A DNA stretch of 45,574 nt from Planctomycetaceae bacterium (GTDB lineage Bacteria; Planctomycetota; Phycisphaerae; Phycisphaerales; SM1A02). Positions 1-45,574 of the stretch are shown here, in pieces (the stretch's first letter is position 1; each line of letters opens with the position of its first letter). The position numbers and the translations under genes are program-made. Below the pieces are notes generated by a model, which worked only from the letters and a program-made list of their open reading frames with translations, did no database searches and was not told where the DNA came from. The stretch is from contig JAJTGK010000018.1 of assembly GCA_021297815.1 (NCBI GenBank), positions 1-45,574 of the forward strand, read 5' to 3'.

Positions 1-196
1 GGACCTTGCCGAACGCGATCATCGCGAGCGCCGCCGCCTGGAACATGAGCTCCGTGCAGAGGAACATGATGATCATGTTGCGGCGGGTCAGGAACCCGAT
101 CAGTCCGCAGGTGAAGAGCAGCGCGCTCACGAGGAGCGCCGCGTTCACGGTCTGCGAGTCGGACATCGCCAGCATCTGGGTGCCTCCGTCGCTCAT
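1..196 (-). CDS. nuoK: NADH-quinone oxidoreductase subunit K (5' part; runs off the window)
   Basis: First 65 residues of NuoK, a small membrane subunit of respiratory complex I (NADH:quinone oxidoreductase) belonging to the proton-pumping arm. Two hydrophobic segments are visible (about residues 17-36 and 41-62) with the RRN motif between them and the conserved membrane glutamate at E49 (in CTELMF). The start ATG (196-194) overlaps the nuoJ stop TGA as ATGA, so translation is probably coupled to nuoJ. The N-terminus is about 15 residues longer than usual; an internal Met at residue 8 or 11 is an alternative start. The 3' part lies beyond base 1. The family call is firm from motif and order. 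Confidence 0.9.
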   Translation of the reverse strand, partial: MSDGGTQMLAMSDSQTVNAALLVSALLFTCGLIGFLTRRNMIIMFLCTELMFQAAALAMIAFGKV

Positions 197-1278
197 CGCG
201 CGCCTCCCGATTCGCCGTCGACGGTGAACCGCCGCATGCCCGCAAGCTCGCGCCGCTCATCCTCGCCGAGTTCGATCTGCCGACGCGCCAGGATCACCGC
301 GCCGAAGAGCGCCATGAGCAGGATCACGCCCGCGATCTCGAGACCCGCGGGGAAGCGCGAGACGAGATCGACGCCGACCTGCCGGCTGTTGTCGGGAACC
401 ATGTCGGGGGGGAGCACGATGGTCGCGCTCGAACCGTCGGCGAGCTTCGCCTCGACGAGCGCGTCGCTGCCGCTGAAGCGCACGAAACTGCCGTCGCCCG
501 AAGCGACGAGCGACGCGACGGGCTCGGGCCGGCTTTCGCCTGGCCCCGCGGCCTTCCACGCGGCCACATGGGCACGCTGCGTCGTCTCGAGCAGCAGCTT
601 GGGCATGCCTTCGAGCCGCAGCCACTCGCCCCGCAGGCCCTCGGCCTCGGAGCGCGCCACGACATCGTCGCGGAACGACTGCGATTTCGGCGAGAAGTAC
701 GCATCGGCAAGCGTCGCGAGCATCACGAAGCCCACGAGCACGGCCCAGAAGGCCTCGCGCGGCTGCCTGTCGTACCACGCGTCGCCGACGCCAGGCACAG
801 GCGACTGCTGCGCGAGCATGAGCACGAACATGTAGGTGATCAGGATCGCGCCCGCGTAGACGATGATCAGCGAGAACGCCATGAACTCCGCGCCGAGGAG
901 CAGGAACATGCCCGCCGTCGCGATGACCACGAGGATGAAGTAGAGCGCCGCGAAGACGGGCCGCGAATGCGTGATGAGCCGCACGGCGCCCGCGAGCGCG
1001 ATGAAGCCGAAGATCACGGGGAAGACGGGCGGAATGCCCTCGACATCGCCCGCGCGCTTGAGGACCTCGACCATGAGCATGGCGAAGCCCGCGAGGCCGA
1101 TCACCGTGCCCGCGATGCGCAGGCCCTTGCGGCCCGGTTGCATGAGCATGGCGAGTCCTGCGGCGCAGATCGCCGACGCGACGGTGAGCGCGAGCGCTGG
1201 CCCCGTGAACGGCGTCGACTGGGCCAGAAGGTGGATGGCGTCGGAAGCGGGGAGGGGGGAGGCGTAGGCGAAATCCAT
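193..1278 (-). CDS. nuoJ: NADH-quinone oxidoreductase subunit J, enlarged form
   Basis: NuoJ, membrane subunit of complex I. The core is recognisable at about residues 88-155: RLITHSRPV, ALYFILVV, then LLLGAEF and VYAGAILI, the transmembrane helix involved in coupling. At 361 residues it is about twice the usual 160-200. An N-terminal extension of about 85 residues carries two more predicted membrane segments (24-45, 53-73). A largely hydrophilic stretch of roughly 120 residues (about 192-312) precedes the last membrane helix (314-335). I chose ATG 1278 because residues upstream are proline- and arginine-rich with no membrane character, and the remaining protein starts just before the first helix. 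It is followed by nuoK with an ATGA overlap. Confidence 0.88.
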   Translation of the reverse strand: MDFAYASPLPASDAIHLLAQSTPFTGPALALTVASAICAAGLAMLMQPGRKGLRIAGTVIGLAGFAMLMVEVLKRAGDVEGIPPVFPVIFGFIALAGAVRLITHSRPVFAALYFILVVIATAGMFLLLGAEFMAFSLIIVYAGAILITYMFVLMLAQQSPVPGVGDAWYDRQPREAFWAVLVGFVMLATLADAYFSPKSQSFRDDVVARSEAEGLRGEWLRLEGMPKLLLETTQRAHVAAWKAAGPGESRPEPVASLVASGDGSFVRFSGSDALVEAKLADGSSATIVLPPDMVPDNSRQVGVDLVSRFPAGLEIAGVILLMALFGAVILARRQIELGEDERRELAGMRRFTVDGESGGAR

Positions 1279-1461
1279 GCCGCGATCTCGGAAGTTCTCG
1301 GCCACGCGCGACTGCGGGTCACCGCAGGGAGCGAAGCAGTCGCGCCCGTCGGACACGACCCCGACGGACCGTCCCCGACGACCGGGGACCGAAGGCGGGA
1401 ATGTAGGGGTGGAGGGGGTTTCCCGCAACCAAGGCGGCCGTCAGGGGGCTGCCGTCGCAGG

Positions 1462-1467
1462 TAGCAT
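1462..1467 (+). promoter_or_regulatory. Candidate -10 box of pgsA
   Basis: TAGCAT lies 7 nt before the pgsA ATG, with no Shine-Dalgarno sequence between. It fits the TANNNT arrangement seen before several other genes in this window and suggests a leaderless or near-leaderless mRNA. Confidence 0.45.
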
Positions 1468-1474
1468 CCTCACC

Positions 1475-2113
1475 ATGCTGTCGCCGGTCCGGCGAACCCT
1501 GCCGAACGCCATCACCCTGCTGCGGCTTGGCCTCGCGGTGGTGTTCTTCGCGCTGCTCGAGCGGATCGACCGTGGCGCGCCTGCGGCCGAGATCGAGCGG
1601 CTCGGCGCCTGGGCGATGGCGCTCTTCGCGACGGCCGCCCTTTCGGACATCCTCGACGGCTACCTGGCCCGCCGCTGGAATGTGGTCAGCGCGTTCGGGC
1701 GCGTCATGGACCCGCTTGTCGACAAGACGCTCGTCCTCGGCGGCTTCATCTATCTCGCGTCGCCGCTCTTCGCGTCCATTCCTGCGAACGCGATGCTCGG
1801 ATCAGGCATCGCGCCGTGGATGGTGGTGACGATCCTCCTGCGCGAGCTCCTCGTCTCGGGGCTGCGTTCGTACATCGAGTCGCGCGGAGTGCCGTTCCCC
1901 GCCGACTGGTCGGGCAAGCTCAAGATGTTCGTGCAGTCGTTCTGCGTCGGGTGCTGCGTGTTCGTCGCGACCCGCGTGGATCCGCCCGCATGGCAGGTCT
2001 TCCTGCGCGACTGGTCGACCTACGCGACGGTCGTCCTGACGATGCTGAGCGCGATCACCTACATTCATCGCGCGCTGCGGGTGCCTGCCGTGGCCGAAGG
2101 AGGCACGCGATGA
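1475..2113 (+). CDS. pgsA: CDP-diacylglycerol--glycerol-3-phosphate 3-phosphatidyltransferase
   Basis: Inner-membrane enzyme making phosphatidylglycerophosphate from CDP-diacylglycerol and glycerol-3-phosphate, the committed step to phosphatidylglycerol. The CDP-alcohol phosphotransferase signature DG-x2-AR-x8-G-x3-D-x3-D is complete at about residues 62-84 (DGYLAR ... G ... D ... D). Length (212 residues) and hydrophobic segments match the family. ATG 1475 is chosen because the protein then starts with the usual LPNAITLLRL opening; longer starts would add a low-complexity arginine-rich tail. The stop overlaps the start of pgpA by ATGA, placing two consecutive steps of the pathway in one transcript. 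The exact head-group substrate is inferred from this pairing. Confidence 0.92.
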   Translation: MLSPVRRTLPNAITLLRLGLAVVFFALLERIDRGAPAAEIERLGAWAMALFATAALSDILDGYLARRWNVVSAFGRVMDPLVDKTLVLGGFIYLASPLFASIPANAMLGSGIAPWMVVTILLRELLVSGLRSYIESRGVPFPADWSGKLKMFVQSFCVGCCVFVATRVDPPAWQVFLRDWSTYATVVLTMLSAITYIHRALRVPAVAEGGTR

Positions 2114-2613
2114 GCGACCGCACCGATGGCGGCGGCTTTGGGAACTGGGTGGCGACGGGCATGGGTTTCGGCCTGATGCGGCCTGCGCCAGGAACTTGGG
2201 GCTCGCTGCCGCCCGTGATCCTCGCGCTTGTCCTGGCCATGGCCGAGATCGCGCCGCGCCAGATCGACATGGCGCTTGCCGCGCTCGGGCTTTTCTTCGG
2301 CGTCGGTTGCCTCGCGTTCGGCGCCTCGGCCGAGAAGCGCTACGGCAAGAAGGATCCGGGCAAGGTCGTGGCCGACGAGATCGCGGGCCAGTCGCTCGCG
2401 CTCATGTGGCTGCCGTGGGACCGCGACAACTCGCACATCATCGCGACCTGCGCGATCGCATTCTTCTCGTTCCGCCTGTTCGACATCGTGAAGCCGCCGC
2501 CCGCGCGCGGCTGGCAGCGGCTCGAGGGCGGTCTCGGGATCCTGATCGACGACCTCGTCGCAGGCTTCTATGCGCTCGTCACGACGCAGATCCTCGTGCG
2601 CGTCCTCTGGTGA
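2110..2613 (+). CDS. pgpA: Phosphatidylglycerophosphatase A
   Basis: Removes the phosphate from phosphatidylglycerophosphate to give phosphatidylglycerol, directly after PgsA in the pathway. The 167-residue protein shows PgpA landmarks: GTWGSLPP near the N-terminus, DPGKVVADEIAGQ in the middle, FRLFDIVKPPP, and the acidic GILIDDLVAGFYA near the C-terminus, with three or four membrane segments. The start ATG overlaps the pgsA stop (ATGA) and thiL follows after 4 nt, so the three genes look cotranscribed. All key acidic residues expected for the DD motif are present. The call rests on several motifs and on gene order. Confidence 0.92.
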   Translation: MSDRTDGGGFGNWVATGMGFGLMRPAPGTWGSLPPVILALVLAMAEIAPRQIDMALAALGLFFGVGCLAFGASAEKRYGKKDPGKVVADEIAGQSLALMWLPWDRDNSHIIATCAIAFFSFRLFDIVKPPPARGWQRLEGGLGILIDDLVAGFYALVTTQILVRVLW

Positions 2614-2617
2614 CGCG

Positions 2618-3907
2618 ATGCGCGAGTTCGAGCTGATCGACGACATCGTGAGGCAGAACGGCGCGCTCCCCGCGCATGTGGTCGTTCCGCCTGGGGACGA
2701 CATGGCGGTGGTGCGGGTGCCTCGTGCGACGAGCCGCGCGCTGGCGGTGACGGTCGGGCTCTCGGCGCGGGGGGCGAACGCGCGCGGCTCGTGGCGTCGC
2801 GCCGGCGAGGAGGCGCTTGCAGCCGTCGAGCACGCCGCGGCGCGTGTCGAGAAATCCTCGGGGGTCGCGTCGCTCGCGGGCGTCGTCTTCCTGCCCGACA
2901 CCCCGCTTGCGGACGCCCGCGAGTGGCAGATCGGGCTCGCGGCGCGGTCGGTCGAGGCGCATCTCCCTGTCGTGGGTGGCGATGTGGCGCAGGCGCGCGG
3001 AGATTTCAGCGCCCTCGCCTGCGTGTTTGGCTTCTCGACGCGGCCGACCTCGGCATGCGCGCAGACGATTGCGGTCGACGACGCGCCCGACGGCGAGTTC
3101 CTGCTCGCGTGCGACTCGGCGATCGAGGGCCGCCATGTGCCGAGCGGGTTCGACCCCGCGCGCGTCGCCCGTAAGGCGGTGCTGCGGAACCTGAGCGATG
3201 TCGCGGCGATGGGTGGCGCGCGCCCCGTGGCCATCGCGGCGGGCGTGTTCGGTCCGGCCGCGCTCGGCGTGGGCGAGGTTTCGCGCATCGAGCAGGCGCT
3301 GCGCGAGACGGGTACCGCGTTCGGTGCGCCGCTCGTAGGCTTCGCGTCGCATGCGTGCGAGGGCGATTGCCCGCTGTGCGTGTGCGTGGCGATCGTTGCG
3401 GTGAAACTCGCGGCAGGCGGCGTGCCGGCGCTTCGCTCGCACGCGCGCGCTGGCGATGGCGTGTTCGTCACGGGGTCGATCGGCGGCGCGTGGGACCCCG
3501 CCAGCGGACTTGGCCGTCACCTCGACTTCACGCCGAGGCTCGCGGTAGCGCATGCGCTCTCGAAGGAACTCGGCGGGCGGCTCGGCGCCATGATCGATGT
3601 CAGCGACGGCCTCGGGCGCGACCTCGGCCATGTCGCGGAACTGTCGAAGGTCGCGATCGACCTCGACCTCGCAAGAATTCCTGTTCCTGCGGGAATCGAC
3701 CCGTGCGCCGCGCTCGGCCACGGCGAGGACTACGAACTCGCCTTCACGGCACGGGGCGAGGTCCCGCGCGAGCTCGCAGGCGTGCCGATCACGCGCATCG
3801 GCACCGTGCGCGCCGCCATCGACGGGCCCGCGGTGCTCGCACACGACGGTTCGCGTATCTTCGATGCGCGCGCGCTCGGCTTCGAGCACGGCGCCGACGG
3901 AGGCTGA
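2618..3907 (+). CDS. thiL: Thiamine-monophosphate kinase-like protein with a duplicated N-terminal domain
   Basis: ThiL phosphorylates thiamine monophosphate to thiamine diphosphate using ATP. At 429 residues it is about 100 longer than normal. Family motifs: GDDMA (26-30), EGRHV (170-174), NLSDVAAMG (191-199), VTGSIGG (284-290), MIDVSDGL (325-332) and GHGEDYEL (367-374). Residues about 60-140 and 185-262 look like two copies of the PurM-type N-terminal half: RRAGEEALAAV against RKAVLRNLSDV, and PVVGGD...GDFSALAC against PLVGFA...GDCPLCVC. The first copy keeps GDD and GGD, while the second keeps EGxHx and NLSDxAAMG but has lost GGD. Thus the functional residues appear divided between copies. 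A true kinase function is likely but not certain. ATG 2618 follows pgpA by 4 nt. Confidence 0.78.
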   Translation: MREFELIDDIVRQNGALPAHVVVPPGDDMAVVRVPRATSRALAVTVGLSARGANARGSWRRAGEEALAAVEHAAARVEKSSGVASLAGVVFLPDTPLADAREWQIGLAARSVEAHLPVVGGDVAQARGDFSALACVFGFSTRPTSACAQTIAVDDAPDGEFLLACDSAIEGRHVPSGFDPARVARKAVLRNLSDVAAMGGARPVAIAAGVFGPAALGVGEVSRIEQALRETGTAFGAPLVGFASHACEGDCPLCVCVAIVAVKLAAGGVPALRSHARAGDGVFVTGSIGGAWDPASGLGRHLDFTPRLAVAHALSKELGGRLGAMIDVSDGLGRDLGHVAELSKVAIDLDLARIPVPAGIDPCAALGHGEDYELAFTARGEVPRELAGVPITRIGTVRAAIDGPAVLAHDGSRIFDARALGFEHGADGG

Positions 3908-3909
3908 GC

Positions 3910-4557
3910 GTGCCCGACGAAGAACTGGCCTACCACCTGCGCGACACGGCCGACACCGAGCATCTCGGCGAGGTGCTCGGCGATGTGCTGCGTGGTGCAA
4001 GCGGGGGAGCGCTGCTCCTTCTCTCGGGTGATCTCGGCGCGGGAAAGACCACGCTCGTGCGCGGGCTGGCCGCGGGTCTCGGCGCCGACCCCGCGGCCGT
4101 CGCAAGCCCGACCTTCACGATCCGCATGGATCACGATGGAACGCGCCCGCTCGTCCACATCGACGCCTGGCGCATCGGCCCCGACGACCTCGCTGGCATC
4201 GGTTTCGACGACGCGCTTGGTTCCGGCGCGGTCATCGCACTCGAGTGGCCTGAAAAGGTCGCGTCGGCGATCCGCCATCCCGCGATCCTGCTTTCGCTCG
4301 AACATGCGCCGCCCGCCGACGACGCGGGTGAACCGACCCGCATCGCCCGGATCGACCTCTCTCATGCCGCCGAGCGCGACCGTCGGCGCATCGTCGAGGC
4401 GATGGAACTTCTCATGCGGGCGCCGCGGCTTTCCGGCCCCCGCTGTCCCGCGTGCGGCACGCCCCCGGCGGGGGAGTGCGCCCCCTTCTGTTCGCCGCGC
4501 TGCCGCATGGCGGACCTTGGCGATTGGCTGGCGATGCGGCATCGCATCGAAGGCTGA
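3910..4557 (+). CDS. tsaE: TsaE (t6A ATPase) fused to a YacG-type zinc finger
   Basis: Residues 1-160 are TsaE, the ATPase needed with TsaB, TsaC and TsaD to make N6-threonylcarbamoyladenosine in tRNAs. Seen: Walker A GDLGAGKTT (40-48), SPTF (67-70), HIDAWR (83-88) and EWPE (112-115). Residues about 176-215 are a second domain, CPAC (179-182), then PFCSPRC (192-198) and DLGDWL (202-207). That is the pattern of YacG (DUF329), a small zinc protein known in E. coli as a DNA gyrase inhibitor. TsaE is normally about 150 residues and ends before this point. The start is GTG 3910, 2 nt after thiL and preceded by GGAGG at proper distance. Fusion is seen directly; its meaning is unknown. Confidence 0.88.
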   Translation: MPDEELAYHLRDTADTEHLGEVLGDVLRGASGGALLLLSGDLGAGKTTLVRGLAAGLGADPAAVASPTFTIRMDHDGTRPLVHIDAWRIGPDDLAGIGFDDALGSGAVIALEWPEKVASAIRHPAILLSLEHAPPADDAGEPTRIARIDLSHAAERDRRRIVEAMELLMRAPRLSGPRCPACGTPPAGECAPFCSPRCRMADLGDWLAMRHRIEG

Positions 4558-4568
4558 ACGCGCGCTGC

Positions 4569-5084
4569 CTACGCCTCGGGCGCGCCCGGGCTCGGCGAGA
4601 TGCCGAAGATCTGGAACCGATGCGCCACGGGCGACCAGCCGAGCTCGCGGCAGATGCGGTCGCGGAGTTCGGCGAGCTCCTTGTTGCGGAACTCGATGCG
4701 CCGGCCCGTCTTCAGGCAGACGAGCACATCGCGCGGTTCGCGTCCGTAGATGAGTTCATACCGCGCGTGCTTCGTGTCGAAGAGCGACTGGGTGATGATG
4801 CCCGCGTCGATCAGGAGGCGCAGCGTTCGGTAGACCGTGGCCTTCGAGACATCGTGGCCGCGGCCGCGCAGGTCGAGCACGAGTTCCTCTGCCTCGAACA
4901 CGCCGTCGCGGGCGATGATCGCGTCGAGCACATCGGCGCGTTCCTGCGTGTACTTCAGGTCACGGCTCTTCAGGAAGCGGCGGAACACCGAGCAGAGCGG
5001 CGCGAACGCGGGGACCTGCGGCGGCGGCGGCTCGGGAAAGAGCCCGTCGACGGGCAGGCTGTCCGAGGTCTCGTCGGTCGACAT
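4569..5084 (-). CDS. Fur-family transcriptional regulator with altered metal-site region
   Basis: A 171-residue Fur superfamily repressor (Fur, Zur, PerR and relatives). The winged-helix part is typical: YTQERADVLDAI, then AEELVLDLRGRG and the recognition segment SKATVYRTLRLL. The second half departs from the family: where Fur proteins have an HHH- or HxH-xx-C-xx-C-type segment, this one has EPRDVLVCLKTGRRIEF, with a single cysteine and no second Cys of the CxxC pair. The metal sensed, if any, cannot be predicted. The start ATG 5084 is chosen because TACGAT lies 6 nt before it and the N-terminal extension from the alternative ATG 5165 does not resemble Fur. It is alone between tsaE (convergent) and lysC. 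Confidence 0.8.
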   Translation of the reverse strand: MSTDETSDSLPVDGLFPEPPPPQVPAFAPLCSVFRRFLKSRDLKYTQERADVLDAIIARDGVFEAEELVLDLRGRGHDVSKATVYRTLRLLIDAGIITQSLFDTKHARYELIYGREPRDVLVCLKTGRRIEFRNKELAELRDRICRELGWSPVAHRFQIFGISPSPGAPEA

Positions 5085-5090
5085 GGGCCC

Positions 5091-5096
5091 ATCGTA
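5091..5096 (-). promoter_or_regulatory. Candidate -10 box of the Fur-like gene
   Basis: On the minus strand TACGAT sits 6 nt before ATG 5084 with no Shine-Dalgarno sequence, matching the TANNNT pattern of other genes here. Confidence 0.4.
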
Positions 5097-5203
5097 CGAG
5101 GCGGGCGCGCCCAGCCGATCAAGCGGCGGCGCGCTGAAGGTCGAGGGGTCGCCATGCCGATTCATCCGGCCGACCCTGGACCGATCCCCATCTTGAAGGT
5201 CTG

Positions 5204-5217
5204 ATAATATGTATTAT
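5204..5217. promoter_or_regulatory. AT-rich inverted repeat, possible Fur-type operator
   Basis: ATAATAT followed directly by GTATTAT forms a 14-bp dyad with one mismatch in each half, in an otherwise GC-rich region. Fur and PerR boxes are AT-rich dyads of the type ATAAT...ATTAT, so this could bind the adjacent regulator. It lies about 120 bp upstream of ATG 5084 and 39 bp upstream of the alternative ATG 5165. It also contains TATTAT on the minus strand, usable as a -10 box. Role inferred. Confidence 0.4.
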
Positions 5218-5240
5218 GTTAAGTGGGGCTGGGAAGTGAA

Positions 5241-5260
5241 TGGCCGCGTTTCCGCGGCCA
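5241..5260 (-). terminator. Hairpin downstream of lysC
   Basis: Perfect 8-bp stem TGGCCGCG / CGCGGCCA with loop TTTC, about 65 nt after the lysC stop on the minus strand. Only a weak T-rich stretch follows (TTCACTTCC), so it is a plausible but imperfect terminator. Confidence 0.5.
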
Positions 5261-5324
5261 GATCGATCGGTTCATTCCGCTTGTCGGGCTTCGCTGAAGC
5301 CCTCTCGTGCTGCGAGGCTTCGCA

Positions 5325-6584
5325 TCACACCGCCGTCGCCTCGGCCTGCGACTTCGATCCGATCTTGTCGAGACCGAACGCCTCGTGCGCGATCGCCAGC
5401 GCCCGCTGCGCATGCTCCCTGCCGACGATGCACGAGATCTTGATCTCGCTGGTCGTGATGTTGTGGATCGGGATCTTCGCGGCGCCAAGCGCCGTGAACA
5501 TGCGGCTCGCGACGCCGACATGGCTCTTCATGCCCGTGCCGACCACCGAGACCTTCGCGAGTCCGATCTCGACCGCGAGTTCGCCCGTGCCGACCTTGTC
5601 GAGCACCTGAGACGCAGCGATCTTCACATCGGCGAGGTCGCCGTGGTCGACCGTGAACGAGATCGACGCGATCTCGCCGAACTCGGTCTGCACGATGTCG
5701 TCGACCATGATGCCCGCGTTCGCGACCGCCTCGAACAGCATGCCTTGCACGCCCGGGTTGTTCGGGATGCGGCGCAGGCTGACGCGACCAAGGTCCGGCT
5801 TGAGCGCCGCACCGACGACCATGACATCTTCCATGTCGGGAGTCTCCCTGCAGATCAGCGTGCCTTCGTCGGGCCGCTGGCTATGCCGTACATGAATCGG
5901 GACACCGTAGCGCTCGCCGAAGAGCACCGAGCGCGGATGCATGACCTGCGCGCCGAGCAGCGCGAGCTCGAGCATCTCCTCGTAGCTGATGCGGGCGAGC
6001 TTCGCCGCGGTCGGCACCAGGCGCGGATCGGCCGTGTACACGCCGTCGACATCGGTGAAGATCTCGCACGCGCCGCCGTGCTCCGCGACCTGCAGCGCCG
6101 CCGCAAGCGCGACCGCCGTCGTGTCGGAGCCGCCGCGTCCGAGCGTGGTGAGTTCGCCGTCGCGGGAAAGGCCCTGGAAGCCGCACACCACGGGTACGCG
6201 ACCGAGCGTGAGCTCGCGGTCGAGTCGCTCGCGCGACACCTTCGTCACGCGAGCCCTGCCGAACGCACCGTCGGTCGTGATGCCCGCTTGTCCACCCGTC
6301 AGGCTCGTCGCCGGCACGCCCAGCGACTCGAGCGCCATCGCGACGAGCGCGACCGAGACCTGCTCGCCCGTCGCCATCAGCATGTCGAGTTCACGGCGCG
6401 ACGGCGTGGTCGAGACCTTGCCCGCGAGCGCGATCAACTCGTCCGTCGTGTGGCCCATCGCGCTGACCACGACCACGACCTTGTGGCCCTCGTCGACGCG
6501 CTGCTTCACGCGCATCGCGCAGCGCGCAATGCGCTCTGGGTTTCCGACGGATGTTCCTCCGAATTTCTGGACGAAGATCGCCAT
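5325..6584 (-). CDS. lysC: Aspartate kinase
   Basis: Phosphorylates L-aspartate at the start of the lysine, threonine, methionine and diaminopimelate pathway, in the cytoplasm. The 419-residue protein opens with the kinase motif KFGGTSVGNPERI, contains TTLGRGGSDTTA and the TDVDGVYTADPR segment, and ends with two ACT-type regulatory domains (about residues 270-345 and 350-410; motifs NNPGVQG and VGTGMKSHVGV). Such domains usually give feedback inhibition by lysine or threonine. The Ala-Ile start at ATG 6584 is preceded by AAGGATG, an acceptable ribosome site. A minus-strand TAGATT at 6611-6606 may be its -10 box. It is apparently monocistronic, with typA transcribed the same way upstream. Confidence 0.95.
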   Translation of the reverse strand: MAIFVQKFGGTSVGNPERIARCAMRVKQRVDEGHKVVVVVSAMGHTTDELIALAGKVSTTPSRRELDMLMATGEQVSVALVAMALESLGVPATSLTGGQAGITTDGAFGRARVTKVSRERLDRELTLGRVPVVCGFQGLSRDGELTTLGRGGSDTTAVALAAALQVAEHGGACEIFTDVDGVYTADPRLVPTAAKLARISYEEMLELALLGAQVMHPRSVLFGERYGVPIHVRHSQRPDEGTLICRETPDMEDVMVVGAALKPDLGRVSLRRIPNNPGVQGMLFEAVANAGIMVDDIVQTEFGEIASISFTVDHGDLADVKIAASQVLDKVGTGELAVEIGLAKVSVVGTGMKSHVGVASRMFTALGAAKIPIHNITTSEIKISCIVGREHAQRALAIAHEAFGLDKIGSKSQAEATAV

Positions 6585-6709
6585 GGGTGCATCCTTGCGC
6601 CCGAGAATCTACCGCATGGCGACCTGCCGCGGGGCCCTTCGGCACGCGGGAATTCACCCGACGGCGATCGCACCCGTCGAACGGAGCCGCCGTCGCGACC
6701 CGCCCGCCG

Positions 6710-8584
<1,875 letters not shown>

Positions 8585-8608
8585 GCGAAAAATCGGGGAA
8601 AGACGGCA

Positions 8609-8637
8609 AGTGTAGCACACTTCGCCGTTCCGACCAA
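8609..8637 (-). promoter_or_regulatory. typA promoter
   Basis: Minus strand: TTGGTC (8637-8632), 17-nt spacer, TACACT (8614-8609) with an extended TGC before it. The sequence TGCTACACTTG is shared with the rnpB promoter at 16343. Confidence 0.65.
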
Positions 8638-8655
8638 TGCCCTATTTCATTCTGC

Positions 8656-10176
8656 TCAGAGTCCGTAAAGCGGGCGGAGCTTGCCCTCGAGGTGCCGCAT
8701 GAGGGGCTCGGCCGAAAGCGGCTTGCCCGTCACCCGCTGGACGAGTTCCGAGGGCGAATAGCGCCTGCCATGCGCGTGGATGTTGCGGTTCAGCCACGCG
8801 CGGAGCTGCGTGAACTCGCCGCGTGCGAATCCGTCGACGAGGCCTGGCATCTCCGCGCACGCCGCCTCGAAGAGCTGCGAGGCGTACAGGTTCCCGAGCG
8901 TGTAGGTCGGGAAGTAGCCCATGGCGCCCATCGACCAGTGGATGTCCTGCAGGCAGCCGCGGCGGTCGTCGGGCACATCGAGTCCGAGGAGGTCCTTGTA
9001 GAGACGGTTCCAGACGCTCGGGATCCCCTCGACCTCGAGGTCGCCCTTGATGACCGCGCGCTCGATCTGGAAGCGCACCATCACATGCAGGTTGTAGGTC
9101 GCCTCGTCGGCCTCGACGCGGATGAATCCGGGCTCGACGATGTTTGCGGCGCCGTAGAGCTCGTCGAGCGAGAAGCGCGACGCATCGGCGCCGATGACCG
9201 CGGAAAGCTGCGGCGCGAGCCAGGCCCAGAACGCCCTGCTGCGCCCGACCTGGTTCTCCCACATGCGGCTCTGGCTCTCGTGGATGCCAAGCGACACGCT
9301 TTCACCCAGCGGCGTGCCGATGCGGGCGAACGGAAGCCCCTGCTCGTAGATCGCGTGACCCGACTCGTGCATGGTCGAGCCGAGCGCGTCGTTGACGCAG
9401 CGCTCGTTGTAGCGCGTCGTCATGCGCACATCGTTGCAGTGCGTGCCGCCGCAGAACGGGTGCGTCGAGCGGTCGAGCCGCCCGCGGTTGAAGTCGAAGC
9501 CGATGCGTTCGGCGACGAAGCGCGACAGGGCCTCCTGGCGCTCGATCGGAACGAAGAAGTCGTTGAACGCGTTCGAGGGACCCCGCTTCGACGCCGCGAG
9601 TTCGGCGACGAGCTTCTGCAGGCGAGGCCTGAGCGGATCGAACACCCCCGCCACATAGGCGGCCGTGCAGCCCGGCTCGTAGAGGTCGGCGAGCGCATCC
9701 CATGGCTCGCCGCCCGCGGCGTATCCGTAGCAATCGGCCTGCTTTCGCAGGAGCGCCACGAGCTTCGCAAGCCACGGCGCGAAGCGCTTGAAGTCGCTTG
9801 CCGCGCGCGCCTCGGCCCATTCGTGCTTCGCCATGCTCGAGACGCGTGCCATCTCCTCGACAAGCGACGCAGGCAGCTTGGTCGCCTTGCCGTAGTCGCG
9901 CCGGGCCTCTCGCACGAGCGCGACGGTCTCGGGGTCCGCCATGGCCGCGCCGTCGGACTCCACCGCCGCGATCAGGTCGCCCCGCTCGCGCGAGCTGTTG
10001 CGCTCGTGGACCATGCGCGCCACGAGCGCCTGCTGACGCGCGCGCCACTCGAGGCCGCCCGAGGGCATGGTGGTTTCCTGGTCCCAGTCGAGCAGGTTGT
10101 TCGTGGTGGCGAGAAGCGCCGACTCCTGCATGTGGGAGACGAGCGCGTCGAGCGGTGAGGTGGCGATGGCGGACAT
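8656..10176 (-). CDS. M32-family metallocarboxypeptidase
   Basis: Zinc-dependent carboxypeptidase of the thermostable Taq carboxypeptidase family (M32), releasing C-terminal residues from peptides in the cytoplasm. The 506-residue length is standard. The zinc motif HESGH is at residues 270-274, followed by AIYEQGL; the family motif DVRMTTRY is at 249-256, HPFCGG at 239-244, and the later HESQSRMWENQVGRS segment is present. ATG 10176 is preceded on the minus strand by AGAGGAG, a good ribosome site, 6 nt before the start; TAGGAT at 10218-10213 could be its -10. No signal peptide is seen. It is flanked upstream by a terminator belonging to the next gene. Confidence 0.94.
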   Translation of the reverse strand: MSAIATSPLDALVSHMQESALLATTNNLLDWDQETTMPSGGLEWRARQQALVARMVHERNSSRERGDLIAAVESDGAAMADPETVALVREARRDYGKATKLPASLVEEMARVSSMAKHEWAEARAASDFKRFAPWLAKLVALLRKQADCYGYAAGGEPWDALADLYEPGCTAAYVAGVFDPLRPRLQKLVAELAASKRGPSNAFNDFFVPIERQEALSRFVAERIGFDFNRGRLDRSTHPFCGGTHCNDVRMTTRYNERCVNDALGSTMHESGHAIYEQGLPFARIGTPLGESVSLGIHESQSRMWENQVGRSRAFWAWLAPQLSAVIGADASRFSLDELYGAANIVEPGFIRVEADEATYNLHVMVRFQIERAVIKGDLEVEGIPSVWNRLYKDLLGLDVPDDRRGCLQDIHWSMGAMGYFPTYTLGNLYASQLFEAACAEMPGLVDGFARGEFTQLRAWLNRNIHAHGRRYSPSELVQRVTGKPLSAEPLMRHLEGKLRPLYGL

Positions 10177-10233
10177 GGATGCTCCTCTTCCGCGGCGATG
10201 CGCGGGGCGCTCATCCTACGCGGCGGAACGGCG

Positions 10234-10269
10234 GAAAAAGAACAGGGCGCGCCCAGAAGGCGCGCCCTG
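10234..10269 (-). terminator. Rho-independent terminator of the DUF1573-ankyrin gene
   Basis: An 11-bp perfect stem, CAGGGCGCGCC / GGCGCGCCCTG with a 5-nt loop, is followed on the minus strand by TTCTTTTT. It begins 19 bp after the stop codon at 10289. Confidence 0.85.
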
Positions 10270-10288
10270 CGAAACTCAGGTTTCGAGA

Positions 10289-11977
10289 TCAGCCGTTCGA
10301 CTTCGGCGCCGGGCTGACCGGCTTCAGGATCTCGATCAGGCGGGTCTTGTCGCCCGTCGTGCGGTTCATCGCGTGATCGAGGGCCGTCCAGCCCTTGTCA
10401 TCGGTGGCCGCGGGGTCGACCTTGGCATCGATCAGGATCTGGACCTTGTCGGGCGAACCGCTCATCGCCGCGAGGTGCAGCGCGTTCTGGCCGAGCTTGT
10501 TCTTCGCCTTGAGGTCGGCACCTGCCGAAATCAGGATCTTGAGGCTGTCGGCCTTGCCCGTGCGCGCGCCGCGGAGAAGCGGCGTGTCGCCCGTCTGCTT
10601 GTCGGCCGCGTTCAGGTCGGCGCCCGACTTCACGAGGATGTCGACGGTCTGCGCCTGGCCGAGGCCCGCCGCCCAGATGAGCGGGGTCCAGCCGTTGTCG
10701 TCGATCGCCTTGACCTCGGCGCCCTTCGAGATCAGGAACGCGACGGTCTCGGGCTTGCCGAAACCAGCTGCCCAGAGGAGCGGGCTCGACTTGATCTGGT
10801 CGCGGGCGTTCACATTCGCGCCCTTCTCGACGAGGAACCGCACCGACTCGAGGTTGGTCTCGACGGCCGACCAGAGCGGAGTACGGCCCTGGCGGTCGGC
10901 GATGTTCGGATCTGCCTTCGCGGCGACGAGCGCCTCCATGACGGGCGTGGTGCCGAGCTTCGCGGCCCAGTGCAGCGCCGTGCGCTGGCCAGCCTTGTCG
11001 CGCTCGTTTACATCGACACCCGTGGCGAGCTCCGCGCTGACCTTCGCGAGGTCGCCCGAACGGACGGCGGTGATGAGTGCCGTGGTCGCAGGGCCCTGCG
11101 GGGTCTTCGGCGCCTCGGGCGGACGGGTCTCGCCTGCAGCAAGTGCGCGCTTCACAAGGAGCGTGAGGCTCGGAGCCTTCTCATTGTCGGTGACGAACAT
11201 GATCTTCGGCTGACGCCCCGCGGCTTCCCACGCGGTCCAGTCGATGGTCAGCACATGCTTGGTCGCCGCCTCGGTGGGCGGGTTCTTGAGGACGGGCGGC
11301 TGCACATCGGTGACCTTGAAGGCCTTGCCTTCGGTCGACTCGAGCACGACCTGTCCGCCTGCCGACTTCGCGGCTTCCTCCGCGGGAGCCTCGATGAGGT
11401 CGGGCACCATCGTGACATACGCCACGACATCGCCCTCGACCGTCAGCGTGACGGGCGCGTGGTTCTCGATCTGGAAGGTGACCTTCTTCGAGAGCTTGAT
11501 GCCCTGCTTCGTGCCGGGCTTGAGCGTGATCTCGGCCTCGCCGAAACCTCCTGGCGGAATCGGGTCCTTGGGGAAGGTCGGCGTGGTGCAGCCGCAGCCC
11601 GGGATCGCCTTGGTGATGCGGATCGGCTCGGTGTGCACATTCTTGATCTTGATCTTCACCGTCTCGGCGATGTCGGAGATCATCTCGCCCATGTCCGCGA
11701 TCGGCGGATCGAACTCGATGACGGGCTTCTCGTTCGGCGGAACGAAGTTCTCGGGGCGCGTCTCGCTCGGCTGCGGCTGCTGCGGCGAGAGCAGCTCGCG
11801 AACGCCGGGCTTCGCCTGATCGGGCGAAGCCCCAGGGCCGCCCTTGATCGGCACGCCTGCGGGGGTCGCGGGTGCGGCCTTCGGCTTCGCATCCTGTGCG
11901 AGCGCCGTCGGAGCGACGGCGACGGAAAGCGCCACGGAGGCGCAGGTGACGAGCGAGATCAGTCGGTCGAATCGCAT
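10289..11977 (-). CDS. Exported DUF1573 plus ankyrin-repeat protein
   Basis: A 562-residue protein with a signal peptide (residues 1-28, ending near PTALAQ), a proline- and alanine-rich linker, a DUF1573 domain (about 85-205), a middle region of about 150 residues and eight C-terminal ankyrin repeats. The DUF1573 part is recognised from the immunoglobulin-like strand pattern, the PGCGCTTPTF cysteine motif and the PGGFGEAEITLKP stretch. The repeats show the usual TPLxxAA...G core (HWAAKLG, LWAAGFG, LIWAAGLG, LHLAAMSG). Ankyrin arrays bind proteins, so an extracytoplasmic scaffold role is likely, but no function is known. ATG 11977 is set by the strong ribosome site AAGGAAAG before it and by the signal peptide starting there; upstream codons in frame are less plausible. 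Confidence 0.85.
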   Translation of the reverse strand: MRFDRLISLVTCASVALSVAVAPTALAQDAKPKAAPATPAGVPIKGGPGASPDQAKPGVRELLSPQQPQPSETRPENFVPPNEKPVIEFDPPIADMGEMISDIAETVKIKIKNVHTEPIRITKAIPGCGCTTPTFPKDPIPPGGFGEAEITLKPGTKQGIKLSKKVTFQIENHAPVTLTVEGDVVAYVTMVPDLIEAPAEEAAKSAGGQVVLESTEGKAFKVTDVQPPVLKNPPTEAATKHVLTIDWTAWEAAGRQPKIMFVTDNEKAPSLTLLVKRALAAGETRPPEAPKTPQGPATTALITAVRSGDLAKVSAELATGVDVNERDKAGQRTALHWAAKLGTTPVMEALVAAKADPNIADRQGRTPLWSAVETNLESVRFLVEKGANVNARDQIKSSPLLWAAGFGKPETVAFLISKGAEVKAIDDNGWTPLIWAAGLGQAQTVDILVKSGADLNAADKQTGDTPLLRGARTGKADSLKILISAGADLKAKNKLGQNALHLAAMSGSPDKVQILIDAKVDPAATDDKGWTALDHAMNRTTGDKTRLIEILKPVSPAPKSNG

Positions 11978-12187
11978 GGATCTTTCCTTGCTGGTCGGAA
12001 CGGCCTTGGCGCGCGACGGTTTGGCGGCCAAGGCTGGGGCCTCGCCCCGGGGAGAGCCTGTATCGGACTCCTGAACCGTCGAGTTGCAACAGAGTTGAAG
12101 CGAGAAGCGATTCTAGCGGCAACTTTCGCGATCGCTGCGCCGCCAACCTGCCGACCGATACACTCCCCGACTTCACCGAGCCCTCTC

Positions 12188-13390
12188 ATGACCACCGAAA
12201 GCCTTCCTGAGCACATCGACCGCCCCACCCTCCGCAGGGTTCACCCTGTTCCCTTGCAGAAGGACAACCAGGTGTTTCTCGGACTCCGCGATCCGATGAT
12301 GCTCACAGAGCAGACGATGGTCGTTCCGCCGCCTGCGTTCCAGGTGATGCAACTCTTCAACGGCGAGCGGTCGCTTTCGGAGATCGCGCAGCAGGTCGGC
12401 ATGGCCGATGTGAAGCCGCTGCAGGAGCTTGCCGCGAAGCTCGACGAGTTCGGCCTGCTCTGGGGCCCGACCTCCGAGGCGCTGGAAGACAAGAAGAAGG
12501 CCGCGCTCTATGGCGCGGGCGCCTTTCCTGCGCTCGCGACGCGCGCCCTCGGCGACGACCCGGCCAAGATCCGCGAGCAGCTCGAGAAGTGGCTCGACGA
12601 GGCGGAGGACGCCGAGATCGACGAGCCGATCGCGGGCATCGTGACCACGCATCTCGAGTTCCAGCGCGGCTATCCCGTGTATGCCGCAAGCTACCGAACG
12701 ATCGCCAAGGGCCCGAAGCCCGACCGCATCGTGATCCTCGGCTCGAACCACCAGGGCCTCGGCGACGGCGTGGTGGTGTCGGACCTCTCGTTCGGTTCGC
12801 CGCTCGGAACGATGCCTGTCGACGCGCAGGTCGTCGGTGAACTCAAGAAGCGCAGCGGCGATGCGTTGTTCAAGGACATCCTCGACCACCTGCCCGAGCA
12901 CTCGATCCAGGTGCAGATCCTTTGGGCGCAGCACCTGTTCGGCGATGTGCCTGTGGTCGCCGCACTCGTGCCTGACCCGAATGTCCCGCTCATCGCAGAC
13001 GACGGTGCGCGGCTCGGCACCGACCAGTTCATCGCCGTGATGGCGGAGTCGCTCGCCGCTGTCGGTGGCCGCACCCTCTTCATCGCAAGCGCGAATCTCT
13101 CGGGCGCCGGCCCTGCCTATGGCGAGCCTGCCCCCGTCAACGACCAGCGGCGCCGCGACATCGAGAAGCACGACCGCGAGATGCTGCGTGCCTTCATCTC
13201 CAGCGCCGAAGGCCTCGCCGCGGCGCTGAAGGAGAACCGCAACCCCACGCGCTGGGGCGGCGTCGGCCCGATGTACGCCGCCGCGAAGCTCGCGAATCCC
13301 TCGTCGATCGAGCTCCTCGACTATCGTCAGGCGGTCGATGACCAGGGCTCGGTGCTCGTGTCCAGCGCGTCGATGGCGCTCCTCGCCTGA
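12188..13390 (+). CDS. Memo-like protein (AmmeMemoRadiSam system B family) with an N-terminal helix-turn-helix-like domain
   Basis: The C-terminal part (about residues 148-400) matches the Memo family, which shares a fold with class III extradiol dioxygenases. Visible landmarks are THLEFQRGYPVYA (154-166), ILGSNHQG (183-190) and EHSIQVQIL (237-245), which correspond to the family's histidine-bearing loops. The segment that is usually SSDxxH is replaced by SANLSGAG, so part of the metal site has been lost. Residues about 20-93 form a separate small domain (RDPMMLTEQT...LSEIAQQVG...KLDEFGLLWG) like PqqD or winged-helix folds. No AMMECR1 or radical SAM partner is adjacent. dtd starts 5 nt after the stop. 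TACACT at 12159-12164 could be its -10 box, giving a leader of about 18 nt. Confidence 0.75.
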   Translation: MTTESLPEHIDRPTLRRVHPVPLQKDNQVFLGLRDPMMLTEQTMVVPPPAFQVMQLFNGERSLSEIAQQVGMADVKPLQELAAKLDEFGLLWGPTSEALEDKKKAALYGAGAFPALATRALGDDPAKIREQLEKWLDEAEDAEIDEPIAGIVTTHLEFQRGYPVYAASYRTIAKGPKPDRIVILGSNHQGLGDGVVVSDLSFGSPLGTMPVDAQVVGELKKRSGDALFKDILDHLPEHSIQVQILWAQHLFGDVPVVAALVPDPNVPLIADDGARLGTDQFIAVMAESLAAVGGRTLFIASANLSGAGPAYGEPAPVNDQRRRDIEKHDREMLRAFISSAEGLAAALKENRNPTRWGGVGPMYAAAKLANPSSIELLDYRQAVDDQGSVLVSSASMALLA

Positions 13391-13395
13391 CCGTC

Positions 13396-13839
13396 ATGAT
13401 CGCGGTCGCCCAGCGCTGCTCGCGCGGTTTGGTCACCGTCGGTGGCGAACGCGTCGGCGCGCTCGCGGACCGTGGCGGGCTCGTGGTGCTCGTGGGCGTC
13501 GAGACGGGCGATGGCTCGGCCAATGCGCGCAAGATGGGCGAGAAGCTCGCGAAGCTCCGCGTCTTCGAGGATGCCGCGGGCAAGATGAACCTCGCCGTCG
13601 GCGATGTGGGCGGAAGCGTGCTCGTCGTGAGTCAATTCACGCTTGCGGGCGACTGCTCGGGCGGCAACCGTCCCAGCTTCATCGCGGCGGCGCGCCCCGA
13701 GCAGGCCGAGCCGCTCGTGCAGGAAGTGGTCGAGACGATCCGTTCGCTTGGGCTGCATGTCGAGACGGGCCGCTTCCGCACCGAGATGAAGGTCGATCTC
13801 GTGAACGATGGGCCTGTCACGCTGATCCTGCGGACCTGA
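13396..13839 (+). CDS. dtd: D-aminoacyl-tRNA deacylase
   Basis: Cytoplasmic proofreading enzyme that hydrolyses D-amino acids mis-attached to tRNA. The 147-residue protein has the two diagnostic motifs: SQFTLAGD (about residues 79-86) and the NDGPVT stretch near the C-terminus (about 138-143), plus the typical N-terminus MIAVAQRCSRGLVTV. ATG 13396 is 5 nt after the Memo-like gene, so the two are probably cotranscribed. It converges with the uracil-DNA glycosylase gene, with only 5 bp between the stop codons and no visible terminator there. Confidence 0.95.
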   Translation: MIAVAQRCSRGLVTVGGERVGALADRGGLVVLVGVETGDGSANARKMGEKLAKLRVFEDAAGKMNLAVGDVGGSVLVVSQFTLAGDCSGGNRPSFIAAARPEQAEPLVQEVVETIRSLGLHVETGRFRTEMKVDLVNDGPVTLILRT

Positions 13840-13844
13840 GGCGG

Positions 13845-14858
13845 TCAGCGCCGCGCGGGCGCCTCGCGCCCGAGGAGCACCAGAACCTGCTTGAGGTCCT
13901 CCCAGACCTGGCGCCGCGTCTCAGGGGTGTAGTTGCGCAAGAGATACGCGGGATGGAAGGTCGGCATCACGGGGATCTCAAGCGCCCCGTCGCGTGCGGC
14001 TTCGCCGTGACACTCGAGGCGGAGCGAGCCGAAGATGCCGCGCAGGCGAGTGATGCCGAGCTCGCTCGCCAGCAACAGCTTCGTCGCGGGGCCGCCGAGC
14101 GTGACGATCGCCTTCGGTCGAATCACCTCGATCTGGGCAAGCAGGTACGGGCCGCACTGCTCGATCTCATGGCGCAGAGGAGTGCGGTTCTCGGGGGGGC
14201 GGCTCTTGAGCACATTCGCGATGTAGACATCGTCGCGACGCATGCCCATCGCGGCGATCATCTCATCGAGCTTCTCGCCCGCGCGGCCGACGAACGGCCT
14301 GCCCAGACGGTCTTCGGTCTCGCCCGGCGCCTCGCCGACGAAGACGATCTCGGCCTCGGGATTGCCCTCGCCGAAGACGAGCCGCGTGTGCGCGGTGGCC
14401 GTCGTGCAGTGCGGGCACTGCGCCGCGTGCGCGCTGGCGAGCGCTTCAAGCCGTTCGGACTTCGCCCCAGCGGAAGGCGCGTGAACGCTCTCGACGATGC
14501 GCACGGGCTCCTCAGCCACCTCAGCCGAAGGCGGCGGCGGCGCGGTGTACCGATGCACGCGTTCCGAGACCGCGTCTGCTTGCAACGCAGCCTCTGCCGA
14601 AGAGCGCGGCGGCGCGCTCGTCGCCGCGCGTGAGGCGACAGGCGTGCTCGAGAAGATGTCCGCCTCGAATCCGCGACGCGGCGTCGGCGCGGAATCCCGC
14701 GAGGCCGCGCCTGCAGGGCTCGCGGTTGACTGAGCGGCTTGCAGGGCGGCTTCCTGCGGCGCCGCCGCATGGGAACCCCTGGGAAGCAGAACCTCCTCCA
14801 CGCCGAGGAGGAGGTCGGTCTCGACCTCGAGCCTTCCGCGTCGGAGGAGGTTCGTCAT
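13845..14858 (-). CDS. Family 4 type uracil-DNA glycosylase with long N-terminal linker
   Basis: Removes uracil from DNA at the start of base-excision repair; family 4 enzymes carry a 4Fe-4S cluster. The catalytic part (about residues 145-335) shows CPHC (147-150), LVFGEG, VGEAPGETED, GRPFVGRAG, NVLKSRPPENR and HPAYLLRN. Three of the four expected cluster cysteines are present (CPHC and EIEQC), but the one in the NvvKcRPP motif is serine here. The first 140 residues are alanine-, proline- and serine-rich, probably disordered, apart from a short opening. The 337-residue length exceeds the usual 200-220 because of this. The DUF2617 gene is 29 nt upstream on the same strand, so they may share a transcript. 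Confidence 0.88.
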   Translation of the reverse strand: MTNLLRRGRLEVETDLLLGVEEVLLPRGSHAAAPQEAALQAAQSTASPAGAASRDSAPTPRRGFEADIFSSTPVASRAATSAPPRSSAEAALQADAVSERVHRYTAPPPPSAEVAEEPVRIVESVHAPSAGAKSERLEALASAHAAQCPHCTTATAHTRLVFGEGNPEAEIVFVGEAPGETEDRLGRPFVGRAGEKLDEMIAAMGMRRDDVYIANVLKSRPPENRTPLRHEIEQCGPYLLAQIEVIRPKAIVTLGGPATKLLLASELGITRLRGIFGSLRLECHGEAARDGALEIPVMPTFHPAYLLRNYTPETRRQVWEDLKQVLVLLGREAPARR

Positions 14859-14887
14859 CTCTCAGCCAGCTCCCGTTTGGACCGAGC

Positions 14888-15601
14888 TCAGCGCTTCGGA
14901 CGGATCGAACCCTTTGCAGGAGCCGTCTTCGACGGATCCTTCTTCTTCACGGGAACGATCTGGATCATCGACTGCGTGCGGAGCACGAGACCGCAGTCCG
15001 AGCGCAGGTGGAAGCCCTGGATGTGCACCTCGTTGCGGAAGTGCTGCAGATCGATGAGCGAGAGGTTCGGCTTGCCCGAGGCGTCGGTCCACGCCGAGTA
15101 GAGCGAGTCGTTCTCGCGCGCGTGCTGCATCATCTCCTTGTAGGTGCCGAGGTACAGGTGGTCGCTCAGCGTCTCGGTCTGCATGGTGGCCATGTAGACG
15201 AGGTTCTCGGCGACCTTCTCTTCGAAGTCGCGCTCTCCGGCGCACGGCAGCGCCGTGATGAGCCCGCGGTCGGGAATCTGGTCGATGTGCTCGACCACGA
15301 CTTCGCTCATGCAGAAGCCGTTGAGCGTGAAGCGCACGCTATGGCCGCCCTTGAAGATCCAACCCTCGGTCTCGTAGTCGGCGTGCGGAACCCGCTGGCG
15401 CGACTCGATGCCGAAGAACTCGGGGTGGAGTGCCTTTCGGAACGCGAGGAGGTGGTAGTTCTGCAGGCTCGTCGCCCGACTGCCACCTGAAGAACCGAGC
15501 GCGCTCACGGCGCCCGAGAGTGCGCCTGATGCGCCTTCGTTGCCCAGGTTGGAGTGATGACCGCCCGATGCGTCGGCTGAACCGTGACCTTCGTTGCTCA
15601 T
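14888..15601 (-). CDS. DUF2617-like protein
   Basis: A 237-residue soluble protein without signal peptide. Residues about 55-130 resemble DUF2617: ALHPEFFGIESRQRV, then GGHSVRFTLNGFCMSEVVVE. The function of the family is unknown. The N-terminus is glycine- and serine-rich, and the C-terminus is lysine-rich (VKKKDPSK), suggesting flexible tails. Upstream (15602-15895) I find no convincing gene; a minus-strand TATCCC 15 nt before the ATG could be a weak -10 box. UDG follows 29 nt downstream, so a link to nucleic-acid metabolism is possible but only by position. The family assignment rests on pattern memory and is moderate. Confidence 0.6.
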   Translation of the reverse strand: MSNEGHGSADASGGHHSNLGNEGASGALSGAVSALGSSGGSRATSLQNYHLLAFRKALHPEFFGIESRQRVPHADYETEGWIFKGGHSVRFTLNGFCMSEVVVEHIDQIPDRGLITALPCAGERDFEEKVAENLVYMATMQTETLSDHLYLGTYKEMMQHARENDSLYSAWTDASGKPNLSLIDLQHFRNEVHIQGFHLRSDCGLVLRTQSMIQIVPVKKKDPSKTAPAKGSIRPKR

Positions 15602-15895
15602 AGAGGGGATTGGCGTGGGATAGGCTTCGTTGCCATTCGCGATTGCGTCGGGCCTTCTTGCCGCGGACAGACCCCTAGGGCCCTTGTCGTTGGCGCACCG
15701 ACGAACCCGAGCGCTGCCGCTGCCATGCGGGTTCTGCGCTCCAGCTGCGACGACCGCCGCAGCCGTCCAAGGGTGGTCCTTGGAGAGGCGCGTATCTTTG
15801 CGGCTTCCGCGGTGAAGGCAAGCGAAAAAGCACGGCTTTGCGGGGAAGAGCCGAGAACTTCGCTCGAATCACGGCCGAGAAGGTGATCGTCCGGT

Positions 15896-15937
15896 GCAAA
15901 AGGGCGGACGGCCCAAGGCGTTGACCTTGGGCCGTCC
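15896..15937 (-). terminator. rnpB terminator
   Basis: A perfect 13-bp stem (15906-15918 with 15925-15937) around a 6-nt loop, followed on the minus strand by CCCTTTTGC, just after the RNase P RNA 3' end. Confidence 0.85.
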
Positions 15938-15942
15938 ATGCT

Positions 15943-16340
<398 letters not shown>

Positions 16341-16342
16341 CA

Positions 16343-16371
16343 AGTGTAGCAGCGGCTTGGGAGTGGGCCAA
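16343..16371 (-). promoter_or_regulatory. rnpB promoter
   Basis: Minus strand: TTGGCC (16371-16366), 17-nt spacer, TACACT (16348-16343) preceded by TGC. It places the transcription start at about 16336, within a few bases of the predicted RNase P RNA 5' end. Confidence 0.7.
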
Positions 16372-16377
16372 AGGGCC

Positions 16378-16405
16378 TTGAAGAACCGCGCGGATTCCGT
16401 ACAAT
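16378..16405 (+). promoter_or_regulatory. rplU promoter
   Basis: TTGAAG (16378-16383), 16-nt spacer, TACAAT (16400-16405). The resulting leader of about 65 nt is divergent from rnpB; the two -35 regions are only 6 bp apart. Confidence 0.7.
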
Positions 16406-16411
16406 CTCCGA

Positions 16412-16477
16412 TTCTCCCCACCGCCGCAGATGCGGCGAGGTTGGAGAGCCTCTCAGCAACAGAAGGAACAGCGAGCC
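16412..16477 (+). promoter_or_regulatory. Structured rplU leader
   Basis: Two hairpins can be drawn: CGCCGC / GCGGCG (16422-16427 with 16432-16437, loop AGAT) and GTTG-GAGA / TCTC-CAAC (16440-16447 with 16451-16460, two-base bulge). The ribosome site AGAAGGA follows. Ribosomal protein leaders are often autoregulated; that role is an inference here. Confidence 0.4.
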
Positions 16478-16795
16478 ATGTACGCGATCATCGAAGACAG
16501 CGGCACCCAGATCAAGGTTCAGAAGGGCGACGTCATCGACATCGACCTGCGCGATGCGGCGGATGGATCGACCATCACCTTCGATCGCGTGCTCGCCGTG
16601 GGCGACTCGGGCGGTTCGGCGGCCAAGATCGGCCTGCCGTATGTCTCGGGCGCGTCGGTGACCGCGAAGGTCGTCGGCGAGGCCGATGGCCCGAAGGTGC
16701 TCGTCGGCAAGTACAAGCGCCGCAAGGGCTATCGCAAGACGATCGGCCACCGTCAGCACTACACGCGCATCGAAGTGCTCGAGATCAAGGGTTGA
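16478..16795 (+). CDS. rplU: 50S ribosomal protein L21
   Basis: Large-subunit ribosomal protein that binds 23S rRNA. The 105-residue protein begins MYAIIEDSGTQIKVQKGD, a typical L21 N-terminus, and has the C-terminal signature VGKYKRRKGYRKTIGHRQHYT. ATG 16478 is preceded by AGAAGGA at the right distance; longer starts run into the promoter and leader. Unusually, the L27 gene (rpmA), the common downstream partner, is not here: the next 240 bp hold only a tandem repeat and a terminator. The stop codon TGA is itself the first three bases of the 14-bp tandem repeat. Confidence 0.96.
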   Translation: MYAIIEDSGTQIKVQKGDVIDIDLRDAADGSTITFDRVLAVGDSGGSAAKIGLPYVSGASVTAKVVGEADGPKVLVGKYKRRKGYRKTIGHRQHYTRIEVLEIKG

Positions 16796-16871
16796 TCATC
16801 GAGGGCTGATCATCGAGGGCTGATCATCGAGGGCTGATCATCGAGGGCTGATCATCGAGGGCTGATCATCG
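16793..16871 (+). repeat. 14-bp tandem repeat, 5.6 copies, beginning at the rplU stop codon
   Basis: Five perfect copies of TGATCATCGAGGGC plus nine bases of a sixth, in head-to-tail order. Each unit opens with the palindrome TGATCA. The first TGA is the rplU stop codon, so the array forms the 5' part of the 3' untranslated region. Unit length is not a multiple of three. Confidence 0.95.
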
Positions 16872-16964
16872 CAGATCGATTGATCAGGCCGCGCTCGCGG
16901 CAACCGATTCCCCGCGCGCTCGGGGACGAATCGCGAGACACGAGCCAATGACGAAAGAACCGTG

Positions 16965-16998
16965 AGCGAGGCCGCACTTGCGGCCTCGCTTCCTTTTT
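16965..16998 (+). terminator. rplU terminator
   Basis: An 11-bp stem AGCGAGGCCGC / GCGGCCTCGCT with loop ACTT is followed by TCCTTTTT. It lies 170 bp after the rplU stop codon and ends 39 bp before the convergent gene's stop. The bases between the tandem repeat and this hairpin hold no gene, only a small CCCCG/CGGGG hairpin. Confidence 0.85.
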
Positions 16999-17036
16999 CC
17001 GCTCACTCGCGCAGCGCTGCGTCGCGATGCTGGCCG

Positions 17037-17969
17037 CTACCGCGTCGGCGGCAGCAATTCGTCGGGATCGACCTCGAAGCCGCGCAGCATCGCGTCCACG
17101 CTCTCACGGTGCCCCGTGCGGGCAGAAAGCCGGATCGTGTCCGCGAGTGCGGCGATGCGGAGTCGGAACCGTCTTCGGTCGGAATCCCCCGCTGCGGCGT
17201 CCGCTTCGCGCGGCGCCGTTGCCTCGAGCAGCGTCTGCACCGTGGGTTCGATGCCATCGGGGTCGAGCCGCGTCTCCTCGACCCAGCTGCCGTCGTGGCG
17301 GCGCCACGCCACCACGCCCGAGGCGACCGTCGCGATGCCACCCTCGCCGACGAGCGCGAATGAGGCCGCTTCGGCCCCCGTGCCGACCGCGAGCGTGCCG
17401 AAGCCGCGCGCACCGATCACGGTGGCGGTCAAGGTGCCCGAGCGGCTGCCGAGCGCCGTCACAAGGTCGATCGGCCCGAGTACGGCAAGGCATGAAGCCG
17501 CCGCCACGCGCAGCCCCTCGGCGAGGTGCCCCTCGGTCGGCACGGCTACCGCAGCCTGAAACACTTCGACCCGCCCGAAGGCCTCCGCGACGCCGAGCAG
17601 CGCGCGGCCGCTCTGCATGCGGCGGAAACTTGGCGCCGTCTCGCACTGCGGCACGGCGAGCAGGAACGGGAGCGTGCAGGCGCCCGCCACGATCGCGATG
17701 TCTTCGTCGGCAAGCGCCTCGCGCTCGGCTTCGCCAAGCGGCTCGCCGCGATCGATCCAGAGGACCGACGGGGTGATGACGGCGAGCTGCCTCAGGTCGT
17801 CGAACGGCTCGGCGTGGAACTCCTCGGCGAGCGAGCGGCGTGTGCGGGCGTCGTCGCTGCCCACGCGCGTCACGCGCAGCCGCGGGTCGGACAGCACGCG
17901 CCGGGCGCGCTCAAGGCGTCCGGCCTCGACGAACACCGAGGTCTCGCGGGCCTCAAACGGCCGCCGCAT
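17037..17969 (-). CDS. Unidentified protein, possibly degenerate Gfo/Idh/MocA-like
   Basis: A 310-residue soluble protein I do not recognise firmly. The segment SLAEEFHAEPFDDLRQLAVITPSVL followed by an alternating alpha/beta pattern, and the later GSRSGTLTATVIGARGFGTLAVGT...EGGIATVASGVVAWRRHDGSW, faintly resemble the substrate domain of Gfo/Idh/MocA oxidoreductases. The N-terminal dinucleotide-binding GxGxxG motif is absent. The start ATG 17969 overlaps the 3' end of the aminotransferase gene by 17 bp, so the two are very likely translated from one mRNA and may act on related substrates. A longer in-frame start at 18071 would add an arginine-rich tail and overlap more, so I did not choose it. 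Confidence 0.55.
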   Translation of the reverse strand: MRRPFEARETSVFVEAGRLERARRVLSDPRLRVTRVGSDDARTRRSLAEEFHAEPFDDLRQLAVITPSVLWIDRGEPLGEAEREALADEDIAIVAGACTLPFLLAVPQCETAPSFRRMQSGRALLGVAEAFGRVEVFQAAVAVPTEGHLAEGLRVAAASCLAVLGPIDLVTALGSRSGTLTATVIGARGFGTLAVGTGAEAASFALVGEGGIATVASGVVAWRRHDGSWVEETRLDPDGIEPTVQTLLEATAPREADAAAGDSDRRRFRLRIAALADTIRLSARTGHRESVDAMLRGFEVDPDELLPPTR

Positions 17970-19170
17970 GCCTCTCCTCCGCGGAAAGCCTGAACCGCGC
18001 GGCATAGGTGTGCAGTCGCTCGAGGGCGCCGTCGATGGTCTCGTCCTTCTTGCAGAACGCGAACCGGACAAGCTCGCGCGCCTTCGGCTTGTTCATGTAG
18101 AAGGCTCCTGGCGGGATCGCAGCGACCTTTCCGTGCTCGACGAGATGTCGGCAGAACGCGTAGTCGTCGGCGAACCGCTGGCCATCGACGCCGAACGCCG
18201 AATGGTTGGCGAGTGCGAAGTAGCTGCCCTGCGGAAGGTCGCATGCGAATCCGCATGCACGCAGGCCGTGCACCATGCGGTCGCGGCGGGCGCGGTAGTC
18301 GCGCCTGAACTCCTCGTAGTAGCTTTGGGGCGCCGACAGAGCGGCTGCGGCCGCCACCTGCAGCGGCGTGGCCGCGCAAAAGCTCGTGAACTGGTGCGCG
18401 CTGCGCACCGCTGCCGCCAGCGGCGCGGGGGCGATCGCCCAGCCCACCTTCCATCCCGTGAACGAGAAGGTCTTCCCGAGGCTGCCGAGCACGATGGTGC
18501 GGTCGCGCATGCCTGGTTCGAGTACCAGCGTGCGGTGCGGGGTCTCGTACCAGAGTTCTTCGTAGACCTCGTCGCTGATCACGAGGAGGTCGAACTCGTT
18601 GGCGATGCGCGCGATGATGGCGCGCTCCTCGGCATCGAGGATGCGTCCGCTCGGGTTGTGAGGGCTGTTGACCATCATCAACCGCGTGCGCGGAGTGATC
18701 GCGGCGCGGATGGCCGACTCGTCGATGCGGAATGCAGGCGCCTCGAGGGTGACGACCTTCGACACGCCACCCGCCATGGCGACCGCCGCCGGATACGAGT
18801 CGTAGAAGGGCTCGAACATGAGCACCTCGTCGCCCGGCTCGACCGTGGACAGGATGCAGTCGACGATTCCCTCGGTGGCGCCGCAGGTGACGACGACATC
18901 GCGCTCGGGGTCGTACTCGAGGCCGCTCGTGTGGCGGAAGCGGTCGGCGATGGCCTTGGTGAGCTCGGGAAGCCCCGTCATGCGCGCGTACTGACCGCGC
19001 CCGTCGCGCATGGCCTTGATGGCCGCTTCCTTGACGAACTCAGGCCCGTCGAAGTCGGGTGCGCCCTGCCCGAGATTGACCGCCCCGTGCTTCACCGCGA
19101 GCGCCGTCATCTCGGCGAAGATCGTGGCCCCGAACGGCTTCAGACGGGAGTTGACACCGAGCGTGCGCAT
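17953..19170 (-). CDS. Class I/II pyridoxal-phosphate aminotransferase
   Basis: A 405-residue fold type I aminotransferase of the group containing kynurenine, glutamine-phenylpyruvate and YbdL methionine aminotransferases. Seen: N-terminal GQGAPDFDGPEFV (35-47), NSPHNPSG (168-175), ISDEVYEEL (198-206), and SLGKTFSFTGWKVGW with the PLP lysine at K233. The substrate cannot be fixed from sequence. The minus-strand box TAGACT lies 6 nt before ATG 19170, with no Shine-Dalgarno sequence, so the mRNA may be leaderless. It is divergent from the pseudouridine synthase gene 45 bp away. Confidence 0.9.
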   Translation of the reverse strand: MRTLGVNSRLKPFGATIFAEMTALAVKHGAVNLGQGAPDFDGPEFVKEAAIKAMRDGRGQYARMTGLPELTKAIADRFRHTSGLEYDPERDVVVTCGATEGIVDCILSTVEPGDEVLMFEPFYDSYPAAVAMAGGVSKVVTLEAPAFRIDESAIRAAITPRTRLMMVNSPHNPSGRILDAEERAIIARIANEFDLLVISDEVYEELWYETPHRTLVLEPGMRDRTIVLGSLGKTFSFTGWKVGWAIAPAPLAAAVRSAHQFTSFCAATPLQVAAAAALSAPQSYYEEFRRDYRARRDRMVHGLRACGFACDLPQGSYFALANHSAFGVDGQRFADDYAFCRHLVEHGKVAAIPPGAFYMNKPKARELVRFAFCKKDETIDGALERLHTYAARFRLSAEERHAAAV

Positions 19171-19176
19171 GGCGCG

Positions 19177-19182
19177 AGTCTA
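19177..19182 (-). promoter_or_regulatory. Candidate -10 box of the aminotransferase gene
   Basis: TAGACT on the minus strand, preceded by GGG and ending 6 nt before ATG 19170. Confidence 0.45.
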
Positions 19183-19202
19183 CCCGCCCTTCGTGCCGCG
19201 GG

Positions 19203-19208
19203 TAGAGT
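19203..19208 (+). promoter_or_regulatory. Candidate -10 box of the pseudouridine synthase gene
   Basis: TAGAGT preceded by GGG, 7 nt before GTG 19216. It mirrors the divergent box at 19177-19182; the two are 20 bp apart. Confidence 0.45.
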
Positions 19209-19215
19209 CTGCGTG

Positions 19216-19962
19216 GTGAGCCAGCCGAAGCCCAACCCCCGCATGCGGCTCGAGATCGTGCACGAGGATGCACGGATCGTCGTGGCGAACAAGGCGCCAG
19301 GCGTGGTCAGCGAGCCTGGGAAGTCGCATCGCGACGATAGTCTCCTCAACGCGCTCGTCGCACGCTACGGCGGGAAGTTGCTGCAGCTCGGCGAGCGACG
19401 CGACTACGGGCTTCTCCACCGACTCGATCGTCAGACAAGCGGCTGCGTGGCGTGTGCCCTCGACCCCGATGCGTACGACCTCGTGCGCTCGGACTTCGAG
19501 TCGAGGCGTGTCGACAAGCGCTATCTCGCCGTCGCGCGGGGGCGCATGCGCCAGGGAGCCCAGCGCATCGAGCTCGACCTCGAGGAACGCAGGGTGCCGT
19601 CGTCCGAGGGAACGCGCCTTGTCAGCGTCGTCCGCAAGGGCGCGAAGCCTGCGGTGACCGACATCGAGCCGCTCGCGACGAGCGCGACGCACACGCTGGT
19701 CGCCTGTTCGCCGCAGACGGGCCGCCTGCATCAGATCCGCGTGCATCTTGCGCACCTCGGATTCCCGGTTGCGGGTGACCCGCTGTACGCCGAAGGATCA
19801 CGGCTGCTCTCGCCGCAGCGCGACGACGACCGCACGCTCGGGCTCCATGCATGGAAGCTCGGCTTTCCGCATCCTGATGGCGGCCGCGTCGAGGCCACGG
19901 CTCCGCCGAGCAGGCGATTCCTCGAGCTGCTCGGCCAGTGCGGCATCTCGTGGAGCGGGTAG
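19216..19962 (+). CDS. RluA-family pseudouridine synthase
   Basis: Converts uridine to pseudouridine in rRNA or tRNA. The catalytic motif HRLDRQTSG has its aspartate at residue 71, and the later QTGRLHQIRVHLAHLG segment is also family-typical. At 248 residues there is no N-terminal S4 domain, so this resembles the short RluA or TruC-type members; the target position is unknown. The GTG start is chosen because TAGAGT is 7 nt upstream; GTG 19213 and ATG 19243 are alternatives. It ends at a terminator shared with hppA. Confidence 0.88.
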   Translation: MSQPKPNPRMRLEIVHEDARIVVANKAPGVVSEPGKSHRDDSLLNALVARYGGKLLQLGERRDYGLLHRLDRQTSGCVACALDPDAYDLVRSDFESRRVDKRYLAVARGRMRQGAQRIELDLEERRVPSSEGTRLVSVVRKGAKPAVTDIEPLATSATHTLVACSPQTGRLHQIRVHLAHLGFPVAGDPLYAEGSRLLSPQRDDDRTLGLHAWKLGFPHPDGGRVEATAPPSRRFLELLGQCGISWSG

Positions 19963-19990
19963 CGCCACGAAGGACATCGAAGGCTGCGTC

Positions 19991-20035
19991 TTGAATGAAA
20001 CAGGCCGCCCTTTCGGGCGGCCTGCGGTCATTCAA
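19991..20035. terminator. Bidirectional terminator between the pseudouridine synthase gene and hppA
   Basis: A 10-bp stem CAGGCCGCCC / GGGCGGCCTG with loop TTTC is enclosed by a second perfect 8-bp stem TTGAATGA / TCATTCAA. The gene pair converges here, so the same structure can end transcripts from both sides. Confidence 0.8.
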
Positions 20036-20048
20036 GCGATAGATGCGA

Positions 20049-22586
<2,538 letters not shown>

Positions 22587-22759
22587 ATGGCTGTCTTCCT
22601 GTTGCGTGGGGGTTGCAAGCCCCACTAGGAGTTCTGGATACGTATCTGTCCTGGTTTCGAAACGGTGCACGAGCACGCCTGGGAAGGCCGGGATCCTCCG
22701 CCCGCCGCGCCCAGGCGCGGATCTTGCCGACGGGTTGTCGGCAAGGGGGGAAGAGGATA
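22587..22759 (-). promoter_or_regulatory. Possible hppA promoter and structured leader
   Basis: A minus-strand TATCCT (22759-22754) could be the -10 box. The presumed 160-nt leader then contains TTGCCGAC / GTCGGCAA (22744-22724), CCGCGCC / GGCGCGG (about 22721-22706), the palindrome GATACGTATC (22646-22637) and a GTGGGG / CCCCAC hairpin next to the ribosome site. I know of no riboswitch with this layout. The region 22760-22846 holds nothing else I can identify apart from the tRNA promoter. Confidence 0.4.
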
Positions 22760-22846
22760 ACGAGTTTTTGCCCCGCCGTCGACCTCGCCATTCCTCGCGC
22801 GGAGTCGCCCCGCGTGCGCATGAAAGGTGTATTCTTGGACGAAGTC

Positions 22847-22918
22847 GCGGGCGTAGCTCAGCGGTAGAGCGTCAGCCTTCCAAGCTGAATGTCGAGGGTT
22901 CGATCCCCTTCGCCCGCT
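22847..22918 (+). tRNA. tRNA-Gly, anticodon UCC
   Basis: Acceptor arms GCGGGCG (22847-22853) and CGCCCGC (22911-22917), discriminator base T at 22918, D-arm GCTC...GAGC, anticodon stem TCAGC / GCTGA with loop CTTCCAA (anticodon TCC), and T-arm AGGGTTCGATCCCCT. The 3' CCA is not encoded. TATTCT at 22830-22835 is placed to be its -10 box, and a hairpin terminator follows at once. Confidence 0.96.
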
Positions 22919-22924
22919 TGATGT

Positions 22925-22961
22925 CGCAAGGCGCGGCCCGTTCGCGGGACGCGCCTTTGCG
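22925..22961 (+). terminator. Terminator of tRNA-Gly
   Basis: Stem CGCAAGGCGCG-CCCG / CGGG-CGCGCCTTTGCG (one mismatch and one bulge) closed by the stable TTCG tetraloop, then GTTTGAG. It starts 7 bp after the tRNA. Confidence 0.7.
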
Positions 22962-23020
22962 TTTGAGGGCCGTGGTCGCGCGGCGCCCGGCTCGCCACCC
23001 CTGCTCTTGTCCAAACGAGA

Positions 23021-23042
23021 CACGGCCCCTTGCGGGGCCGTG
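23021..23042 (-). terminator. Hairpin downstream of the OmpA-like gene
   Basis: A 9-bp stem CACGGCCCC / GGGGCCGTG with loop TTGC, 33 bp after the stop codon on the minus strand; only a short T run follows (CGTTTGG). Confidence 0.6.
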
Positions 23043-23075
23043 CATCGAATCAGATCGTGGATCGCGGGCCGTCCG

Positions 23076-23735
23076 TCACTCCGTGACGATCGAGAGCTCG
23101 ACGCGGCGCGACTCCTTCTTGGTCGCCTTCGGCGCCTCGGGGCCGTAGGACGCGTAGTACACGCGGCCCTTGTCGAGGCCCTTCGAGACGACATACTCGC
23201 CGACATTGAACGCGCGCTCGAATCCGAGGTGGAAGTTGGTCTTGAAGCCGCTGCGCTTGATCGGATCGGTGTCGGTGAACCCCGAGACGCGCACGCGGTT
23301 GTTCGGATAGTTCTTCTTGATCTCGCTGACGACCTTGTCGAGCGTCTTCTTCGCGTCGGTCTTCAGCGTCGCCTTGCCCGAGTCGAACAGCACATCGCCC
23401 TCGATGGTGACCACGACTTCGCCGTTGCGGTTGTCGACGGAAACGCCTTCGGGCAGATCCATCTTCGGCGTGCTGCTTGCGGGAGCGGCGGCGACTTCGG
23501 TCGGCTTGTCCGAGAGGCGCGACTCGAGGTTCGCGTTCTGCTCCTCGAGGCGGCGGCGCTCGGCCTCGCTCGAGTCGAGCGCGCTGCGGGCCTCGTCGCG
23601 CTGCATGGTGAGCTGCGAGTTCTCCTCGCGCAGCATCGCGAGTTCATCCTTCTTCGCGCTGTCGCAGCCAGCGAGCGTCGCCGTCGCGAGTGCCGCGACG
23701 ATCATCGAACGAAACAGACAAGTGGTGGCCTTCAT
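23076..23735 (-). CDS. OmpA-family lipoprotein
   Basis: A 219-residue lipoprotein predicted to anchor in a membrane and bind peptidoglycan. Residues 1-24 are a lipoprotein signal ending LATATLAGC (Cys24). Residues about 30-80 form a charged coiled coil (ELAMLREENSQLTMQRDEARSAL and following). Residues about 105-219 are an OmpA C-terminal domain, with VLFDSGKATLK, VRVSGFTDTDPIK and RAFNVGEYVVSKG. Its last part, SRRVELSIV, matches the family C-terminus. ATG 23735 is chosen because the signal peptide starts there and GAAGA precedes it. It is related to Pal and similar proteins but lies outside a tol-pal cluster. Confidence 0.85.
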   Translation of the reverse strand: MKATTCLFRSMIVAALATATLAGCDSAKKDELAMLREENSQLTMQRDEARSALDSSEAERRRLEEQNANLESRLSDKPTEVAAAPASSTPKMDLPEGVSVDNRNGEVVVTIEGDVLFDSGKATLKTDAKKTLDKVVSEIKKNYPNNRVRVSGFTDTDPIKRSGFKTNFHLGFERAFNVGEYVVSKGLDKGRVYYASYGPEAPKATKKESRRVELSIVTE

Positions 23736-23811
23736 TCTTCGGCGTCCCTTCCTATGTGAGGCATCGCGGTCGCTGGAGTTCCGTCTCCGATGCTCGAGCC
23801 GCGCGGGCATT

Positions 23812-24732
23812 TCAACGCCGATCGGACGGTTGCGCAAGTTCGGCGAGCGGGAATCGTGGTTCCCGCTCCTGCCGGCGGGCGCGCGAGGACGGCTGCTCGG
23901 CGCGAAGCGGGTTCGTGAGCTCGGACCGCTCGGGAACGGGCGGTCCGCCTGCTGCGGCGACGGCATGCGCGATGCCGAGCGAGAAGACATCGACGCCCGC
24001 CACCACCACGCCGCGGGCGACCACGAAGAGGATGGCCGCCGCCGCAAGATGAGGCCCGAGCGGCATTTCCTTGCCGATGAGCTTCACGAAGCGGCCGAAG
24101 ATCCGCGACGCGATCGCCCACACAAGCGCGAGGAAGACCGCGACGAAGAAGGCGAACAACGCCACCTTCCAGCCGAGCATGGCTCCGACCGCGGCCTGGA
24201 GGTGCACATCGCCGAGCCCCATGGCCTCGCGGCCGAAGGCAAGGGTTCCGATGATCCGAATCGCCCAGATCAGCCCCCCGCCGACGATCCAGCCGAGCAT
24301 CGAGCCACCGAGCAGCGTCATGGGCTGGCAGACGGGCTCGCTCGAGGTGAATCCGAACGCGGCGGCCACCACGCAGGCAACGCCCGCTCCCGCGACTCCA
24401 GGGAGCAGGAAGTACACCTCGCCAAGCATCTCGCGGCGCGCGTGCGGATACGCGCTTCCGTCGTCGCCTTCCTTCACATAGTCCTGCCAGTCGGCGAAGC
24501 TCATGCGCAGCCGTCCCGTGGCGACCAGCCAGCGGGAAACGCCAAGGCCGATCAGCATGCCGATCGCCGCGAACGAGACCGTCCAACTCGCGACGGGCAT
24601 CGGGACGAAGTCGCGCAGCTGCCGCGATTCGGGCATGAAGCCCTGCCCGAGCCAGCCCGCGAAGGCGATCGCGGTGACGACGGTCGGGATCTCGGGGGGA
24701 ATGATCGACCACTTGGCGTCGATGATGCTCAT
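23812..24732 (-). CDS. Prepilin peptidase, A24 catalytic half (separate gene)
   Basis: A 306-residue membrane protein carrying the peptidase part of type IV prepilin peptidase, which cleaves leader peptides of pilins and pseudopilins. Both catalytic aspartates are visible: D5 in [17 protein letters not shown] and D175 in GLGDVHL. Several hydrophobic helices surround them, and there is a long soluble stretch between (about 75-105). The cysteine-rich cytoplasmic domain that normally precedes this part is encoded by the adjacent gene in another frame. The ATG overlaps the stop of that gene (ATGA). The arginine-rich C-terminal tail (about 270-306) is not typical. The start is close to the first catalytic residue, so the N-terminal helix is short. 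Confidence 0.75.
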
Positions 24733-25034
24733 CCCGACGAGGCCGCCAGCAGCTCGATGAGCGGATACTGGATGCTGATCTTCGCGCGGCAGCCCTTGCA
24801 GCGGCCGCGGAGGATGAGCCAGCCGAGAATGGGCAGGTTCTCGCGCCACGAGAGGCGATGGCCGCAGAGCGGGCAGCGCGAGGGCGGCGTCACGACGGAC
24901 TGCCCCGTGGGAAGGCGCCACGCGAGCACATTGAGGAAGCTGCCGACGCACGCGCCGAACAGGAACACGAACAGCGTGCCCATGAGCACGGGCGCCCAGA
25001 CGGCGAAGGCGAGGTTGAAGTCGGAGTAGTTCAT
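24729..25034 (-). CDS. Prepilin peptidase N-terminal (methyltransferase/zinc) half
   Basis: A 101-residue protein with one membrane helix (about 9-30, [19 protein letters not shown]) and the two CxxC pairs of prepilin peptidase: C54-C57 (RCPLCGH) and C79-C82 (GRCKGC). It stops after [10 protein letters not shown], exactly where a full-length enzyme continues into the next membrane helix. The peptidase gene follows with an ATGA overlap, so both halves are probably made together and assemble. The start is ambiguous: ATG 25034 or ATG 25052 (six residues longer). A frameshift or sequencing error joining the halves is possible, but the second membrane helix is also missing, which argues for real separation. 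Confidence 0.7.
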
Positions 25035-25074
25035 CGGTCGGCCGCGCTGCATCGGCCACGCGGTGGGTCGTGCT

Positions 25075-25338
25075 TCAGTTGCTGCCGCCGTTCTCGGCGT
25101 CGGCGAGGGTCATCTCGCGCACCGAGAGGTCGGCCTTGTCGAGCAGCGAGCGGCAGTGCCGGAGCAGCATCTCGCCGCGACGGTACGAGGCGAGGCTCTG
25201 CTCGAGCCCGACATCGCCGCGCTCGATCGACTCGACGAGCTCCTCGAGCTTCTCGACGGCATCCTCATAGCCAAGCGCCTGGATGTCGGCGTCGATCGGG
25301 GAACTGGAGTCGGTCGTGGGGTCCTTCTTCTTGGCCAT
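25075..25338 (-). CDS. xseB: Exodeoxyribonuclease VII small subunit
   Basis: Small subunit of ExoVII, which degrades single-stranded DNA with the large subunit. The 87-residue helical protein shows the family pattern [33 protein letters not shown], then [16 protein letters not shown] 25338 is preceded by GAGGAG 5 nt upstream and lies 2 nt after the xseA stop; GTG 25344 would overlap it as GTGA and is a less likely start. It is cotranscribed with xseA upstream and with the prepilin peptidase genes downstream (gap of about 40 bp). Confidence 0.93.
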
Positions 25339-25340
25339 GG

Positions 25341-26861
25341 TCACTCCTCGGTCGATTCGGAAATTCTGGTGGCTGCGACGCGCGCGGCGATGGTGCCGTC
25401 GGCGACGCGAATGGCAAGGTCGTCGCCGGCGGCGATGCCGCCGACCGTTCGCACGAGCTGGCCGTTCGCGTCGGTGACGACCGCATAGCCGCGGCGGATG
25501 GTTTCTTCGGGGCCCGCGCTGCGGAGTCGGCGACCGAGATGCGCGAGCGTGGTCGATTCGGCGGCGAGGCGCTGGAGGACCGCCCGCGAAAGCCGCGGTC
25601 CGAGTGCGTCGAGCGACGCACGGGCGGCGGAGGCTCGCGATGCGGGCGAAACGCGGCGGAGCCGCTCGGAAAGCCCGTCGAGCGTCGCGCGGCGCGACGA
25701 CGCGCGGCCGAGGAGCGCGTGGCGCATGCGGGCGGCGAGCGCGAGGGTGCGCTCGCGCTCACGCGAAAGTCGCAGCGCAGGCGAGGCGAGCTCGGGGCGC
25801 GACGCGAGCGCCGCAAGCCTGTCGCGGCGCGACTGGATGGACCATCGCATCGCATTGCGCAGATCGCGGCCAAGACGCTCGTGGCGCGCACGCAGCTCCA
25901 CGAGGTCGGGGAGCAGCAGCATGGCGGCCTGGGTGGGCGTACTTGCGCGGAGATCGGCGACGAGCTCGATGATGCTCGTGTCAACCTCATGCCCGATCGC
26001 GGCGACGAGCGGGATGTGCATCGCGAAGGCCGCATCGGCGACCACGCGCTCGTTGAACGCCCAGAGGTCCTCGCGCGAACCGCCGCCACGCGTGACGATG
26101 ACCGCGTCGAGCGCGAGTTCATCGCGTCGCCTGTCGAGCGCCTTCAGGGCGCGCGCGACCTCGGACGCCGCGCCGTCGCCCTGCACGCGCACATCGACGA
26201 CGAGGATCTCGACCGCCGGGCAGCGCGTGCGCGCGGTCTTCAGGACATCCTGCAGCGCGGCGCCTGTCGCGCTCGTGACCACCGCCACACGGCGCGGCAT
26301 GGCAGGCATCGGCTTCTTGCGGGCATCCTCGAAGTAGCCGAGCGCGCGAAGTTCCTTGACAAGCGCCTCGAAGCGCGCCTGCAGGTCGCCCATGCCCTGC
26401 GGCTCGAGTCGCGACACATAGAGCTGGGTCTTCCCCTGCGGCGCGTAGTGGCCGATCTTGCCAGTCGCGACCACGGCATCGCCTTCGCGCGGACGAAAGT
26501 TCAGCCGCGCCGCGTCGCTCGACCACATGGCGCACGAGAGGACGGCCTCGGCGTCCTTCAGCGTGAAGTAGATGTGGTTGCGCACCGAGAGGTTCGCGAT
26601 CTCGCCCTTGATGCGGAAGTTCCCGCGCAGGCCCTCCTCGAGGGTCCGCGTGATCATCTGGCTGAACTGGCCGACGGTGACTTCGTTGGGCGCGGGGCGC
26701 GAAGTGGCCGTCGATGGCGCGGGCGCGGATGGAACCTGCGGTGCGTCCGAAGGCGCGATCGGCTCCCCTTCCGACGCGCGTCGTACGGGCGTCGGGTCGA
26801 ACAGCCCCTCGGCGAACTTGTCGCCGCGCGCGCGGTTCGGGTCGAAGGGAGGGCGCTTCAC
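25341..26861 (-). CDS. xseA: Exodeoxyribonuclease VII large subunit
   Basis: Catalytic subunit of ExoVII. Residues about 60-160 are the OB-fold DNA-binding domain (VTVGQFSQMITRTLEEGL, GEIANLSVRNHIYFTLKD). The catalytic core holds VTSATGAALQDVL, VTRGGGSREDLWAFNERVV and AIGHEVDTSI followed by VADLRASTPTQAA, and a long arginine-rich helical region follows (about 330-440). The 506-residue length is above the usual 400-450 because of an N-terminal extension of about 58 residues rich in Pro, Ala and Ser. GTG 26861 is chosen as the start: no ATG precedes the OB domain, and TACTAT lies 7 nt upstream. Confidence 0.93.
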   Translation of the reverse strand: MKRPPFDPNRARGDKFAEGLFDPTPVRRASEGEPIAPSDAPQVPSAPAPSTATSRPAPNEVTVGQFSQMITRTLEEGLRGNFRIKGEIANLSVRNHIYFTLKDAEAVLSCAMWSSDAARLNFRPREGDAVVATGKIGHYAPQGKTQLYVSRLEPQGMGDLQARFEALVKELRALGYFEDARKKPMPAMPRRVAVVTSATGAALQDVLKTARTRCPAVEILVVDVRVQGDGAASEVARALKALDRRRDELALDAVIVTRGGGSREDLWAFNERVVADAAFAMHIPLVAAIGHEVDTSIIELVADLRASTPTQAAMLLLPDLVELRARHERLGRDLRNAMRWSIQSRRDRLAALASRPELASPALRLSRERERTLALAARMRHALLGRASSRRATLDGLSERLRRVSPASRASAARASLDALGPRLSRAVLQRLAAESTTLAHLGRRLRSAGPEETIRRGYAVVTDANGQLVRTVGGIAAGDDLAIRVADGTIAARVAATRISESTEE

Positions 26862-26867
26862 GGGGCG

Positions 26868-26874
26868 TATAGTA
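26868..26874. promoter_or_regulatory. Overlapping divergent -10 boxes of xseA and recG
   Basis: The 7-bp sequence TATAGTA contains TATAGT for recG on the plus strand and TACTAT for xseA on the minus strand, so both divergent promoters use nearly the same bases. xseA would be leaderless; recG would have a leader of about 22 nt. Confidence 0.45.
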
Positions 26875-26902
26875 CGCGCCCGCTCGCCGCGTTTCGGCGC
26901 GC

Positions 26903-29086
26903 ATGACACGCAGGTCGAGCCCCGTGGCCGAGGAAGGGACGCACAACACCGCGACCGACGCCGCCTCGCGCCCCGCGCGCGAGCCGTTGCCGCTTGCGAC
27001 CGCGATCGATGCGGTGCCGGGCGTCGGGGCGGCGCGCGCAAAGGCGTTCCGCGAACTTGGGATTCGGACGGTCGCGGACCTCCTCCACCACTTCCCCTTC
27101 CGCGTCGAGGCGGAGCACGGCGAGGACACGATCGCCGCACACACCGCCGCGATCGCCGCGAAGCCCGATGCCGAGAAGAGCGCGAACATCGCCATACGAG
27201 GCACGGTCGCCGCATCGCGGACGGCGTTTGGCAAGCGGCCGCGGCTCGAGGCGACCCTCGACGACGGCACGGGCACCGTGCGCCTTGTCTTCTTCAACAT
27301 GCCGTGGATGCGTGGCAAGCTGCATCCCGGGCGGCAAGGCATCGTCGAAGGCAAGGCGAAGCTCGAGCGGGGCTACCTCGAGGTCGTGAACGGCAAGTGG
27401 ACCGATGTCTCTGCCGACCCGTCGGGGAAGGAGGCGCGCAGCGACCGCATGCGGCCCGTCTATCCGTCGACCGAGGCGCTGCCGTCGCGGGCGATCGAGC
27501 AGACGGTGCGTGCGGTGCTCGAGCCCGCGTGTGCGGCGATTCCAGAGCTGCTGCCGCGCGAGTACCTCGAGCCGCGCGGGCTGATCGGCCTGCGCGATGC
27601 GGTGCGGGGCATGCATGCGCCTGCGACCGAGGCGGACTTCGGCGCGGCACGCACGCGCCTGGCGTACGACGAACTGCTCGTGCTGCAGCTCGCGGTCGCG
27701 ATCAAGCGGCGCATGCGCTCGGCGCAGGGCGCGCCCGCGCTGCCCATGCCGCCCGCGACCGAGCGCGAGATCCTCGCGAGGTTTCCCTTCGAGTTCACGC
27801 CTGACCAGCACGCGACCTTCCGCGAGATCGCGAAGGACCTTGGCGACACGCAGCCGATGAACCGCTTGCTGCAGGGCGATGTCGGCGCGGGAAAGACGGC
27901 GGTGGCGCTTGCGTCGATGCTCGTCGCGGTCGCGAACAGGCATCAGGCGGCGATGATGGCGCCGACCGAGCTTCTCGCCGAGCAGCACTTTGCGTCGATC
28001 TCGCGGTTTCTCGAGGGGACGAGCGTGCGTGTGGCGCTGCTCACCGGCAGCCTGTCGGCAAGCGAGCGCGCCCGTATCCGCGATCTCGTCGAGATGGGCG
28101 GCGTCGACATCATGGTGGGCACGCATGCGCTTCTCACGGGCGATGTGCGGTTCCATGCGCTCGCGCTCGCCGTGGTCGACGAGCAGCACCGGTTCGGCGT
28201 CGCGCAGCGCGCGGAGCTCCGCGGCAAGGCGCCTGCGGGCCAGACGCCGCACATGCTGGTGATGACCGCGACGCCCATCCCGCGCACGCTGTCGCTGACG
28301 GTGTACGGCGACCTCGATGTGAGCACGATTCGCCATAGGCCGAAGGACCGTTCGCCCGTCCACACGCGGGTGCTCGGCGAGCAGCGGGCCGACGATGCGT
28401 ATGCGTTCGTCGCGGAGCGCGTCTCGCGCGGCGAGCAGGCGTTCATCGTGGTTCCCGCGGTCGAGGAGAGCGACTTCGGCCTGAAGGATGTCGCAAGCCA
28501 TCTCGCGCGGCTCGAGGCGGGTCCGCTCAAGGGCGCGCGACTTGCGGCGATGCACGGGCGCATGAAGCCCGACGAGCGCGATGCGGTGATGGATCGCTTC
28601 CGCGCGGGCGAGATCGATGCGCTGGTGGCGACGGTCGTGATCGAGGTCGGCGTCGATGTGCCGAATGCGACGGTGATGGTGATCGAGCATGCCGATCGCT
28701 TCGGACTTGCGCAGCTTCATCAGCTGCGAGGCCGTGTGGGGCGAGGGCCGAAGGGCGGCGTGTGCGTGCTGATCGCCGATCCGACGACCGACGATGGTCG
28801 TGCGCGGCTCGAGGCGATTCGCTCGACCGACGACGGCTTCCGCATCAGCGAGCTCGACCTGGCGATCCGCGGGCCCGGCGAACTGTTCGGTGCTCGGCAG
28901 AGCGGCCTGCCGCCGTTCAAGGTCGCCGATCTCACGCGCGATCTCGGGCTTCTCGAGCGGGCACGGCGCGATGCGACGGAGTGGATCGCGCGCAGCCCGC
29001 TTCTGGCCCAGGACGGCGAGCATGTGCTGCGGCGCAAGGTGCTCGGAACCTACGGCGAGGCGCTCGGCCTCGGCGATGTGGGCTGA
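26903..29086 (+). CDS. recG: ATP-dependent DNA helicase RecG
   Basis: Double-stranded DNA translocase acting on stalled forks and Holliday junctions. The 727-residue protein has an N-terminal wedge/OB domain (about 30-230, with a helix-hairpin-helix-like VPGVGAARAKAF), helicase motif I GDVGAGKTAVA (about 324-334), motif II DEQH (about 426-429), TATPIPRTL, and the C-terminal conserved QLRGRVGRG. The opening 25 residues are poorly conserved; GTG 26924 is a possible alternative start. It converges with polX with only 4 bp between the stop codons, and no terminator is seen. Confidence 0.96.
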   Translation: MTRRSSPVAEEGTHNTATDAASRPAREPLPLATAIDAVPGVGAARAKAFRELGIRTVADLLHHFPFRVEAEHGEDTIAAHTAAIAAKPDAEKSANIAIRGTVAASRTAFGKRPRLEATLDDGTGTVRLVFFNMPWMRGKLHPGRQGIVEGKAKLERGYLEVVNGKWTDVSADPSGKEARSDRMRPVYPSTEALPSRAIEQTVRAVLEPACAAIPELLPREYLEPRGLIGLRDAVRGMHAPATEADFGAARTRLAYDELLVLQLAVAIKRRMRSAQGAPALPMPPATEREILARFPFEFTPDQHATFREIAKDLGDTQPMNRLLQGDVGAGKTAVALASMLVAVANRHQAAMMAPTELLAEQHFASISRFLEGTSVRVALLTGSLSASERARIRDLVEMGGVDIMVGTHALLTGDVRFHALALAVVDEQHRFGVAQRAELRGKAPAGQTPHMLVMTATPIPRTLSLTVYGDLDVSTIRHRPKDRSPVHTRVLGEQRADDAYAFVAERVSRGEQAFIVVPAVEESDFGLKDVASHLARLEAGPLKGARLAAMHGRMKPDERDAVMDRFRAGEIDALVATVVIEVGVDVPNATVMVIEHADRFGLAQLHQLRGRVGRGPKGGVCVLIADPTTDDGRARLEAIRSTDDGFRISELDLAIRGPGELFGARQSGLPPFKVADLTRDLGLLERARRDATEWIARSPLLAQDGEHVLRRKVLGTYGEALGLGDVG

Positions 29087-29090
29087 GCGG

Positions 29091-30836
29091 CTAGCGGCGG
29101 CGCGTACGCCATGCGTCGAGGGCCTTCGCGTCCATGCAGTTGAGGCAGAGCGACTTCGGCAGCCAGCCGCGCTGCGCGGTCAGGATGCCGTAGCGGAGTT
29201 CGTCGAAATCCTCGGGGCGATGGACATCGCAGTCGATCGCGAGCAGGACCCCTGCCTCGACGGCGCCGCGGACATGCGAGTCGCGCAGGTCGAGGCGCAT
29301 GTGGTGGCTGTTGAGCTCGAGCGCGACGCCGTGCTCCTTCGCGGCGGCGAAGAGTTCGCTCATCGCGGGCTCGAGGCCCGGTCGGCCGTTCACCAGGCGG
29401 CCCGTGGGGTGGCCGATGACATGGACGAGCGGATGGCGGATCGCCTTCAGCAGGCGCTCGGTCGCCGCGCGTGGCTCCTGCTTGAGCGCGGCGTGCGGGC
29501 TTGCGACGACCCAGTCGAGTTCGGCGAGCAGGTCGTCGGGGTAGTCGAGCGAGCCGTCGGAGAGGATGTCGACCTCGCTGCCCGCCCAGATCTGCATGTT
29601 CGGGTGCCGCGCGCGGGCGTCGTGCACGGCCTTGATGTGCGCGCGCAGGCGCTGCTCGTCGAGGCCGTTCGCCTGGAACTGGCTCTTCGAGTGGTCGGTG
29701 ACCGCGATGGTGTGGAAGCCGCGGGCGGCGGCGCGTTCGACGAGTTCGTCGATCGACATCGTGCCGTCGGAGGCGGTCGTGTGGCTGTGGAGCTCGGCCT
29801 TGATGTCGGCCAGCGTCACGACGGCGGGATGCGTGGTGCCGTGCAGGAACGCGTCGATCTCGCCGCGGTCCTCGCGCATGGTCGGCGCGATCCAGTCGAG
29901 GCCGAGGGCGGCGTAGACCTGCGCTTCGGTCGCGGCGGCGACGGGCGTGGCGCCCTCGGCGAGTTCGCCCTTCGCGTCCTCCCTGAAGAGGCCGTATTCG
30001 TTCAGACGCATGCCCTGCGCGATCGCACGCTCGCGCATACGGATGTTGTGCTCCTTGCTGCCCGTGAAGTACATGAGAGCGGCGCCGAAGCGGTCGAGCG
30101 GCACGACGCGCAGGTCGATCTGGACGCCCGTCTTCGTGAGCACGCTCGACTTGGTGTCGCCATGGCCGAGGACGCGCGCGACCTCGGCGCGGGCGACGAA
30201 CGCGTTCATGAGCGCGGCGGGGTCGCGTGAGGATGCGAGGAGGTCGAGGTCGCCGATCGTCTCTTTGCCGCGGCGCAAGCTGCCCGCGTAGGCGATGCGC
30301 TCGACATGCGGCAGCGCCTCGAGTTCCGAGACGAGCGATTCCGCGAGTGGAAGCGCCTCGCCGATGCGGATGCGGCCGCGCGCGCTCTCGGCGAAGGCGA
30401 TGGCTTCCTTGATGTTCGCGACGGTCTTGGCGCCCATGCGCGGCAGCGTGGCGACCTTGCCCGCGTCGATGGCGGATTTCAGCGACGCGAGGTCGACGAT
30501 GCCGAGTTCAGTCCACATGGCGCGCGCGGTCTTCGGCCCGATGCCCTGGATGGCGAGCACTTCCTTGAGGCCCGCAGGGACCTGCGCACGGAGTTCCTCG
30601 AGTTCCGTCATGGTGCCGGTCGAGGCGAACTCCCCGATCTTTGCGGCGGTCGACGCGCCGAGGCCGTCGATGTCCTTGAGCTGCTCGACGGGCGTCGAGC
30701 ACGCATCGGCGGTCATCGATTCGACCGTGCGGCCCGCGCGGCGCAGGGCGTTCACCTTGAAGGTGTTCTGGCCGAGGATCTCGGCGAGGACTGCGAGTTC
30801 CTCGAAGGCGGCGGCGACTTCGGAGTTGGTGGGCAT
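29091..30836 (-). CDS. polX: Family X DNA polymerase with PHP domain
   Basis: Bacterial PolX, a gap-filling polymerase in base-excision repair with 3'-5' exonuclease activity. Domains: helix-hairpin-helix lyase part (about 1-150, LKDIDGLGASTAAKI, IQGIGPKTAR), polymerase part with the nucleotidyltransferase motif GSLRRGKETIGDLDLL (about 183-198), and a PHP phosphoesterase domain from about 340 with ELHSHTTASDGT, VTDHS, GSEVDIL and the late DCDVHRPEDF. The 581-residue length is standard. TACGCT is 6 nt before ATG 30836 on the minus strand, suggesting a leaderless mRNA. It converges with recG, another repair gene. Confidence 0.96.
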   Translation of the reverse strand: MPTNSEVAAAFEELAVLAEILGQNTFKVNALRRAGRTVESMTADACSTPVEQLKDIDGLGASTAAKIGEFASTGTMTELEELRAQVPAGLKEVLAIQGIGPKTARAMWTELGIVDLASLKSAIDAGKVATLPRMGAKTVANIKEAIAFAESARGRIRIGEALPLAESLVSELEALPHVERIAYAGSLRRGKETIGDLDLLASSRDPAALMNAFVARAEVARVLGHGDTKSSVLTKTGVQIDLRVVPLDRFGAALMYFTGSKEHNIRMRERAIAQGMRLNEYGLFREDAKGELAEGATPVAAATEAQVYAALGLDWIAPTMREDRGEIDAFLHGTTHPAVVTLADIKAELHSHTTASDGTMSIDELVERAAARGFHTIAVTDHSKSQFQANGLDEQRLRAHIKAVHDARARHPNMQIWAGSEVDILSDGSLDYPDDLLAELDWVVASPHAALKQEPRAATERLLKAIRHPLVHVIGHPTGRLVNGRPGLEPAMSELFAAAKEHGVALELNSHHMRLDLRDSHVRGAVEAGVLLAIDCDVHRPEDFDELRYGILTAQRGWLPKSLCLNCMDAKALDAWRTRRR

Positions 30837-30842
30837 GGGGAG

Positions 30843-30848
30843 AGCGTA
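30843..30848 (-). promoter_or_regulatory. Candidate -10 box of polX
   Basis: TACGCT on the minus strand, 6 nt before ATG 30836, with no ribosome site between. The bases 30849-30975 beyond it hold nothing else I can identify. Confidence 0.4.
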
Positions 30849-30975
30849 GCGTGGGGGGCGCGGGGTTGAGGCGCGTGCGCGCGGTGGTGAATGGCTGGCG
30901 ATGGAACAGGAGATCCGCGCATGTGAGGGAGGATCCGCGGCGAGGCGGGGATACCTCGGTGACGCGTTCGGCGAA

Positions 30976-31078
30976 GGACCGCGCGCGTTGCGCGCGCGCC
31001 CTCGCGAGACTGTGGAACGGGGCGACCCAGTGCCTGCGGACTGGGCACCCGCCGGCCAAAGGGCCGGCGGCGACGGCG
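30976..31078 (+). repeat. Hairpin repeat, left arm, copy 1
   Basis: A string of three self-complementary segments: GCGCGC...GCGCGC, then CCCAGT / ACTGGG (31026-31045), then GCCGGCC-AAA-GGGCCGGC (31051-31068). A near-identical arm occurs at 39833-39930. The middle hairpin recurs in inverted orientation in the right arm at 31165-31343. Bases 31079-31164 between the arms hold no gene I can support. Confidence 0.8.
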
Positions 31079-31164
31079 GTGGGTTCTGCGTCGAGCCTCC
31101 GCATCAGGCATGACGCCGTGAACTACAGCGAACCGATCGTGAATCGGACGACCCGAACCGATCT

Positions 31165-31343
31165 CGGCACGACGCCGTCGCGCGCAGCGCGGCGGGTGCC
31201 CAGCCCGCAGGCGCTGCGTCGCGAGATCCCGCAGTCTCGGCACGGCGCCGTCGCGCGCAGCGCGGCGGGTGCCCAGCCCGCAGGCGCTGGGTCGCGAGAT
31301 CCAACAGTCTCGGCACGATGCGTCGGGCGAAGCCCGACGGTCA
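31165..31343 (-). repeat. Hairpin repeat, right arm, copy 1, with 73-bp tandem duplication
   Basis: Read on the minus strand it begins with the waaA stop TGA (31343-31341), then the hairpin CGTCGGGC-TTC-GCCCGACG (31339-31321), the CCCAGC / GCTGGG hairpin and a GC-rich hairpin ending GACGGCG. The latter two hairpins are present twice as 73-bp direct repeats (CGGCAC at 31165, 31238 and 31311). The other copy is at 40015-40112. The first hairpin may act as a terminator for waaA. Confidence 0.85.
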
Positions 31344-32600
31344 CCTCGAGCTCGGTGGAACGAGCATCGAGAGAATCACTTCGGCGGTCTTCGCGGTGCC
31401 GCCCTTCTCGCGGGCGATCGTCTCACGCCCCGCCGTGGCGACCTTCGCGCGCACCTCCGCGCTTCCGAACAGCTCCGCAAGCGTGCCACGAAGCTCCTCG
31501 GCACGCACCTGCCGAATGCCTCCGCGTTCGCGGAACGCCTCGACCACATCGCGGAAGTCGTGCACGCGCGGGCCGATCACGACAGGCTTTCCGAGCGCCG
31601 CAGGTTCGATCGGGTCGCTTCCGTACAACTTCCCGAAGCTTCGGCCCATCACGACCACCGTCGCGAGCGAGTACGCCATTCCCAGCTCGCCGATCGTGTC
31701 GAGGAGGTAGCAGCGCGTCTCGGCGCCGCCCCGCTCCTTGCGCGATCGACGCACGCAACCGGGCAGGTTCGCCGCGACTCCATCCCACCACTCGGGCTTG
31801 CGCGGCGCGATCAAGAGCCGCACGCCCTCGGGCAACGCCTCGCGAAGGAGCAGTTCCTCGCCTGGCTCCGTGCTTCCCGCGACCACGAGCGGCACGCCCG
31901 CGGGAATGCCGAGCTCGTCGGCAAGCTTCTCCGCGCCAGGCACGCCGTCGCGCACGGCGATCGAGTCCCACTTCATGTTGCCCGACACGAGCACATCGCG
32001 TGCGCCGAGTTCGACGAACCGATCCGCGTAGGTCTTGTTCTGCGAAAGCACGACGGTGGCGCGCGCGAACATGCCGCGAACGACGGCGCGCACCTTCCGG
32101 TAGCGCACGATGCTGCGGTCGCTGAGTCGGCCATTGACGACGACCACGGGTATGCCGCGTGCACGGGCGAGCCGCGTCGTGTTCGGCCAAAGCTCGAGTT
32201 CGACAAGGACGAGGAGATCGGGCTGCGTGCGCGAAAGCCAACGCCGCACCGCAAACGAGAAGTCGAACGGCGTGCGTACCACCGCGTGGCGCTCGCCGAA
32301 CAGCGCGCGCGCGCGCGCAATGCCCGTGTCGGTGGTCACGCTCACCACGATCTCTGGCTGCGCGGGATCGGCGGCCAGCGTGTCGACGAGGCCGCGGATC
32401 GCGTTGACCTCGCCGACCGACACCGCATGCACCAGAACACGGGCGCGGCCTGCGCGCTTCGGCAGCACCACTCCGCGCCCGACACGCGCAGGCCAGTCGG
32501 TCTTGATCTTCCCAGTGGCGATCATGCGCACGAGCCACACGGGACTCGTGAGCAGCACGCCGACGGCGTACACAAGGTCGGTGGCGAGCGCGCGGAGCAT
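31341..32600 (-). CDS. waaA: 3-deoxy-D-manno-octulosonic acid transferase
   Basis: Adds Kdo to lipid A precursor at the inner membrane, so the organism makes lipopolysaccharide. The 419-residue protein has an N-terminal membrane helix (about 4-25), the catalytic segment VHAVSVGE (E64), ELELWPNTT, and the second-domain motifs VVAGSTEPGEE and GSDPIEPAALGKPVVIGP. Length matches the family. The start ATG (32600-32598) overlaps the tlpA stop as TGATG, so it follows tlpA in one transcript. Its stop codon TGA is the first triplet of a hairpin repeat also found after another gene. Confidence 0.93.
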   Translation of the reverse strand: MLRALATDLVYAVGVLLTSPVWLVRMIATGKIKTDWPARVGRGVVLPKRAGRARVLVHAVSVGEVNAIRGLVDTLAADPAQPEIVVSVTTDTGIARARALFGERHAVVRTPFDFSFAVRRWLSRTQPDLLVLVELELWPNTTRLARARGIPVVVVNGRLSDRSIVRYRKVRAVVRGMFARATVVLSQNKTYADRFVELGARDVLVSGNMKWDSIAVRDGVPGAEKLADELGIPAGVPLVVAGSTEPGEELLLREALPEGVRLLIAPRKPEWWDGVAANLPGCVRRSRKERGGAETRCYLLDTIGELGMAYSLATVVVMGRSFGKLYGSDPIEPAALGKPVVIGPRVHDFRDVVEAFRERGGIRQVRAEELRGTLAELFGSAEVRAKVATAGRETIAREKGGTAKTAEVILSMLVPPSSR

Positions 32601-33169
32601 CAGCGGAGGTTCTTCGCCATCGCCTGCAGCCACTTCGCGCTCTGCACGCCCTCGGCGAGGTCGGCCACGCGGCCGCGGCTGTCGACATACATCGTCTTCG
32701 GAATCAGTCCCGAAGGGTTCTTCAGCGCGACGAAGTCGTTGAACTCCTGCGTGGCCATGAACTCGCCGTCGTTCGCAGGGTTCGACTGGAGGAACGACTT
32801 CACGAGCTGCGGGCCCGTATCCATGCTGACGCCGATCACCACGAGCTTCTCGGGAAAGCCCGCTTGCAGCGAATGCACGGTGGCGCGGTTCTGCCGGCAC
32901 GGCCCGCACCAGGTGGCCCAGATCTCGATGATCATGGGGCGCCCCGCGTACTGCGCCAGGCTCACGGGATTTCCGTCGAGATCGCGCACGGTGAGCTTGT
33001 GGACAGGGCCGAGTTCCTTGGGGGCCTCGGACACGGGCGCCGCGGTGGGGTCGGCGACCGCGGGTGCCGCAGGAGCACCTGCCTGCGGTGGCGCGGGCGG
33101 CGGCGCCTGCTCGCACGAGAAGGGAAACGCCGCAAGAAGGATGGCGGCGAGGACACGCGAAGTCGGCAT
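32600..33169 (-). CDS. TlpA-like thioredoxin-fold lipoprotein
   Basis: A 189-residue extracytoplasmic thiol-disulfide protein of the TlpA/ResA group. Residues 1-19 form a signal ending AAFPFSC (Cys19, probable lipid attachment), followed by a Pro/Ala linker (20-52). The thioredoxin domain then has WATWCGPC with the active pair C88 and C91. The partner is unknown; such proteins usually reduce disulfides for cytochrome c maturation or act in the periplasm generally. TATTCT lies 6 nt before ATG 33169. It overlaps waaA by one base. It is divergent from the oxoprolinase gene with only 19 bp between the start codons. Confidence 0.88.
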   Translation of the reverse strand: MPTSRVLAAILLAAFPFSCEQAPPPAPPQAGAPAAPAVADPTAAPVSEAPKELGPVHKLTVRDLDGNPVSLAQYAGRPMIIEIWATWCGPCRQNRATVHSLQAGFPEKLVVIGVSMDTGPQLVKSFLQSNPANDGEFMATQEFNDFVALKNPSGLIPKTMYVDSRGRVADLAEGVQSAKWLQAMAKNLR

Positions 33170-33175
33170 CTCGGC

Positions 33176-33181
33176 AGAATA
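33176..33181 (-). promoter_or_regulatory. Candidate -10 box of the tlpA-waaA transcript
   Basis: TATTCT on the minus strand, preceded by GGG and 6 nt before ATG 33169. It lies inside the 19-bp gap to the divergent oxoprolinase gene, whose own promoter must therefore overlap the tlpA coding region. Confidence 0.45.
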
Positions 33182-33188
33182 CCCGACC

Positions 33189-36100
33189 ATGCCCGACCCG
33201 TCGGCCAACCTCACGCCCGCGTGCAAGTGGCGCATCGCGCTCGATACCGGCGGCACATTCACGGACCTCGTGGCGATTGCGCCCGATGGGTCGGTGCATC
33301 GCGCGAAGATCCCTTCGGACGGTTCGCTCGTCGGCAGCGTGCGCACTTCAAGCGACGGCGCAGGCCTGCGTTTCGTGGCGGCGGGTGGAGTCGCGCTTCC
33401 CGATGGTTTTCTTGTGGGCTGGCGCGTGCACGGCGAGCGCTTCACGGCCGAAGTCCGCGCGCACCACGGCGACCTGCTCGAACTCGATCGAACGGTCGCC
33501 GCAACCCCAGGACTTCCGCTGCGATTCACGGCAAGCCACCTCGCGATCGACTCGCCGCGGCTCGGCATCCACCTGCTGACGGTGACACCGCTCGACCAGG
33601 CGTTGCCTCCGGTCGAGATGCGGCTCTCGACCACGCGCGGAACGAACGCGCTCCTCGAAGGGAAAGGCGCGAAGGTCGGTGTGCTGGTGTCCGCCGGACT
33701 TTCAGGCATCGTCGAGATCGGCGACCAGACGCGCGACGACCTGTTCGCGCGCGTGCCCGCGCCGCGCAGGAGCTTGGCACAGGCCGTGCATGAATTGCCC
33801 GAGCGGACGCTCGCCGACGGCACCGAGGAGGCGCGCGCGACCCGCGCGGAGATCGCGCACGCCGTCGAACTCCTGCGCCAGGAGGGCTGCGATGCGTTCG
33901 TGACGAGCCTGGCGCACGCGCTTGTCGACGACGGCCGCGAGCGCGACATCGCCCACACGATCGCCTTCATGGGAGCGCGTTCGATCGCGGCGTCGCGCGT
34001 CGCGCCGCATGCGAGGCTGCTCACGCGCACCGAGACGGCGATCGTCACCGCGCGGATCGCGCCTTCGATCGAGTCCTTCGTCGCCGACGCCGGCGCCACG
34101 GCGCCTTCGGGGTCTCGCGTCCTCCTCTTCACAAGCGCAGGCGTGCTGCAATCGTCGGGCATCTACGAGGCTCGCGACACGCTCTTCTCTGGTCCCGCGG
34201 GCGGCGCGGTGGCCGTGTGCGCCTTGGCGCGCCGACATGGCCTCGCACGCGCGATCGGGTTCGACATGGGCGGCACGAGCAGCGATGTCACGCGGGCCGA
34301 GCACGGCCGCGTCGCACTGCGCCACGAGACGAGGCTCGCGCGCTCGACCGTCGCCGCGCCTGCGCTTGCGATCGACAGCGTCGCCGCGGGCGGAGGGTCG
34401 ATCTGCCGCGCGCGCGACGGCGCGCTCGAGGTCGGGCCCGAGAGCGCGGGCTCGTCGCCAGGGCCCGCGTGCTACGGTCGCGGCGGGCCGTTGACTGTCA
34501 CGGATGTGAATCTGCTCGTCGGCCGCTCCGCCGCTGCGCTCGGCGCGATGCCGCTTGATCGAGGTGCTGCGGAGCGTGCGCTCGCCGAGGTCGCCGCGAC
34601 GAGAGGTACGACGGCGGAGGAGACGCTCTCCGCGCTTCTCGACATCGCCGACGCGCGCATGGCGCTTGCGATCGAGAATCTCTGCGTGCGCGACGGCGTC
34701 GACGCGCGTGGAGGCGAGCATGGCGAGCGATCGCACACCCTTGTCGCCTTCGGTGGCGCGGGTGGGCAGCATGCGTGCAGCATCGCGTCGCGGCTCGGGC
34801 TTGCGCGCATCGTCTTTCCACATGCGGCGGGGTTCATGTGCGCCACGGGTGTCGCGCAGGCGAAGCCGACGCGCATGCAGTCCGCGCCCGTTCTCGCGCC
34901 GCTCGCGGGCAACATGCCCGCGGTGCTCGCCGCGCGCGAGGCCGCGCTCGAAGATGCGGAGCAGCGGCTTGCGAGCGACGGTTTCGTGGCCAAAGACGCG
35001 GCGGTCGCGACGGTCGCGCTTCGGCTTGTCGGCCAGGAGGCCTCGATCGAGGTTCCGCTTGGCGACGAAGCCACGATGACCGCGGCGTTTCGCGCACGAT
35101 TCGAGCGGTTGTTCGGCTACGCCCCGCCGCCGCGTGCGATCGAAGTCGAGGCCGTGCGCGTCGAGGTCGAGTCCGACGCCGCGACGACTTGGGCCGACAC
35201 GCCGCGCGGCCGGGACACCGCTTGCGAGGAACATGCACCGCAGCGCATGTGGAGCGCAGGCGCGTGGCATGTCGCGCGCGTCCTGAACCGCGCGCAGGTT
35301 GCGGCGGGCGCGACCGTCGAAGGCCCCGCGATCATCGCCGACATCGGCGACACCGCCGTCATCGACGCAGGCTGGCGCGCGGTCATGGACGCCTCGGGCG
35401 ACCTGGTTGCCGAGCGCACCGCGCCACCGCCTCCCCGCACGAGCACCGCGGAAGCCGAGCTCTTCTCCGCGCGCCTCGAGTCGATCGCCCTCGGCATGGG
35501 CCATGTGCTCGAACGCACCGCGCTCAGCCCGAACATCCGCGACCGCTTCGATTTCTCCTGCGCGGTGCTCGACGCGCAGGGGCTTCTCGTCCAGAACGCG
35601 CCGCACCTTCCCGTGCATCTCGGGGCGCTCGGGGTCTGCACGCGTGCCGTGATGGGCGCGCTCGAACTCGGGGAAGGCGACATCGCCGTCACCAACCACC
35701 CTGCGTTCGGTGGCTCGCACCTGCCCGATGTCACCACGGTTGCCCCCGTGTTCGTCGACGGGCGCCGCGTGGCGTTCGTGGCGGTGCGCGCGCATCACGC
35801 CGAGATCGGCGGCACGCGCCCGGGCTCGTTTCCGCCCGATGCGCGGTCGCTCGCCGAGGAAGGCGTGGTGCTGCCGCCCTTCCATGCTGTTCGGGCGGGC
35901 GCGTTCGACGCTGCGGCCGCGCGGGCGCGCTTCGCCGACGCCCCGTATCCGTCGCGCAACCCCGACGAGAATCTCGCAGACCTCATGGCGCAGATCGCCG
36001 CCACGCGTCACGGCGTCGAGGCCGTGCGCGCGCTTGCCGCGGAACTCGCTCCCGAGCGTTTCGCCCGGCGCTGCGAAGGCGAACTCGACCGCGCCGAGCG

Positions 36101-37040
36101 CGCGCTGCGACGCACGATCTCCGCCATGCCCGCGCAATCGCGCCTTACGACGCGCATGCTCGACGACGGCACGCCCATCCTCGCGGCCGTCGCGGTCGCC
36201 GACGGACGCATGTCGATCGGCCTTTCGAGCCCCGTCGATCGGCATCCCCGCAACTTCAACGCGCCGTTCGCCGTCACCCAGGCCGCGACGATCTACGCGC
36301 TCAGACTGCTCGTCGACGAGCCGATCCCGATGAACGAAGGCCTGCTGCGCGCGGTCGAACTGCGCGTCGAGCCGTCGATGCTCTCGCCCGCGTTCGAGGC
36401 GGACCCCACGCGCTGCCCACCCGTCGTCGCAGGAAATGTCGAGACGAGCCAGACCGTCGTCGCACTGCTCCTCGAGGCGTTCCGCCTGTGCGCCGAGAGC
36501 CAGAGCACGATGAACAATGTGCTCTTCGGCGACGCGCGCTTCGGCGTGTACGAGACGCTCGGCGGCGGCGCAGGCGCTGGGCCGTACGCGCACGGCGCGA
36601 GCGCGGTGCATGTGCACATGTCGAACACGCGGCTGACCGATGTCGATGTGCTCGAGCGACGCGCGCCCGTCGTGATCCGCGAGTTCCGCGTGCGCCGCGG
36701 TTCGGGCGGCCATGGCGCGTGGCGCGGAGGCGACGGGCTGGTGCGCGGCTACGAGTTCCGCGCGCCCGTCTCGCTGTCGTTCTTCGGCTCGCGCCGCGTG
36801 TTTCCCCCGCTTGGCCTCGCGGGCGGCTCGAACGGCATGTGCGGCACGCAGAGCGCCGTCATCGCAGGCGTGGCGCAGCGGTGCGACGGCGCGGTCCTCT
36901 CGCTCGAACTCGGGATCGGCGACCGCTTCACCGTCGAGACTCCTGGCGGCGCAGGGTTCGGGAATCCCGAGGACCCGCTGTCCTCGCTCTCCTCCAACGG
37001 CGACCTGGTCGTCGACCTCGACACCAGCGCCGCGCCCTAG
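33189..37040 (+). CDS. 5-oxoprolinase / N-methylhydantoinase, fused A and B subunits
   Basis: A 1283-residue ATP-dependent cytoplasmic hydrolase of the hydantoinase/oxoprolinase superfamily. Residues about 15-720 are HyuA-like, with actin-type ATPase motifs: DTGGTFTDLVAI (19-30), FDMGGTSSDVT, and FGGAGGQHAC. Residues about 750-1280 are HyuB-like, with HLPVHLGALG, NHPAFGGSHLPDVT, HHAEIGGTRPGS and GNVETSQ. The same fusion and length are seen in eukaryotic-type 5-oxoprolinase (OPLAH), which opens 5-oxoproline to glutamate, so that is the likeliest reaction; a hydantoin substrate cannot be excluded. ATG 33189 is very close to the divergent tlpA start. Its TAG stop shares three bases with the ymdB stop. 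Confidence 0.9.
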   Translation: MPDPSANLTPACKWRIALDTGGTFTDLVAIAPDGSVHRAKIPSDGSLVGSVRTSSDGAGLRFVAAGGVALPDGFLVGWRVHGERFTAEVRAHHGDLLELDRTVAATPGLPLRFTASHLAIDSPRLGIHLLTVTPLDQALPPVEMRLSTTRGTNALLEGKGAKVGVLVSAGLSGIVEIGDQTRDDLFARVPAPRRSLAQAVHELPERTLADGTEEARATRAEIAHAVELLRQEGCDAFVTSLAHALVDDGRERDIAHTIAFMGARSIAASRVAPHARLLTRTETAIVTARIAPSIESFVADAGATAPSGSRVLLFTSAGVLQSSGIYEARDTLFSGPAGGAVAVCALARRHGLARAIGFDMGGTSSDVTRAEHGRVALRHETRLARSTVAAPALAIDSVAAGGGSICRARDGALEVGPESAGSSPGPACYGRGGPLTVTDVNLLVGRSAAALGAMPLDRGAAERALAEVAATRGTTAEETLSALLDIADARMALAIENLCVRDGVDARGGEHGERSHTLVAFGGAGGQHACSIASRLGLARIVFPHAAGFMCATGVAQAKPTRMQSAPVLAPLAGNMPAVLAAREAALEDAEQRLASDGFVAKDAAVATVALRLVGQEASIEVPLGDEATMTAAFRARFERLFGYAPPPRAIEVEAVRVEVESDAATTWADTPRGRDTACEEHAPQRMWSAGAWHVARVLNRAQVAAGATVEGPAIIADIGDTAVIDAGWRAVMDASGDLVAERTAPPPPRTSTAEAELFSARLESIALGMGHVLERTALSPNIRDRFDFSCAVLDAQGLLVQNAPHLPVHLGALGVCTRAVMGALELGEGDIAVTNHPAFGGSHLPDVTTVAPVFVDGRRVAFVAVRAHHAEIGGTRPGSFPPDARSLAEEGVVLPPFHAVRAGAFDAAAARARFADAPYPSRNPDENLADLMAQIAATRHGVEAVRALAAELAPERFARRCEGELDRAERALRRTISAMPAQSRLTTRMLDDGTPILAAVAVADGRMSIGLSSPVDRHPRNFNAPFAVTQAATIYALRLLVDEPIPMNEGLLRAVELRVEPSMLSPAFEADPTRCPPVVAGNVETSQTVVALLLEAFRLCAESQSTMNNVLFGDARFGVYETLGGGAGAGPYAHGASAVHVHMSNTRLTDVDVLERRAPVVIREFRVRRGSGGHGAWRGGDGLVRGYEFRAPVSLSFFGSRRVFPPLGLAGGSNGMCGTQSAVIAGVAQRCDGAVLSLELGIGDRFTVETPGGAGFGNPEDPLSSLSSNGDLVVDLDTSAAP

Positions 37041-37867
37041 CGCTGCGGCACCACCGCGCGAAGATGAATGCGTTCGATCGACCGCGCGCGGCCGCTTGCG
37101 AGATCGACCTCGACAAGCGCCCCCTGCACGGCCTCGCCGCCCGAACCCATGTCGAACGGCACATGCACGCCCGTCGTGAAGTGCTTCAGCACGGCCTCGG
37201 TGCGGCGCCCGATCACGCTGTCGTGCGGGCCCGTCATGCCGACATCGGTCTGGAACGCGGTGCCCCCGCGAAGGATGCGCTCGTCGGCCGTCGGCACATG
37301 CGTGTGCGTGCCGAGCACGGCGGCCACGCGCCCGTCGAGATGATGCGCAAGCGCGGCCTTCTCGCTCGTCACTTCCATGTGCGCCTCGACGAGCACGATC
37401 GGATGGCGCTCGGGCATCGCCGCAAGAAGCTGGTCGGCGCATTCGAACGGATCGTTCGCCTGCGGTGATCCCATGTGCACCCGGCCGAGCACTGTGAACA
37501 CGAACACATCGCGCGGGCAGCGCGCGTCGGCAGGGATGCGCACCATGCGCTTGCCTGGCGTGCGCGCCGAGAGGTTCGCGGGACGGCACACCGCCTTCGA
37601 CGGGTCGTCGAGCAGCGGAATGATCTTCGTCTCGCGGAACGCGTGGTCGCCGAGCGTGAGCGCGTCGATGCCCATGCGGCGAAACTGGTCGTGGAGCTCG
37701 GGCGTCAGGCCCGACCCTGCGCGCGCGTTCTCGGCATTCGCGACGATGCGGTCGGGCGCGTACCGCTCGACGAGCACGGGAAGCTGCTGGTCGAGCGCCA
37801 TGCGGCCGGGAGCGCCATTGATGTCGCCGAGGAAGGCGATGCGAACGGTTCCCTTGTCGGCTGGCAT
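37037..37867 (-). CDS. ymdB: YmdB-family metallophosphoesterase
   Basis: A 276-residue calcineurin-like phosphodiesterase of the YmdB group (2',3'-cyclic nucleotide phosphodiesterase in Bacillus). Motifs: FLGDINGAPGR near the N-terminus, NAENARAGSGLT, LGDHAF (usually GNH), EAHMEVTSEK, and the strong GTHTHVPTADERIL followed by GMTGPHDSVIG. The GNH to GDH change alters one metal-site residue. ATG 37867 is chosen, with TACCTT 7 nt upstream; the TTG codon at 37876 would be a longer start. The stop codon TAG overlaps the oxoprolinase stop in the palindrome CTAG, so the two convergent genes share three bases. Confidence 0.88.
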   Translation of the reverse strand: MPADKGTVRIAFLGDINGAPGRMALDQQLPVLVERYAPDRIVANAENARAGSGLTPELHDQFRRMGIDALTLGDHAFRETKIIPLLDDPSKAVCRPANLSARTPGKRMVRIPADARCPRDVFVFTVLGRVHMGSPQANDPFECADQLLAAMPERHPIVLVEAHMEVTSEKAALAHHLDGRVAAVLGTHTHVPTADERILRGGTAFQTDVGMTGPHDSVIGRRTEAVLKHFTTGVHVPFDMGSGGEAVQGALVEVDLASGRARSIERIHLRAVVPQR

Positions 37868-37874
37868 CGCGGGC

Positions 37875-37880
37875 AAGGTA
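37875..37880 (-). promoter_or_regulatory. Candidate -10 box of ymdB
   Basis: TACCTT on the minus strand, 7 nt before ATG 37867, with no Shine-Dalgarno sequence. Confidence 0.35.
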
Positions 37881-37947
37881 GCGGCTCGGCCGAGCGCCTC
37901 GACATGGTGGTTTTCTGCTTCTTCTCAAAGAAATCAGTTCCAGCCCC

Positions 37948-37978
37948 TTGCAATGGCCGATGCTCTGTGTGCTACAGT
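37948..37978 (+). promoter_or_regulatory. Candidate promoter of the structured RNA
   Basis: TTGCAA (37948-37953) and TACAGT (37973-37978) preceded by TGC, with a rather long 19-nt spacer. Transcription would begin at about 37985, at the first predicted helix. The -10 resembles those of typA and rnpB. Confidence 0.5.
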
Positions 37979-37984
37979 GCCCGC

Positions 37985-38250
37985 GTTCAAGCAAGTGAAC
38001 TGGGCCTGAGGCTGATCAGGGCGTAAGTGCGCCCGGTCGGTGCGCTTCCAGTCCACGCTCGTGCGGCCTCGATGGGCCGCGTCGGCATCCCCCTCTTCCG
38101 CGCGCGTTTCCGTGCTGCAGAAAGATGCGGGCTACCGCTGAGATGGCGTGGAGCGCACACCCGACAGGATGTCCCGACGCCTTCTGCGTCCAGGGAGCCC
38201 CACAACAGCCCACGGAGTCGCAAACGCGATCCGATGTTCACCGCTTGAAG
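37985..38250 (+). ncRNA. Candidate structured RNA of unknown class
   Basis: The ends pair over 230 nt: TTCAAGC-AA-GTGAAC (37986-38000) with GTTCAC-C-GCTTGAA (38236-38249). Inside, GTGCGC and TCCACGC (38040-38045, 38052-38058) pair with GCGTGGAGCGCAC (38146-38158), leaving a six-base bulge. Local hairpins: GGGCG/CGCCC (38019-38034), GCGGCC/GGCCGC (38063-38080), GCGCG-TTTC-CGTGC (38102-38115), GACGC/GCGTC (38176-38190) and TCGC/GCGA (38218-38229). A promoter sits at the 5' end. I looked for SRP, tmRNA and RNase P signatures and found none; a 6S-like RNA or a long leader of the DUF3553 gene starting 60 bp downstream are options. No reading frame here looks real, so 37881-38309 is otherwise empty. 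Confidence 0.6.
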
Positions 38251-38309
38251 CCTCATGCGCGCCGCGCAGGAACCATCCGCCCAGGGCGGACCGTCGAAGA
38301 CAACCGCCA

Positions 38310-38908
38310 TGTACACGCAAGGCATGCAGCTCAGGCATCGCCAGCGCCCCGAATGGGGCTCGGGAAGCGTCACGCGCGTCGAGACCCTCACCCGCGGAAC
38401 CTCGCGCGACCAGCGTCTGTGGATCCGCTTCGCGAACGCGGGCCTGAAGTCGCTGCTCGCCAGCGCCGCCGACCTCGAGGTCGTCGAGGGGACGGGCGCC
38501 GCCGAGCACACCTTTGCGGCGCGTGAAATTGCCTCCGAAGGCGGCTGGCTCGGCCAGATCGCGAAGCGCCGCCCCGAGCAGGCGATGAGCGAACTCCCCC
38601 CCGAAGCGACCGACCCGTTCCTGACGCCCGAGCGTCGGCTCAAGAACCTGCTCAGCCTGTTCCGCTACGACGGCGGACCGAAGCTGATCGACTGGGCCGT
38701 GGCCCAGAGCGGCCTCGACGACCCGCTGTCGCGCTTCACGCGCATCGAGCTCGAGGCGTTCTACAAGCTCTGGTCCATGGAGCGCGACCTCACGCTCTCG
38801 CGGCTCGTGGGCGAGTTCCGCCGAAAGCGCGAGCCTGTCGACCACCTGCTGGCCGAGGCGCCGAAGTCGGCGCTCGCGCTGTTGCAGAAGTTCGACAGGG
38901 CGCGCTGA
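38310..38908 (+). CDS. DUF3553-like conserved hypothetical protein
   Basis: A 199-residue soluble protein. The N-terminal 50 residues (MQLRHRQRPEWGSGSVTRVE, then RLWIRFANAGLKSLL) resemble DUF3553, a small beta-barrel-like domain of unknown role. The rest is mainly helical, with an arginine- and leucine-rich C-terminal half (TRIELEAFYKLWSMERDLTLSRL). The function is unknown. ATG 38310 is preferred because it starts just before the recognisable domain; an in-frame ATG at 38255 would begin just 5 bases after the structured RNA. A terminator follows at 38971. Confidence 0.75.
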
Positions 38909-38970
38909 ACGCGTCGCGGCCGTGCAACAGGCCGCGCAGTCGGAACGCATCGAAATCCATCTGGACGGGC

Positions 38971-38996
38971 AAGGCGCGTAATCACGCGCCTTTTCC
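38971..38996 (+). terminator. Terminator after the DUF3553-like gene
   Basis: An 8-bp stem AAGGCGCG / CGCGCCTT with loop TAATCA followed by TTCCG; the T run includes the stem end (CCTTTTCC). It lies 62 bp after the stop; a second hairpin, GCGGCC / GGCCGC, precedes it near 38916. Confidence 0.75.
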
Positions 38997-39031
38997 GTTG
39001 GTCGGCGTTCAACCCCGAACCCACGAGTCGG

Positions 39032-39048
39032 TTGGCACGCAGGTTGCG
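39032..39048 (+). promoter_or_regulatory. Sigma-54 (RpoN) promoter
   Basis: TTGGCACG, four bases CAGG, then TTGC: an exact match to the -24/-12 consensus with the GG (39034-39035) and GC (39046-39047) correctly spaced. The expected transcription start is about 39059, 50 nt before the coiled-coil gene. Sigma-54 promoters need an enhancer-binding ATPase; none is encoded in this window. Confidence 0.85.
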
Positions 39049-39109
39049 ATATGCCCGCACCGCACCACACGCGGCCCAGTCACGACAACCAAAGAAACGG
39101 AGAAGAGCC

Positions 39110-39415
39110 ATGGACGAGATCAGCTTCCAGGACAAGATGAACCAGATCCTCGAGAGGATTCGGGAACTGCCCGGCACCACCACCGCCGCGGCCGCGGACG
39201 GCGCCGAGGCGCGTCGCGAACGCGTGCAGTCGTCGGTGAACGAGCTGCAGGACGCGCTCGACTACCTGCGCCTGAGCGTGAAGTACCTGGTGTTCGATCT
39301 CGAGGCGACGCGGCGCGAGAACGCGTACCTGCGCCGCATGATCGAACAGTCGAACCGCGAGCGCGGCCAGAAGCGCGACGACGAGAACCCCGGCGAGCAG
39401 AACGGCTGGGAGTGA
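39110..39415 (+). CDS. Small coiled-coil protein under sigma-54 control
   Basis: A 101-residue acidic, strongly helical protein, not recognised. After an opening MDEISFQDKMNQILERIREL and a short alanine-rich linker, residues about 37-86 form a continuous coiled-coil-like helix (ERVQSSVNELQDALDYLRLS, then ENAYLRRMIEQSN), and the C-terminus is charged (KRDDENPGEQ). No signal peptide or membrane segment is present, so it is probably cytoplasmic and self-associating. ATG 39110 follows CGGAG at 39097-39101. A textbook sigma-54 promoter lies upstream at 39032. Nothing else is coded until 40110, so it stands alone, followed by a hairpin-rich untranslated region. Confidence 0.8.
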   Translation: MDEISFQDKMNQILERIRELPGTTTAAAADGAEARRERVQSSVNELQDALDYLRLSVKYLVFDLEATRRENAYLRRMIEQSNRERGQKRDDENPGEQNGWE

Positions 39416-39787
39416 TCCGCGCGCGGTGTGAAACGAACTTCCGTGAGAGGGTTGCGAGAGAGAGGGATCGCGACCGATCGAACTTGGACCCGCTTCGGCG
39501 GGAGACGAACCTCTGGGAAAGGGGCCGCCGGCTTGACCGGCGGGACACGCCCGGCATGGGCACGCCGAATGGGCTTGAGGGAGCCGTTCGTCGTGGCTGG
39601 GCAACCGGCGAACCAGCTTGAGGGAGCTGCTCGCCGTCGTGAGGGAGGGTGACGCGCCTGAGGGGGCGCGATCACCCATTCGTGTGCATGTGTGACTGGT
39701 GTGTGACTCCGAGGCTTGTGTTGTCTGAAGACATGTGTGTGGGCCGATCCAGTGACCGAGCCGTCGCAAGACGGCTCGGTTGCGTTT
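39416..39787 (+). ncRNA. Hairpin-rich RNA region (3' UTR or small RNA)
   Basis: About 370 bp without a credible gene but with serial stem-loops ending in a strong terminator. Three hairpins share the loop TGAGGG on different stems: GGCT/AGCC (39572-39585), CAGCT/AGCTG (39614-39629) and CGCGCC/GGCGCG (39653-39670), the last extended by GGGTGA/TCACCC (39647-39677). Others: CCGCCGG/CCGGCGG (39525-39543), GTTCG/CGAAC (39586-39613) and TGTC-TGAA-GACA near 39723. Five further GGA triplets lie between 39416 and 39545. The layout recalls CsrA-sequestering RNAs, in which AGGGA or ANGGA is shown in loops. Whether it is a separate transcript or the tail of the sigma-54 transcript is unknown. Confidence 0.5.
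39755..39787 (+). terminator. Strong terminator ending the hairpin-rich region
   Basis: An 11-bp stem ACCGAGCCGTC / GACGGCTCGGT closed by the stable GCAA tetraloop, then TGCGTTTT. Confidence 0.8.
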
Positions 39788-39832
39788 TCGGCGAGGGGCG
39801 ATGCCCGATGGTTTTTTGATCGAGTCGGTTCG

Positions 39833-39930
39833 GGACCGCGCGCTGCGCGCGCGCGCCCTCGCGAGATTGGAAGACGGGGCGACCCAGTGCCTGCGGACTG
39901 GGCACCCGCCGGCCGGGGGCCGGCGGCGCG
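39833..39930 (+). repeat. Hairpin repeat, left arm, copy 2
   Basis: Closely matches 30976-31078: GCGCGC-rich start, CCTCGCGAGA, GGGGCGACCCAG, the CCCAGT / ACTGGG hairpin and GCCGGCC-GGG-GGCCGGC. The loop of the last hairpin differs (GGG against AAA), while the stem is conserved. Bases 39931-40014 to the right arm hold no gene I can support. Confidence 0.8.
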
Positions 39931-40014
39931 GTGTGCGATGGGTGAGTCAGTCCTCCGAGGGCAAGGTGAGGCCGTTGCGCGGATACGGAGGGTTGACGAG
40001 GCGACCCCGACCGA

Positions 40015-40112
40015 CGCCGTCGCGCTCTGCGCGACGGGTGCCTAGTGCGAAGCCACTGGGTCGCAAGACTCTCCAACCTCGGCTCGATGCGTCGGGCGCA
40101 GCCCGACGGTCA
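40015..40112 (-). repeat. Hairpin repeat, right arm, copy 2
   Basis: Read on the minus strand it starts with the lipoprotein stop TGA (40112-40110) and then runs parallel to the arm at 31165-31343 for about 95 bp at roughly 80 percent identity by eye. The first hairpin is CGTCGGGC-TGC-GCCCGACG (40108-40090); the second is CC-AGTG / CACT-GG, with compensating changes; the third is GTCGCGC / GCGCGAC. Only one unit is present, without tandem duplication. Confidence 0.85.
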
Positions 40113-40583
40113 CCCTCCCGACGCGCGGCGGACCTCGATCCGCGTCGCCTCGTCGCGGCCAAGCGCGATCGTCGCTTCGCGCACCCCGCGCATCGCCTCG
40201 AACCGCGCGCCGTTCACGAACAGCTCGCGCCGCGTCCCATCGGCCGCGTCGAGTGGCACCACCAGCACCGCCTCGCGCGCGGGCGGCATGCGAAGCACCG
40301 TGAACTTGAGGCGCACGACCTCGCCCCCTGGCGCGGCCTCCACATCCTCCGCCACGCGCTCGCGCCCCCCGTCGCGTGTCCAAACCCCAGCCTCGTACGC
40401 GCATTCCTCCGCGAATCCCGCGTCGGACACGATCAACACGCGATGATCGGCGGCGGCCGCCCGCTCTCGCTGCAACCGCACACCACCCAACGCTCGCGGC
40501 TCAGGCGACATCTCCGCACGGCATCCGCCAAGCGTCACGGCCGCCACCAACACGATGCACGCGACACGCCGCACGGCGCTCAA
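40110..40583 (-). CDS. Small lipoprotein of unknown function
   Basis: A 157-residue predicted lipoprotein, not recognised. From the proposed start, residues 1-21 are a lipoprotein signal (hydrophobic core CIVLVAAVTLGGC, Cys21). The mature part is a beta-rich domain of about 130 residues (HRVLIVSDAGF, GEVVRLKFTVLRMPPAREAVLVVPLD, RRELFVNGARFEAM). I set the start at TTG 40583 because GGAGGAGGTGG lies just before it and the signal peptide begins there; ATG 40604 would place that ribosome site inside the gene. The stop codon is the first triplet of the hairpin repeat. It is divergent from the ABC transporter operon 56 bp away and may be functionally linked to it, but only position supports this. 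Confidence 0.7.
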   Translation of the reverse strand: MSAVRRVACIVLVAAVTLGGCRAEMSPEPRALGGVRLQRERAAAADHRVLIVSDAGFAEECAYEAGVWTRDGGRERVAEDVEAAPGGEVVRLKFTVLRMPPAREAVLVVPLDAADGTRRELFVNGARFEAMRGVREATIALGRDEATRIEVRRASGG

Positions 40584-40624
40584 TCTACCACCTCCTCCCC
40601 GCATTCCACGCCTTCCGCCTCGGC

Positions 40625-40630
40625 TACAGT
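40625..40630 (+). promoter_or_regulatory. Candidate -10 box of the ABC transporter operon
   Basis: TACAGT, preceded by GGC, 9 nt before ATG 40640, with no ribosome site between. Confidence 0.45.
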
Positions 40631-40639
40631 CCGCGCTCC

Positions 40640-41341
40640 ATGTCCGCGACCACACCTCCCGGCGACTCCCCCGCGCTCGCCATCCGGGCGCTTGGCTTCC
40701 GCTATCCGAACGGAGGCTTCGCGTTCCATCTGCCCGAACTCGTCCTCGCACGCGGCGAGCAGATGCTGCTCGTCGGCCGCTCGGGCAGCGGCAAGTCGAC
40801 CTTGCTGCAGCTCGTCATCGGTCTGCTCGACCCGACGGAAGGTTCGATCGTCGTCGGCGGCCAGAACATCCATGCGCTGAGGGGCGCCGCGCGCGACCGC
40901 TTCCGCGGCCGCTCCATCGGCATGGTCTTCCAGACCTTCAACCTGCTGCAGGGCTTCAGCGCGCGCGAGAATGTGCTCGCCGCCCTCCTCATGAGCGATG
41001 TGCCGAAGCCCGAGTGGCAAGGCCGCGCCGACGGCCTGCTCCGCTCGCTCGGCATCGACCGCCTCGACGCTCCCGCCGAGGAACTCTCGGTCGGCCAGCA
41101 GCAGCGCGTCGCGGTGGCGCGCGCCCTCGCCTGCCGCCCCACGCTCGTCCTCGCCGACGAACCCACCGCCTCGCTCGACCCCGAGAACGCCCTGAACGCC
41201 GTCAACCTCCTGCGCGACGCATGCCGCGAGCAAGGCGCCGCCCTGCTCGTCGTTTCGCACGACCCGTCGCTCGAAGCGCACTTCGCGCGCCGCGAGCGCC
41301 TCGAATCACTCCACGCCACCACCCAGGACGCCGCGCGATGA
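40640..41341 (+). CDS. ABC transporter ATP-binding protein (LolD/MacB type)
   Basis: A 233-residue ATPase of the type that works with FtsX-like permeases. Walker A GRSGSGKST (46-54), Q-loop VFQTFNLLQG, signature LSVGQQQRVAVARAL, Walker B LVLADEPTASLD and switch SHD are all present. Length and the N-terminal aromatic FRYPNGG are typical. The stop overlaps the permease start as ATGA, and a DUF3299 gene follows. The same trio (ATPase, permease of about 420 residues, DUF3299) occurs in Zur-regulated zinc-stress operons of Pseudomonas (PA4064-PA4066), so a metal-related role is an inference from synteny. Confidence 0.9.
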   Translation: MSATTPPGDSPALAIRALGFRYPNGGFAFHLPELVLARGEQMLLVGRSGSGKSTLLQLVIGLLDPTEGSIVVGGQNIHALRGAARDRFRGRSIGMVFQTFNLLQGFSARENVLAALLMSDVPKPEWQGRADGLLRSLGIDRLDAPAEELSVGQQQRVAVARALACRPTLVLADEPTASLDPENALNAVNLLRDACREQGAALLVVSHDPSLEAHFARRERLESLHATTQDAAR

Positions 41342-42618
41342 GCGACCTCACGATCGTCCTCCGAAGCCTCCGCGCACGCGCCTTCTCGACCGGCATGGTC
41401 GTGCTCCTCGTCGCGGTCAGCGCGGGCCTCCTCCTCGCGATCCTCTCGCTGCGCACCGCGGGCGAGCGCGCCTTCGAGCGCGGCACGGGCAACGCGCACC
41501 TCCTCGTCTCGCGCGACGGCAGCCCGCTCGTCTCGGTGCTGAACGGCCTTTTCTATGCGAACCCGCCCAAGGCGCCGATCGACGAGCCGAAGCTCATCGA
41601 GCTGCGCGGCTCGTTCCCGTGGGAGATGTTCGTGCCGACCGCCGTCGGCGACAGCTACCGCGGTTTCCCCGTCGTGGCGACCGTGCCCGACATCTTCAGG
41701 AAGTTCCAGCCCGTCGCGGGCGAACCGTGGCAGTTCCGCGAAGGCCGGGCGTTCGAGCGCGACTTCGAGATCGTGATCGGCAGCGGCGTGGCGCGCGACA
41801 CGGGCCTGCGCCTCGGCGCGAAGATCGTGCTCACGCACGGCTCGGGCAAGTCGCGCGAAGGCGTCGATGAGCACGCGCACGAGCACCGCGAGTACCTCTT
41901 CGAGGTCGTCGGCATCCTGGCCCCCACGGGTTCGCCGCACGACCGCGCGCTCTTCTCGAACCTCGAGTCGAGCTGGATCCTGCACGCCCACGACCGCTTC
42001 GAGCGGCAGGGCCAGCACAAGACGGTCACGCGCGACGACCTCGTGGCCGATGACCGCGTGGTGACGGGCGTCCTGCTGCGGCTTCCGTCGCGCGACGCGT
42101 CGTCCGCGCCGCCCGCGCTCGTGTCGCAGTATGACCGCCTGCGCCGCGATGGTTCGATCACGGTCGCGCTGCCCTCGAACGAGGTGCAGCGCCTCTTCGA
42201 CATCGTCGCGAGCATCGATGTGCTGTTCGTGGCGATGGCCGCGGCCACCCTCGTCAGCTCGGGCGTCGCGATCCTGCTCTCGATGGTCAACTCGATGGCC
42301 GAGCGGCGTCGCCAGGTGGCGATCCTGCGCGTCCTCGGGGCAAGCCGCGGGCGGATCTTCATGCTCGTGCTGACCGAGAGCACGCTGATCGGCCTCGCGG
42401 GCGCGGCGCTTGGCATCGCGACTTGCGCGGTGGTGCTGTTCGCCGCGACCAAGTGGCTCCTCGGCACCCACGGCATCGTGATCGCGCCCGAGCTCGACCC
42501 GCGCTCGGCCGTGCTCGTCGCGATGGGAACCACGATTCTCGCCGCAATCGCGGGCCTCGCCCCGTCGTTCCTCGCGTACCGTACGAGCGTGGCGCGCGCG
42601 TTGCGTCCGCTTGGCTGA
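41338..42618 (+). CDS. FtsX-like ABC transporter permease with His-rich loop
   Basis: A 426-residue permease with one N-terminal membrane helix (18-38), a large extracytoplasmic domain (about 40-290) and three C-terminal helices, the MacB/LolE layout. The motif MAERRRQVAILRVLGASRGRIFMLVL is the usual FtsX-domain coupling region. In the outer domain EHAHEH (178-183) and HAH (216-218) could bind a metal, which fits the synteny with zinc-responsive operons. Start ATG overlaps the ATPase stop. DUF3299 gene follows 15 nt after the stop. The transported or released molecule is unknown. Confidence 0.87.
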   Translation: MSDLTIVLRSLRARAFSTGMVVLLVAVSAGLLLAILSLRTAGERAFERGTGNAHLLVSRDGSPLVSVLNGLFYANPPKAPIDEPKLIELRGSFPWEMFVPTAVGDSYRGFPVVATVPDIFRKFQPVAGEPWQFREGRAFERDFEIVIGSGVARDTGLRLGAKIVLTHGSGKSREGVDEHAHEHREYLFEVVGILAPTGSPHDRALFSNLESSWILHAHDRFERQGQHKTVTRDDLVADDRVVTGVLLRLPSRDASSAPPALVSQYDRLRRDGSITVALPSNEVQRLFDIVASIDVLFVAMAAATLVSSGVAILLSMVNSMAERRRQVAILRVLGASRGRIFMLVLTESTLIGLAGAALGIATCAVVLFAATKWLLGTHGIVIAPELDPRSAVLVAMGTTILAAIAGLAPSFLAYRTSVARALRPLG

Positions 42619-42633
42619 GTTCCTGCTGCGCTC

Positions 42634-43539
42634 ATGAAGATCGTCTGGACCATCGTCGCGCTGCTGCTCCTCGGCGGCCTCATCGTGCTGCTGCAGCCGC
42701 CCGCCGACACCTCGGTCGAGGTCGGGGCCACGCTGCCCGAGTTGCCCGACTTGCCCAGCGAGCCTGCCGTCGCCAACGCGGTGCCTGCGCAGCCATCCGC
42801 CACATTGGAGCGTGCGACGAACGCCGAACCGCCCAAGGCGACCACGCCGCCGCCTTCGACCGCGGTCGCCACCACAGCGCCTGAGCTTGGCACCGCACCC
42901 GCTGCGCCCATCGCCGCTTCTACGGAGCCGGCGACCCCCGCAGCACAGCAGCCCGCCTCCGACGCGCCCAAGCCAAGCACCGAGGCTCCCAAGCCAAGCC
43001 CCGAGGCCATCGCCGCGGGCAGCGTGTTCGAACCCGAGATCCCGAAGATCGAGCAGGCCGACATCCTGCCGAGCCGCTTCGTGCGCCTGCCCGATGGGTC
43101 GATTTCGGTCGACGACGCGTGGACCGTGCGCGGCGAAGGCACCGAGGCGTCGCCCTACGAGGTCTCGTGGGAGTACATCTCGAGCGCGCAGGAAACCTAT
43201 GTGCCGCGCCTCGGCGAGAAGGCGATTCCCGCCCGTATCGCGTTCCTCTCGGGGAAGCGCGTGCGCATCTCGGGATACCTCGCGTTTCCGCTCATCGCGC
43301 CGACCGCGAGCGAGTGCCTCGTCATGCTCAACCAATGGGACGGCTGCTGCATCGGCATTCCGCCCACGCCCTACGACGCGGTCGAGGTCAAGCTCGCCGA
43401 GGAACTGAAGGGCTGGCGCAAGCACACGATCAACTTCGGCGCCGTCGAGGGCACCTTCAAGGTCGACCCGTACCTCGTCGAGAACTGGCTGGTCGGGCTC
43501 TACCTGATCGAGGGCGCGCGGATCAACCGCGAGCTCTGA
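42634..43539 (+). CDS. DUF3299-like protein, membrane-anchored
   Basis: A 301-residue protein with an N-terminal membrane anchor (3-22), a long Pro/Ala/Thr-rich linker (about 25-130) and a C-terminal globular domain. The domain shows VRISGYLAFPLIAPTASECLVML followed by DGCCIGIPPTPYDAVEV, which resembles the DUF3299 pattern of a cysteine near PPP. The linker suggests the domain stands out from the membrane, outside the cytoplasm. It completes the ATPase-permease-DUF3299 trio. Its function is unknown; Cys residues and operon context suggest metal handling, an inference. The DUF call rests on context as well as sequence. Confidence 0.72.
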   Translation: MKIVWTIVALLLLGGLIVLLQPPADTSVEVGATLPELPDLPSEPAVANAVPAQPSATLERATNAEPPKATTPPPSTAVATTAPELGTAPAAPIAASTEPATPAAQQPASDAPKPSTEAPKPSPEAIAAGSVFEPEIPKIEQADILPSRFVRLPDGSISVDDAWTVRGEGTEASPYEVSWEYISSAQETYVPRLGEKAIPARIAFLSGKRVRISGYLAFPLIAPTASECLVMLNQWDGCCIGIPPTPYDAVEVKLAEELKGWRKHTINFGAVEGTFKVDPYLVENWLVGLYLIEGARINREL

Positions 43540-43636
43540 GCGCGCCGACGGAACCCGTCGTGCCAGGCCCTGTGGGCTTCCGCACGCCATCGCCATGAAG
43601 CGTCCGAGCAGGCCGCGCGCAGCGTGCGCGTGCGGG

Positions 43637-43642
43637 TATCCT
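43637..43642 (+). promoter_or_regulatory. Candidate -10 box of the M14 peptidase-like genes
   Basis: TATCCT preceded by GGG, 9 nt before ATG 43652. Confidence 0.4.
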
Positions 43643-43651
43643 CATCGGACT

Positions 43652-45234
43652 ATGCGCTTCCACCGCTGCGCGACCTTCCTCATCGCCACCTTCGCCATCG
43701 GCTCGCTCGCGAGCGCCGTCGTCGCCGACGACTCCGCACCGATCGACCCAGGACCGCTCGCGCCGAGCGGCTACCCGACGCCTGAGCAGACTGCCGACAG
43801 GCTCGCGGAACTCGCGAAGCTCGTTCCCGGCCGCGCGTCGGTCGCACGCATCGCCGCCGCACGCTCGGGTCCCGCGGTCAGCGTGCTCGTCCTTGGCAAC
43901 CAGGATTTCTCGCGCAGGCTTCCCGCGATGCTCGTCGTCGCAGGCATGGATGGCGTCAACCTCGGCTCGACCGAGCAGTGCCTGACCGCCGTCGAGCGCG
44001 TGCTACGCGACAGCCCCGCCGTGCTCGACGCCGCGCGCATCTATGTGATCCCCGAGGCGAACCCCGACGCACGCATGCACGCGATCACGCGCCGCGAGCC
44101 GCGCGCCACCAACTCGCGCGCCGTCGACGACGACCGCGACGGCCGCGTCGATGAAGACGGCCCGACCGACCTGAACGGCGACGGCTTCGTCGGCACCGTG
44201 TGGCGCGTCGCGCCACCTGGCGTGAAGGCGACGCACATCGTCGACCCCGTCGATGCGCGCATCGTGCGCCCCGCGAACCGCGAGAAGGGCGAGATCGCGA
44301 CGATCGAGATCCTTCGCGAGGCGACCGACCTCGACCAGGACGGCCTCTTCGGCGAAGACGGCCGCGGCGGCGTCGACCTCGACCGCAACTTCCCGCACCG
44401 CTGGCCAGAGTTCGCGACCGACGCGGGCCCCTTCCCGCTCAGCGAGCGCCGCTCGTCTACCTCGCCGAGGACCACGGGCTCTACCGCGAGTTCGGCAAGC
44501 TGTGGAAGGACACGAGCAAGGTCGAGCGATCGGGCAGCGGCGACCTCGCGGGGTCGCTCGTCGTCTGGCTTGCGAACCACCGCGGCATCGCCGCCGTCGC
44601 CGCGAACGGCTGGGCGCGCCCCGAACTTCCCAAGCCACCCGAAGGGACCCCCGAGCCACCGAAGACGGGCGACGACGAGCAGGCCGCCTGGCTGCGCGTC
44701 GCGAGCGAACTTGCGAAGGACGGGTTCGCGCCGTGGAAGCCCTTCGCGCACCCCGTGTGGGGCGAGTGCCAGACGGGCGGCTTCATGCCGTTCTTCCGCG
44801 AGTCGCCCACGCTCGCGCAGGCGCGCGACCTCGGCGCGCGCACCGCGCCGTTCCTTGCCGCGCTCGCCGCCAAGGCGCCGCGCATCGAGACGGGCGAACC
44901 GCGCGTCACCATGCTGGCCGACGGCCTCGCACGCGTCGAGTTCCGCGTGGTGAACTCGGGCTCGCTTCCCACCACCACCGAGATGGGCCGCATCACGGGC
45001 GTCGTTCCGCCCGTCGTCGTGCGACTCGTCGACCCGAGCACGGGCAAGACGCTCGCACCGACCTCGGTGCTCTCGGGGCTACCCGTCTCGAAGCTCGACC
45101 GCCTCGAGGCCGCCGCCACGCAGGAGTACGCCTGGACCGTGCGCGTGCCCGCGGGCGGGCTCGCCGTCGCCGTCAGTGGACCGACCTTCGACACCATGCA
45201 GAAGACCGCCGTCGCCGCCAAGGAGGCCCGCTGA
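43652..45234 (+). pseudogene. M14 carboxypeptidase-like gene with internal frameshift/deletion
   Basis: An exported M14-family (zinc carboxypeptidase) gene that is broken. Frame 1 from ATG 43652 codes a signal peptide (to about VVADD) and the M14 N-terminal half, including calcium-type DDDRDGRVDEDGPTDLNGDG and GVDLDRNFPHRW. After ...FPLSER (about 44449) the reading moves to another frame, which continues from PLVYLAEDHGLYREFGKL to the stop at 45234. Between them the 60-70 residues expected in intact relatives, holding the zinc histidine region, are missing, so this is a deletion with frameshift or an assembly error. The usual HGNE zinc motif is also replaced by MDGVNLGSTE, so it was probably inactive. 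The start of the next gene overlaps the stop (TGATG). Confidence 0.75.
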
Positions 45235-45574
45235 TGCGCTCCGCACTCTCCACCATCCTCGCCATCGCCGCGGCTGCGGCGCTTGCAGCGCCCACGCTCG
45301 CGCAGAACCGCGTCGAGTCGAAGTCGCCGCTCCGCTTCGACCACTACCGCGACCACCCCACGCTCGTCGCCGAGTCGAAGGCGCTCGCGGCGGCGCACCC
45401 CGATCTCCTCACCTATGTCGAGCTCGGCACCAGTTCGCAGGGGCGCGTGGTGTACGCGCTCATCCTGAACAACCCGAAGACGGGCGTCGACACCGACAAG
45501 CCCGCGATGTACATCGACGGCAACATCCACGGCAACGAGGTGAATGCGTCGGAAACGGTGCTCTACACCGTGTG
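45234..45574 (+). CDS. M14-family zinc carboxypeptidase (5' part; runs off the window)
   Basis: The first 113 residues of an exported M14 peptidase. A signal peptide covers residues 1-23 (ending LAAPTLAQ). The family opening FDHYRDHPTLVAESKALAAAHPDL is followed by GTSSQGR and the zinc motif IHGNE, with H99 and E102 intact, unlike the neighbour. ATG 45234 overlaps the upstream stop by one base (TGATG), so it is translated with that gene or is a tandem paralogue. The C-terminal two-thirds are outside the window. Confidence 0.9.
   Translation, partial: MRSALSTILAIAAAAALAAPTLAQNRVESKSPLRFDHYRDHPTLVAESKALAAAHPDLLTYVELGTSSQGRVVYALILNNPKTGVDTDKPAMYIDGNIHGNEVNASETVLYTV

Follow-up and report, generated by a model that had tools for sequence, protein, structure and literature searches.

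Two kinds of described bacterial RNA are the closest counterparts of the DNA between ymdB and a DUF3553 gene in a metagenome-assembled planctomycete genome of the SM1A02 lineage: 6S RNA (RF00013), a molecule of similar size with a closing helix at its ends, and the long 5' untranslated mRNA leader, in which a promoter is followed by several hundred untranslated bases of poorly conserved sequence and then by the gene. The stretch in question, positions 37985-38250 of a 45,574-nucleotide window (the whole stretch of DNA that was analysed), had been described in a first-pass annotation as a long-range paired RNA, which might be an undescribed small RNA, a divergent 6S RNA or a cis-regulatory leader of the DUF3553-like gene. 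As a yardstick we used rnpB (RNase P class A, RF00010), which lies in the same window behind a promoter of the same extended -10 type. We consider it quite probable that the DUF3553 transcription unit simply begins with this stretch as an ordinary 5' leader that evolves fast. The leader shares the organization of other long bacterial leaders, but in this genus its length is considerable for a gene this small, and it changes unusually fast; our literature search found nothing on such a DUF3553 leader.

The ymdB gene (37037-37876, minus strand), identified by synteny and by its YmdB-like metallophosphoesterase domain (PF13277, E 2.9e-81), is divergently oriented with respect to the DUF3553 gene (38309-38908, plus strand, with an alternative in-frame ATG at 38255), which matches both PF12073 (E 1.6e-6) and the PcrA/UvrD tudor family PF21196 (E 1.1e-5). 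Behind it on the plus strand lies an ORF of 101 amino acids (39110-39415), which matched no Pfam or NCBIfam family and is 72-78% identical to its counterparts behind DUF3553 in congeners; it probably belongs to the same transcription unit. As for coding potential in the candidate stretch, none of the ORFs overlapping it matched a Pfam family. Of the 101 family genomes searched, 95 have DUF3553, and so do 14 of the 16 genus genomes, the window's own included. A divergent ymdB adjoins it in every family locus checked, and the order of ymdB, promoter and DUF3553 is kept in 13 of 15 congeners. The two genus genomes that lack DUF3553 (G008 and G009) also lack ymdB, suggesting that the locus is most likely missing from them through genome incompleteness.

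Motif searches and comparison of the congener loci identified a predicted promoter at 37948-37978 on the plus strand, comprising TTGCA (37948-37952) and the extended -10 TGCTACAGT (37970-37978). The combination TTGCA-N(11-17)-TGNTACANT has a single match in the window and none in 100 shuffles. Even TGNTACANT by itself is found at only three sites (8609-8617 and 16343-16351 on the minus strand and 37970-37978 on the plus strand; 0.22 expected by chance), which precede typA, rnpB and DUF3553. The first-pass annotation was right in likening this -10 to those of typA and rnpB, in that GTGTGCTACAGT (37967-37978) matches GTGTGCTACACT of typA and resembles GCTGCTACACT of rnpB. All 14 genus loci have an equivalent promoter at the same position, consisting of TTGCA (TTGAT in two) and then TGNTACACT. 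The window's version differs from these in having TACAGT instead of TACACT and in its spacer, which is longer by about 4 nt. Other genera of the family also retain the promoter next to ymdB, and there the leader can measure as little as 68 nt. The conserved promoter beside ymdB is always directed at DUF3553, and neither the genus loci nor the other genera of the family have a second conserved promoter closer to that gene. Judged by these sequence comparisons, the promoter is that of DUF3553. Transcription from it would start about 7 nt past the -10 and continue through the DUF3553 gene, producing a leader (37985-38308, plus strand) that holds the proposed helices. We found no terminator-like site in 37870-38400, and the unit ends at a conserved terminator at about 39795. 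The earlier proposal of a cis-regulatory leader stands as to location, and any regulatory role would be a putative one.

The helices of the first-pass annotation are present in the sequence. The 13-bp helix joining the two ends (37986-38249, plus strand; arms 37986-38000 and 38236-38249) is composed of 37986-37992 paired with 38243-38249 (7 bp) and 37995-38000 paired with 38236-38241 (6 bp), the two being separated by a 2x1 internal loop, and is contained in the minimum free energy (MFE) fold. The second 13-bp helix, which has a six-base bulge (38040-38058/38146-38158), pairs 38040-38045 with 38153-38158 and 38052-38058 with 38146-38152, and local hairpins fit between the long helices as claimed. 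Both arms of the end-to-end helix can also form local hairpins. In particular, its 5' arm, GTTCAAGCAAGTGAAC, is a hairpin by itself (GTTCA-AGCAAG-TGAAC, 37985-38000, plus strand), which in a fold of the first 45 nt competes with the long-range pairing, and the congeners likewise fold locally at this place.

To gauge such pairings against chance, we counted helices with 13 or more Watson-Crick pairs that fall into two runs of at least 5, separated by a small internal loop, and that span 200-300 nt. The window has 22 of these versus 12-22 (mean 18.4) in eight dinucleotide shuffles. Of shuffles of this 380-nt stretch alone, 2.3% have such a helix. The feature was, however, selected from 45 kb, and at this rate one is readily turned up by a scan of that length. 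In duplex energy, the long-range pairing is equalled or surpassed at 44% of the window's start positions. The MFE of the stretch is -123.8 kcal/mol (z -2.74), which was equalled in 1 of 200 shuffles. Among 334 tiles of equal length (272 nt, both strands), 6.9% reach this z-score, each tile's z being a noisy estimate from 16 shuffles, and 52% reach the MFE. Hence, the folding energy of the stretch is only mildly low and its MFE unremarkable among the tiles of the window. The strongest-folding tile is 31009-31280 on the plus strand (z -8.1, -170.6 kcal/mol). The helices are therefore real as letters yet at chance level for GC-rich DNA. In a genome as GC-rich as this one, chance alone yields a 13-bp helix over 200-300 nt in roughly every 2 kb, so that where conservation is lacking such helices are no ground for calling an RNA gene, and the analysis removes one candidate new RNA.

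The relatives provide the second line of evidence. BLAST with a 311-nt stretch found no match in 12 congeners, and a nucleotide search of relatives and plasmids returned nothing matching the candidate stretch. The first-pass annotation had suggested searching related genomes with a covariance model; a model of its exact fold found no homologue in 15 congeneric genomes or in the syntenic loci, and its best match elsewhere (E 0.05) was at an unrelated place. In contrast, the positive control rnpB was recovered in 14 of the 15 congeners at 71-87% identity. Ten congeneric 5' leaders folded jointly with RNAalifold had no base pairs in common, and there was no alignable homologue in which pairs could be counted. 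From promoter to gene the genus leaders measure 326-988 nt, and what can be aligned is limited to the promoter, the gene start and, within one subclade of four, the initial ~55 nt; a full-length leader alignment was obtained only for the near-identical pair L035/L036. Short tandem repeats are found in the leaders of L004, L005, L033, L034, L035 and L036, such as GAGTTTCGAGCTCG in L004, ATGCAATGATC in L005 and GACAGCCTTTGAATT in L036. On the reading that we prefer, the leader in this genus is long and evolves fast by substitution together with short-repeat turnover, and its long-range pairings are chance products of GC-rich sequence that are not kept.

The part of the leaders nearest the promoter shows somewhat more structure. 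The first 110 nt of the genus leaders have a mean z of -1.80 versus -0.47 for the rest (one-sided p 1.6e-4, an optimistic value given that the leader sequences are related), and this mild excess may be real. Four congener leaders have in common a 20-nt block, GAAGAGTTGCGCGGTCGGTG, in their 5' part, one of them with two changes. The block lies within a two-hairpin element of 68 nt with an invariant GAAGAGTTGCGCG, present at the DUF3553 leader locus of each of these four congeners (L005 884-950, plus strand; L037 2515-2579, L039 2542-2608 and L040 2659-2727, minus strand). It is the only hint, seen in sequence comparison, of a functional RNA part in DUF3553 leaders, some of which may carry a real element.

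These observations bear on a structured regulatory leader, in which hairpins in the first 100-165 nt would control termination, stability or translation of DUF3553 while their shape changes quickly between species. The 5'-proximal excess of folding stability across the 14 genus leaders and the 68-nt element speak for it, but a covariance model of that element has no match in the window's leader or in nine other genus loci, only 1 of its 16 pairs has a two-sided change, the ten leaders have no consensus fold and leader length varies threefold. We accordingly regard such control as rather unlikely. Still a little less plausible is the proposition that the genus DUF3553 genes have a 5'-structured regulatory leader, one form of which would be found in the window, and that this leader keeps its position and folding propensity while each species comes to have a different sequence and shape. 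Under the reading that we prefer, an ordinary leader whose transcript is made from the conserved extended -10 promoter beside the divergent ymdB, at most the 5'-proximal 100-165 nt would be under weak pressure for local hairpins, which might serve, for example, in protection of the mRNA 5' end or in tuning of translation.

A species-specific small RNA gene, in which the promoter would give rise to a separate RNA of 265 nt with the 13-bp helix closing its ends, would account for an rnpB-like promoter at the right distance and for the MFE z of -2.7. It is nonetheless very unlikely, as no terminator lies near 38250, the closing helix is at chance frequency, the congeners have neither a homologue nor a conserved extent, and across the family a promoter of this kind serves DUF3553. 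Moreover, leaders down to 68 nt in other genera rule out a 265-nt RNA as the conserved unit, and the undescribed small RNA of the first-pass annotation, understood as a conserved structured unit of this length, fell for want of homologue and conserved extent, with no alignable sequence to show covariation. At gathering level nothing in Rfam matches the candidate stretch, in keeping with the earlier statement that it has no signature of RNase P, SRP RNA or tmRNA, and a search of 37870-38320 to E=10 gave a single chance match, which lay at the edge of the opposite strand. The length and end-to-end pairing do recall the rod of 6S RNA, but RF00013 has no match here even at E=10, and a better candidate is encoded elsewhere in the genome, on a different contig; a divergent 6S RNA at this place is scarcely credible, and we rejected the stretch as such.

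That candidate, the likely 6S RNA of the genus, lies on the minus strand at G000:C178:20532-20660 (about 1411-1686 of L048) as an RF00013 match of 27.4 bits, below the cut-off of 46.4 bits. Matches at a similar level occur in 11 of the 16 genus genomes. In the seven genus genomes compared the candidate is syntenic and 68-87% identical over its core, and its ends are closed by a 30-nt inverted repeat, as in the 6S rod. A conserved RNA is much more likely at this locus, and at a second one behind the 101-amino-acid ORF, than in the stretch between ymdB and DUF3553.

This second locus (39416-39795, plus strand; core 39741-39788), 1.5 kb downstream of the candidate stretch, is the hairpin-rich end of the unit comprising DUF3553 and the 101-amino-acid ORF (z -4.77). 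No Rfam family scored above its cut-off here. The loops read UUGAGGGA/UGAGGG, and the element ends in an invariant GGGCCGAUC(CAG) followed by a terminator stem. In several congeners a hairpin with a GAGG-containing loop precedes GGGCCGAUC and the stem. The other copies of this 12-mer in the genus that were fetched have no such stem behind them. Across 13 sequences, each of the 14 pairs of the terminator stem has compensatory changes, and 93.8% of the stem's cells are paired versus 69.5% in shuffles, a level reached in 0 of 500 shuffles. The element is kept at the same place in the congeners and in two loci of other genera. On these comparative grounds it appears a far better RNA candidate than 37985-38250, and a good candidate for an undescribed small RNA or 3' element, possibly a protein-binding RNA with a CsrA-like GGA loop.
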